A stretch of 45,026 bases of DNA from Acidimicrobiia bacterium (lineage in GTDB: Bacteria > Actinomycetota > Acidimicrobiia > Spongiisociales > Spongiisociaceae), in assembly GCA_009841075.1 (NCBI GenBank), contig VXMP01000013.1, forward strand, positions 1-45,026, written 5' to 3'. Made by a program: the position numbers and the translations under genes. The notes beneath the pieces were generated by a model, which saw only the letters and a program-made list of their open reading frames with translations, was not told where the DNA came from and searched no databases. This document shows, in pieces, positions 1 through 45,026 of this stretch (the stretch's first letter is position 1; each line of letters starts with the position of its first letter).

Positions 1-1
1 G

Positions 2-985
2 GACCAGGGGATGATGACCGCCGGTACCCTGGTCACCTTCGCCTATCTATTTCGGCTGATCGCCATGCCGATGCGTATCTTCGCCTGGCTACTGGGCCTA
101 CTACCGGCGGCGGTGGTCGGGAAGCAAAGAGTAAACGCCGTCCTCAACGACCCCGACACCTTCTTCTACGGGAGCGATGACCTGGAGGGCGAAGGAGGTA
201 CCCGCGCCCACGCCCAATCGGTCGGCTACCTCCATCCCGAAACCACCCTTCGTGACCTGGGCGAGGAAGCAGCCGAAGTAAGGCCTGCCACCCCCTCGGA
301 AAACGGTGACCGGCGCGGGATCGAGGAGGTTTCGTTTCTGACTCCGTCCGGTCAAACCATCGCCCTGGTCGGCCCGACCGGATCCGGAAAATCCACCCTC
401 GCCCAGCTGCTGGTACGCCTTTTCGACCCGGATTCGGGAACCATCCTTCTAGACGACATCCCACTATCGAATCTGTCCCGCCGCAGCGTGGCCGAGTCGG
501 CGGCGTTGGTCTTTCAGGAGGCCTTCCTGTTCAACACCACCGTCAAGGAAAACATTTCGCTCGGTAGGTCTTACCCCGATCAACAGATCGAGCGGGCCGC
601 CCGAATAGCCCAGGCCCACGATTTCATCATGGAACTCCCCGAAGGGTACGAAAGTCGGGTCGGGGAAAGGGGTGCCGCCCTGTCCGGTGGACAACGCCAA
701 CGGATAGCCCTGGCCCGAGCCTTGGTCCGTAACCCACGGCTGCTCATACTCGATGACGCCACCTCGGCGGTCGATCCGGCGGTGGAAGCCTCCATCCTGG
801 CCGGGCTTTCCAACCTGGACACCACGGTGGTGCTGGTCGCCTACCGAAGGGCGTCGATCTTGTTGGCCGACGAAGTGGTCTTTATCGAGTCCGGTCGGAT
901 CGTGGCCCGGGGATCACACGAGAACCTCTACACCCACATACCCGGCTACGCCGCCCTGATAGACGCCTACGAGGTGGGAGCGTGA
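2..985 (+). CDS. ABC exporter subunit with degenerate ATPase site (5' end outside window)
   Basis: C-terminal part of an ABC exporter half-transporter (membrane domain fused to ATPase). The frame is open to the left edge, so the start is missing. Counting from the first in-window Met (base 11): the end of the last membrane helix is at about residues 5-35, Walker A GPTGSGKST at 121-129, signature LSGGQ at 224-228 and Walker B LLILDD at 244-249. The usual catalytic Glu after Walker B is Asp (D249), and the H-loop His is Tyr (Y278, in VAYRR). Both changes are typical of the non-hydrolysing half of heterodimeric exporters such as the TM287/288 or BmrCD type. It overlaps the next ABC gene by 4 bases (GTGA), so the two are surely co-translated and probably form one heterodimer. 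The substrate cannot be told (drug, lipid or peptide). Confidence 0.93.
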   Translation, partial: DQGMMTAGTLVTFAYLFRLIAMPMRIFAWLLGLLPAAVVGKQRVNAVLNDPDTFFYGSDDLEGEGGTRAHAQSVGYLHPETTLRDLGEEAAEVRPATPSENGDRRGIEEVSFLTPSGQTIALVGPTGSGKSTLAQLLVRLFDPDSGTILLDDIPLSNLSRRSVAESAALVFQEAFLFNTTVKENISLGRSYPDQQIERAARIAQAHDFIMELPEGYESRVGERGAALSGGQRQRIALARALVRNPRLLILDDATSAVDPAVEASILAGLSNLDTTVVLVAYRRASILLADEVVFIESGRIVARGSHENLYTHIPGYAALIDAYEVGA

Positions 986-2823
986 CGACCGTCGTCACCA
1001 AACCCGATCTGTCCGATAAGAGGAAACCGGTCGACGCCTGGGCAACCGTCAAACGCGGGCTCAGCCTGTCGCCCGAGCTCCGGAGGGGTATAGCCCTTAC
1101 CTTCCTGTTGGCCGGGGTAGCCACCGCCGGTCGAATCATCATTCCGGTCGCCATCCAACAGATCCTCGACGGCGGGCTCACCGAGGCAGGCGCTGACCTG
1201 GGTTTCGTGGCCCGAATGGTGGTTCTGTCGCTGGTGGCGGTGGGGGTCACCGCCTTTTCAACCGGGGTGATGCACCTACGGCTGGCTGTTATGACCGAGG
1301 TCTCCCTGTCCAACCTGCGGGTGCGGGCTTTCCGGCATATCCATGATCTTTCCATGCTTCATCAGGCGGCGGAACAGCGGGGAGTGCTGGTAGCCCGGGT
1401 TACCTCCGACATCGACCAGATCAGCCGGTTCATGCAGTGGGCCGGACTGATGATCATCGTCAACGGTGGTCAAGCCCTCCTGGCCATGGTGGTGATGGGG
1501 GTCTACTCCTGGCAGCTTTTCCTCACGGTGATGGCGTTGCTGCCGATCATCCTTTACTCGATTCGTTGGTTCCAGAAACGTTTAGCCACCGCCTATCTGG
1601 TGGTTCGGGAAAGGGTGGGCCAATTGATGGGGGCACTGGCCGAGGCGGTGGCCGGAGCACCCGTTATCCGAGCCTATGGCATCGAAGATCGGGTGCGGGC
1701 CGACCTGGGTGAGGTCATCGAAAGGCATCGAGCGGCCGCGGTTCGAACCGGCGGTTTTACCTCCGGTTTCTCCGGCGTGAGCGAGCTTCTGACCTCCACC
1801 GTAACGGCCGCCGTGTTGGTGGTGGGCACCCTCCTGGCGGTCGGTGGAGACACTTCGATCGGAACGGTCGTGGCCTTCCTATTCCTGGTGCAGCTGATGA
1901 TTATGCCGCTTCAGCTGTTCGGGGAGGCCATCAACGAGGCACAGAGCGCCGTGGCCGGATGGCAGAGGGTTTTGGATGTGCTGGACACTCCTCCTGATGT
2001 GGCGGATCCGGGAGATGACGGCCTTGATCTTCCCGTCGGCCCCCTGGAGGTACGTTTCGAGGGGGTGACCTTCCGCTATCCCAAGCCCGGCGAGAACGCC
2101 CGTCAAGCCACCGGCACCACCGCTCTGGAAGGGGTGAGCGTCCGGCTCGACCCCCGCTCTCACGTGGCGGTGGTGGGAGAAACCGGCTCGGGAAAGACCA
2201 CCTTTGCCAAATTGGCTACTCGGCTTATGGACACTTCGGACGGCGTGGTGTTGCTAGGAGGAATAGAGGTGTCGAGGGTGAGGTTTTCATCGCTTCGTCA
2301 TCGAGTGGTCATGGTTCCGCAGGACGGAATGCTTTTCAGGGGCTCCATCCTGGAGAACGTTCAGATGGGGAAACCGGGCATAAGCCGGGAAGGGGTCGAG
2401 CAATCCTTCTTCGATCTGGGGTTGACCGAATGGCTGGCCGAGCTCCCGAAAGGGCTGGACACACCGGTCGGAGAGCGGGGTTCGTCGCTGTCGGTGGGTG
2501 AACGCCAGCTGGTTACCTTGGTTCGAGCGGCCCTGGCCGACCCGGATCTGCTGGTTCTGGACGAGGCCACTTCCGCCGTCGATCCCGCCACCGAAGCCCG
2601 CATATCCAACGCCCTGGAGAACCTCACCAAGGGACGCACGGTCATCACCATCGCCCATCGCCTGTCCTCTGCCGAAGCCGCCCACCGAATCTTGGTGTTC
2701 GACCAGGGGCGGATGGTTCAGGACGGTCCCCACCGTCAACTTCGGGAGGAACCAGGCGTCTACCGGCATCTATATCAGGCCTGGGAACAAGGTGCCCTCA
2801 ACCGGGCCTCCGTCCTTCCCTAG
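982..2823 (+). CDS. ABC exporter subunit with canonical catalytic residues
   Basis: Full-length half-transporter of 613 residues: six predicted membrane helices in about residues 30-330, then an ATPase domain. Walker A GETGSGKTT is at 399-407, Walker B LLVLDE at 523-528 with catalytic E528, and the H-loop His is H559 (IAHR). Its own signature is LSVGE (503-507) instead of LSGGQ. This complements the upstream subunit: its intact Walker site would pair with the partner's LSGGQ, while the partner's weak Walker site would pair with this LSVGE. That is the expected pattern of a heterodimer with one active and one degenerate ATP site. The GTG start overlaps the preceding stop. Export from the cytoplasm is inferred from the family; the substrate is unknown. 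Confidence 0.95.
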   Translation: MTTVVTKPDLSDKRKPVDAWATVKRGLSLSPELRRGIALTFLLAGVATAGRIIIPVAIQQILDGGLTEAGADLGFVARMVVLSLVAVGVTAFSTGVMHLRLAVMTEVSLSNLRVRAFRHIHDLSMLHQAAEQRGVLVARVTSDIDQISRFMQWAGLMIIVNGGQALLAMVVMGVYSWQLFLTVMALLPIILYSIRWFQKRLATAYLVVRERVGQLMGALAEAVAGAPVIRAYGIEDRVRADLGEVIERHRAAAVRTGGFTSGFSGVSELLTSTVTAAVLVVGTLLAVGGDTSIGTVVAFLFLVQLMIMPLQLFGEAINEAQSAVAGWQRVLDVLDTPPDVADPGDDGLDLPVGPLEVRFEGVTFRYPKPGENARQATGTTALEGVSVRLDPRSHVAVVGETGSGKTTFAKLATRLMDTSDGVVLLGGIEVSRVRFSSLRHRVVMVPQDGMLFRGSILENVQMGKPGISREGVEQSFFDLGLTEWLAELPKGLDTPVGERGSSLSVGERQLVTLVRAALADPDLLVLDEATSAVDPATEARISNALENLTKGRTVITIAHRLSSAEAAHRILVFDQGRMVQDGPHRQLREEPGVYRHLYQAWEQGALNRASVLP

Positions 2824-2847
2824 GGGTGGCCCCGAGGAGTTGATCCG

Positions 2848-3609
2848 TTACTTCGGCCCCATGCGGATGCCACCATCCATGCGGATGGACTCCCCGTTCA
2901 TGTACTGGTGGTTGACCAGGAACATAACCAGGTCGGCGTACTCGTCGGGTCGCCCCAGCCGCTTGGGGTGGAGCACCTGTAAGGCCAGGGATTCCTTGGC
3001 CGGTTCGGGTAGGCCGGCCAGTAACGGGGTGTCGATAATTCCTGGGGCGATGGTATTGACCCGGATGCCGACCACCGACAGGTCCCGGGCGATGGGCAGG
3101 GTCATCCCCACGATGCCGCCCTTGGAAGCGGAGTAGGCGGCCTGGCCGATCTGTCCGTCGTAGGCGGCTACCGAGGCGGTGTTGATGATCACCCCTCGGT
3201 GGTTGTGCTCATCGGCCTCGTTCTTGGACATCGCCGAGGCCGCCACCCGAATGGTGTTGAAGGTGCCGACCAGATTGATCTCGATTACCTGGCGAAACCG
3301 ACCCAGATCGTGAGGACTGCCGTCTCTGGCCAGCGTCCGCATAGGTGGCCCGATACCGGCACAGTTGACCAGCACCCGGATCTGCCCCAGACCGGCGGCG
3401 ATATTGATTCCCTCCACAACCTGATCTTCGCCGGTCACGTCGCAGTGCGAATAAACCCCGTCCAGCTCTTGGGCCAATGCTTCGCCGGACTGGTCGGCTA
3501 TGTCAAGAATCACGACTTTCATGCCGGCCTCGGCCAACCGCCGGGCACTGGCGGCACCCAGCCCCGAGGCACCCCCGGTTACAACGGCAACATCCCTGCT
3601 CTGATCCAT
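2848..3609 (-). CDS. SDR dehydrogenase, 3-hydroxyacyl-CoA dehydrogenase (HSD10) type
   Basis: Short-chain dehydrogenase/reductase of 253 residues. The cofactor motif TGGASGLG is at 11-18, the structural NCAG at 82-85, and the catalytic set is N112, S146, Y159 and K163 (YSASK). The stretch around S146 to K163 and the following APGIIDTPLLAGLP are very like type-2 3-hydroxyacyl-CoA dehydrogenases (HSD17B10-like), so NAD-dependent oxidation of a short-chain 3-hydroxyacyl-CoA is the best guess; other alcohols are possible. The frame stays open another 50 codons upstream, but the protein-like sequence begins at the ATG at 3609, preceded by a purine-rich GAGAGAGGA. It is divergent from RNase HI and convergent with the ABC pair. 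Confidence 0.9.
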   Translation of the reverse strand: MDQSRDVAVVTGGASGLGAASARRLAEAGMKVVILDIADQSGEALAQELDGVYSHCDVTGEDQVVEGINIAAGLGQIRVLVNCAGIGPPMRTLARDGSPHDLGRFRQVIEINLVGTFNTIRVAASAMSKNEADEHNHRGVIINTASVAAYDGQIGQAAYSASKGGIVGMTLPIARDLSVVGIRVNTIAPGIIDTPLLAGLPEPAKESLALQVLHPKRLGRPDEYADLVMFLVNHQYMNGESIRMDGGIRMGPK

Positions 3610-3722
3610 CGCTTTGATCGTCCTCTCTCTCCGGTATGACGGTTTGTATGCTAACCGGGCCCGATCCCGCCTTAGAAAGACCCGATTCCCTAAAATGTGG
3701 ACTTGATTTGCATGACCCGGAT

Positions 3723-4199
3723 ATGAGCCAATCCGATCTTTTAGAACGGTCTGATCCACCCACCGTGGTGTATACGGACGGTTCCTGCCTCTACAACCCC
3801 GGCCCGGGCGGTTGGGCCTGGGCTATTCCAGGGGGTAGATATCGAAGCGGTTGTGAGGCGGAATCGACCAACCAACGGATGGAGCTGGCGGCGGTCATCG
3901 AGGCGGCCCGGTCGATAGAAGGGCCTTTGGAAATCCGCAGCGACTCCTCGTATGTGGTCAACTGCTTCAAAGACGGATGGTGGGAAGGATGGTTGCAACG
4001 AGGCTGGGTCAACACCCGAAAAAAGCCGGTTGCCAACCGGGATCTATGGGAACCGTTGGTCGACATCTACCGAACCCGGAATATCACCTTCAGCAAGGTA
4101 AGGGGCCACAGCGGAAACCGCTGGAATGATCTGGTTGACGAGCTGGCCCGCCGGGCGGCTACCCACCAAGAAGGCCAAGCCGGAGAGAGGGCAGGTTAG
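3723..4199 (+). CDS. rnhA: Ribonuclease HI
   Basis: Cleaves the RNA strand of RNA:DNA hybrids in the cytoplasm. The 158-residue product matches the usual bacterial RNase HI length. The catalytic acidic residues are all visible: D19 (YTDGSC), E54 (RMEL), D74 (SDSSYV) and D136 (WNDLVD), with the flexible-loop His at H129 (RGHSG). The basic, Trp-rich handle region (WWEGWLQRGW) is present. The frame is open upstream to an ATG at 3636, but the added 29 residues are not family-like, so the ATG at 3723 is chosen; no clear ribosome binding site precedes either. Transcribed divergently from the SDR gene. Confidence 0.93.
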   Translation: MSQSDLLERSDPPTVVYTDGSCLYNPGPGGWAWAIPGGRYRSGCEAESTNQRMELAAVIEAARSIEGPLEIRSDSSYVVNCFKDGWWEGWLQRGWVNTRKKPVANRDLWEPLVDIYRTRNITFSKVRGHSGNRWNDLVDELARRAATHQEGQAGERAG

Positions 4200-4211
4200 G
4201 TACCTCCCCAC

Positions 4212-4895
4212 TTATCCGGTTATATAGCGCCGCTCTCGGTTGAACCTCTTCCAGTCGGAGAACCGGGTAGACCAAACCAGGTCGGTAAGGATGGAAGCCA
4301 CACCGGTGATAACCAGCATCCAGATCGCCCAGGATTGCACCCCGGCGATCAGGCCGGCCGGTATCAGCGCGAACGGCACGATCTTCGAGAAAATCGCCCC
4401 GGAGGCATGCATCCAGGCCCGCCGGGAGGGCGAGGTGGCCAGATAGGTGGCGTAGTCGGTTTTCACCCCCGGCTGAGGACGGATCAGGGTTCCGATAAAC
4501 CAGTGGGTGAATTGGATACCCCCCAGCCTCCCCACCAACAAATGGGCCAGCCCGTGGGTGGCTGTCAAGACCACCCCCATCCCCGCCAACAGGAAGAATC
4601 CGTTCCAAGGGGTGGAGGTGTAGTAGGCCAGTCCCACCAGCCCCAGTCCCCCCAGGGTGACCAACTCGGCGAACATGGTCCCCACCCCGATCGGAACCGT
4701 CAACATGGCCCACCGTTGAAATGCTTTTTGATCGATCCGGCCGATCCGGTCGGCAAACTCGTCTACCAGATCAGGGGATCGTTTTACCGAGTCAACCGCC
4801 TTCCAAAAACCCGATCCGGACAGTCCGGCCTCCGGATCTTCCTCCAGCCGAGCCTCAACCCGAGATAGAACCTCTTCGATCTGGGTGCGTTCCAT
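4212..4895 (-). CDS. Multi-pass membrane protein resembling M50 proteases but lacking the catalytic Glu
   Basis: A 227-residue protein with a charged N-terminal domain (about residues 1-55) and four to five membrane segments. One segment holds H-G-L-A-H, followed about 45 residues later by MHASGAIFSKIVP. The spacing recalls site-2 (M50) metalloproteases, where HExxH is followed by a small-residue motif in the next helices, but the Glu of HExxH is Gly here, so activity would not be expected. The relationship is an inference from pattern only. The ATG at 4895 is preferred over an in-frame TTG three codons upstream. It lies 61 bases downstream of the symporter gene on the same strand and could be co-transcribed with it. 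Function unknown. Confidence 0.75.
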   Translation of the reverse strand: MERTQIEEVLSRVEARLEEDPEAGLSGSGFWKAVDSVKRSPDLVDEFADRIGRIDQKAFQRWAMLTVPIGVGTMFAELVTLGGLGLVGLAYYTSTPWNGFFLLAGMGVVLTATHGLAHLLVGRLGGIQFTHWFIGTLIRPQPGVKTDYATYLATSPSRRAWMHASGAIFSKIVPFALIPAGLIAGVQSWAIWMLVITGVASILTDLVWSTRFSDWKRFNRERRYITG

Positions 4896-4956
4896 GCCTA
4901 TCAAACCTCGGGCCGGAAAATAGTTCTGTAATTCTACCGGATTGCCGCCCCTATCT

Positions 4957-6558
4957 TCAGGTTGCGGGAACTTCCTCTCTCGGGGTCGGGTCTACCCAAT
5001 CCGAACTGACCACCTCGTCAAATAGGTCGGTTATTTCTTCGGACGGGGCCTTGGTTACCAGGGATACCACCACGGAGAAGATCAGAGCAGCCACCACCCC
5101 GGGAACAGCCGGGTTAAGCTCCCATATCTCGTCACCGAGGTTATTGATCACCGCTCCCAAACCCAGCGATTCGGTCAAGTTCCGGGCCCCCTCCACGCCC
5201 AGGTCCATAAGCCACCAGAAGGTTGAAAACAGGGTGCCGGAAATGAGACCGGCGAAAGCCCCGGGCAGGTTGAATCGTCGCCAGTAAAGGGCCAGCACGG
5301 TAACCGGGCCGAAGGCCGCCCCCATTCCTCCCCAGGCCAATGCCACCAGGGCATAAACCGACTCCGGAGACAAGATCGAGACCAGCGCCGCTATACCGCC
5401 GATCGTCACCAGCAGCAGCCTCCCCATCCTCACCTTGATAGCGGTGCCTACCTGTTCGGTGATGCCTTTCAACCAGGGGGCGTCGCTGGAGGCTATGGCG
5501 GAGGCCATCAACAGCTGCGAGTCGGCGGTGCTCATGATGGCGGCTACCACTCCCGTCAACAACAGGCCGCCTACTATCGGGTGGAAGAAGACCGAGGACA
5601 CCACCAGATAAAGCCTCTCCGGATCAGGAATAGCCACCCCTCGGGCCTCAAGAGCAGGTGCCGCTACCAACCCCATCAGCAGCCCGAAGGAGAACATCAG
5701 CGCGACCCATACCAGGCTTACAGAAGTGGCCTGAGGTATTTGGGACTCGTCTTTCATGGCCATGAAACGGGCCAGAATCCTTTGCGAACCCAGCGCGCCC
5801 AGACCCCATCCCAGGACCGAAAGGTAGGCCAAAACCCCCAGCGGGGAACCATCCGCATAGGTAAAGGGGCTCCAGAAGCCCGGTGCGCCCGACTCAAGTT
5901 CTGAAAATGGGTTGTCGGCGATTATGAGCAGCGCCACCGGAATGATGACGAAGCCTGCCAACATGACCAAAGCCTGAAATACGTCCGTGCGAGAAACGGC
6001 CATGAAGCCGCCGAGGAAGGTATAGGAGAGAACCGCCACCAGGGTAACTAGTACCGCAAAGTCGTGGCCGGAACCGGCGTGATCCAAATCGAACACTTCC
6101 TCCAGGAGTTTTGCGCCGGCCACCAAACCGGAACTGACATAAAGGGTTATGAAATACAGGCTGACCAGAGAGGTGAGACCTCGTAACCAACCGGTTGTGT
6201 CACCAAAACGCTTCTCCCAGAACTCCGGGATGGTCAGGGAGTTGCCGGTGGCAATGGTGTAGCGCCTCAACCGCTTGGCCACCAGCACCCAAGCCACCCA
6301 GACACCGAACACGATGAAAACCATGGTCCAGAGATGCCAGAGGCCGCCGGTGAAGGCAAGAGCGGGAAAGACCAGCATGGTCCATCCGCTCGACGATGAA
6401 GAACCGGCGCTCAAAGCCGCGGTAAAGCCCCCCAACCGGCGCCCGCCCAATACATAGTCGCCCATATTTTCCATCCGAGGCGACCGATATACGGCGATCG
6501 TGATCAGAACCGCAAAGTACAGGGCGAAAACGATCAAAATCCATACTACTTCGGCCAT
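4957..6558 (-). CDS. putP: Sodium:solute symporter, PutP (sodium/proline) type
   Basis: Secondary transporter of the SSS family, 533 residues with about 13 predicted membrane helices, importing a solute with Na+. PutP-like signatures are present: GDYVLGGRRLGGFTAALSAG near the N terminus, a following Ser-rich SSSSSGW where PutP has SDMSGW, GGFMAVSRTDVFQ in the middle, and IMSTADSQLL for the Ser/Thr pair of the sodium site. The last 40 residues are a soluble acidic tail. Proline is the most likely substrate, but SSS members vary, so the symbol is tentative. The start ATG at 6558 is followed directly by the hydrophobic first helix. The upstream side carries a short inverted-repeat element. Confidence 0.85.
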   Translation of the reverse strand: MAEVVWILIVFALYFAVLITIAVYRSPRMENMGDYVLGGRRLGGFTAALSAGSSSSSGWTMLVFPALAFTGGLWHLWTMVFIVFGVWVAWVLVAKRLRRYTIATGNSLTIPEFWEKRFGDTTGWLRGLTSLVSLYFITLYVSSGLVAGAKLLEEVFDLDHAGSGHDFAVLVTLVAVLSYTFLGGFMAVSRTDVFQALVMLAGFVIIPVALLIIADNPFSELESGAPGFWSPFTYADGSPLGVLAYLSVLGWGLGALGSQRILARFMAMKDESQIPQATSVSLVWVALMFSFGLLMGLVAAPALEARGVAIPDPERLYLVVSSVFFHPIVGGLLLTGVVAAIMSTADSQLLMASAIASSDAPWLKGITEQVGTAIKVRMGRLLLVTIGGIAALVSILSPESVYALVALAWGGMGAAFGPVTVLALYWRRFNLPGAFAGLISGTLFSTFWWLMDLGVEGARNLTESLGLGAVINNLGDEIWELNPAVPGVVAALIFSVVVSLVTKAPSEEITDLFDEVVSSDWVDPTPREEVPAT

Positions 6559-6576
6559 GGAAACCCACTTTAGTTC

Positions 6577-6689
6577 AGGAGGGTGTTGAAAAATGTCCAG
6601 TTGGCCCGCTAGCTGTACTGTCCGGAAACGAGATCACGGTCAAAATGTTAATTGTGGGGCCAAGTTTCCCCATCTTTTAACACCCTCCT
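6577..6689. repeat. 113-base element with 19-base imperfect terminal inverted repeats
   Basis: The left arm aggagggtgttgaaaaatg (6577-6595) and the reverse complement of the right arm, aggagggtgttaaaagatg (6671-6689), match at 17 of 19 positions. Further in, TTGGCCC (6601-6607) and GGGCCAA (6657-6663) form a second inverted pair. It fills most of the gap between putP and the type IIG gene. It could be a miniature transposable element or an IS remnant. No target-site duplication was seen, and an ~75-base gap between arms argues against a simple terminator. Confidence 0.5.
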
Positions 6690-6721
6690 AAGCAGCAACC
6701 TCAGTAGAACGAGGAAGGGGC

Positions 6722-8584
6722 TTAGTGAATTGGTCCCCATTCGGGTAGGAGCCGAGCAACCTCTTGCTCTAGGGAATCCCTTGATGCGTCCGGGCTTTGC
6801 TCGGCTTCCCGGGCCAAACGAACGATGTTGGCGTGGAGTGGATCGGAACGATCGTAGAGAGGAACAGGGACGTGTTTTAGCGGATTCAGGTCATAATGCA
6901 TTTTTGATGTCTTAGATTCGCGCCAAGCCTCCTGTGTCCATTCGGCATTTAACACGGCACATAGGTATAGGGCTTCGGACGGATCAGACGCCACATACCA
7001 GTACAACTTATCGTCTGCCAGCAGGTTTCTGGACCCACGACAGGCGCGCAAAGTATTACCCGACTTGTTATAGAACACCTTCGAATAAGGGGGATCTTCA
7101 GCCGCACCGGGCTCAAAGTCGGTGCCTAGCTGTTTGGTTAGGGTTCGGTAACGATCCAGGTTTTGCGAGAGTGTCTCACCGGCGGTTTTCGCCCTATGTT
7201 GAGCGTAGGTCTCTTCCGCCCTTCGCCAGTATTCCAAACCGTGTCCGTAGCGTTCAGGAAATTTTGGATCATCCAACTCCAGGATTCGAAATTTGCCCAT
7301 GTTCTCGGCATGAGGAGCGATAAACCAGGCGTCTGGCTCGCAGACAAATGGTCTAAGGGTCTGGGAGCGCAGGGCGGGTAATAGACAGGCTTTTTCTACT
7401 ATTACGTTCGAATATTGGACGCCCTTCCATTTGCCCTTTGTTGACGCCATGGTGGTGACCTTGACCGTCCCTGTGTAGGGGCCAGGCGCAGGCGGAGTCA
7501 CTACCAGTACCAGCCCTAAAGGAGAAGCCACTGCTCCCCTAGTGAAACGGGTGGCATATGGTGAGGGTTGTGGAGCCCTTTGTACCCAACGTACCGTCCT
7601 GATCAACGCCGGGGTTCCGCTTACCCTAAGAGGTTCTGCCTTCGTCCAGTCACCTGGATCCTGTGAGGAAGTGTTCCTGGAGCCACTCACAATGCAGGCC
7701 CCGTTCGGAGCATGGGGAAACGGAGGATCGCTCATATCATCGTAGGTCTCGTGAAGGTCGAATCTGACAGTGGCGGCTCCCCAGTTGCCTACACGCCAAA
7801 CTTGCCAGGTTTGTGCAATGACGGCTGATCCCGGTAGCACGAACCCGAACCTACCCCCTTCGGTTAGGTAAAGGTCCACAACCCGAGCGGAAAATAAGGC
7901 AGCCAGGTCACCTCTGGCGGAGCCGGTATTCCTTGGTCTCAGCCGGTAGTCGGCTGCCAATTCGGCTATTTGGGCTTTGCGGGTCCCTTCCGGAGTGTCG
8001 TTAACTACCAGCCAAGGTGGGTTGCCGATGATCGCAGCCGCGCCGCTTGCAAGCCGGATAGGAGCAACATTGTTGCCTATATACCATTTCCATACATGAT
8101 CCCCCTCAGTACGAACTACTTCTGTCAACTGGTCTAACAGCTCACCAGGTAGTTCAGGATATTCGGATTGAGGGTCTTCTTTGCCCTCAGCGGCAGCTGT
8201 GGCGGCTTCTACCAGTTGATCGATCAGTTGAGCAGCGTGGGGGGATTCCACCAGCTCTTGTGGGATTAGCAGTTCCCCGTCCGGCTTGGTAGTGGGCAGC
8301 CGCATTGTTTCGTCCAAACGGATCCGTGCGGCACGGTGAGCGAGCATTGAATCGGCCAGAAAAACTTGCAAAAAGGGGCGGGTAGGACCAGGAGGAAGCG
8401 CGGTGGCCAAGGTTGCTTGGGCCATTTCCACCGCTATCGGATGTACATCCATCCCCACCACCATGTGGGCGCATATTTGACGAGTGTGCTCTTCTAGCAG
8501 GGGGTGGGCTTGTCTAATCCTACCTTCGACCACCTTGGCCAAGTAGAACAGGAACGTCCCCGACCCACATGCCGGGTCCAACAA
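6722..8584 (-). CDS. Type IIG restriction-modification protein, 3' part: N6-adenine methylase and specificity region
   Basis: Downstream part of a gene whose upstream part lies in another frame at 8494-9660. As numbered from the TTG at 8584, the AdoMet-binding motif I DPACGSGT is at residues 3-10 and the catalytic motif IV NPPW at 188-191, marking an N6-adenine DNA methyltransferase of the gamma class. The remaining 430 residues, ending LKHVPVPLY, resemble the target-recognition part of Eco57I-like single-chain enzymes. The open frame continues upstream as far as the G9 tract with PAFFLLDPACGSG, so 8584 is not a natural start. A tract of 7 or 10 G would join both parts into a protein of about 978 residues. 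As sequenced the gene is broken or switched off. Confidence 0.85.
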   Translation of the reverse strand: MLDPACGSGTFLFYLAKVVEGRIRQAHPLLEEHTRQICAHMVVGMDVHPIAVEMAQATLATALPPGPTRPFLQVFLADSMLAHRAARIRLDETMRLPTTKPDGELLIPQELVESPHAAQLIDQLVEAATAAAEGKEDPQSEYPELPGELLDQLTEVVRTEGDHVWKWYIGNNVAPIRLASGAAAIIGNPPWLVVNDTPEGTRKAQIAELAADYRLRPRNTGSARGDLAALFSARVVDLYLTEGGRFGFVLPGSAVIAQTWQVWRVGNWGAATVRFDLHETYDDMSDPPFPHAPNGACIVSGSRNTSSQDPGDWTKAEPLRVSGTPALIRTVRWVQRAPQPSPYATRFTRGAVASPLGLVLVVTPPAPGPYTGTVKVTTMASTKGKWKGVQYSNVIVEKACLLPALRSQTLRPFVCEPDAWFIAPHAENMGKFRILELDDPKFPERYGHGLEYWRRAEETYAQHRAKTAGETLSQNLDRYRTLTKQLGTDFEPGAAEDPPYSKVFYNKSGNTLRACRGSRNLLADDKLYWYVASDPSEALYLCAVLNAEWTQEAWRESKTSKMHYDLNPLKHVPVPLYDRSDPLHANIVRLAREAEQSPDASRDSLEQEVARLLPEWGPIH

Positions 8585-9660
8585 GAAGAACGCCGGACCC
8601 GCCCCCCCCCGGCGCGGCTATTGGGGCTTAGTCCAAGAGACTGAGCACAGCTGCGGATAGCCTCATCCAGGGCGGTTGTGTCCCTCATAAGCACCTTTTC
8701 AACCAGCCGTTCGGCTAGCCAGTCCGGGGTGTAATACTCTCCGAACTCCTTGCGATCCTCGCGATCAATGAGATCATGATATAGACCCTTCAATAGGTCC
8801 CGTCCCGCAGCAGACCAGTCATACCGGGCAACTGAATGGGCCAGACGGTTGAGTAAGGCGCGGCCCGCAGGAAAGTCCACCAACCAGGCACTGAATCCAT
8901 CTCCAACCTCATTGACCAGACTATCCTCATCAACGTCTGTAACTCCTGTGTCTGTCGCATTAACTATGAGACGGGCGGCTATAACCAAAGCCGTGTGTTC
9001 CACGAAGTTATGGGCACGGGCTACCGAACCTTCCCCCAAAAGCCCAGACCCCCGCAGGGTCTGCTTCCACAATTCGAGTTTGGTAGTGAAAAAGGGCTCC
9101 GTCTCTACATCCAGAAGCATCTCCTTCAACTCTTTCAGATAAGGAGCGAAGAGAGGCCGCAACGGGTCAGGAGGTGCCGGCTTGCCACGCCTTTCGTCGG
9201 GAGCCAAATATTCGGCTACGACATTCCGAAATCCGGCTGGTTCCAACACCGGACGAAAGTTCTGCACTTCAAGAATCGGATGGGGACGATCAGCCCGCCA
9301 TTCCCAACCCCACCAGCATATGCCGTCGGTTAGGAAACCTCGCCAAGGCCGCCGGTTGTTGCCCAGGCCGAGTCGGGTTTGCAAGGCTTCCATATATCGG
9401 GCAACTTGGTCGAACTGGGTTTCGTCAACCTGTGAGCCCGGCCAAGTAGGTTCAGCCTGCCCACGGGTTTTCGTTTCGATAATCACCCGATACTCGTGAC
9501 AGACCAGATCGGCGGGGCCGGACCCGGTTTGCACTCCCTGCCGCCAATCCCCACCGCTGGTCTCGGCCAGCACCTCCCTGAGAAGTCCGGCGATGTCAGC
9601 CTCCCCATGGACCGAAGCCAGATCACTGAGCCGATCTTCCAACCCGCGTTCTTCACTCAT
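8494..9660 (-). CDS. Type IIG restriction-modification protein, 5' part: endonuclease domain, frameshifted
   Basis: N-terminal part of a single-chain restriction-modification enzyme. A PD-(D/E)XK nuclease core is visible: D51 in GPADLV and E62-T-K64 in IIETK. A helical region follows, then EFGEYYTPDWLAERLV (about residue 310), the segment that in type I and IIG methylases precedes motif I. The protein-like sequence ends at residue 350, where nine G occur (8610 down to 8602). Beyond it the frame reads about 38 unrelated Arg/Cys/Trp-rich residues to a stop. The ATG start at 9660 is 20 bases downstream of gnd on the same strand. With the tract corrected this joins the methylase part. Either a real off-phase allele, a dead gene or a sequencing error. 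Confidence 0.85.
   Translation of the reverse strand: MSEERGLEDRLSDLASVHGEADIAGLLREVLAETSGGDWRQGVQTGSGPADLVCHEYRVIIETKTRGQAEPTWPGSQVDETQFDQVARYMEALQTRLGLGNNRRPWRGFLTDGICWWGWEWRADRPHPILEVQNFRPVLEPAGFRNVVAEYLAPDERRGKPAPPDPLRPLFAPYLKELKEMLLDVETEPFFTTKLELWKQTLRGSGLLGEGSVARAHNFVEHTALVIAARLIVNATDTGVTDVDEDSLVNEVGDGFSAWLVDFPAGRALLNRLAHSVARYDWSAAGRDLLKGLYHDLIDREDRKEFGEYYTPDWLAERLVEKVLMRDTTALDEAIRSCAQSLGLSPNSRAGGGRVRRSSCWTRHVGRGRSCSTWPRWSKVGLDKPTPC
8602..8610 (-). repeat. G9 homopolymer (C9 on + strand) at the frameshift of the type IIG gene
   Basis: Nine consecutive G in the coding strand lie exactly between the nuclease frame and the methylase frame. The upstream frame reads GCC GGG GGG GGG CGG; the methylase frame needs GCG GGT CCG, which results if the tract holds 7 or 10 G. 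Such tracts are classic slippage sites in phase-variable restriction-modification genes. Confidence 0.8.
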
Positions 9661-9679
9661 ATAACCAATCCCGTTCTAG

Positions 9680-11167
9680 CTAGGCGGAATAGCTGCCGGA
9701 GGTGGCCGGGCCGCCGGTTCCGGTCCAGTCGGTGTGGAAGAACTCTCCTCTGGGGCGGTCGATGCGTTCGTAGGTATGGGCACCGAAATAGTCTCGCTGG
9801 GCTTGGATCAGGTTGGCGGGGAGGCGACCGGAGCGGTAGGCATCGTAGAAAGCCAGGGCCGATGAATAGGCCGGAACCGGAATACCGCTTTCGACCGCCG
9901 CCACTACGGTGGTCCGCCATCCTGGTAAGGCGTTACGGATGGCTTCTACGAAGAACTCGTCCAGGAGGAGGCTGGGAAGGTCGGGGCGGCGGGCGAAGGC
10001 GGCGGTTATGTCGTCCAGGAACGCCGCCCGAATAATGCAGCCCTCTCTCCAGAGTTGGGCGATCCTTCCGTAGTCGAGGTCCCATTGGTATTCCTCGGCC
10101 GCCGCCTGGAGCAGCATGAAACCTTGGGCGTAGGACACGATCTTCGAGGCGTATAAGGCATCATGGACCGCTTGGATGAAGTCCCCTTTATTCAGGCCGG
10201 ATATGGTGCCCGACCTGGCCACACCGGAGGCCAGAACCCCGCTTGCTTCGGCCCGCTGATCGTGAAGAGCGGATACCACCCGGGCGTAGACCGCCTCGGC
10301 GACCAGCGTCATCGGATACCCCAGCTGCAGCGAGGAAATAACCGTCCATTTACCGGTCCCCTTCTGTCCGGCCGCATCGAGGATCTTCTCCAGGGTGGGG
10401 GTACCGTCAGCGCTGGTATGGGCGAAGATATCGGTGGTTATCTCGATCAGATAGGAGTCGAGCAGGCCGTTCCCCCACTCGGAAAAAACCGACTCCATCT
10501 CCTTATAGGACAACCCGGCCCCCACCCGCATCAGGTGATAGGCCTCGGCGATAACCTGCATGTCGCCGTATTCGATGCCGTTGTGAACCATCTTGGTGTA
10601 ATGCCCGGCCCCGTCCGAACCCACCCAGTCGCAGCAAGGGGTTCCGTCGGCCACCTTGGCGGCGATGGAACGCAAAATATTCTTCACATGGGGCCAGGCG
10701 CTTACCTCCCCGCCGGGCATAATCGAGGGTCCGTAGCGGGCCCCTTCTTCTCCGCCAGAGATTCCTGATCCGATGAACCTCAGTCCCTTCCGGACGAGCT
10801 CTTCGGTCCGCCGGATGGTGTCCTCGAAATAGGAGTTCCCTCCGTCGATGATGATGTCGCCTTCATCAAGGAGAGGGGTAAGAAGCCGGATGGTTTCGTC
10901 GACCGGGCGGCCGGCCTTGACCATCAGCATGATCCTCCGGGGTGGCTTCAAGGCCGCCACCAGCTGATCGATCGTCTCGACACCGATCACGTTGGTATCC
11001 CGGGCGGGTCCGTTGAGGAACTCGGTGGTGCGGGCGGAGGTACGGTTGTATACCACCACCTGGTATCCATGATCGTTCATGTTCAGCACCAGGTTCTGGC
11101 CCATGACCGCCAGCCCGATCAGGCCGATATCCGCCGAAGGTCCGTTGGGAGGGTTCACCGGCTCCAT
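9680..11167 (-). CDS. gnd: 6-phosphogluconate dehydrogenase, decarboxylating
   Basis: Oxidative pentose phosphate pathway enzyme: 6-phosphogluconate + NADP+ to ribulose 5-phosphate + CO2 + NADPH. The 495-residue length fits the long, homodimeric bacterial form. Motifs in order: Rossmann GLIGLAVMGQN near residue 15, GGNSYFEDT, the substrate loop GSGISGGEEGARYGPS, the catalytic Lys region HYTKMVHNGIEYGDMQ, GTGKWT, and a C-terminal FHTDWTG tail that reaches into the partner subunit. The ATG at 11167 starts 12 residues before the Rossmann fold. The gene is divergent from the antitoxin gene. The type IIG gene follows on the same strand after 19 bases, perhaps as an insertion into its downstream side. 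Confidence 0.97.
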   Translation of the reverse strand: MEPVNPPNGPSADIGLIGLAVMGQNLVLNMNDHGYQVVVYNRTSARTTEFLNGPARDTNVIGVETIDQLVAALKPPRRIMLMVKAGRPVDETIRLLTPLLDEGDIIIDGGNSYFEDTIRRTEELVRKGLRFIGSGISGGEEGARYGPSIMPGGEVSAWPHVKNILRSIAAKVADGTPCCDWVGSDGAGHYTKMVHNGIEYGDMQVIAEAYHLMRVGAGLSYKEMESVFSEWGNGLLDSYLIEITTDIFAHTSADGTPTLEKILDAAGQKGTGKWTVISSLQLGYPMTLVAEAVYARVVSALHDQRAEASGVLASGVARSGTISGLNKGDFIQAVHDALYASKIVSYAQGFMLLQAAAEEYQWDLDYGRIAQLWREGCIIRAAFLDDITAAFARRPDLPSLLLDEFFVEAIRNALPGWRTTVVAAVESGIPVPAYSSALAFYDAYRSGRLPANLIQAQRDYFGAHTYERIDRPRGEFFHTDWTGTGGPATSGSYSA

Positions 11168-11252
11168 AGTAAAGGAAACCGGCGTAAGGGATTAATGCCA
11201 ATGCCGATGGCAGTCGAGGGGGCTGGCCCGCATCGCATAGTTCATAGATTTA

Positions 11253-11281
11253 TTGATATTTTGATAGCCTTAATCTATTAA
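11253..11281 (+). promoter_or_regulatory. Promoter of the antitoxin gene
   Basis: TTGATA (11253-11258) and TATTAA (11276-11281) are separated by exactly 17 bases, in a strikingly AT-rich stretch of an otherwise GC-rich region. The predicted transcription start is near 11288, about 27 bases before the TTG start codon. Confidence 0.6.
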
Positions 11282-11290
11282 ATTAGGGTT

Positions 11291-11300
11291 GATAATTATC
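11291..11300. promoter_or_regulatory. Perfect palindrome GATAATTATC, likely operator
   Basis: A ten-base perfect palindrome sits just after the predicted transcription start and before the ribosome binding site of the antitoxin gene. Phd/YefM-family antitoxins usually repress their own promoter by binding such palindromes, so autoregulation is inferred. Confidence 0.5.
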
Positions 11301-11314
11301 GAAAGGGGAGAAAC

Positions 11315-11536
11315 TTGCTCACAGTGACCATAGAGGAAGCAGAGATCAATTTGGCACAACTGGTGGAAGGCGCGGTGCAGGGTGTACCTTTTATTATCGC
11401 CAAGGCGGGCAAGCCGCTGGTAAAAGTGGTGGCCCTGGATACACCCGACCCCAAGGCGACACGTAGAACCGGGTTCCTACCAGGTATTTCCGTGCCCGAG
11501 GACTTCAATAGAATGGGCGAATCCGAAACTCAGTAA
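11315..11536 (+). CDS. Phd/YefM-family antitoxin without adjacent toxin
   Basis: A 73-residue protein with the Phd/YefM fold pattern: TVTIEEAEINLAQLVEGAVQGVPFIIAKAGKPLVKVVAL (DNA-binding N-terminal half), then a C-terminal tail with FLPGISVPEDF, as seen in antitoxins paired with VapC (PIN) toxins. The start is TTG at 11315, supported by the strong AAGGGGAG five to six bases upstream; no closer ATG exists. Normally the toxin gene follows within a few bases, but only 52 bases lie before the glucokinase gene, and they encode no PIN domain. It is therefore an orphan antitoxin, perhaps the remains of a lost pair or an anti-addiction gene. DNA-binding activity is inferred from the family. Confidence 0.82.
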   Translation: MLTVTIEEAEINLAQLVEGAVQGVPFIIAKAGKPLVKVVALDTPDPKATRRTGFLPGISVPEDFNRMGESETQ

Positions 11537-11588
11537 CACTTTTGGGGGAGGCTTGAGTCATTTCGACAAAAGGTGATCTACGTACCCA

Positions 11589-12338
11589 ATGAAACCTGTG
11601 CTTGGAATCGACATAGGCGGGAGCGGTATCAAGGGTGCTCCCGTTGATTTATCTTCCGGTCGATTCATCGGGGAGAGACATCGCATAGCCACCCCTCAGC
11701 TGGCGCTCACCGCACCGGTCAGCGAAACGGTGCGTGCCATCGCAGAACATTTTCCAAACCTGTCCGGCCCCATCGGGTGTACTTTTCCCGGCATTGTCAT
11801 TTCCGGCCGTATCTACACGGCGGCCAACCTGGACGACCAATGGATCGGGGTGGATGCGGCAGAGGAGTTTTCGGCGGCCTGCGGGCGACCGGTGGCTTTG
11901 ATCAACGATGCCGACGCGGCCGGACTGGCCGAAGCCCGATTCGGAGCCGGGGCCGGACATAAAGGAGTGGTGTTGGTGTTGACGCTGGGGACCGGCATAG
12001 GTTCGGCCCTGCTCCACAACGGGAGGCTGGTACCGAACACCGAGCTGGGCCATCTGGAGCTCAACGGAGAAGTAATTGAAGATCAGGCCTCCAATCGGGC
12101 TCGAAAGGCGAAGGGGTTGTCGTTTAAGAAATGGGCGAAGGTTCTCAACCGCTACCTGGCCCATCTGGACCGTCTGTTTGCTCCTGATCTGGTGGTGATA
12201 GGCGGGGGCATCTCAAAGCAATTCGACGCTTTCGGCCCCAGGTTGCGTTGCCGGGCGGAGGTGGTGCCGGCCGCACTCCGCAACCAGGCGGGCATCGTCG
12301 GGGCGGCCTTGTGGGCGGCAGGTGACGCCACCGGCTAA
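11589..12338 (+). CDS. ppgK: Polyphosphate glucokinase (ROK family)
   Basis: Phosphorylates glucose to glucose 6-phosphate, using inorganic polyphosphate (often also ATP). The 249-residue length is typical of actinobacterial PPGK. Visible motifs: phosphate-binding GIDIGGSGIKGA at the N terminus, CTFPG near residue 60, the sugar-binding catalytic segment LINDADAAGLAEARFGAG (Asp at about 100), TLGTGIGSAL, and ELGHLELNG, which lacks the zinc-binding Cys cluster of other ROK proteins, as expected for PPGK. AAAGGTGA lies about 12 bases before the ATG. Its 3' end overlaps the convergent hflX by 4 bases. With gnd nearby it fits glucose entry into the pentose phosphate route. Confidence 0.93.
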   Translation: MKPVLGIDIGGSGIKGAPVDLSSGRFIGERHRIATPQLALTAPVSETVRAIAEHFPNLSGPIGCTFPGIVISGRIYTAANLDDQWIGVDAAEEFSAACGRPVALINDADAAGLAEARFGAGAGHKGVVLVLTLGTGIGSALLHNGRLVPNTELGHLELNGEVIEDQASNRARKAKGLSFKKWAKVLNRYLAHLDRLFAPDLVVIGGGISKQFDAFGPRLRCRAEVVPAALRNQAGIVGAALWAAGDATG

Positions 12339-13708
12339 AGGTCGGTCGGTTTAACAGTCTCGGTAATCAAGTACTGACGGTAGCGACTCACCAGGTCGGG
12401 AGGCACCCTTGCTTTAACCAAAGTACCTTGCTCGTTGTAGCTTTCGGACAGAATTTCGGCCTCTCGATGTAGTTCGCCCAGCACCGCCCCCTGCGGATAG
12501 GGGACCAGTAGCTCAAGATCCGAGAAACCCGACGATATTTGCCGAGTTATCTGCAAAAGCAGGTCATCCAGCCCGACCGCCTCGGCCGCCGACACCAGGG
12601 CCGCTTCCGGGTAAAGCCTGCGGAATCGGCGAACAATGTCTTCGGCGGCCTGGTCGATCTTGTTGAACACCATAAGCTCGGGAACATGGCCGGAGCCGAT
12701 GGTGTCAAGCACCTCCTGCACGGCTTCGATGCGGCTGAGCACACCCGGTTCGGAAACATCTACCACGTGGAGTAAAAGATCCGCCCGGGCGGTCTCTTGA
12801 AGGGTGGAGCGAAAGGCCTCGACCAGCTGATGGGGTAGGCGTTGCACGAAGCCCACCGTGTCCGAGACCAACACCTGTCGTCCGTTGGGTAACCCCAGAC
12901 GACGGGTAGTGGAATCCAGGGTGGAAAAAAGCCGATCTTCGGTTAGAACCCCCGCATTGGTCAGGGCGTTCAGCAAAGTGGATTTGCCGGCATTGGTGTA
13001 TCCGACCAAGGAGAGCAGGGTCGTGGAGGCCGCCTGGCGGTTTTTTCGCTGGGTTTCCCTTACCCGGTGGACCTGCTCCAGTCGTTTTTGGACCGAGGAG
13101 ATGCGTTGCATGATACGGCGGCGGTCGGTTTCCAGTTTGGTCTCGCCGGGTCCTCTGGTGCCGATCCCTCCCCCGAGCCGGCTTAGTTCGGTGCCCTTCC
13201 CTCGGAGCCTGGGCAGCTGGTAGCGAAGTAGGGCCAATTCCACCTGAAGCATTCCTTCCCGGCTGGTGGCGTGCTGGGCGAATATGTCCAGGATTACCGC
13301 CACCCGATCCACCACGTCGCATTTGAACAGCTGCTGTAGGTTGCGTTGCTGGCCCGGGGTCAGGTCGTTGTCGAACACCACCACGTCCACATCAAGCGCC
13401 CGGGCTTGGTGGGCCAACTCCTCTGCCTTGCCCTGACCGATCAGCGTGGCCGCCTGTGGAGCGGGTCTTCGCACCGCCACCGTCGCCACCGGAGTCGACC
13501 CGGCCGTGTCGGTGAGGAGGGCCAGCTCTGCCAGCGATCTTTCGATTTCTCCGGTGCCGTTTCTGCTGTCGAAGTAGGCACTGACCAGAAAGGCCTTCTG
13601 TCGGGCCACCTCAAGGTCGGTGACCGTGGCGGTAAGTCGTCGGGTGCTACGGCCTTCGGATAACCGATCCCGCTCCTGATCAGAAGGGGGCGGGTTGGTC
13701 GGTTTCAA
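12335..13708 (-). CDS. hflX: Ribosome-associated GTPase HflX
   Basis: GTPase that binds and splits stalled 50S/70S ribosomes. The product is 457 residues from the chosen start. The N-terminal HflX domain carries GQGKAEELA and VVFDNDLTPGQQRNL; the linker holds GGIGTRGPGETKLETDRR and a coiled coil; the G domain has G1 GYTNAGKST, G3 DTVGFVQRLPHQLVEAF and G4 NKID. The frame is open to a GTG at 13813, but the TTG at 13708 overlaps the stop of the upstream gene as TTGA and has GAGGA nine bases before it, so translational coupling and this start are preferred. The C-terminal 100 residues form the usual small HflX domain. Cytoplasmic. Confidence 0.92.
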   Translation of the reverse strand: MKPTNPPPSDQERDRLSEGRSTRRLTATVTDLEVARQKAFLVSAYFDSRNGTGEIERSLAELALLTDTAGSTPVATVAVRRPAPQAATLIGQGKAEELAHQARALDVDVVVFDNDLTPGQQRNLQQLFKCDVVDRVAVILDIFAQHATSREGMLQVELALLRYQLPRLRGKGTELSRLGGGIGTRGPGETKLETDRRRIMQRISSVQKRLEQVHRVRETQRKNRQAASTTLLSLVGYTNAGKSTLLNALTNAGVLTEDRLFSTLDSTTRRLGLPNGRQVLVSDTVGFVQRLPHQLVEAFRSTLQETARADLLLHVVDVSEPGVLSRIEAVQEVLDTIGSGHVPELMVFNKIDQAAEDIVRRFRRLYPEAALVSAAEAVGLDDLLLQITRQISSGFSDLELLVPYPQGAVLGELHREAEILSESYNEQGTLVKARVPPDLVSRYRQYLITETVKPTDL

Positions 13709-14004
13709 AGATAAGAGTCCTCGGTAGGGGGATCGTCCTGTTCTTCGGCGATTATCTGCGAGTTTCGAACCGCCACCGCCAGCCGGTTGTTTTCCGGCCA
13801 CAAGAACCTCCACGCCCCGGTGGGAACGGCCCAGAAACGATGGCCGGTGTGGATATCTACCAACGCCAGGGCGTCACTGCTGGTGGATTCGGTTCCCGGG
13901 GGGACCAGTAACCCGGATCTGGTAGTGGACTGTTCCACCAGATGCCCCACCCGCCATCCCGGCATGATTCGGTATCCATTGGGGGCCTGCTGTTCCCTCT
14001 TCAT
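13705..14004 (-). CDS. Small hypothetical protein coupled to hflX
   Basis: A 99-residue soluble protein that I do not recognise. It has no signal peptide or membrane segment. Features: a central VDIHTGHRFWAVPTGAWRFLWPENNRLAVAV and an acidic C-terminal tail EEQDDPPTEDSYL. Its stop overlaps the TTG start of hflX by four bases, so the two are probably translated as a unit, which supports it being a true gene. It starts 157 bases from the oppositely oriented tRNA-Sec gene. The ribosome binding site is weak. Confidence 0.65.
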   Translation of the reverse strand: MKREQQAPNGYRIMPGWRVGHLVEQSTTRSGLLVPPGTESTSSDALALVDIHTGHRFWAVPTGAWRFLWPENNRLAVAVRNSQIIAEEQDDPPTEDSYL

Positions 14005-14161
14005 TGTGCCAATCTGTTGGTGGAGGTCGGAGATATGGAGGCTAGTGGAGACCGGGCCGGAATAGAAAAATAGACACCCATCTCAGTGTAACAGACCACC
14101 ATGTTCTCGTCGAAGTCGAGACGGAGAAAACCGGTACTATTTCAGTAGCCTTTGGCGTTTG

Positions 14162-14253
14162 GGAGGCGAACGAGCGCCTGGTGGGCTCCCTGGTCTTCAA
14201 AACCAGTGGGGGTACGAGTGTGCCCCGGCGGGTTCGATTCCCGTCCGCCTCCG
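14162..14253 (+). tRNA. selC: tRNA-Sec, anticodon TCA
   Basis: A 92-base tRNA for selenocysteine, reading UGA. The acceptor stem GGAGGCG (14162-14168) pairs with CGCCTCC (14246-14252), and the discriminator is G, as in other tRNA-Sec. The anticodon arm CTGGT-CTTCAAA-ACCAG carries TCA. The long variable arm GGGGTAC-GAGT-GTGCCCC forms a perfect 7-bp hairpin counting one G:T pair. The T arm has GGTTCGATTCC. CCA is not encoded. It requires SelA, SelB and SelD, which are not in this window. An AT-rich block and the McrBC genes follow directly. Confidence 0.95.
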
Positions 14254-14425
14254 CTATATTATCGTTATATTATTCTAATTATTATATATTTGCCAATGCA
14301 TATCTAGCTTCTACTATCGGTTGGGTCTGGATTCTCGGGCTGTAGGCGCTCCCCGTTAAGCTCGGGAGCAGTGGTGGCAAAACTGCCCACCCCACCGATC
14401 CAGCGCATGTCCAGGAGGTTTACCG
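14254..14425. other. AT-rich junction between tRNA-Sec and mcrB
   Basis: Immediately 3' of the tRNA the sequence turns to about 40 bases of almost pure A/T, then a GC-rich part with two hairpin-forming stretches, one built on GCTCCC/GGGAGC near 14350 and one on GGGCAG/CTGCCC-like arms near 14370-14392. The mcrB ribosome binding site AGGAGG follows. The AT block could hold the mcrB promoter. No repeated copy of the tRNA 3' end was seen at the far side of mcrC. Confidence 0.45.
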
Positions 14426-16606
14426 ATGACTCCAAGTCTTGAAACTACGGAGGAGCGACCGGCATGGTTCGTGGGAGCGGCGTTCGGGGGTGCCGACGAC
14501 CAGACAGACCGTTTTGTTCGAGAAGGTATTTGGGAGCACGGTTTCGAGGACCGTTGGATTGAGGACGTTCAATCTATTCGGGTGGGTGATCGCATTGCCA
14601 TCAAGTCCGCTTATACAAAGAAGAACGACTTGCCTTTCGACAATCGCGGGCAGTCGGTGTCAGTGATGGCGATCAAGGCTGTTGGTGAGGTGACCGGTAA
14701 CCCAGGTGACGGACAACGCCTCAAAGTGGATTGGACACCGGTTGAGCCGCGCCGCGAATGGTACTTCTATACCCATAGGCCCACAGTGTGGAGAGTGATC
14801 CCACGCAACTTTAAGTCCAAAGGTCTGATCGACTTCGCGTTCGAGGGACAAGACCAGGACATCGACAGGTTCCGCAACAGTCCTTACTGGGAAGCCAGGT
14901 TTGGTGACCAACCAGATTACCGCTTCTCTTGGACGTCGTTTTACACAGACTTCGCCGACAGGTTGTTTACCTTCCGTGATGATCGGTCGGCGCTGCTTGA
15001 CTCGATCTACCGGCTGCCCGAAGACCAGGTCAGCTACCTGACCGACCGATTTGCTGACGGCACATCCGGCCGGCTACGTGACATCTGCCCCTTCACAACG
15101 ATGGGAACCTTCCATAGACACAAGCGTGACACACGCAGGAAGATTGCCCGCGAGTTGGCCGGGTTTTTGGGTATGGAGGAAGTTGAAGGGGATCCTTTGA
15201 GGTCTTTGGATGGAATACCGATCCTGGATCCCCGCAATAGTTGGTTCTTCCCATACGAACGCGAGCGCGATGATGATCACATTGATGCGCTTTGGCAAGT
15301 GTTCGCCGACGCGTTGCAATACGCCGATAACGAGGATGAGACCAGTCGAGCTTCGCTCATTCGCTCGTTTGATGACGCTATATCACGCAAGAGAGTCGGT
15401 CGGAGGCTCACATTCGGTCTTTACTGGATCAGGCCGCATACCTTCGTGTCGTTGGACAAGTACGCTTCCACGTTCATCAGTGAGCTGGGTGTATACGTTC
15501 CGAAAGGTAAGCCGGATGGGGAAGCGTATCTGGACTTGTGCGACCGGTTGAGGTTGATGTTCAACGACGAGAGTATGCCGGTTCACTCCTTACCTCATTT
15601 GTCTGCAGTGGCATGGGATCCGGAGAATGAGACCGGGTGGGACACCGAAACCAAAAACGGTCAAGGCCCTCTGCAGACCAAAGGAAAGCCACCTCGCCCA
15701 GTAAAGGACGAGCCGCCCTATTCAGTGGAGAACATCGTCAAGGAGGGATGCTTCCTGGAGCGAGACAGGCTGGTGATGATCCTGGATCGATGGCGGGTCA
15801 AGAAGAACCTGATCCTTCAAGGTCCGCCGGGTACCGGCAAGACCTGGCTGGCCAAGAAGCTGGCGTTTGCGCTCATCGGCAGTCGTTCGCCGAGTCGGGT
15901 GCGCCCGTTGCAGTTCCACCCGAGCCTGTCCTATGAGGACTTCGTCAGGGGCTGGCGGCCCAGTGGAAACACTGACAACCCTCTCAAGCTGATGGACGGG
16001 CCGCTCCTGATGGCGGTCGAAGATGCCGGAAAGGAACCTACACAGGACTTTGTGGTGGTGGTCGAAGAGATCAACCGGGGCAACCCTGCCCAGATCTTCG
16101 GGGAGATGCTTACTCTGCTGGAGGCCGACAAGCGCACTCCCGAAGAGGCGTTGACGCTGAGCTATCCCCGACACCCCGCCGAACGGGTGCACGTTCCCGA
16201 CAATCTCTATGTGGTCGGCACCATGAACATCGCCGACCGGTCGCTGGCCCTGGTTGATCTCGCCCTCCGCCGCCGATTCGCTTTCGTCGATCTGGAACCA
16301 AACTTCGGGGAATTTTGGCACCGCTGGGTCAGCGAACAAAGCGGCTTGGGTCGGGACTTCCTTGACGGCATCAAACAGCGACTGACAGACTTGAACAAGA
16401 ACATATCCGAAGACGACCTGCTCGGGCCACAGTTCCGAGTCGGACACAGCGTCGTGACACCAAGCGATGAGATTACGAACGGCGTCCAATGGTTCACGGA
16501 GGTGGTGGAAACCGAGATCGGACCGCTCTTGGACGAGTACTGGTTCGACACCCCCGACAAGGCTCGCTCCGCCAAAGAAGAGCTGCTCAAAGGGCTCGAC
16601 AGTTGA
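14426..16606 (+). CDS. mcrB: EVE-domain McrB-type AAA+ restriction GTPase
   Basis: Motor and recognition subunit of a modification-dependent McrBC restriction system, 726 residues. The first 125 residues (from AWFVGAAFGG through VGEVTGNPGDGQRLKVDW) have the pattern of an EVE/PUA-like domain that recognises modified cytosine. A long middle region of unknown fold precedes the AAA+ core: Walker A GPPGTGKT at 466-473, Walker B VVVVEEINRGN at about 543-553, and the McrB hallmark MNIADRSLALVDLALRRRF starting at 600. AGGAGG eight bases before the ATG fixes the start. mcrC overlaps its stop. The target modification (5mC, 5hmC or other) is not readable from the sequence. Confidence 0.92.
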   Translation: MTPSLETTEERPAWFVGAAFGGADDQTDRFVREGIWEHGFEDRWIEDVQSIRVGDRIAIKSAYTKKNDLPFDNRGQSVSVMAIKAVGEVTGNPGDGQRLKVDWTPVEPRREWYFYTHRPTVWRVIPRNFKSKGLIDFAFEGQDQDIDRFRNSPYWEARFGDQPDYRFSWTSFYTDFADRLFTFRDDRSALLDSIYRLPEDQVSYLTDRFADGTSGRLRDICPFTTMGTFHRHKRDTRRKIARELAGFLGMEEVEGDPLRSLDGIPILDPRNSWFFPYERERDDDHIDALWQVFADALQYADNEDETSRASLIRSFDDAISRKRVGRRLTFGLYWIRPHTFVSLDKYASTFISELGVYVPKGKPDGEAYLDLCDRLRLMFNDESMPVHSLPHLSAVAWDPENETGWDTETKNGQGPLQTKGKPPRPVKDEPPYSVENIVKEGCFLERDRLVMILDRWRVKKNLILQGPPGTGKTWLAKKLAFALIGSRSPSRVRPLQFHPSLSYEDFVRGWRPSGNTDNPLKLMDGPLLMAVEDAGKEPTQDFVVVVEEINRGNPAQIFGEMLTLLEADKRTPEEALTLSYPRHPAERVHVPDNLYVVGTMNIADRSLALVDLALRRRFAFVDLEPNFGEFWHRWVSEQSGLGRDFLDGIKQRLTDLNKNISEDDLLGPQFRVGHSVVTPSDEITNGVQWFTEVVETEIGPLLDEYWFDTPDKARSAKEELLKGLDS

Positions 16607-17721
16607 CACCACCACCGGGGATGATCGGCAAGATCCCCATCCGGAATATCTGGCTGTTGATGCTGTATGCATCGCGGCTCTATCGGGAACTCCCGAGCCG
16701 GAGGACCCGCGGCATCGAAGAAAGCCCCGACAGACTTCCCGATCTGGTCGCAGAGATCCTGACCCGTGCCGCCCAACGTCGGATCCGGCGCAACCTGACT
16801 CTCGAATTCCGCCGCAGCCAAGCTGACCTGACTCGTGTACGGGGACGCATCGACATCCTCCGCACTGAGCGCTACGGCCTGTTGCGGAAGGGCAAGATCG
16901 CCTGCTCCTTCGAAGAACTAACCACCGATACGCCACGGAATCGGCTCGTGAAAGCAGCCCTCACCAAACTGTGTTCCAGTGTTAGAGAGGAAGATTTAGC
17001 CAGGCGGTGCCGCAGTCTGGCCGCGGCTTTGGGCCGAGCGGGTGTGAGCGACGAGACCTCCACCGGCATACGGTCAAGAAGCCTCCGCGCCACGGGCAGG
17101 GTCAACGCCGAGGACCGCCAGATGCTCGCCGCCGCGGAGTTGGCCCTCAGGCTGAGTCTGCCCACCGAAGATCCGGGTAGTGCTCACCTGCCCGCGCCCG
17201 ACCGGGACGCGGTATGGGCGCGACAATTATTCGAGTACGCGGTGGCGGGCTTCTACGACACGGTGCTCGGCCCCCGCGGGTGGTCGGTCAAACGAGGCAA
17301 AAGGATCCACTGGCAGATCAAGGAGCAAAGCAAGACTTCGAGAATCGACGACATCCTGCCTCAGATGCAAACCGACATCACCTTGGAAGGCCCTCCAACC
17401 GATGCGCACGATCACAGGCATCGCATAGTCATCGACACCAAGTTCACCGGCATCCTCAAGCCGGGCCAATACAAGACGCAAGTCCTGAAGAGCGGCTACA
17501 TCTACCAGATATACGCCTACCTGAGATCCCAAGAGCGCGACAGCGACCCCGGATCGCTCGATTCGTCTGGTCTGCTTCTACATCCCTCCGTCGGCGAGGA
17601 CGTCCACGAATCCGCGATGATCCAAGGCCACCGAATCCACTTCGCCACGGTGGACCTCGCTGCTGAAAGCACCGCCATCCGAGCACGGCTCATCGCAATA
17701 GCCGACAAAGTCGCGGCATAG
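16603..17721 (+). CDS. mcrC: McrC endonuclease subunit
   Basis: Nuclease partner of McrB. The N-terminal KIPIRNIWLLMLYAS is the family hallmark, followed by a helical adaptor region; the C-terminal PD-(D/E)XK core has D258 (QTDITLE) and D278-T-K280 (VIDTKF), then a conserved QIYAYL helix. The TTG at 16603 overlaps the mcrB stop as TTGA and has AAAGGG about nine bases upstream, giving 372 residues; an ATG six codons later (16621) is the alternative but has no well-placed ribosome binding site. The pair forms a two-gene operon. DNA between two modified sites would be cut after translocation, as known for McrBC. Confidence 0.9.
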   Translation: MTPPPGMIGKIPIRNIWLLMLYASRLYRELPSRRTRGIEESPDRLPDLVAEILTRAAQRRIRRNLTLEFRRSQADLTRVRGRIDILRTERYGLLRKGKIACSFEELTTDTPRNRLVKAALTKLCSSVREEDLARRCRSLAAALGRAGVSDETSTGIRSRSLRATGRVNAEDRQMLAAAELALRLSLPTEDPGSAHLPAPDRDAVWARQLFEYAVAGFYDTVLGPRGWSVKRGKRIHWQIKEQSKTSRIDDILPQMQTDITLEGPPTDAHDHRHRIVIDTKFTGILKPGQYKTQVLKSGYIYQIYAYLRSQERDSDPGSLDSSGLLLHPSVGEDVHESAMIQGHRIHFATVDLAAESTAIRARLIAIADKVAA

Positions 17722-18028
17722 CCCACCGACGGTCAATAAGAAGCCACTACGACAACCCGGCCGCATCCGCTGACAGCGGAGAGAAACCGTAGTCCGGCTC
17801 ACCATCCGCAACCACCCAAACCAAAAAACGCCGCGCCGGCCGGGTGATCACTTAATAGGCTCCCTGCCCATCTTCCCCGGTGAGGGCGGCGTGGATGGCG
17901 ACAGGTCCGGCCCGTGCACTATGGTGAACGTCTGCCTCCGCCACTTCACAGAATCTACACAGCGGGATCATTTCGGCTTATGGGCACTACAGTTGTGATA
18001 TGAAACCTGAAGACACAAGCGACGGTCG
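17722..18028. other. Gap after mcrC, with a doubtful small ORF
   Basis: About 300 bases without a convincing gene. On the minus strand 17852-17971 an ATG opens 39 codons beginning MIPLCRFCEV and ending at TAA. Its CxxC recalls a zinc ribbon fragment, but there is no ribosome binding site and no recognisable family, so it may be a remnant. The rest could hold the promoter of the following gene; no confident -35/-10 pair was found. The region marks the right edge of the McrBC insert. Confidence 0.4.
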
Positions 18029-18409
18029 ATGGATTCGGTGCTGACGGTTAGCGGACTGATCGCCAATCCCGGGCAATACGACCTGGCCGACCTGTCCAGA
18101 TTGGAACCAGGTGCCCAAGATGAACCCGGCATGGTCAGATTGGAGCGGATTATCGAGGCCTCCCGACCTGATGCCGAAGCTGATCACGTCACCGCTGTAA
18201 GCGCCGATGGCTCCTATTCTGCCTCCATCCCGCTGGCCGAAGCGACCCGACTGGGCGAGGTTCATGTCCACGAAGAGCAAGGCGAAACCTCTTTACGTCT
18301 GCTGGTACCCGGCGGGGCCACCCTGTGCTGGAACGTCAAAAGCTTGGGCCTGCTACGGGTAACCGCCGGGCCGGAACCCGACAGCCTACCCGAGGTTCTT
18401 ACCCATTAG
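18029..18409 (+). CDS. Small protein resembling part of a molybdopterin-binding oxidoreductase domain
   Basis: A 126-residue protein. The opening LTVSGLIANPGQYDLADLSRLEP resembles the start of sulfite-oxidase-type molybdopterin domains, in which a short strand is followed by a helix introduced by 'sLddL'. VSADGSYSASIPLAEA is like their 'DGY..si.l.ea' segment. The cofactor-ligating Cys region is not evident, so it may be a shortened, non-catalytic relative. This is an inference from pattern, without a search. The ATG at 18029 has only a weak upstream site. It ends 14 bases before the HTH-membrane gene and is probably co-transcribed with it. Confidence 0.7.
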   Translation: MDSVLTVSGLIANPGQYDLADLSRLEPGAQDEPGMVRLERIIEASRPDAEADHVTAVSADGSYSASIPLAEATRLGEVHVHEEQGETSLRLLVPGGATLCWNVKSLGLLRVTAGPEPDSLPEVLTH

Positions 18410-18423
18410 GAGGGTGCCGGACA

Positions 18424-19038
18424 ATGTCCTCTGACGAGGGGATGGCCTTTGCCCGCCTGTTCGCCAAACGTAGGGCGGAGCTGAACGTTTCGACCGTGGA
18501 TATCGCCGATCTAACCAAACGTCCTATTCAGGTGGTGGTCGGATGGGAACAGGGTTCCTCTGTCCCCCGAGATGACGAGTTGGCTGTCCTCTCCGAGGCC
18601 TTGCGCCTGCCGATTTCTTTGATGGAGGAAGCCCTGCGGCGGGTTGGCGAACACGAAAAGCCGGTGGGCTCTGCCGGGTCGGACTCCCTTAGTGATGAGG
18701 CCCTGTATGACGTCGAAATAGTTCCCCTTGAGGAAAGCGTTGAGGATCCTGTTATCGATAGCCTGGATGTGGAACCCACCGGATCGGCCTGGTCGAAACT
18801 CAAGCTGAGAGCCGGTCGGGTGTTCGGACCAAGAGACCGGAGCACGCTTGCCCAGGAACGGGATCCGGCCCGGAGCTCCTCATATATGGAAGATCCGGAG
18901 CAACAGATCACCTATCGGCTCCGCATGGTTTTCTCCGCCGCCGGTATCGCCATCCTGGTTCTGGTGCTTCGCTGGGCGTTGGGCGGTTTCTGGGCCGCCG
19001 TAACCGATCTGTGGAGTTCCCTCACCGGCGTTTTATAG
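18424..19038 (+). CDS. HTH (XRE-like) protein with C-terminal membrane anchor
   Basis: A 204-residue protein. Residues 5-70 look like an XRE-type helix-turn-helix: MAFARLFAKRRAELNVSTVDIADLTKRPIQVVVGWEQGSSVPRDDELAVLSEAL. An acidic linker follows, and near the C terminus a hydrophobic stretch MVFSAAGIAILVLVLRWALGG makes one membrane helix, with a second amphipathic or membrane-skimming piece after it. It is thus a putative membrane-tethered DNA-binding or cytoskeletal-type protein; RodZ has a similar layout but a different periplasmic part. The ATG at 18424 is set by AGGAGGG about nine bases upstream; the in-frame opening further upstream lies inside the previous gene. Its target is unknown. 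Confidence 0.78.
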   Translation: MSSDEGMAFARLFAKRRAELNVSTVDIADLTKRPIQVVVGWEQGSSVPRDDELAVLSEALRLPISLMEEALRRVGEHEKPVGSAGSDSLSDEALYDVEIVPLEESVEDPVIDSLDVEPTGSAWSKLKLRAGRVFGPRDRSTLAQERDPARSSSYMEDPEQQITYRLRMVFSAAGIAILVLVLRWALGGFWAAVTDLWSSLTGVL

Positions 19039-19126
19039 AACCCCATCGACCGGCGGGTTCCGGTACTACCCAAAAGGTTCTCCAGTCGCTATATTGTCTT
19101 CTACCAGAGAAAGGAGGTGATCCGAA

Positions 19127-19171
19127 TTGTTAGACTGTTCCTGTAGGACTCTGGAGGTGGCCGAGCGCTAG
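19127..19171 (+). CDS. 14-residue peptide with Cys-Ser-Cys, leader-like
   Basis: A TTG start three bases after an unusually long Shine-Dalgarno opens 14 codons: (M)LDCSCRTLEVAER, then TAG. The stop lies in the loop of the following hairpin, as in attenuation leaders. Two Cys codons within three codons suggest Cys sensing, but the nearby cysteine synthase gene is on the opposite strand, so control of it in cis by attenuation is not possible. Expression is an inference. Confidence 0.4.
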   Translation: MLDCSCRTLEVAER

Positions 19172-19353
19172 CGGCCACGGGTCGCTTCCGATGAACCAAC
19201 CCAACCTAAGGGGGTTCGTCGGGCTAGGTAGCGACTCCAACTCGGACCACCGAGCCTTTCCGTCCGTATGTTGGTCCTCATGCGGCATTCCGTGGGGCTA
19301 AGGAGCCCACAATGAAGTGCGGATAGGGCACAATATAAGCACACAAGACGTTT

Positions 19354-19389
19354 GTCCGGGGCTTCCAAACGGAGGCCCCGGACTTTTTT
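19354..19389 (+). terminator. Strong rho-independent terminator
   Basis: The arms 19354-19366 and 19371-19383 make a 13-bp stem (one G:T pair) with an AAAC loop, followed by six T. The T run is on the + strand only, so it ends the structured RNA unit. It lies 30 bases beyond the 3' end of the convergent cysteine synthase gene. Confidence 0.9.
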
Positions 19390-19418
19390 CTCAGAGCGTG
19401 GCAGGTGTTGGCCAGGGT

Positions 19419-20366
19419 TCAGCGGAGGCCGTGTTCGGTAAGCCAGTCCTGGTTCCAGATCTTGGTGAGATAACCCCGGCCCGAATCGGGTAGTAAGACC
19501 ACCACCAGACGATCCGGGTCCGCTTCGGCTACCTCCAAGGCCGCGTGGACCGCCATCCCCCCGGATCCTCCGATCAAGAGCCCCTCCTGCTCTGCAACCC
19601 GTCTGGCCATGTCGAAGGACTGCTGGTCGTCGACCATGATGTAACGGTCGACGATATCCTGATCCAAGGTTTCCGGCCAAAAGTCTTCGCCGACCCCCTC
19701 CACCCGGTACTGATGGATGTCCTCCTCTCGGGCGGCCGTATAGATGGAGCCCTCGGGATCGGCACCCACCAGAGCGACGGATGGTTTGCGCTCCCTCAGG
19801 TACTTTCCCGTACCGGAAATGGTCCCGCCGGTGCCCACCCCGGCTACGAACGCGTCTATCTCTCCGTTGGTTTGTTCCCAAAGCTCCGGGCCGGTGGTTA
19901 GATAATGGGCTTGCGGGTTGTAAGGGTTGGAATACTGATCGGGGCTGTAGGCACCGTCTATTTCCTCGGTGAGACGTCGGGCGACCCCGTAATAGGAATC
20001 TTCATGATCGGGAGTGAGGTTGGTGGGCGTGACGATCACTTCGGCACCATAGGCCTCCAACAAGCGGATTTTTTCGGTGGCCACCTTGTCGGGAACCGTA
20101 CAGATAACCCGATATCCTCGCACCGCCCCCACCATGGCCAGGCCTGCACCCGTGTTGCCGGAAGTGGGTTCGATGATGGTGCCGCCCGGCCGTAGTGATC
20201 CGGCCCGCTCGGCCTGATCGACCATGTTGACGGCGATCCGTTCCTTCACCGATCCGGCCGGATTCAGATAATCCAGCTTGGCTACCAGGTTGCCGGGCGG
20301 GTGGATCCGCGCCAGTCGGACCAACGGAGTCCATCCGATTGCCTGCAGAGCGTTTTCGTGTATCAC
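19419..20366 (-). CDS. PLP-dependent cysteine synthase / cystathionine beta-synthase family enzyme
   Basis: A 315-residue fold-type II PLP enzyme. The cofactor Lys is K41 (NPAGSVKERIA), the substrate loop TSGNTG is near residue 70, and the phosphate loop is GVGTGGTISG. The C-terminal VVVLLPDSGRGYLTKIWNQDWL is closer to cystathionine beta-synthases than to CysK, but no CBS domains follow, so it may make cystathionine from homocysteine and serine, or cysteine from O-acetylserine. The GTG at 20366 is chosen: GAGGA lies 12 bases upstream and the family sequence starts there, whereas the open frame further upstream overlaps the preceding gene. It sits 22 bases after the YyaL-type gene, likely in the same operon. 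Confidence 0.88.
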   Translation of the reverse strand: MIHENALQAIGWTPLVRLARIHPPGNLVAKLDYLNPAGSVKERIAVNMVDQAERAGSLRPGGTIIEPTSGNTGAGLAMVGAVRGYRVICTVPDKVATEKIRLLEAYGAEVIVTPTNLTPDHEDSYYGVARRLTEEIDGAYSPDQYSNPYNPQAHYLTTGPELWEQTNGEIDAFVAGVGTGGTISGTGKYLRERKPSVALVGADPEGSIYTAAREEDIHQYRVEGVGEDFWPETLDQDIVDRYIMVDDQQSFDMARRVAEQEGLLIGGSGGMAVHAALEVAEADPDRLVVVLLPDSGRGYLTKIWNQDWLTEHGLR

Positions 20367-20388
20367 GTTGTGGTCTTGTCCTCTCGTG

Positions 20389-22431
20389 TCAAAGCAGATC
20401 CTCCAACTCTTCACAGGATTCGACCGGCAGGCGGCATACCCCGTTCCGGCATACATACCCCACCGTCCGATCCTGGCGATACCGTCCCGAGAGGATGGGT
20501 ATCTGTTCGTTTGGTCCGGTCGACGGTGCCAACACCAGGTCGGGGCGATAGTCCTGGTTTAGGCGACCGGTCCACTCCAAGGCGTCCGGACCGCAGAGCG
20601 CCACTTCCTTGAAGTCCATGAGCGAGGTGGCCAACACCGCCAGAAGATGCCCGACCGCGCTCGGAGCAGCCTCCGCCAGCCGATCCCCGGCCCGGACGAT
20701 TCTTTCAAACTGCTCGTGAAATCGATACTCTCCGGTGAGCCGACCCATCAGAAAGAAGCATTCCGCCGCCAAGGAAGCTCCCGAAGCGCTGGGGTTGTCC
20801 TGCTGATCGACGGGCCGCACCACCAAATCCGAGCCGGCATCGTCGGCGACCGCGAAAACCACCCCGTCCGTACTATCGAAATGATCTGTCAACCGGTCGA
20901 CCAGCCCCTGGGCGGCGATAAACCACTCTGCTTCTCCGGTAGCTTGGTAGAGCTCCAATAAACCCAGCGCATAAGCGGCATGGTCGTCCAAGAACCCGGA
21001 TATAGGGGCGAGGCCGTTGCTCCAAACCCGGGCCAGGCGTCCGTCCGGTTGTCGCATTTCCGACAGGATGAACCGGGCGTTGGCACGGGCGGCCTCCAGG
21101 TAAGTATCCATCCCCAGCACGCTTCCGGCCACGGCCAGGGAGCGCAACGCCAAGCCGTTCCAGACGGTTATAACCTTGTGATCCAAACCGGGCCGGATCC
21201 GAGTCGCCTGTCGGGCTCGAAGCCTATGTTTGGCCCGCCCGACAATCTCCCCCACTTCTTCGACAGTGACGTCGAACCACTCCGACAGGGCCTCGGGCGT
21301 TGAGGCCTGGTGCAAAACGTTGGCACCCTCGAAGTTCCCGTCCGGTGACACCCCGAAGTAGGCGCTTACCACCGGATAAAGCTCTTCCCCGACCACTTGG
21401 CGAAACTCGTCGCTCGTGAAGACGTAGAACTTGCCTTCCACCCCTTCGGAGTCGGCGTCCTCGGCGGCGTAGAAACCCCCCTCGGGATGACGAAGGTCCC
21501 GCATCATATAGTCCAAGGTGTCGACAGCCACCTCCCTATAAACGGGATTCTTGGTGATCTGCCAGGCTCGGACGTAGAGACGGGCCAGGTCGGCGTTGTC
21601 GTACAACATCTTCTCGAAGTGGGGTACCAGCCAGACCCGATCCACCGAGTAGCGGGCGAATCCACCGCCCAGATGGTCTCGAATGCCGCCCTGAGCCATC
21701 CTGGTCAGGGTGGTGGTCAGCATGGCGGGGGCTTTGGTCGCCCATGATCTACCGCTGATTCGGGCCAGGAACTCCAGAATCGGTGCCTGAGGGAACTTGG
21801 GTGCCCCTCCGAAGCCGCCGTTTTGCAGGTCGAATTGGTGGGCCAGGGATTCGTAGGCCGATTTCGCCCGCTCAAGGCCGGGCAGTTCCTCGGCAGACCT
21901 AACCGCCATTCCCAGTGCCCGAGTCAGCTGATCGGCCTGTTTTGTGACCTCGCCCCGCCGATTTTGCCAGGCGTGATTAATCGCTTCCAACACCCTTCTG
22001 AAGCCGGGCATTCCGTGGCGATCAACCTCAGGAAAGTAGGTTCCTGCGAAGAAGGGACGGCCTTCGTGGTCGAGAAACACCGTCATCGGCCATCCTCCCC
22101 GCCCGGTCATGGTGTGGACGGCGTCCATATATATCGAGTCGACATCGGGCCGTTCCTCCCGATCGACCTTGACCGACACAAAATGCTCGTTCATGTAACG
22201 GGCGGTCTCCTGGTTGTGGAAGGATTCCCGCTCCATGACGTGGCACCAGTGACAGGTTGAATAGCCCACCGAGAGCAGTATGGGCCGATCCGAGGCCTGA
22301 GCCGCTGCGAAGGCTTCCTCTCCCCACGGATACCAGTCGACCGGATTGTCGCGATGCTGGATCAGGTAGGGCGACATACCGTCTAGGCTCATATTTCTCA
22401 GCAGAGACCGACGACTCACGGCTGCATCCAT
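20389..22431 (-). CDS. YyaL-type protein: thioredoxin-like domain plus (alpha/alpha)6 barrel
   Basis: A 680-residue member of the DUF255/YyaL family (related to SPATA20). The N-terminal thioredoxin-like domain begins [22 protein letters not shown] and has the CxxC pair in [23 protein letters not shown] and GTYFP follow. The rest is an alpha-helical barrel like glycoside-processing enzymes, with [12 protein letters not shown] and [11 protein letters not shown], and ends with [12 protein letters not shown]. All family blocks are present and in order, so it looks intact. The biochemical role of the family is not established. The start could be the ATG at 22431 or an internal ATG 13 codons later. 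Followed closely by the PLP synthase gene. Confidence 0.9.
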
Positions 22432-22817
22432 GACCGACTATGTTAAAGGGTTGGTTAGGTTGGATTTCACCGTCGAGTCGGGCGGTTGAAGCCGCCGATT
22501 TGGCCATCTCCGGAAAAATCGGGAAGAAAACCGAGGGAAAATTGTTCTGAAAGGTATGCCGGTTGGATTTCAGGGGTACATCGTGCCCGTGTTTAGCGCC
22601 GATACTTCCGGTATATTTTGGAGACATCCACACCTCGGGAGGGTTGACGTAGGATTCCCGGCGGTGGATCAAGAAAGCAGGTTGCCGAAAAATGTCCCTC
22701 CACCATGGAGTAATGAGGTTTGAGTAAACTTGGCATCGGGCTGTCGCCATCCGTCCGTTTTCGCCAGGGGTTCACGGCAACCCTTATGCCGGTAGTTGAA
22801 AAGTGGGAGAGCACCGT
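22432..22817. other. Divergent intergenic region before the sigma factor gene
   Basis: About 386 bases with no gene seen. It must carry the promoters of the YyaL-type gene (leftward) and the sigma gene (rightward). TTGACG occurs at about 22645 on the + strand, but no good -10 at the right distance was found. At 22683-22697 GCCGAAAAATGTCCC resembles the GTTGAAAAATGTCC motif found at 6585 and 37732, next to a near-palindrome CTCCA-CCA-TGGAG (22698-22710). These may be traces of an insertion element. Confidence 0.4.
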
Positions 22818-23954
22818 ATGGTATCCGTAAAGACCAGAAAGCGGTCATCGGTGTCTACCGGCACCAAGACCGAGCCGGAACGCAGCAAGCTGACCGATGA
22901 TAAGGGCCGGCTGACTACCGACCTGGTCAGTCAGTATTTGGCTGCCATTGGCGAATACGACCTGCTTAACGCCGAAAAGGAAGTGGAGCTGGCGCAAGCC
23001 ATCGAAGAGGGTATCCAGGCTGCTGTCGAGCTGAAAAGCGGGGAATTGGAAAAGCGGGAGAAGAACCTCCGGGCTCGGGAACAGCGGCTGAGGAGTCGGG
23101 AAAAAAACCTCGAGCTAAAGGGCGAGCTTACCGAGGAGAAACGCCTGAGCATCGACAAGTCCTGGGCCAGGATCAAAGCCGATTGGAAGGTTCTCAACAA
23201 GGATCGAATGCGGCTTAAGCGCAAGCGAGATCGGGGACGTAGGGCTAAAGACGAGTTCCTCACCTCCAATCTTCGCCTGGTGGTCGCCAACGCCAGGAAA
23301 TATGCCAACACCTCCGGCATCGACTTCCTTGACCTTATCCAAGAAGGCAACCTGGGTTTGATCCGGGCGGTCGAGAAGTTCGACTGGCGCAAAGGGTTCA
23401 AGTTTTCGACCTACGCCACCTGGTGGATCCGGCAAGCCATAACCCGGGCTATCGCCGACAAGTCGCGTACCGTGCGTATCCCGGTCCATCTTCACGACAC
23501 ACTGGCGGCGGTTCGAGCCGCCCAGGCCGGACTTAAGGCAGAGTTGGGCCGCGACCCCAAGCCGGCGGAGATTGCCGAAGAGGCCGGCGTAACCATCGAC
23601 AAGGTGGAGCTGGCCCTAAGCGTCTCCGATGCCGCCTCTCTGGAGAAGCCGGTGGGAGAAGACGGGGCCCAACTCGGGGACTTTATCGAGGACCAAGACG
23701 CCGCCGATCCGGTCGAAGTGACCCTGGAGATCGACGTGTCCAATTGCCTGCAGCGCTCGATCAGCCGACTTCCCTACCGGGAGGGTCGTATCCTTTCGCT
23801 TCGATACGGCTTCTTTGACGGAGTTCCTAGAACCCTGGAGGAAATCGGAGAAGAGTTCAACCTGACCAGGGAGCGGATCCGTCAGCTGGAGAAGCTGGCC
23901 CTATGCCGCCTCCGGCACCCGTCCTTCGGTATACGCGAGCAGGACCTGATCTAA
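22818..23954 (+). CDS. sigA: Primary-type RNA polymerase sigma factor (SigA/HrdB-like)
   Basis: Sigma-70 family factor of 378 residues that directs RNA polymerase to promoters. Region 1.2 is at about 33-65 ([25 protein letters not shown]). Region 2 starts at about 146 with [35 protein letters not shown] and the -10-binding [17 protein letters not shown]. Region 3 follows, and region 4 has [21 protein letters not shown] for the -35 box. Between 1.2 and 2, residues 70-145 form a charged coiled coil with heptads [14 protein letters not shown] and SREKNLE (79-99), an unusual insert. No region 1.1 is visible. The ATG at 22818 is favoured over a GTG five codons earlier because GGGAGAG sits about eight bases before it. 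Whether it is the main housekeeping factor cannot be proved here. Confidence 0.9.
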
Positions 23955-23996
23955 AGAGCGGGTGGAGATAAAGTAGGTGGGTCCTAATCTCCGGGC

Positions 23997-25415
23997 CTAA
24001 CCGATTTCGTATACCTCACCGTCGGGAAAGAACGCTCCCCACACGAACCAGAACTCGTTTCTATGGACGGCAATCTCCAGCCGGGTTCCGGCTAACGGGC
24101 CGTCCACCGCCTCACCCAAAAGGTTCCAGGTGGAAGAGGTTTCCTGATCCCGAAACAACTCCCCTTCGGCAATGAAGTTGAGCGGCCGTCCGTCTACCTG
24201 GCGCAGGTAGGCGATCCCGGTCCCGACCGACCGGCCTTCTCTGACCACCCGGGTGTCAAGGGCATCGGCTGTGTCTCCTCCCCAGAAAACGGCGATGGGT
24301 ACCCCACCTACCGAATCGTTGACCACCTTGACCTCGGCTAACACCGGGAAGGGAAACGCCTTGGCCCCGCCTCCCAAAGTTACCCCTACCACCCGGTCAA
24401 GGGCTCGGTAACGAGGGTCGACTTCGCCGTTGAAAAACGGGTAGGGAGCATCTCGGCTGGAGTATCCCTCGTAGGGATTGAACCCGTAGGGGATTCCTAG
24501 GCCGCTGTCCCGCGACATGGACAGACCGTTCGGATAGGAGTCGGAATACTCTCCGAACGAAACGATGGCGGTCGGGATGGGGGTAAGAAACGTCCCGGTC
24601 GCCGTCCCCACTATGGCTTCGCCGGTCACCTGTTGCCACAGCGAAACCGACCGGTCATCCCACATAACCAGATCGGAATTGCGAAGTAACCCGGATACGC
24701 CGAACCGTAACACCTGGTCGCCCACCCGCCGGTCAAAGGTCAGGGCCGTGTTACAAAGGGGACAGTAGGTAACCGCTACCGGAATACCGGCGATTTCGTC
24801 GTTGACGATCTCGTGGCGGTGGAGGATGCTGAGGGCGTAGAAGCGGGTTTCGCCCCCCAAGGCGACCAGCACGCCGGGTGCCCGGGGGTCAAGCCATTCG
24901 CCTGCCTCTTCCAACGATTCGTAGATCGGGTTGTCAATGGGCGGGATAGCGTCACGGGGATCGGGAACGCCGATCCCCAATAAGAGCTCCGACAGGTCGA
25001 TCGACCGATTTCCCCAGTCGGTGGGCCAGGTTTCGGTGGCGTAGGCCACCATCAGGTCCAGACCCTGACGGGAATCGTCGGGTACCGTGACCGGCTCCTG
25101 AGACAAGGTGGTAGTAGTAGTGGTCTCCGCTTCCGTGGTGACCCTATCTGAGGTAACTGTCGATTCGGTGGAAGCAGAAGTTGTGGTGGTGGGGTCGGAA
25201 ATAGGCGGCTGAGTCGTACCCGCAGAGCTATCCAAGAAGGTGGATTCGGAGGACTCCCCCGGAGTAGTTCGAGCGACGGTAGAAGTGGTGCTTGCCGGCT
25301 CCGATCCTTCCGATAAATCGGGGCTGGATGAGTCGCCGCCTCCGCACCCGACCAATAGCAGCACGGTCAGGGCGACCAAACACACCCACCTGCAAGCCTG
25401 TCCTGAACCGTTCAT
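23997..25415 (-). CDS. DUF3179 lipoprotein
   Basis: A 472-residue exported protein. A lipoprotein signal with lipobox LLVGC (Cys24) is followed by a Ser/Thr/Glu-rich linker to about residue 115 and then a DUF3179 domain. Family blocks: AIPPIDNPIYE, then VTYCPLCNTALTFDRRVG with its CxxC, SDLVMWDDRSVSLWQQVTGEAIVG, and ETSSTWNLLGEAVDGPLAGTRLE near the end. The protein should be anchored outside the membrane by a lipid. The biochemical function of DUF3179 is not known to me. Its ATG overlaps the stop of the Nudix fusion gene by four bases (ATGA), so the two are co-translated. It is convergent with the sigma factor gene. Confidence 0.9.
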   Translation of the reverse strand: MNGSGQACRWVCLVALTVLLLVGCGGGDSSSPDLSEGSEPASTTSTVARTTPGESSESTFLDSSAGTTQPPISDPTTTTSASTESTVTSDRVTTEAETTTTTTLSQEPVTVPDDSRQGLDLMVAYATETWPTDWGNRSIDLSELLLGIGVPDPRDAIPPIDNPIYESLEEAGEWLDPRAPGVLVALGGETRFYALSILHRHEIVNDEIAGIPVAVTYCPLCNTALTFDRRVGDQVLRFGVSGLLRNSDLVMWDDRSVSLWQQVTGEAIVGTATGTFLTPIPTAIVSFGEYSDSYPNGLSMSRDSGLGIPYGFNPYEGYSSRDAPYPFFNGEVDPRYRALDRVVGVTLGGGAKAFPFPVLAEVKVVNDSVGGVPIAVFWGGDTADALDTRVVREGRSVGTGIAYLRQVDGRPLNFIAEGELFRDQETSSTWNLLGEAVDGPLAGTRLEIAVHRNEFWFVWGAFFPDGEVYEIG

Positions 25416-26281
25416 TTAATGATCGAGGGAGAAAGATAATTGGCCGTTGCCAGGCTGCCGTCGATGAAATCCAGTACCCAGGTCGACCCCTTTTTAAAGG
25501 GATAGATGGCACCTGCGCCCAAGAACATTTCCAGGATCATTCTCACGATAGGACGATGAGAACAAAGCAGGATGGTGCCGGAGGGTCGGTTCCGAAGCAG
25601 ATCACTGACTTCCGCCGCACCGGACTCCTCCCATAGCTCCTGGGTCAGCATGGGAATCTTCCGGCGGGAGACAGCCAGAGGAACCACAGTCTGGTGGCAG
25701 CGGGTGGCGAAGCTGGTGAAGATGATTTTTATTTCGAAACCTTGCAGCTGTTCTATCAAACCTTCGGCCTGCTGATGGCCTCGTTGTGAAAGGGGTCGGG
25801 CACTGTCCAGGTCGGAGCCTTTGATCCTGGTCCCGGCGGCGGCGTGGCGGGTCAGCAGGATTCGGTCGGCCGGCTGCCTCCATTCCTCACCAAGGCGCTG
25901 GACCAATTCCCTCTCCGTTGAGTAGGAGACCCGATCCGAAAGTTGGTGTTCCCCCACCCAGCAGATTTTGTCCACCTCGGAGGAAGGTTGGAAACGAACC
26001 CGACCGGCCTGCATCGCCCAGTAGTGGACTACTTTCTGTGGACCCTGGGGCTTGATATAGGAGACCTCCCCCAGATAGCGCCCGATGGTAGGGGATACCC
26101 CGGCTTCCTCCCCAACCTCCCGCCGGGCACACTCCACGATGCTCTCGCCGGATTCCAACTTACCTTTCGGAAAAGTCCAGTCCTGGTAGCGGGGACGATG
26201 AACCAGCAGTACCTCAACCCCGTCCGAACCTTCCCTCCAAACCACCCCTCCGGCAGCCGTCTCTACCCGGGAAGGTTTCAT
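25412..26281 (-). CDS. Nudix hydrolase fused to histidine phosphatase (MutT1-like)
   Basis: A 289-residue two-domain protein. The N-terminal Nudix domain has a complete box GKLESGESIVECARREVGEE continuing AGV (about residues 40-62). The C-terminal histidine phosphatase domain begins at about 140 with LLTRHAAAGTRIKG, where the usual RHG is RHA, and has PLSQRGHQQAEGL plus a later CSHRPIVR with the second His. The order matches mycobacterial MutT1, which removes 8-oxo-dGTP or diadenosine polyphosphates in two steps; similar nucleotide clean-up is inferred. The start ATG at 26281 is followed at once by the Nudix strand ETAAGGVVWR. It is first in a coupled pair with the DUF3179 lipoprotein. Confidence 0.9.
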   Translation of the reverse strand: MKPSRVETAAGGVVWREGSDGVEVLLVHRPRYQDWTFPKGKLESGESIVECARREVGEEAGVSPTIGRYLGEVSYIKPQGPQKVVHYWAMQAGRVRFQPSSEVDKICWVGEHQLSDRVSYSTERELVQRLGEEWRQPADRILLTRHAAAGTRIKGSDLDSARPLSQRGHQQAEGLIEQLQGFEIKIIFTSFATRCHQTVVPLAVSRRKIPMLTQELWEESGAAEVSDLLRNRPSGTILLCSHRPIVRMILEMFLGAGAIYPFKKGSTWVLDFIDGSLATANYLSPSIIK

Positions 26282-26374
26282 GTCGGAGGGTGGTGGTTAA
26301 CGGTTCGGGTCATCGGTTGGGTTGCATATTATCGGCAGTGCCCGGCCGAACCTCCGGGTGGTTATCCGGCACGA

Positions 26375-26917
26375 CTACGTTGATTCCCTCATCTGAAGAA
26401 TCTCTACCACCTCTATGGGGCTGTCCACCATGGTTACCAACCCCGGTCGGGTTCTCAGCTGCTCGGTCAAGCAATTGACGATTCCCTCCCAAGCCTCACG
26501 AAAGGCCAGTATAGGAGCGGGTTCTTCCTCACGGGCCACGGCCAGATAGGCGTCGTTCCAGGCGATCGCCAACTCGGTGAGCGTCCCGATACTGCCCGGC
26601 ATCACCACGAAGGCCTCAGACATACGGGACATAACCTGGATGCGTTCCAACAGTCCGGTGGCCTTCACCTCTTCGGTCAGGTATCGGTTCCCTCCCGACC
26701 GGTTAGGAAAAAGTGCCGGAGCGGTTACCCCTATGACCCGCCCCCCGGCTTGGGCAGCGCCTTTGGATACCGCCTCCATAACTCCTGCATACCCGCCGTT
26801 GGTAACCCCGAAACCCGCCTCCACCAATAATCGGCCTAACTCGACTGCCGTCTGATAAAGATGATCGCCCGGAACGGCCCGCGACGACCCGTAAACTGCT
26901 ACCACACTATCCTTCAT
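26375..26917 (-). CDS. LOG-family (Rossmann) nucleotide-binding protein
   Basis: A 180-residue protein of the family once called 'lysine decarboxylase-like', which includes LOG cytokinin-activating phosphoribohydrolases. Visible are VAVYGSSRA at the N terminus, VTNGGYAGVMEAVSKGAAQAGG near residues 38-60, and MPGSIGTLTELAIAW, where the family motif PGGxGTxxE has Ser in place of its second Gly. This change could alter substrate binding, so a nucleoside-monophosphate hydrolase activity is only likely. Cytoplasmic. It is divergent from the DM13 gene, with about 95 bases between them for both promoters. Confidence 0.85.
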   Translation of the reverse strand: MKDSVVAVYGSSRAVPGDHLYQTAVELGRLLVEAGFGVTNGGYAGVMEAVSKGAAQAGGRVIGVTAPALFPNRSGGNRYLTEEVKATGLLERIQVMSRMSEAFVVMPGSIGTLTELAIAWNDAYLAVAREEEPAPILAFREAWEGIVNCLTEQLRTRPGLVTMVDSPIEVVEILQMREST

Positions 26918-27011
26918 AGTCAGGCAGAATACAACACCTCTGCCGGGTTATTTCTACCGGAAGGTCCGTCCGGTATGACATCGGGATCAATTAACGGATT
27001 TGAGGGTGCAA

Positions 27012-27851
27012 ATGAGCGCAGAACCGGATCGGACTCCTTTCTACAAAAGGCGTTCCCTACAGGTAATAGCCGTCGTTATCGCCGTGCCGATCCTTGCCCT
27101 GGCCTGGTGGCTGGGTTCGCCTCTTTTCATCGACCAGGTGGTGAACGAACCCTTCCCCAGGGCCGCTATGGGGGTGGTGCCCGAGGGCATGACGGACGAG
27201 GAAGCGGAAGAGATCATGGTCAAAGCGGCGGCCACCGACCAGCCGGCTACCGAACCCATGCCCTCACCTCCTCAACCGGAGGTCACCACCACTACCTCCA
27301 CCATCGCGACCACCTCTCCCTCCTCTGAAGTGGCAGGCACCGGCGAAACGATCGAGACAGACCCAACCGAAGTCGCTGAGGAAGTCGAACCCGTTGCCAC
27401 CACCGAACCGGTTGCACCGCCGGATACCTCGTCCGACCAACCGGCACCTCCCCCCGAACCGGAAGAAACCACCACCTCTGTCTCGGTTCCTCCGCCACCG
27501 ACCGGTCCGGTAGCGCTCGCCTCCGGTGAGCTGGTGGACGGTGATTCGTTCCATAAAGGTTCGGGGCAGGTGGTGCTCTATGAGCTGGAGGACGGGTCCA
27601 GGCTGATCCGGTTGGAGGAGATCGAGGTCACCAACGGGCCGGATCTCCATGTTCTGCTGACCCCGGTTCACAACCTGGAGGGCCGCAACCACCTTAAAGA
27701 GGCCGGTTACATCGACCTGGGCCAACTTAAAGGCAACATCGGCTCCCAGAACTACGAAGTGCCGTCCGACTATGTGATCCCCGATCAGCTGACCCTGGTG
27801 ATCTACTGTGTGCCCTTCCAGGTGGTGTTCACCACCGCAGAATTAGCCTGA
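27012..27851 (+). CDS. Membrane-anchored DM13-domain protein
   Basis: A 279-residue protein. One N-terminal membrane helix (about 14-35, SLQVIAVVIAVPILALAWWLG) is followed by a long Pro/Thr/Glu-rich extracellular linker to about 165 with many TTT and PPP runs, then a C-terminal DM13 domain: ASGELVDGDSFHKGSGQVVLYELEDGSRLIRLEEIEVTNGPDLHVLLTP, ending IYCVPFQVVF with the conserved Cys. DM13 domains are proposed to take part in redox or electron transfer at the cell surface. GAGGGTG five bases before the ATG sets the start; a TTG four codons earlier is less likely. The 3' end overlaps the convergent E1 gene by nine bases. Confidence 0.9.
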   Translation: MSAEPDRTPFYKRRSLQVIAVVIAVPILALAWWLGSPLFIDQVVNEPFPRAAMGVVPEGMTDEEAEEIMVKAAATDQPATEPMPSPPQPEVTTTTSTIATTSPSSEVAGTGETIETDPTEVAEEVEPVATTEPVAPPDTSSDQPAPPPEPEETTTSVSVPPPPTGPVALASGELVDGDSFHKGSGQVVLYELEDGSRLIRLEEIEVTNGPDLHVLLTPVHNLEGRNHLKEAGYIDLGQLKGNIGSQNYEVPSDYVIPDQLTLVIYCVPFQVVFTTAELA

Positions 27852-29915
27852 CCGGGTCTCTCGAACTGCGGCGGCCACCCGCGCCGGGGTGATTATGGCC
27901 TGTTCCTCCACCCCGAACTGCGGCCAAGGGGCATCAAATCCGGCTACCCGAACAATCGGTGCCTCCAGGTCATACAGGGCCTCCTCCGCTACCGTGGCAG
28001 CTATTTCCGCCGCCACTCCCGCCGTGCGGGGGGGTTCCTGAACCAGCACCAACCGGCCGGTTTTGGCGACCGACTCGAGCACCGTGTCACGATCCCATGG
28101 TTTCAGGGTGCGAAGATCGATCACCTCGCATTCGACCCCTTCTTCGGCTAACCGATCGGCTGCCGACAATGCCACCCTGACCATGCCTCCATAGGTCACC
28201 AAGGTGGCATCTCCGCCCGACCGACGGATCCGAGCCCGCCCGATCGGTAGGGTGTAGTAATCCTTGGGTACCTCTTCCCGCCCCGCCCGGTAGAGCACTT
28301 TGGGCTCGAGATATATGACCGGATCAGGACTTTCTATCGCTGCCGCCAACAATCCCTTGGCGTCCACAGCCGTAGAGGGAACAATCACTACCAACCCCGG
28401 GGTGTGAACAAAGTAGGCCTCCGGGCTGTCGCCATGGAACTCATGGGGGGCGATACCCCCACCGTTGGGCCAGCGCACCACCATCGGGAGGCTGACGTTG
28501 CTCCTGGTTCGGAAGCGGAAGCGGGCCATGTGGCTGACGATCTGATCGAAAGCCGGATAGACAAAACCGTCGAACTGGATCTCGGCCACCGGGCGGGCAC
28601 CGCCGATAGCCATTCCTACCGCCGTTCCGACTATACCGGTCTCACAGAGCGGTGTATCTATCACCCGGTCGGCACCGAACCGGTCCAACAGTCCGGCGGT
28701 GATGCGAAAAACCCCTCCGGTGCTCCCTACGTCCTCGCCCAAGATGACCGCTTCAGGCCATCGATCCATTGCGTCCAACAAAGTGGCGTTGATGGCTTCG
28801 GCCATGTTCCATCGAGCGGTAGGCCCGGCGGGGGCCGGATCGTGTCCGATCCCCCATTTTTCCTCCGTACCTAGACGGGAGGCCGGGCTCGACTCCCTCC
28901 GCAGGGCGGTGCTGTACTGTCGGGAAAGAGCATCCGGTACCTGGGCGTAGACGTGCCGAACCACCTCCTCACGGGGTGGGGGAGGACGACCTTCGATTTC
29001 GGTCAGGGCCTCGTCTATTTCAGCCGCCTCTTTATCGATCTGTTCCTCAAGATCCCCTACCTCTATGCCGATACTTTTCAGATATCGGGCCATCCGGTCG
29101 ATGGGGTCCTTTTGACGCCAGGCCGCTACCTCACGGTCGTCCCTATACAAACCTGGATCATCTGCGGTGGCATGCGGGCCATATCGATAGGTTATGGCCT
29201 CCAGAAAGGTGGGGCCTTCCCCTCGACGAGCTCGTTCCACGGCTGCCATAGAAGCCTGGTAAACAGCCAGAACGTCCATCCCGTCTACCCGAACCCCGGG
29301 CATTCCGTAACCGATCGCCTTGTCTGCCAGGTGGGCGGCGGCGGTCTGTCTATGGGCTGGCATCGAAATAGCCCAGCCGTTGTTGGAGCACATAAAAACG
29401 GTGGGGGCCTTCCACACCCCGGCGAAGTTCATCGCCGAATGGAAGTCGCTCTCGGAGGTGGCCCCGTCCCCGAAGTAGACCAGCATGACCTGGTTTTTGC
29501 CGGCCAGACGGGCCGCGTAGCTATGTCCCACGGCATGGGGCAGCTGGGTGGCGATCGGGATGGTGTGGATGTTCATGCGATATCGGTGAACATCCCAGTC
29601 ACGATTCGGTAATCCCCGGTAGTAGGAAAGCATCACCGACCAGGGCACTCCCCTTACCAGCTGGGCTGCGTGCTCGCGATAGCTGGGATAGACCCAGTCC
29701 TCTTCGCCCAGCGCGTAGGCCGAACCTACCTGGGCCGCCTCCTGGCCTTCACCGGGCGGAAAGGTTCCCAGTCGGCCCTGACGTTGCAGACGCATGGCCC
29801 GACGGTCGAACCTGCGGCCCAGCACCATGAACCGATACAGGTTGACCAGCTCATCATCCGACAGCTCGGGTGGATCGCCCACCAGGTTCCCCATCGGATC
29901 CAGAATCTGCAACAC
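27843..29915 (-). CDS. 2-oxoacid dehydrogenase E1, alpha and beta chains fused
   Basis: Thiamine-diphosphate-dependent first enzyme of a branched-chain 2-oxoacid (or pyruvate) dehydrogenase complex, 690 residues. The first half is the alpha chain: FPPGEGQEAAQVG, PSYREH, the ThDP motif GDGATSESDFHSAMNFA ending in NN (about residue 150-180), and the phosphorylation-loop-like YRYGPHATADDP. The second half, from about 375, is the beta chain: MAEAINATLLDAM, ILGEDVGSTGGVFRIT, DTPLCETGIVGTAVGMA, EIQFDGFVYPAFDQI and LRTLKPWD. The two are normally separate genes. The GTG at 29915 with GGAGGA eight bases upstream is chosen; the open frame beyond it overlaps the divergent promoter region. E2 and E3 are not nearby. 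Branched-chain specificity is inferred. Confidence 0.9.
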   Translation of the reverse strand: MLQILDPMGNLVGDPPELSDDELVNLYRFMVLGRRFDRRAMRLQRQGRLGTFPPGEGQEAAQVGSAYALGEEDWVYPSYREHAAQLVRGVPWSVMLSYYRGLPNRDWDVHRYRMNIHTIPIATQLPHAVGHSYAARLAGKNQVMLVYFGDGATSESDFHSAMNFAGVWKAPTVFMCSNNGWAISMPAHRQTAAAHLADKAIGYGMPGVRVDGMDVLAVYQASMAAVERARRGEGPTFLEAITYRYGPHATADDPGLYRDDREVAAWRQKDPIDRMARYLKSIGIEVGDLEEQIDKEAAEIDEALTEIEGRPPPPREEVVRHVYAQVPDALSRQYSTALRRESSPASRLGTEEKWGIGHDPAPAGPTARWNMAEAINATLLDAMDRWPEAVILGEDVGSTGGVFRITAGLLDRFGADRVIDTPLCETGIVGTAVGMAIGGARPVAEIQFDGFVYPAFDQIVSHMARFRFRTRSNVSLPMVVRWPNGGGIAPHEFHGDSPEAYFVHTPGLVVIVPSTAVDAKGLLAAAIESPDPVIYLEPKVLYRAGREEVPKDYYTLPIGRARIRRSGGDATLVTYGGMVRVALSAADRLAEEGVECEVIDLRTLKPWDRDTVLESVAKTGRLVLVQEPPRTAGVAAEIAATVAEEALYDLEAPIVRVAGFDAPWPQFGVEEQAIITPARVAAAVRETRSG

Positions 29916-29998
29916 GGGTCGGTTTCCTCCGTTCGATAGCACAGGACATTTTACGGCGTAGGAGGGTGGTGACAATATCGCGGCTAAAATTTGCGTTC

Positions 29999-31078
29999 GT
30001 GGTTCGAATTCGCCCAACCATCCGTCACCTCATCCCCTATGACGGTGGGCCCGGTTTTGAGGAGATGTCTGCCAGATTCGGGGCGGAAGGGGTCGCCATG
30101 CTGGCCGGCAACGAGTACCCCATGCCGCCCTTCCCGGAGGTGGGCGAGGCAATTGCTCAGGCAGCCAGTGGGATCAACCGGTATCCCAATGCCACTTCAA
30201 CCCGCCTGAGGGAGGCCCTGGCAGAGACCTGGAAGGTTCCACCGGAATGTGTCTGGACGGGTGCGGGCAGCTCGGAAATCCTAACCACCACTGCCCAGGC
30301 TCTGGGAGGTCCGGGAACCAGCATGGTGTTCCCTTGGCCTTCTTTCGCCATGTACCCGATCAACACCATTTACGCCGACTCGAAAGAAATCCGGGTTCCG
30401 CTTGACAGCTCGCTCAAAATAGATCTGGAGGCAATGGCCGAGGCCATAGAGCCCGACACCACCCTGGTAATCATCTGTAACCCCAACAACCCGACCGGTA
30501 GCTATCTGGCCCGTTCCGACATCCAGGCATTCATCGATCGGGTACCGGAATCGACCCTGGTTTTGGTGGACGAGGCCTATGGCGAGTTCGTGGCGGCAGA
30601 GGGCGAACCAAGCCTGATCCCCCTTTCGTTGGAGCGACCCAATCTGGCGGTGGCCCGTACCTTCTCCAAGATATACGGGCTGGCCGGACTTCGAGTCGGA
30701 TACCTGATCGGTCAGGCCGCCTGCCTGCAAGCGCTCCGTAAGGCGCAAAGCCCGTTCGTGGTCGGGTCGGTGGCCGAAGCCGCCGCCGTCGCCGCCCTAG
30801 GGTTCCAGGAGCGGGTGCGGGAGAGGTTTGCGCTGAACCGGTCGGGCATCGACTTCTTAGAGGCCGAGCTGGGCCGCCGAGGAATCGAATACGTTCCCTC
30901 CCAGGCCAACTTCGTCTGGTTCCGGCCGGGTGCGAGAGCACCCCAAATCGTCCAGGCCCTCCTGGAAATGGGCACCATGATCCGCAAAGGAACTTCCGAG
31001 TGGGCTCGGGTGACCGTTGGTACCGACGCGGAGAACCGCCGGTTCGTCAGGGACCTGGATCGGGTTCTCTCTACATAA
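29999..31078 (+). CDS. hisC: Histidinol-phosphate aminotransferase (HisC-type)
   Basis: PLP aminotransferase of fold type I, about 359 residues. The N-terminal VRIRPTIRHLIPYDGG is typical of HisC. Further motifs are NEYPMPPFPEV, GAGSSEIL, ICNPNNPTG, VDEAYGEF and the PLP Lys K224 in RTFSKIYGLAGLRVGY. It would convert imidazole acetol-phosphate to histidinol phosphate, though aromatic or phenylalanine aminotransferase activity in this subfamily is also possible. Start choice is uncertain: GTG at 29999 or 30002 has TAAAAT (29985-29990) eight bases before it, suggesting a leaderless transcript; a GTG at 29969 lies three bases after GGAGG. The YibE/F gene begins one base after its stop. Confidence 0.88.
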   Translation: MVRIRPTIRHLIPYDGGPGFEEMSARFGAEGVAMLAGNEYPMPPFPEVGEAIAQAASGINRYPNATSTRLREALAETWKVPPECVWTGAGSSEILTTTAQALGGPGTSMVFPWPSFAMYPINTIYADSKEIRVPLDSSLKIDLEAMAEAIEPDTTLVIICNPNNPTGSYLARSDIQAFIDRVPESTLVLVDEAYGEFVAAEGEPSLIPLSLERPNLAVARTFSKIYGLAGLRVGYLIGQAACLQALRKAQSPFVVGSVAEAAAVAALGFQERVRERFALNRSGIDFLEAELGRRGIEYVPSQANFVWFRPGARAPQIVQALLEMGTMIRKGTSEWARVTVGTDAENRRFVRDLDRVLST

Positions 31079-32377
31079 ATGGATGACAACCGCCCCGATC
31101 CCGGGGGGAAACACCCCGACAGCCCGGGACGGATGTGGAAACCAGGAGTGGCCTCCCAGGGCGGCTTCCGGCTGATTTTGGTTTTCGTGATCGCCGCCGC
31201 CCTCGGCACCGCCATCGGGGTGGTAACCCTGTGGCCGACCGGCGAGGGGATCGCTTCGGCTACGGTCGATGCCTCTGATATCGGATTGGTCACCGATCGT
31301 TTCAGCGCCACCGTAACGGAGATCCGCGACGGCCCTTGTAGCTACGCCCTAGAAGACAACCCGGTCCGCTGCCGGCTCATCACGGTGGTACCCGACGAGG
31401 GCCCCGATCAAGGCTCGCCGGTTGCCTTGGCCGAGTTCGACCTCACCTACTCGGTTTCGGTCCCGCCCGTATCCCTGGACCAGAAGATCATCCTCGGTTA
31501 TGAACCCTCTACCGACTTCTATTTCTACGCCGACACGGATCGGCGCACCCCTTTGGTCTGGCTGAGCCTCCTGTTCGCCCTGTTCGTTGTTGCTTTGGGA
31601 AGATTTCGGGGGGTGCTCGCCCTGGTGGGTATGGGGGGGACCCTGGTGGTGCTGGTCGGGTTCCTGGCCCCGTCCGTTCTGGACGGCAACGACCCGCTGC
31701 TGGTGGCGGTGGTAGCAGCCTCGGCCATCGCCTACCTGAGCATGTATCTGGCCCACGGATTCAACCGGATCACAACCGTTGCCCTGGCCGGGACCATCTC
31801 ATCCCTCGGGCTTACCCTGGCCTTCTCCTGGACTTTCTTCGAGTTGGCCAACTTCACCGGACTGGCCACCGAGGAGGCTTTGGTGCTGCCGTTCATTGCG
31901 GGGGGGTTGGACATCTCGTCCCTGATACTGGGAGGAGCGGTTATCGGGGCGTTGGGGGCTTTAGACGACATGACCGTTACCCAGGCGGCCCTGGTGTCCG
32001 AACTCCACCACCTTAATCCGGCTCTACCGGTTCGCCGGCTGATCCTGTCCGGTATTCGGGTGGGCCGCGAACACATCGCCTCCACGGTCAACACCCTCCT
32101 ATTGGCCTATGTGGGTGCCTCGATTCCATTGCTCCTGCTCACAGCCGTTTCCAACCAGTCGCTGGTGATGGTGGCGAACTCGGAGCTGGTAGCCGTGGAG
32201 ATAGTGCGCACCTTGTGCGGATCGATGGGCCTGGTAACCGCGGTTCCGGTGACCACTTTCCTGGCCGCACTGGTTATGGCCGGCCCGTCGGATTCCACCC
32301 AGATCAAGGGCGACCCTCCCCCCGAATCGGACCCGACCAACCCGATCCGTAATGGCAAGGAAAGCGGTTCGGATTAA
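31079..32377 (+). CDS. YibE/F-like membrane protein
   Basis: A 432-residue multi-pass protein. After a soluble Pro-rich start there is one membrane helix (about 28-50), an extracellular domain (about 55-150) and then seven or so helices. YibE/F family signatures: LVWLSLLFALFVVALGRFRGVLALVGM, LAHGFNRITTVALAGTISSLGLT, and the loop GALGALDDMTVTQAALVSEL followed by GRVGREHIASTVNTLLLAYVGA-like sequence. The transport or other role of the family is not established. The ATG directly follows the hisC stop, so the two are likely co-transcribed. The MMPL gene follows after 61 bases. Confidence 0.87.
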   Translation: MDDNRPDPGGKHPDSPGRMWKPGVASQGGFRLILVFVIAAALGTAIGVVTLWPTGEGIASATVDASDIGLVTDRFSATVTEIRDGPCSYALEDNPVRCRLITVVPDEGPDQGSPVALAEFDLTYSVSVPPVSLDQKIILGYEPSTDFYFYADTDRRTPLVWLSLLFALFVVALGRFRGVLALVGMGGTLVVLVGFLAPSVLDGNDPLLVAVVAASAIAYLSMYLAHGFNRITTVALAGTISSLGLTLAFSWTFFELANFTGLATEEALVLPFIAGGLDISSLILGGAVIGALGALDDMTVTQAALVSELHHLNPALPVRRLILSGIRVGREHIASTVNTLLLAYVGASIPLLLLTAVSNQSLVMVANSELVAVEIVRTLCGSMGLVTAVPVTTFLAALVMAGPSDSTQIKGDPPPESDPTNPIRNGKESGSD

Positions 32378-32438
32378 CTCTAAGAGCGGGACATATATAA
32401 AGTAAGTCCGGTCGTACAGCGATAAAGGTCTCCCACAA

Positions 32439-35111
32439 ATGCATACTCTTATTTCCGGCCTGTCCAAAGCCGTCCAGAGGTTCCCTCGGCTGATTATTTT
32501 CCTCACGGTGGCGGTCACCTTGGTTCTGGGCGGACTATCACAGAACTTTACGCCGGCGGAGGACAGCAACGACGCCTTTGCCCCTGATGCCCCCGAGCTG
32601 GCCGCTACCGAACGCATATCGGACTTGTTCGGGGAGGAGTCGACCGGAAGCGTAATGCAGGTGATCCTCCAGTACGAGGGTGGCAACCTGTTCAGCCGGG
32701 CCGGGTTGGACGCCGTCGAGGACCTTACCGGCACCATCGAGTCGGGCGCTTTAACCGACCGGCTGACCGAAGGCCCACCAAGTCCGGTAGTCGCCTTCCT
32801 GGGACCGGCCCTGATCGAGGCCAACGACCGAGACGTTGATCCCGCCACCGACGAAGAGGTGCGCCGGTTCTTCCTGGACGGCTACGCCGCCATGCCCCCC
32901 GGCCAGTCGGGATTCATCGAGCAGATGGTCCCCTCGGATGCCGACCTGAACGCTCCCTATACCGACCAGGGGTTGTTGGTGATCTTCACGCGGGGTGGAG
33001 AGCCGGGCGACGACTACACCATGTTCCAGGAGGAGAGCGAGTTGGCCGCCGACGAAATAGAGGCCACACCGCTACCCCCCGGAATCACCGCCAAGGCGTT
33101 CTCGTTTGAGCTGCTTTTCTCCAGCAACGACGAGTTCCAGTCGGAGATCGGCCGTCTGTTCGGAACCGCCGGATTGATCATTACCCTGGTTTTGGCCCTG
33201 GTCTTCCTAATCCAACCCCGGCGTCGAACGGGCCGCCTGGTCGCCCGATTGGGCATCCTGCTGGTAGCCGCCTCCATCGTGGTGGTGGTGCTCCCCACCC
33301 TGGGCGTCATTCTCGACAGTGTCTTTCCGGATTCGCTTAAGGACTGGCCGTCCGACCTGCTCTTCCCCTTGGCCGCCACCTTGCTGCTGGTTCTCTTCCT
33401 GGTCTGGGCTTTCATCGACAAAGGCCTGCGCCGCACCACCGCCGATACCGTCCTCACCCTGATAGCCATCCTGTTCGCCATCTCCTGGATGAACGGGGTG
33501 GGGTATCTACTGTTCGAGGACATGAGCCCTATGGCTCAGATTCTTCCCATCCTGCTCATCGGGCTGGGAGTGGACTATTCCATCCATGTCACCTCCCGAT
33601 ATCGGGAGGAGGTTTCCGGCGGGGCCTCGGTGGACGATTCGGTCGCCAAGGCCATCCGAACCGTGGGCATAGCCTTGATTCTGGCCACCATCACCACCGC
33701 GGTCGGCTTCTTGACCAACGTCATAAACGAAATCCCCGCCCTGAGGGAGTTTGGGGCCTTGGCGGCGATAGGAATAGTGGCCTCCTGCACCTTGATGCTG
33801 ACCTTGATCCCGGCGGTTCGCACCGTCTTGGACCGCCGAGGGATGGCCCGGGAGACGATGGAAAGCGAGCGGCTCAAAGGAGGAGACAGTCGGGCCCTGG
33901 GCAGGAACATCGGCCGGGTGGCCGGCATCGCCCGGCGGGTACCGGCCGCCGCTTTGGCCGTTTCCATAGTTTTGGGCGGGTTTGGCCTGTGGGGCTGGTC
34001 CCAGCTGGAGAGCAAGTTTTCGTTCCTTGATTTCATCCCGGTCAACTCTCCGCTGCGCAGCACCTTCGAAGGTCTTATCGCCGACTTCGGGGGTGGCTTC
34101 GGCGAGACCACCCAGGTGCTGATCGAAGGGGATGTGTCCTCCGCAGCCGCCTGGAATGCCATGGTCACCGCCGACCAGGAAGTGCGGGACACGCCCGATA
34201 TCCTCTTGTTCGGCAACGACCCCTCCGGAACTTCACCGGTGGCGGTGATCCGGCAGATGTCACGCCCGGGGGCACCCGGTTCTTCGGACCTGGTGGTGCA
34301 AACCATGCAGACCCTGGGTCTGGACCCTGGTTCCCTCCGAGCTCCCGCCGGGGCCGATCTGAGCGTTCTGTACGATGCCGCCCTGGAGGACAACCCGGAC
34401 GGGGCGGGAGAGGTTCTGCATCATGGCGACACCGGATATGACGCCGCCCTGTTCGATTTCACCACCCAGGCCGGCGAGGCAAGAGCCGGCGATCTGAGGC
34501 TTAACCTGATCGACGACTTCGATGAGGTACGTTCGGCGGGACTGTCGGCCGTGGCTACCTCGGACGAAATCATCCAGGATGTAGTGGTCACCACCCTGAG
34601 GAACTCCCAGGTTTCCTCGCTGGTGTTGACCCTGTTGGCGGCTTTGGTGCTGCTGGTGGTGAACTTCTGGTATGAGGCGCGCCGTCCCTTGCTAGGGGTG
34701 ATAACCACCTTCCCGGTGGTGTTGGTAGTGCTGTGGTCGTTCGGCCTGATGGCGGCCTTCGGGATAGCATTTGGTCCGGTTACCGCCACCATCTCGGCCT
34801 TGGCGATCGGTATCGGTATCCCCTACATGATCCATATAACCCATCGTTTCCTGGAGGACATCAAGCGCCTCCCCGATATCGGAACCGCCATCGGCTCCAC
34901 TTTGAAACACACCGGCGGGGCTTTGGCCGGGTCGGCCCTTACGACCGTAGCCGGATTCGGGATCCTGGTTACCTCCACCACCATCCCCTTCCGACAGTTC
35001 GGATTCGTAACCGCCTACACCATCCTGCTGGCCATGTTGGCCGCCCTATTACTGCTGCCTTCCCTACTGGTTCTATGGGCCCGTTGGCACCAAGGTAGAG
35101 AGGCCGGATAA
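32439..35111 (+). CDS. MMPL/RND-superfamily exporter
   Basis: An 890-residue transporter with two similar halves, each one helix, a large extracellular domain and five more helices (12 in all). First half: helix at about 15-33 after RFPRLIIFLTV, extracellular AEDSNDAFAPDAPEL; then IGLGVDYSIHVTSRYREE, the family's helix 4 proton-relay area with Asp. Second half: LAIGIGIPYMIHITHRFLED, where the Asp is replaced by Pro, and GGALAGSALTTVAGFGIL. It resembles MMPL proteins and the archaeal/actinobacterial 'predicted RND exporters' that move lipids or hydrophobic compounds by proton force. The substrate is unknown. No strong ribosome binding site precedes the ATG. Confidence 0.9.
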   Translation: MHTLISGLSKAVQRFPRLIIFLTVAVTLVLGGLSQNFTPAEDSNDAFAPDAPELAATERISDLFGEESTGSVMQVILQYEGGNLFSRAGLDAVEDLTGTIESGALTDRLTEGPPSPVVAFLGPALIEANDRDVDPATDEEVRRFFLDGYAAMPPGQSGFIEQMVPSDADLNAPYTDQGLLVIFTRGGEPGDDYTMFQEESELAADEIEATPLPPGITAKAFSFELLFSSNDEFQSEIGRLFGTAGLIITLVLALVFLIQPRRRTGRLVARLGILLVAASIVVVVLPTLGVILDSVFPDSLKDWPSDLLFPLAATLLLVLFLVWAFIDKGLRRTTADTVLTLIAILFAISWMNGVGYLLFEDMSPMAQILPILLIGLGVDYSIHVTSRYREEVSGGASVDDSVAKAIRTVGIALILATITTAVGFLTNVINEIPALREFGALAAIGIVASCTLMLTLIPAVRTVLDRRGMARETMESERLKGGDSRALGRNIGRVAGIARRVPAAALAVSIVLGGFGLWGWSQLESKFSFLDFIPVNSPLRSTFEGLIADFGGGFGETTQVLIEGDVSSAAAWNAMVTADQEVRDTPDILLFGNDPSGTSPVAVIRQMSRPGAPGSSDLVVQTMQTLGLDPGSLRAPAGADLSVLYDAALEDNPDGAGEVLHHGDTGYDAALFDFTTQAGEARAGDLRLNLIDDFDEVRSAGLSAVATSDEIIQDVVVTTLRNSQVSSLVLTLLAALVLLVVNFWYEARRPLLGVITTFPVVLVVLWSFGLMAAFGIAFGPVTATISALAIGIGIPYMIHITHRFLEDIKRLPDIGTAIGSTLKHTGGALAGSALTTVAGFGILVTSTTIPFRQFGFVTAYTILLAMLAALLLLPSLLVLWARWHQGREAG

Positions 35112-35146
35112 CAGAGTGCGATTGGGGGAGCTTCGGGTTGGCGGTA

Positions 35147-35716
35147 CTACTCTTCCAGCCAGTTGGAGGACTGTTCCAGCAGCCAAATGCTCAGTACGTG
35201 GGCGCATTCGAGGACTTCGCACATATTGATCTCCCGGATGTACAAATCCAGGAGGCGACAGTCGACCCGACCCACCAGCGACAGGCTGCGCTGCGAGGGA
35301 TCGGTCACCGACATGAAGGTGTCGGTGGCAGATACCTCAACCGGCAGGGTGGTACCGGAAACACCGGCCAACTCGGTGGCAAGAACCAGCAGATCAGGGG
35401 GGTTGGGAAGGGGAGGTAGCGACCATTTGAAGTACAGCGGAAGTTCCAGCATGATGTCTTCTTGCTGGTCTATTTCCATCCCATGCTCGGCCAGAAGGTC
35501 TTCGAAGGCCAGGATGGTTCTCGGCTCCACTTCCAAAATCATCAGCATCTCCAGCGGTCCTTCGCAGGCCTCGGCCGGGTGCAGATCAACCTCCCAGACC
35601 TGGCCCAACGAGTAGGACTCGATGAAGTGTTTTTCGGCATGGATATGGAAGCCATGATCGGCGGCATGGACTTTCATATCAATGATGAAACCGGCGATAT
35701 CAACCGTCATGCCCAT
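35147..35716 (-). CDS. Conserved-looking hypothetical protein
   Basis: A 189-residue soluble, acidic protein that I do not recognise. It starts MGMTVDIAGFIIDMKVHAADHGFHIHAEKHFIES, giving alternating strands and several His, and contains a Pro-rich LPPLPNPPDLL in the middle and a Cys-containing helix MCEVLECAHVLSIWLLEQS near the end. No signal peptide. The ATG at 35716 has GGAGGG about 11 bases upstream; an ATG two codons later is possible. It is convergent with the MMPL gene. The 154 bases upstream are markedly AT-rich and hold no gene. Confidence 0.75.
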   Translation of the reverse strand: MGMTVDIAGFIIDMKVHAADHGFHIHAEKHFIESYSLGQVWEVDLHPAEACEGPLEMLMILEVEPRTILAFEDLLAEHGMEIDQQEDIMLELPLYFKWSLPPLPNPPDLLVLATELAGVSGTTLPVEVSATDTFMSVTDPSQRSLSLVGRVDCRLLDLYIREINMCEVLECAHVLSIWLLEQSSNWLEE

Positions 35717-35870
35717 TTAAACCTGAACCCTCCGATATTTATGGATCCGTATTTTTATCCTAGTTGAATTTTTTATAACCATTTTCCTATATTATAAAGC
35801 CATTAATCTTCTAAACAAACCCGAAACCCTGGCCTTTTTTTGAAGTGCATCCGAGTTCGCGGAGGCCGGT

Positions 35871-36932
35871 TCATGGGCGAACCTCGTAATAGTTGTGGGT
35901 CGGGTCATCTTCAAGGCGGAACTCTCGGAAAAAGGTAAAACCGGCCGACCTCACGGTCCGTTCGGCCTCGGCGGGATGGAATCCTAATGTTCCCAGCCCG
36001 GCAGCCCCCTCCTCCGAAGCGGCCGAGAGCAAACACGCCGTAATGCTGTAGCCGTATTGCATGGCCAGCATGGGGTTTTTCAGGTTGGTTTCGTAATCAT
36101 CGGAACAATGCACGTCTTTGATCAGCCAGATTCCCTCTTCCTTTATAGCTCGGCGGATGGCGGCCGCAACCCGGTCCGGAAAGGGTACGTCGTGCATGCA
36201 GTCCAGGGTCAAAACCAGGTCATAACGGGCGTCATCGGGAAGGTCTTCCCCCTTGGCTTGATGAAGAACCGCGTTGGGAAGCCCTCGCAGACGGGATTGC
36301 GCTCTACGGCAGGCCGGGCCGGATGGCTCATAGCCTTCGACCATACTGGCCGGGAAACGTTCGGCCAGGGCTTGGACGGTGATTCCTCCCCCACTTCCCA
36401 CCTCCCCGATCCGGCAACCTGTCTCCAACCTTTCCACCAGCCCGTCCACCTGAGGTAAAACCTGTTCGACCAAGAATGTACCCACCCAGGCTCGGTTGAG
36501 ACGGTCGATCTGGCGGGCCACCGTTTCCCCCATATCGTGATAGGTAACCCCGACACCGGTGCGGAAGGCGGTGGCTATCTCCTCAATACGCTCGGGCGGA
36601 AACCCACCTATAAAAGCGCCCGCCGAAAAGGAAAGCACCCCCTCGTTAACCAGCGTCTCTTCGCCCTCGGCGGTTAAGCAGAACTTGGCTTCCGGGGTTC
36701 GCTCGATCAGCCCGGCGGCAGATTGACTGTGCAGCCATTCCCGTACCCAGCGTTCTGATAATCCGGTCCGCTCGGCCAGCTGATGGGAAGTCATCTCCGC
36801 GCCTCCGGCCATGGCCTGGTAGAGGCCCAAACGATCGCCCAGGTGGACCATCAGGCTCACCATTTCACCCTGTTTATATTGCCAAACCTTGAGTAGATAT
36901 TGTTTCAGCCGGTCAGGGTCTACGGTTCGCAT
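35871..36932 (-). CDS. SAM-dependent methyltransferase with N-terminal winged helix (Rv2258c-like)
   Basis: A 353-residue protein. The N-terminal part (about 10-100) is a winged-helix dimerisation domain: GDRLGLYQAMAGGAEMTSHQLAERTGLSERWVREWLHSQSAAGLIE. The C-terminal Rossmann domain has the SAM motif IGEVGSGGGITVQALAERFP (about 172-190), the acidic residue after it in VEGYEPS, and LVLTLDCMHDVPFPDRV. This layout is that of mycobacterial Rv2258c and O-methyltransferases of the same class. The acceptor, probably a small molecule, is unknown. The ATG at 36932 gives a full-length domain. Transcribed alone, with AT-rich spacer on its 3' side. Confidence 0.87.
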   Translation of the reverse strand: MRTVDPDRLKQYLLKVWQYKQGEMVSLMVHLGDRLGLYQAMAGGAEMTSHQLAERTGLSERWVREWLHSQSAAGLIERTPEAKFCLTAEGEETLVNEGVLSFSAGAFIGGFPPERIEEIATAFRTGVGVTYHDMGETVARQIDRLNRAWVGTFLVEQVLPQVDGLVERLETGCRIGEVGSGGGITVQALAERFPASMVEGYEPSGPACRRAQSRLRGLPNAVLHQAKGEDLPDDARYDLVLTLDCMHDVPFPDRVAAAIRRAIKEEGIWLIKDVHCSDDYETNLKNPMLAMQYGYSITACLLSAASEEGAAGLGTLGFHPAEAERTVRSAGFTFFREFRLEDDPTHNYYEVRP

Positions 36933-37004
36933 ATATGGTTTTCGTTTGGGTAAACAGGTTGGAAGTTTAGGTACCGGGCGGACGATGTGCCGCTCTGTCG
37001 AGTT

Positions 37005-37559
37005 CTAATTCATTCTAGGATCGGCCGGGTAGGTGGCGAACCAGGTGTATCGGCCACCGGCCCGTCTCAGTACCTCCTCCCAAAGGGTCTCGGGGGCTTC
37101 TGTGAACACGTCATCGGCTTGGGCATCCACCACGAACCACCCGTTGGAAGACAGCTCCGACTCCAGCTGCTTCGGCCCCCATCCGCTGTATCCGGCGAAA
37201 ATCCGGGTTTCGAGAGGGGAGTCCCGTTCGGGTTCCGACTCCAGGTCGATCACCTTGATGCCCAACACCTCCGGCCATCCCTCCATCGGCACCGTCCCCG
37301 GACCTCGCGCCAGGCCGATCCCACCCCCCTCGCCTACCGGCCCACCCACGAACACCACCTTAGGCAGAACCGCTACCGACCACCACCCGGGCAGATGATC
37401 CAGCAGATCGGCCCCGCTGGGACGGTTCAACACCAGCCCCACCGCCCCCTCCTGACTGTGCTCGATCATCAAAACCACCGTGCGGGCAAAGTTGGGGTCC
37501 AACATCCCCGGCATGGCCACCAGCAACTGGCCGGCCAGCGACTCAAACTCTTCACTCAT
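37005..37559 (-). CDS. YqgE/AlgH family protein
   Basis: A 184-residue protein with the complete family pattern: SLAGQLLVAMPGMLDPNFARTVVLMIEHSQEGAVGLVLNRPS at the start, VFVGGPVGEGGGI in the middle, RIFAGYSGWGPKQLESELSSNGWFVVDA later, and a C-terminal LWEEVLRRAG. The role of YqgE/AlgH is not well established. The open frame runs another 62 codons upstream, but the family sequence begins at the ATG at 37559, so the longer form is rejected. Upstream lies a region that may hold an IS relic. Confidence 0.92.
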   Translation of the reverse strand: MSEEFESLAGQLLVAMPGMLDPNFARTVVLMIEHSQEGAVGLVLNRPSGADLLDHLPGWWSVAVLPKVVFVGGPVGEGGGIGLARGPGTVPMEGWPEVLGIKVIDLESEPERDSPLETRIFAGYSGWGPKQLESELSSNGWFVVDAQADDVFTEAPETLWEEVLRRAGGRYTWFATYPADPRMN

Positions 37560-37970
37560 TCGGAATACTCGCACATGGCAGGACGAATCTTGCCACATCC
37601 AGCCCACAATTTTCATCTCACCATGCTCATCACGCCCTTCTACGATTTCTGGCGGGATGAGGTCGGGTCGGAATGAGTGGTCGATATTCCAGAGCCAGGA
37701 ACGATTTAGGTCTTCTGATCCGAGAGGGGGTTGAAAATGTCCCACCTCCCATATACGTTGTGATTGCCGGGTGCCGAAGGTCGGCCAAGGGGCAGAAAGG
37801 TAAGGTGTGTGTCGTGGAGATGACTCAGTGGATACAGAGTAAAACTTGCCTGGGAGTGCGCGTACCCGTTGACACCTTAAGGGCTAATATCGGGCGGCAA
37901 GGGATCCGACCATCTGAGCCATCTTGCCGGCTTTGTGGAGTAGCACCATGATTGGCCCCATCAGGGGAGC
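37560..37970. other. Gap with IS-end-like sequence before the type II RM pair
   Basis: About 410 bases with no convincing gene. At 37727-37750 GGGGGTTGAAAATGTCCCAC resembles the ends seen at 6577 and 22683, and GGGACATTTTCA-type ends are common among actinobacterial insertion sequences. About 65 bases further a GTG (37814) opens VEMTQWIQ, which could be a decayed transposase start. It is followed by AGGGGA just before the methyltransferase ATG. This is a suggestion only; no inverted partner was found on the far side of the endonuclease gene. Confidence 0.35.
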
Positions 37971-38795
37971 ATGATTATTGAAGGGGATGCCGCCGCAGTG
38001 CTGCAGACCTTACCGGGTCAATCGGTGCAATTGATTGTGACCTCACCCCCTTATGCCGATCAGCGGAAATCTACATACGGTGGAATCCATCCCAATGAAT
38101 ATGTGGCTTGGTTTATGGAGCGCGCCGGGGAGATGTGGCCGGTTTTGCGAGATGAGGGCACCTTTGTGCTCAATATCAAAGAGGGAGCAGTCAACGGAGA
38201 ACGCCACACCTATGTTCTCGATCTAATCCAGGCTATGCGATCAGCCGGCTGGCTTTGGACGGAAGAGTTCATTTGGCATAAGAAGAACTCCTATCCCGGC
38301 AAGTGGCCAAACCGGTTCCGTGATTCCTGGGAGAGATTACTGCAATTTAACAAGCAGCGTAAGTTTGCGATGTATCAGGAAGAGGTCATGGTGCCGGTAG
38401 GGGATTGGGCTAAACGGCGCTTGAACGAACTAAGCGAAACCGACCTGACTCGGGATGAATCAGCCACGGGAAACGGTTTTGGGAAAAATGTGTCCAACTG
38501 GGTGGGCCGTGATCTTGTATATCCGACCAATGTTCTGCACATGGCTACCGAGTGTGGAAATCGCAAGCATTCGGCCGCGTTTCCTGAATCCTTGCCCTCC
38601 TGGTTTATCCGCCTTTTTACCACTGTTGGTGATGTGGTTCTGGATCCTTTTTGCGGTTCGGGCACCTCGGTGGCGGCTGCTATCAAACTGAACCGTATCG
38701 GGGTCGGTATAGACATTGACAAAGACTTCTGCCATATTTCCCGCCAAAGGGTAGATGCTGCCACCTTAGAATCTTGTAAATTGTCACTACTTTAA
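37971..38795 (+). CDS. Type II DNA methyltransferase, beta class (N4-cytosine or N6-adenine)
   Basis: A 274-residue modification enzyme. The catalytic motif IV TSPPY (residues 24-28) comes first, and the AdoMet motif I DPFCGSGT (225-232) near the C terminus, the circular order of beta-class enzymes. The stretch after TSPPY, ADQRKSTYGG, is like PvuII-type N4-cytosine methylases, so N4-methylcytosine is slightly favoured over N6-methyladenine. The ATG at 37971 has AGGGGA close before it and overlaps an 8-codon mini-ORF (ATGA). It is followed after 33 bases by its presumed partner endonuclease and protects the host from it. The target sequence is unknown. Confidence 0.92.
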   Translation: MIIEGDAAAVLQTLPGQSVQLIVTSPPYADQRKSTYGGIHPNEYVAWFMERAGEMWPVLRDEGTFVLNIKEGAVNGERHTYVLDLIQAMRSAGWLWTEEFIWHKKNSYPGKWPNRFRDSWERLLQFNKQRKFAMYQEEVMVPVGDWAKRRLNELSETDLTRDESATGNGFGKNVSNWVGRDLVYPTNVLHMATECGNRKHSAAFPESLPSWFIRLFTTVGDVVLDPFCGSGTSVAAAIKLNRIGVGIDIDKDFCHISRQRVDAATLESCKLSLL

Positions 38796-38828
38796 TCTTA
38801 TAGATTAGATATATAGCACCAGTTATAA

Positions 38829-39608
38829 ATGTTAGCGAACCCCGTCCTGGCCGAATTAGTTGCCCGTCATATAACGGAGTTCGGAGAAAGGCATAAAACT
38901 TCTATAGAGAAAATATCTTTAATAAGACTACTTGCAAAGAAGAACCCGTATTTATTTATAGCCCGTCAGGTAAATACACTATCTGATCTGGCGCAGGAAC
39001 TGGCCACGGCCACCTTGTCCTCCTCGGAAGAGACCATGTTTGGCAATACGCTAGAAGCCATAGCTATAGACATATGTGCAGTTACCTATGGTGGACATAA
39101 GTCAGCGGCTACTGGAATAGATCTAGAATTCATGGACGGGTCCTGTCGCTATCTCATATCCATAAAATCGGGGCCTAACTGGGGAAATTCCAGTCAGGTC
39201 AAACGACTGAAACAAGACTTTGCCAGGGCGGTCGCTCTAATCAGGCAGAACAATCCCACGGTCAATGTTTTAGCTGTTAACGGATGTTGTTACGGTTCTG
39301 GATCTACAGATTACGGCACCTACCGTAAGGTCTGTGGGCCATCATTCTGGGAATTGATCTCCGGTGATCCAGATCTATATCTTCGGCTTGTAGAGCCGAT
39401 ACGTACCGCCGCCTCCAACGGATTCGTTACCGAACGAGCTCAACTTATAGAACGATTAGCGGCCGAGCTCGCCGAGTCGTGGACGTTGCTGATGGGCAAC
39501 TTGACTGGGCGCTTATTGTTAGAGGGAGGGGTGGGTAGGCCAAAGCCTGTACCTACCGATTGCCTGGTTCGCCGGTGCTCAGCCCCTTCTACATTTCTGG
39601 CCGAATAA
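38829..39608 (+). CDS. Type II restriction endonuclease, PmeII-like
   Basis: A 259-residue endonuclease directly downstream of the methyltransferase. The segment GIDLEF (D98, E100), then SIKSGPNWGNSSQ (K113), looks like the PmeII-family PD-(D/E)XK core, with Ser in the middle acidic position; a typical NGCCYGSGSTDYGTY and FWELISGDPDLYLRLVEPI follow. The gene uses visibly more A/T-rich codons (ATA, AAA, AGA) than neighbouring housekeeping genes, a sign of transfer. The last 30 residues, after AAELAESW, do not look family-like and may be read-through into flanking DNA. Recognition site not determinable here; the family assignment is from memory of its motif. Confidence 0.8.
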   Translation: MLANPVLAELVARHITEFGERHKTSIEKISLIRLLAKKNPYLFIARQVNTLSDLAQELATATLSSSEETMFGNTLEAIAIDICAVTYGGHKSAATGIDLEFMDGSCRYLISIKSGPNWGNSSQVKRLKQDFARAVALIRQNNPTVNVLAVNGCCYGSGSTDYGTYRKVCGPSFWELISGDPDLYLRLVEPIRTAASNGFVTERAQLIERLAAELAESWTLLMGNLTGRLLLEGGVGRPKPVPTDCLVRRCSAPSTFLAE

Positions 39609-39625
39609 GGTTGGGGCGATTTCTT

Positions 39626-40090
39626 ATGGATGATTTTGCCCTCTACCAACATACCCAGTCCTGGCCTCGGGCCTTTGTAACCGCCATTTACCTGTTTGTG
39701 ATGGCGGCTTTTATCTCAATGTTGCTGTCCGCCGAGAGTGGGGCAATATGGTGGGCTTTGCTCTTTGTATCCGTTATTTCCCTGGTCATAGGGACCTTTT
39801 CTCGCCTTACGGTCACGGTAACCTACCAGGAGCTCCGGCTGGCCTTCCGGTTCGGATGGCCTTCGAAACTGTTTGAGCTTTCCCGGATTTCTGCGGCGGA
39901 GTACCACCGTGTCCCCTGGTGGTACGGGTTGGGAATCCGCATAACCTCCAAGGGCTGGATGTGGAGGATCTGGGGTGCCGACACAGTTCTGCTCACCCTT
40001 CCCGATCGACAGTTTGTGATCGGGACCGACGATGTGGACGGTCTTTTGCGAGCCCTGGGCCGGTCGGGTCACGAAACAGACACCGGTTAA
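39626..40090 (+). CDS. Two-helix membrane protein with PH-like domain
   Basis: A 154-residue protein. Two membrane helices near the N terminus (FVTAIYLFVMAAFISMLL and GAIWWALLFVSVISLVIGTF) are followed by a cytoplasmic domain with VTYQELRLAFRFGWPSKLFELSRISAAEYHRVPWWYGLGIRI, the pattern of bacterial PH-like domains (DUF3093/YdjM-type). The ATG at 39626 is preferred over upstream in-frame starts inside the endonuclease gene. gatC begins ten bases after its stop, so it may be in the gatCAB operon. No specific function known. Confidence 0.78.
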   Translation: MDDFALYQHTQSWPRAFVTAIYLFVMAAFISMLLSAESGAIWWALLFVSVISLVIGTFSRLTVTVTYQELRLAFRFGWPSKLFELSRISAAEYHRVPWWYGLGIRITSKGWMWRIWGADTVLLTLPDRQFVIGTDDVDGLLRALGRSGHETDTG

Positions 40091-40100
40091 CCTTCCGTCT

Positions 40101-40397
40101 GTGTCTGTAGAAATCGACATTGCCCATGTGGCTCGCCTGGCCCGACTGGACCTGTCGGAAGAGGATCTGGACACCTACGGCCGCCAATGCCAGGAGCTTC
40201 TGGAACACGTGGCCCGAATCCAAGCCATCGACACCACCGGCATTTCTTCCACCTCCCACCCTCTACCCCTTACCAATCGGTTCCGGGAGGATGAGGTAAC
40301 CACCGAGAGCGGCTTGGGTCGACAAGATGTGCTCGACCAGGCTCCAGACACCGAAGGCCCCTACTTTCGGGTTCCGCCTGCCCTTGAGGAAGACTGA
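40101..40397 (+). CDS. gatC: Aspartyl/glutamyl-tRNA(Asn/Gln) amidotransferase subunit C
   Basis: Small subunit that stabilises GatA and GatB. The 98-residue protein starts VEIDIAHVARLARLDLSEEDLDTYGRQCQELLEHVARIQAIDT and ends APDTEGPYFRVPPALEE, matching the family throughout. The GTG at 40101 is chosen because the family homology starts there; there is no clear ribosome binding site. It is followed by gatA after two bases, then gatB overlapping gatA, giving the C-A-B order of the operon. The complex converts Glu-tRNA(Gln) or Asp-tRNA(Asn) to the amide form. Confidence 0.93.
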   Translation: MSVEIDIAHVARLARLDLSEEDLDTYGRQCQELLEHVARIQAIDTTGISSTSHPLPLTNRFREDEVTTESGLGRQDVLDQAPDTEGPYFRVPPALEED

Positions 40398-40399
40398 AG

Positions 40400-41884
40400 T
40401 TGTCTATCCCCTCCATAGTCGAGGCCGCCCGCGCCCTTAGGGAGGGGTCGATCACCTCGGTAGGCCTGGCCCGGCAGGTTCTGTACCGCATCGCCATGGT
40501 CGAAGCCCAGCTGCACGCCTTCCTAACGGTGGACACGGACGGGCTGATGGCCGGTGCGGAGGAAGCCGACCAAGCCTTTGCGGAGGGTCGGGATATAGGC
40601 CCTCTGCAGGGGATCCCCATTGCCCTAAAGGACAACCTGACCACCCGTAATCTGGAAACCACCGCCGGATCAAAGATCCTGTCCGGCTACGTTCCCCCCT
40701 ATGACGCCACGGTGGTGAAACGTCTCCGCCAAGCCGGTGCCCTGATAGTCGGCAAAACCAACCTTGACGAGTTCGCCATGGGCTCTTCGACCGAGAACTC
40801 GGCCTTCGGGCCCACCCGTAATCCTTGGAACACCGACCGGGTTCCCGGAGGGTCGTCGGGGGGCAGTGCGGCGGCGGTGGCGGCCGGCATGTCCTTGGGT
40901 GGTCTGGGCTCGGACACGGGTGGCTCCATCCGCCAGCCCGCCTCGCTGTGCGGGGTGGTAGGGGTTAAGCCCACCTACGGGACGGTCAGCCGTTACGGGC
41001 TGATCGCCTTCGCCTCCTCGCTCGATCAGATCGGCCCCATCACCCACACCGTTGCCGACGCCGTCCTTCTGCTGGAGGTGATCGGCGCTCCCGACCCACT
41101 CGACTCGACCTCCTATCCGCACGAGATGGAACCGGTCGGCGCTCGCCTGGGCAGAGGCCTGGAAGGGATTCGGGTGGGGGTGGCCTCCCAGCTGGGCGGT
41201 GCCGAAGCGGTCGAGCCGGACGTGGAAGCCGCCTTTTTTCAAATGGTTTCGGCCATGGAAAGGGCGGGGGCCACCACTTTGGAAGTGGATTTACCCTCCA
41301 CCGAGCAAGGGCTTTCCGCCTACTATCTGATCGCTCCGGCCGAATGCTCGGCCAACCTGGCCCGATTCGACGGGGTTCGCTACGGGCTGAGGGTTAACGG
41401 AGACACCACCGAACAGATGATGTCCCGCTCCAGGGCCGACGGGTTCGGCCCGGAAGTTACCCGCCGGGTTCTCCTGGGAACCTTCGCCCTGTCGGCCGGT
41501 TATCACGAGGCGTTCTACGGACAAGCCCAGAAGGTGCGTACCCTGATCCGTGAGGACCTGGCCCGCGCCTACCGGCAATGTGACGTGCTGGTGTCCCCCA
41601 CCAGCCCTACCACCGCCTTCCGGTTGGGTGACCGCACCGACAATCCGCTGGCGATGTACATGAGCGACGTCCTCACCATCCCCTCCAACCTGGCCGGCCA
41701 TCCTGCTGCCAACATTCCGATCGGCCTAGACCGACATGACCTGCCGATCGGCTTCCAGGTGATGGCCCCGGCCCTGGAAGAGGCGCTGATGTTCCAGGTG
41801 GCATCAGCCGTGGAAGAGTTGGCCGGATTCGACACCACCGTCCCGTTCGACCCCTCCCACGGGTTGAGAGGCGGGGTGAGATGA
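40400..41884 (+). CDS. gatA: Aspartyl/glutamyl-tRNA(Asn/Gln) amidotransferase subunit A
   Basis: Glutaminase subunit of GatCAB, 494 residues, releasing ammonia from glutamine. The amidase signature is complete: catalytic Lys K77 (ALKDN), cis-Ser S152 in PGGSSGGSAAAV, and nucleophile S176 in GSDTGGSIRQP. The spacing equals that of characterised GatA enzymes. The TTG start at 40400 has GAGGA about nine bases upstream and lies two bases after gatC. The stop overlaps the gatB ATG (ATGA). Ammonia is passed to GatB through a channel. An intact, well-conserved gene. Confidence 0.97.
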   Translation: MSIPSIVEAARALREGSITSVGLARQVLYRIAMVEAQLHAFLTVDTDGLMAGAEEADQAFAEGRDIGPLQGIPIALKDNLTTRNLETTAGSKILSGYVPPYDATVVKRLRQAGALIVGKTNLDEFAMGSSTENSAFGPTRNPWNTDRVPGGSSGGSAAAVAAGMSLGGLGSDTGGSIRQPASLCGVVGVKPTYGTVSRYGLIAFASSLDQIGPITHTVADAVLLLEVIGAPDPLDSTSYPHEMEPVGARLGRGLEGIRVGVASQLGGAEAVEPDVEAAFFQMVSAMERAGATTLEVDLPSTEQGLSAYYLIAPAECSANLARFDGVRYGLRVNGDTTEQMMSRSRADGFGPEVTRRVLLGTFALSAGYHEAFYGQAQKVRTLIREDLARAYRQCDVLVSPTSPTTAFRLGDRTDNPLAMYMSDVLTIPSNLAGHPAANIPIGLDRHDLPIGFQVMAPALEEALMFQVASAVEELAGFDTTVPFDPSHGLRGGVR

Positions 41885-43332
41885 GTTGGGAAGCCGTCAT
41901 CGGTCTGGAAACCCATGTCGAGCTATCGACCGAATCGAAGATGTTCTGCGGGTGCCCGGCGCGTTTCGAGTCCGAACCCAACACCAACGTCTGTCCGGTC
42001 TGTCTCGGTCTCCCCGGTGCACTGCCGGTACCCAATCGGGAGGCGATCAATCGGATTATGCGGATCGGCCTGGCCTTGAACTGCTCGATAACCCGACAGC
42101 CCGTGTTCCATCGCAAGAACTATTTCTACGCCGACCTGCCCAAGAATTATCAGATATCCCAGTTCGATCTGCCGGTCTGTGTGGACGGCTTCCTCGAGGT
42201 GGGAGGGACTGATCCGGGTCGGGTGGGGATCGAACGGGTCCATCAGGAGGAGGACACCGGCAAGAGCACCCATATGGGCGGGGATGGCCGGATCAGCGGA
42301 GCCGAATATTCGCTGCTCGACTTCAACCGTTCCGGGGTTCCTCTGGTGGAGATCGTCACCCGTCCCGACCTCCGATCGGCAGCGCAGGCCCGGGCCTACG
42401 GGCAGGAGCTCAAGTTGCTGGTGGAGGCGCTGGGAGTTTCCGATGCCCGACTGGAGGAAGGGTCGATCCGCTTCGACGCCAACGTGTCGGTGCGTTCCGG
42501 CCCCGAGGCCCCGCTCGGCACCAAGGTGGAGATCAAGAACATGAACTCCTTCCGGTCGCTGGAGCGGGCCGTCACCTACGAAATCGGACGGCAGACCCAT
42601 CTCCTATCCCAAGAAGGAACGGTGGTGATGGAGACCCGTCACTGGGATGAGGAGGCGGGCGCCACCAGAGGCGGGCGGGTCAAGGAAGGCAGCTCCGACT
42701 ATCGCTATTTCCCGGATCCCGACCTGGTTCCCATGGAAATAGATCCGGCCTGGGAGTCCCACATCAGAGCATCCCTTCCCGAGCTGCCCGCTGCCAGGAG
42801 GACTCGATACGAACAGATGGGGGTGGACCCGACCATGGCGGCCACCTTGGTGGCCGGAGAGTCCGGTCTCGCCGGTTTGTTCGAGGAGGCGGTCAACCTT
42901 GGTGCCGGCCCCTCCCAGGCCGCCAACTGGGTTACCGGCGAAGTTGTGGCCGCCCTGCGCAAAGCCTCTATCAACTCGGTTACGGAAACCGGATTAACCG
43001 GATCGGCATTGGCGGAGCTATTGGAAATGATCGGGCAGGGGAAGCTGTCGGGTTCCGCCGCCCGGGAGGTGCTGACCGGGGTGATAGCAGGCGAAGGCGG
43101 GTCCGGCCAGGTAGCCGCCGCGCGAGACCTGATCCAGATTTCGGACACCGAAATGTTGGCGGAAGTGATCGAAGAAGTGCTGGCCGCCCATCCTGACGAG
43201 TTCTCCCGCCTCCAGGGAGGGGAACAGAAATTGGTCGGGTTCCTGGTCGGCCAGGTTATGCGCCGCACCAGGGGAAAGGCCGATCCTAAGCTGGCCGGAG
43301 CCCTTATCGCCGAGCGGTCTTCGGCTCGCTAA
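41881..43332 (+). CDS. gatB: Aspartyl/glutamyl-tRNA(Asn/Gln) amidotransferase subunit B
   Basis: Kinase/transamidase subunit that activates the misacylated tRNA with ATP, 483 residues. GLETHVEL at the N terminus, a zinc-binding set CGC...CPVC (residues 21-42 or so), HRKNYFYADLPKNYQISQFDLP, the substrate region QEEDTGKSTH, and VEIKNMNSFRSLERA are all present. The C-terminal part is the YqeY-like tail domain with the typical ISDTEMLAEVIEEVLAAHP. The ATG overlaps the gatA stop by four bases. It completes the gatCAB operon. Confidence 0.97.
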   Translation: MSWEAVIGLETHVELSTESKMFCGCPARFESEPNTNVCPVCLGLPGALPVPNREAINRIMRIGLALNCSITRQPVFHRKNYFYADLPKNYQISQFDLPVCVDGFLEVGGTDPGRVGIERVHQEEDTGKSTHMGGDGRISGAEYSLLDFNRSGVPLVEIVTRPDLRSAAQARAYGQELKLLVEALGVSDARLEEGSIRFDANVSVRSGPEAPLGTKVEIKNMNSFRSLERAVTYEIGRQTHLLSQEGTVVMETRHWDEEAGATRGGRVKEGSSDYRYFPDPDLVPMEIDPAWESHIRASLPELPAARRTRYEQMGVDPTMAATLVAGESGLAGLFEEAVNLGAGPSQAANWVTGEVVAALRKASINSVTETGLTGSALAELLEMIGQGKLSGSAAREVLTGVIAGEGGSGQVAAARDLIQISDTEMLAEVIEEVLAAHPDEFSRLQGGEQKLVGFLVGQVMRRTRGKADPKLAGALIAERSSAR

Positions 43333-43358
43333 TCAACCCCACCCCGGTTCAGCCCTGC

Positions 43359-43364
43359 CATAAT
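43359..43364 (+). promoter_or_regulatory. -10 box CATAAT with TG extension
   Basis: TGCCATAAT is an extended -10 whose expected start point (about 43371) falls on or next to the ATG at 43372. This suggests a leaderless transcript for the following gene. No clear -35 was seen. Confidence 0.4.
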
Positions 43365-43371
43365 GTGGGAC

Positions 43372-44091
43372 ATGACTGAAATGCAACTACATCCCCGCCG
43401 TACCAGCGAGCTATTCGACGCTACCGTCACCGTAGTCAGGGCGCGGTTCGGATCGATGGTGATGGCCTCTCTCATCGTTGCGGTGCCTTACGCCCTTTCC
43501 TCTATCCCTGGCTTGGACCTGCTGGTTCTGTTAGCAGCTTTGCTGACCCCGATTGCCTTCGGTGCCACCATTTTCCTGGCAGCCGGAGCGTATGTAGGGG
43601 TGGCACCCGACTGGCAAAGGGCTCTCAGCTATGCCTGGAAGGAATACCTTCCCCTGTTGATAGCGTCGGTTGTTGCGGCGATTGCAATCATGGCCGGTCT
43701 TCCATTCCTGATTTTCCCCGGGATTTTCCTGGCTATCTCGTTCGCGCTGGCCTTGGAGTCGGTGATGCTGGAGGGCAGAGGCGGATTTTCAAGCCTGGGT
43801 CGTTCCTGGCGTTTGGTTAACGAACATCGGGGGCGGATTTTCTGGGCGGGCCTCATCTTCTTCCTGGTCATAGGGTTGGCTATAGGTATTTCCTACGGCA
43901 TCGTTTGGGGCCTTTCAAATCAAACGGTGGCAGATATATGGGCGGGGATTACCAACCTGGTGACCATTCCGTTGACCTCGGCATTTGGTGTGGCCTTCTA
44001 TTTCGACCTTCGGGTCCGTAAAGAAAACCTTGACGTCGACGCCGACCAGATCAACGAAATCAGGATGCGTCTGGGAGCCGGGCCCGCCTAG
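43372..44091 (+). CDS. Multi-pass membrane protein, DUF975/GDPD-membrane-domain-like
   Basis: A 239-residue integral membrane protein with about six helices: FGSMVMASLIVAVPYALSS, LLVLLAALLTPIAFGATIFLAAGA, LPLLIASVVAAIAIMAGLPFLIFPGIFLAISFALA, and IFWAGLIFFLVIGLAIGI, among others. The short signature SLGRSWRLVNEHRGRIFW and the 'fpgi.l...falal...v' block are typical of the DUF975/'glycerophosphoryl diester phosphodiesterase membrane domain' family. No enzymatic residues. The start may be the ATG at 43372 (leaderless) or three codons earlier at 43363. It overlaps convergent pgpA by four bases. Function unknown. Confidence 0.8.
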   Translation: MTEMQLHPRRTSELFDATVTVVRARFGSMVMASLIVAVPYALSSIPGLDLLVLLAALLTPIAFGATIFLAAGAYVGVAPDWQRALSYAWKEYLPLLIASVVAAIAIMAGLPFLIFPGIFLAISFALALESVMLEGRGGFSSLGRSWRLVNEHRGRIFWAGLIFFLVIGLAIGISYGIVWGLSNQTVADIWAGITNLVTIPLTSAFGVAFYFDLRVRKENLDVDADQINEIRMRLGAGPA

Positions 44092-44576
44092 AACACCAAA
44101 ATCTGAACCACCCAGGCCGCCGCCAGCCCCCACAGCCCGGCCACCACATCGTCGGCGGTGATCCCCACCCCCCCGGGTAAGGACTCGGCCCGCCTGATCA
44201 GAGGGAACCTTTTAGTGATGTCGGCCACCCTGAACACCACGAACCCCACCAGCGCCGCTCCGGACGACACCCCGATGGTGGCTATAAACGTCCCGGCCGC
44301 CTCGTCCACCACCACCCAACCCGGGTCTTCCTCGCCGCTGCCACGGGCGGCCCTTCCGCAGGCCCACATCGACAAACCCGTCACCAGTCCGGCTGCGACC
44401 AGCTGCGCCTCCCAGCCGATCAGTCCCAGCGCCAGAGCGAGCACCAAGGCACCTAGCGCCCCCACGGTGCCCGACCCGGAATCATCGCCCCGCCAACGTC
44501 GCAGCACCAGCCCCAGTCCGAACCAGGAGGCCACCAGCCGAATCGTTACCGGAAGAGGTTTGGGCCGATTATCCAT
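44088..44576 (-). CDS. pgpA: Phosphatidylglycerophosphatase A
   Basis: Membrane enzyme that removes phosphate from phosphatidylglycerol phosphate in phospholipid synthesis, 162 residues. Family signatures: SGSGTVGALGAL near residue 30, WVVVDEAAGTFIA, FRVADITKRFPL and GGVGITADDVVAG, which together hold the conserved Asp/Glu metal-binding residues. Four hydrophobic segments are seen. The frame stays open for 101 codons upstream of the ATG at 44576, but there the sequence is antisense to the next gene and has no family resemblance, so that part is rejected. It is divergent from the xanthine dehydrogenase-type gene. Confidence 0.92.
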   Translation of the reverse strand: MDNRPKPLPVTIRLVASWFGLGLVLRRWRGDDSGSGTVGALGALVLALALGLIGWEAQLVAAGLVTGLSMWACGRAARGSGEEDPGWVVVDEAAGTFIATIGVSSGAALVGFVVFRVADITKRFPLIRRAESLPGGVGITADDVVAGLWGLAAAWVVQILVF

Positions 44577-44667
44577 GGCCTCTACGGTAGTTAGAGTTAG
44601 AAGATGCGAATAAAACCTTCTGGGAGTTGTGCCGCCCCTCGCTCCAGTTTCCGATAAGGGCGGGGAA

Positions 44668-45026
44668 GTGGAGTACATCAGACCCGCCGACTGGCCGGAC
44701 GCCCTGGCTCTCAAAACCGAGCATCCCGCCGCCCTCCCGGTTTGCGGAGGCACAGACGTCATGGTGGACATCAACTTCGCCCGAGAGCGCCCTTCGATTC
44801 TGCTTGATCTCTCCCATCTCTTCGAGCTCGAGCAGTGGGAACGGCAAAACGGTGCCGTTGATCTCGGTGCCGGAGTCACCTACACCCGGATCATCGACGA
44901 GCTCTTCGCCGAGCTCCCCGCCCTGGCCATGGCTTCCCGAACGGTGGGCTCTCCGCAGATCAGGAACCGGGGCACCGTAGGCGGGAACCTGGCCACCGCC
45001 TCCCCCGCCGGAGACGCCGAGCCGGC
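44668..45026 (+). CDS. FAD-binding subunit of a xanthine/CO dehydrogenase-type molybdoenzyme (3' end outside window)
   Basis: The N-terminal 119 residues of a CoxM/XdhB-like medium subunit; the frame runs off the right edge. FAD-binding motifs are CGGTDVMVDIN (about residues 30-40) and the pyrophosphate loop RNRGTVGGNLATASPAGD (about 100-117). AADWPDALAL-like sequence at the start matches the family's 'P.sl.eAlalL'. The GTG at 44668, with AGGGCGGGG upstream, is preferred; a GTG 13 codons earlier (44629) is possible. Mo-binding and Fe-S subunits would be expected downstream, outside the window. The substrate (xanthine, CO, aldehyde or other) cannot be told. Confidence 0.9.
   Translation, partial: MEYIRPADWPDALALKTEHPAALPVCGGTDVMVDINFARERPSILLDLSHLFELEQWERQNGAVDLGAGVTYTRIIDELFAELPALAMASRTVGSPQIRNRGTVGGNLATASPAGDAEP

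Follow-up and report, generated by a model that had tools for sequence, protein, structure and literature searches.

A free-standing Ms_IGR-5-like RNA in an Acidimicrobiia genome, with a position-fixed mini-ORF folded into its structure

The window, a contig stretch of 45,026 nucleotides from an Acidimicrobiia bacterium, carries an RNA element that sequence comparison, with good support, identifies as a divergent homolog of Ms_IGR-5 (Rfam RF02471), a small RNA originally described from Mycobacterium smegmatis. Homology, an open reading frame, a fixed stop and covarying pairings are established from the aligned copies. In the explanation preferred here the window copy would be transcribed on its own, as an RNA of about 285 nt, and would serve as a regulatory RNA with folding gated by translation of its mini-ORF and possibly with a target in trans. 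A probability of about 0.5 is given to this explanation as a whole.

The element, its surroundings and its Shine-Dalgarno sequence

The features of the element are collected in Table 1. Two neighbouring genes converge on it: an open reading frame at 18325-19038 (+), with no Pfam match, and a PALP enzyme gene of the cysteine synthase/CBS type at 19419-20456 (-). The next convincing gene on the + strand is that of a sigma factor at 22803. A preliminary description had placed here a free-standing structured RNA, not an ordinary leader, lying between convergent genes and followed by no gene before 22.8 kb. This stands. The 296-nt fold is stronger than 200 of 200 dinucleotide shuffles (z = -5.61). 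The 13-bp terminator stem is as described there, with TTTTTT after it, and close relatives also have G+C-rich terminators 3' of the RNA. Where does the transcript begin? A generic promoter scan of the window element called no promoter; relatives L002-L010 keep TATATT or TAAATT at the same distance from the RNA, and a start near 19100 is expected.

Table 1. Features of the RNA element in the window
Feature	Positions	Strand	Basis
-10-like box TATATT (putative own promoter)	19090-19095	+	by eye; relatives L002-L010
Maximal Shine-Dalgarno GAAAGGAGGTGATCC (segment a)	19109-19123	+	exact match; homolog comparison
14-codon ORF MLDCSCRTLEVAER, TTG start at 19127, TAG stop at 19169-19171	19127-19171	+	frame comparison of 91 homologs; mycobacterial footprints (PMC4974804)
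AGGACU in the ORF (b'), 5' side of pseudoknot	19145-19150	+	covarying flanks
Segment b GGUGGCCGA, 3' end of the ORF; overlaps SD-like GAGGTG at 19154-19159	19156-19164	+	compensatory changes in b:c
CGCUA, last codon and beginning of stop; 5' side of stop helix	19166-19170	+	covariation
UAGCG, 3' side of stop helix	19229-19233	+	covariation
Strand c UCGGACCACC; pairs with b, could also close the Shine-Dalgarno in this order	19242-19251	+	b:c covariation; closure predicted by forced folds only
3' hairpin CCGTATG-TTGGTCCT-CATGCGG; loop d at 19271-19278	19264-19285	+	stem covariation in the order
GGUCCU in loop d, pairs with b'	19273-19278	+	loop:ORF covariation in Actinobacteria
Intrinsic terminator: 13-bp stem 19354-19366/19371-19383, then TTTTTT	19354-19389	+	sequence; relatives

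The PALP gene lies near the RNA in many relatives of the order. Could the element be a cysteine-responsive leader of this gene, or an antisense element? Its position as convergent neighbour here and its proximity in those relatives, together with the two Cys codons of the window copy, would point that way, but PALP is encoded on the other strand, beyond a terminator, the Cys codons vary among close relatives, and copies in other classes and phyla have other neighbours; such a role is highly improbable. The Cys-Ser-Cys stretch, previously singled out as a peptide feature, is private to the window genome, close relatives reading LLDSSC, LLDSSS, LLDSSY or LLDSSH. A cysteine attenuator was rejected on similar grounds, as there is neither a co-directional biosynthetic gene downstream nor a conserved Cys run in the peptide. 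Beyond the order no shared neighbour gene was found: in mycobacteria, streptomycetes, Acidobacteria and Deltaproteobacteria the genes next to the RNA are unrelated, and control of one neighbouring gene is therefore unlikely.

Several other observations concern the neighbourhood. A selenocysteine tRNA gene (14162-14252) is found about 5 kb upstream of the window RNA and, in another family of the order (L014, 399-489), about 1 kb from the RNA there, a loose synteny. Two + strand open reading frames at 14426-17721 resemble by eye an McrB-type AAA protein and an McrC-like partner. In Bryobacterales (L102, L120, L146) the RNA lies just upstream of an apparent ribosomal protein L31 gene on the same strand, with a terminator between. 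At L029, about 1270-1375 (-), the 3' segment GACGAGTTCGCTCGTCGAAGTATCTCCGGGTCTTTCGCGTCC that follows the RNA is tandemly duplicated.

The Shine-Dalgarno segment pairs with the usual bacterial 16S 3' end, GGATCACCTCCTTTC, over 15 of 15 bases, as had been pointed out before. It has one exact copy in the window and one in the assembly, which is the same site. The 3' end of the 16S gene is missing from the source assembly; among 40 relatives, 14 have the tail GTGCGGCTGGATCACCTCCTTTC, including two from the same genus, and full 15-base complementarity to the host tail is thus very likely real. With G-U pairs allowed, 86 of 91 homologs pair at 15 of 15 positions, in a set chosen in part by this motif. 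An origin as an rRNA fragment or antisense sequence was discarded: the single assembly copy lies outside an rRNA operon and is conserved together with the structure.

Kinship with Ms_IGR-5 and distribution

To which family does the element belong? At the gathering threshold an Rfam search of the window gave zero matches. Below it, the best permissive match is Ms_IGR-5 (19.0 bits against a gathering score of 45), aligned in register over the Shine-Dalgarno, an open reading frame ending in EVAxx plus stop, and strand c. The intermediates are informative. The window element as DNA query matches 49 of 59 relatives, or 37 of 41 when good genomes alone are counted, over about 180-300 bases within its own family; in other families of the order the match shrinks to a block of Shine-Dalgarno and ORF and a block around strand c. 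Close relatives retain the TATATT-like -10 box, Shine-Dalgarno, ORF, c, 3' hairpin and terminator. In the other direction, a search of the phylum with RF02471 found matches in 30 of 149 genomes. One of these, from the same order (G015 C18:37449-37661, 9.9e-7), is the very locus recovered with the window DNA, and further copies from the order, class and phylum reach between 29 and 50 bits (L043, 49.9), running up to and past the curated threshold. The continuous scores and the shared locus argue that the window RNA is homologous to Ms_IGR-5 and falls outside the curated cut-off. The preliminary description could name no family; the element belongs, distantly and through intermediates, with Ms_IGR-5.

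This kind of RNA is already known by name and by expression, with stand-alone small RNA transcription reported in M. smegmatis, Streptomyces lividans and S. avermitilis (PMC10454040, PMC8079986, PMC8780764). The b:c stem and the stop helix are common to the window RNA and Ms_IGR-5, mycobacterial copies (L031-L033) being part of the b:c comparison. Unlike the present analysis, the Rfam alignment as printed contains neither a translated frame nor an ORF:loop pseudoknot. The Ms_IGR-5 literature found, with few subscription journals among it and hence possibly short of an existing description, assigns the RNA no function, describes neither a conserved frame nor a pseudoknot nor an occurrence in other phyla, and gives no M. 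tuberculosis name for the locus.

A pattern scan, with one genome per species, found copies in many actinobacterial genera and, accepted by inspection, in Acidobacteria, Deltaproteobacteria, Sumerlaeota, Zixibacteria, Nitrospinae, Nitrospirae, Krumholzibacteria and Planctomycetota. Loci in Zixibacteria (L113) and Acidobacteria (L070 and L128) pass the RF02471 threshold, although the L128 contig may be actinobacterial and mis-binned. R1, a covariance model constructed from 36 copies for this analysis, matches copies outside the model: L070 at 2e-17, L175 at 8e-13, L113 at 1e-12, a Bryobacterales copy (L102) at 4e-7 and a Nitrospirae copy (L131) at 2e-6, with weaker matches to the planctomycete L066 (5e-5), L083 and L117. 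The acidobacterial and deltaproteobacterial matches outside the model have the same frame, EV[ATV]xx and then a stop. R1 finds one copy per genome and, with few candidates per genome scored and the prevalences hence lower bounds, is matched in at least 27 of 60 genomes of the class, at least 87 of 217 Actinomycetota, at least 15 of 90 Acidobacteriota and at least 3 of 89 genomes of the phylum of L098. The lone match among 150 Pseudomonadota, at 8e-4, looks false.

Other candidates were set aside. Pattern matches L064, L069, L079 and L087 and the viral L180-L188 were judged to be chance, lying inside longer open frames. Two SAR86 loci (L073 and L074; R1 E = 0.002) were excluded as doubtful. In these two genomes a free-standing Shine-Dalgarno AAAGGAGGTGGTCC precedes what may be an ATT-initiated frame, ISIYLLAGITGGAF, with a terminator after it, and they may represent a gammaproteobacterial analogue.

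The alphaproteobacterial small RNA CC2171 (Rfam RF01867) resembles the window RNA in being free-standing, with GAAAGGAGGTGATCCA, a short frame and a terminator; it differs in that neither the EVAxx tail nor the b:c pairing is recognised in it. The CC2171 model reaches 18.4 bits on the window against a gathering score of 75, aligning the Shine-Dalgarno and an unrelated hairpin, and R1 recovered no alphaproteobacterial CC2171 copies among the 150 Pseudomonadota. The Shine-Dalgarno alone is shared, so that common descent is no more than a possibility; CC2171 may be a counterpart of independent origin or a very distant one. At its loci (L199-L210) the frame begins GTG-TCT (MSHCHQ.. or MSFTKRCHLAGIAR), and some genomes have two matches.

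Reading frame, peptide and pairings

The 14-codon frame of the preliminary description is present in the window and open across 91 diverse homologs. In the frame of GAG GTG, stops upstream number 1 in 846 codons, against 86 in 809 and 64 in 787 in the other frames. An ATG, GTG or TTG start within reach of the Shine-Dalgarno is open in frame in 76 of the 91 copies (1 and 4 in the other frames), and in 89 of 91 the stop comes five codons after the GAG of the in-ORF GAGGTG. The stops are mixed (TAG 59, TGA 20, TAA 10), so no single release factor is implied. Ribosome profiling found footprints on Ms_IGR-5 homologs in Mycobacterium abscessus and M. smegmatis, taken by the authors as possibly non-coding (PMC4974804). 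Translation of the mini-ORF is well supported by the frame comparison together with these footprints. Might the RNA still be a non-coding, trans-acting small RNA, with Shine-Dalgarno and frame coincidental? It is filed as a small RNA in Rfam and in the transcriptome papers, but chance is excluded by the frame counts, to the extent that related sequences allow, and this view is very unlikely to be correct.

Start codons are often weak: TTG in 40 of 91, CTG in 6, and also ATT, ATC and ACG. The very weak starts in some lineages (CTG, ATT, ATC or ACG in L040, L048, L049, L116 and others), despite a maximal Shine-Dalgarno, give the impression that slow selection of the start is tolerated or desired. 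Such starts, the second SD-like sequence GAGGTG 6 nt before the last codon and the full complementarity to the 16S tail would all suit a ribosome decoy, in which the Shine-Dalgarno captures 30S subunits or the 16S tail and the in-ORF sequence retains terminating ribosomes, thereby tuning the pool of free ribosomes, while the structure merely protects the RNA. A decoy, however, needs neither an open frame with a fixed stop nor a covarying ORF:loop pseudoknot, and would require great abundance from a single-copy gene. It is considered unlikely, though it deserves to be kept in mind.

Is the peptide itself the product? A micropeptide of 12-15 residues acting in trans, with the RNA as its structured mRNA, would account for a frame conserved over several phyla and for the EV[AT]xx tail kept across homologs. 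Differences between close copies upstream of b tell against it: at codon positions 1, 2 and 3 they number 84, 69 and 42 in the 12-residue class, with no third-position bias in the N-terminal codons, and 18, 8 and 31 in the 14-residue class, with a mild bias. The kept tail coincides with the b strand, which is invariant in nucleotides, while the last residue switches (CGC, UGC, AGC, GGC), and RNA pairing is therefore sufficient to explain it. With the tail confounded in this way, the codon-position counts do not establish purifying selection on the peptide sequence; the frame appears constrained and the peptide at most weakly so. No occurrence of the peptide strings was found in the literature. 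A trans-acting micropeptide thus seems improbable, the dual-function peptide suggested earlier is not favoured, and the peptide is probably incidental.

The segment b (GGUGRCYGN) within the ORF pairs with the downstream strand c in nearly all copies, with compensatory changes and a mean score of 21.9, against 17.6 when the downstream sequence is shuffled. RNAalifold gave no useful structure on the full 91-row alignment, owing to indels and a bulge in c, and pairs were counted on the bulged class instead. In alignment A2 the b:c helix is paired in 98.8% of cells, three pairs having double changes, and the stop helix CGCUA:UAGCG in 89%, with double changes in four of its five pairs. Over the whole structure double-change cells number 42, where shuffles give 15 and slid controls 1 to 9. 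The shuffle controls ignore relatedness, and these covariation counts are therefore not probabilities. The stop had been described as lying in a hairpin loop; close relatives and some other members of the order do have such a hairpin, GTGGCC..GGCCAC, but the stop helix with deep conservation is CGCUA:UAGCG.

A further pairing links GGAC of the ORF with GUCC, which occupies the apical loop of the hairpin that follows c (AGGACU with GGUCCU in the window). Among the 68 copies carrying both motifs, the two flanks are Watson-Crick in 38 and 36, against 16.8 and 18.9 in shuffles, none of 10000 being as high. L040 and L041, which lack GGAC, have UCGACC or UCGAUC instead, facing GGUCGA. The stem under loop d covaries within the order; no pseudoknot domain was seen in homologs outside Actinobacteria. 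The first stem of the Rfam model, a hairpin of UCC in the Shine-Dalgarno with GGA in the ORF, was rejected for want of flank covariation (19 Watson-Crick against 15.9 shuffled), and GGAC is thus assigned to the pseudoknot. Of the checks proposed earlier, both conservation in relatives and covarying stems (b:c, the stop helix, the pseudoknot and the d stem) turn out in favour of the element.

In this order strand c (CGGACCACC) is complementary both to the usual Shine-Dalgarno segment (GGUGGUCCG) and to b. Forced folds of the window core, with pseudoknots left out, give -65.1 kcal/mol for the SD-closed state and -61.4 for b:c (MFE -65.3), so that the two states are similar in computed energy, within a few kcal/mol. 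Closure is a proposal, as the Shine-Dalgarno and c vary too little for covariation to bear on it.

A proposed translation-gated RNA

How might such an RNA work? Gating by translation, the preferred explanation, is suggested by the overlap of the ORF with the pairings. A 30S subunit would load on the maximal Shine-Dalgarno and the ribosome would translate the short frame, which is folded into its own RNA through the pseudoknot, the b:c stem and the stop helix; translation would open these pairings. At the fixed stop the ribosome would cover b, releasing strand c and loop d, both candidates for contacts in trans. A terminating ribosome that covers b would explain the drift of the peptide within a frame that is kept, with its stop in place, the conserved trait being the act and position of translation. 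Six bases is the spacing of a Shine-Dalgarno to the P-site codon, and the in-ORF GAGGTG, at this distance from the last sense codon, may make use of it to retain the terminating ribosome. In this order freed c might also fold back on the Shine-Dalgarno and limit further initiation.

Alternative pairings are likewise chosen by a ribosome translating a short ORF in the ribosome-dependent attenuators (trp, cys and arrest-peptide leaders), and there a downstream gene is controlled in cis. The window transcript, in contrast, is ended by a terminator and no gene follows. Another likeness is to rnTrpL/peTrpL of Sinorhizobium meliloti, a small RNA with a short leader-like ORF and roles beyond its locus, where rnTrpL arises by attenuation of the trp operon and the peptide peTrpL acts in trans (PMC7298713); the window RNA differs in having no operon behind it and a peptide that drifts.

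More tentatively, and with somewhat less confidence than in gating itself, the copies could represent a multi-phylum class of RNA defined by a maximal Shine-Dalgarno, a mini-ORF of low content and a stop placed so that the terminating ribosome frees a defined strand, i.e. a free-standing switch acting in trans that reads the status of initiation or termination. What has been listed as a non-coding small RNA of mycobacteria has a position-fixed reading frame and an ORF:loop pseudoknot, and extends over several phyla. Were its folding gated by translation, mycobacteria, Streptomyces, Acidobacteria and others would possess a stand-alone sensor of the state of their ribosomes. Homologs are already present in the transcriptomes of M. 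smegmatis and Streptomyces, and the idea can thus be tested there at once.
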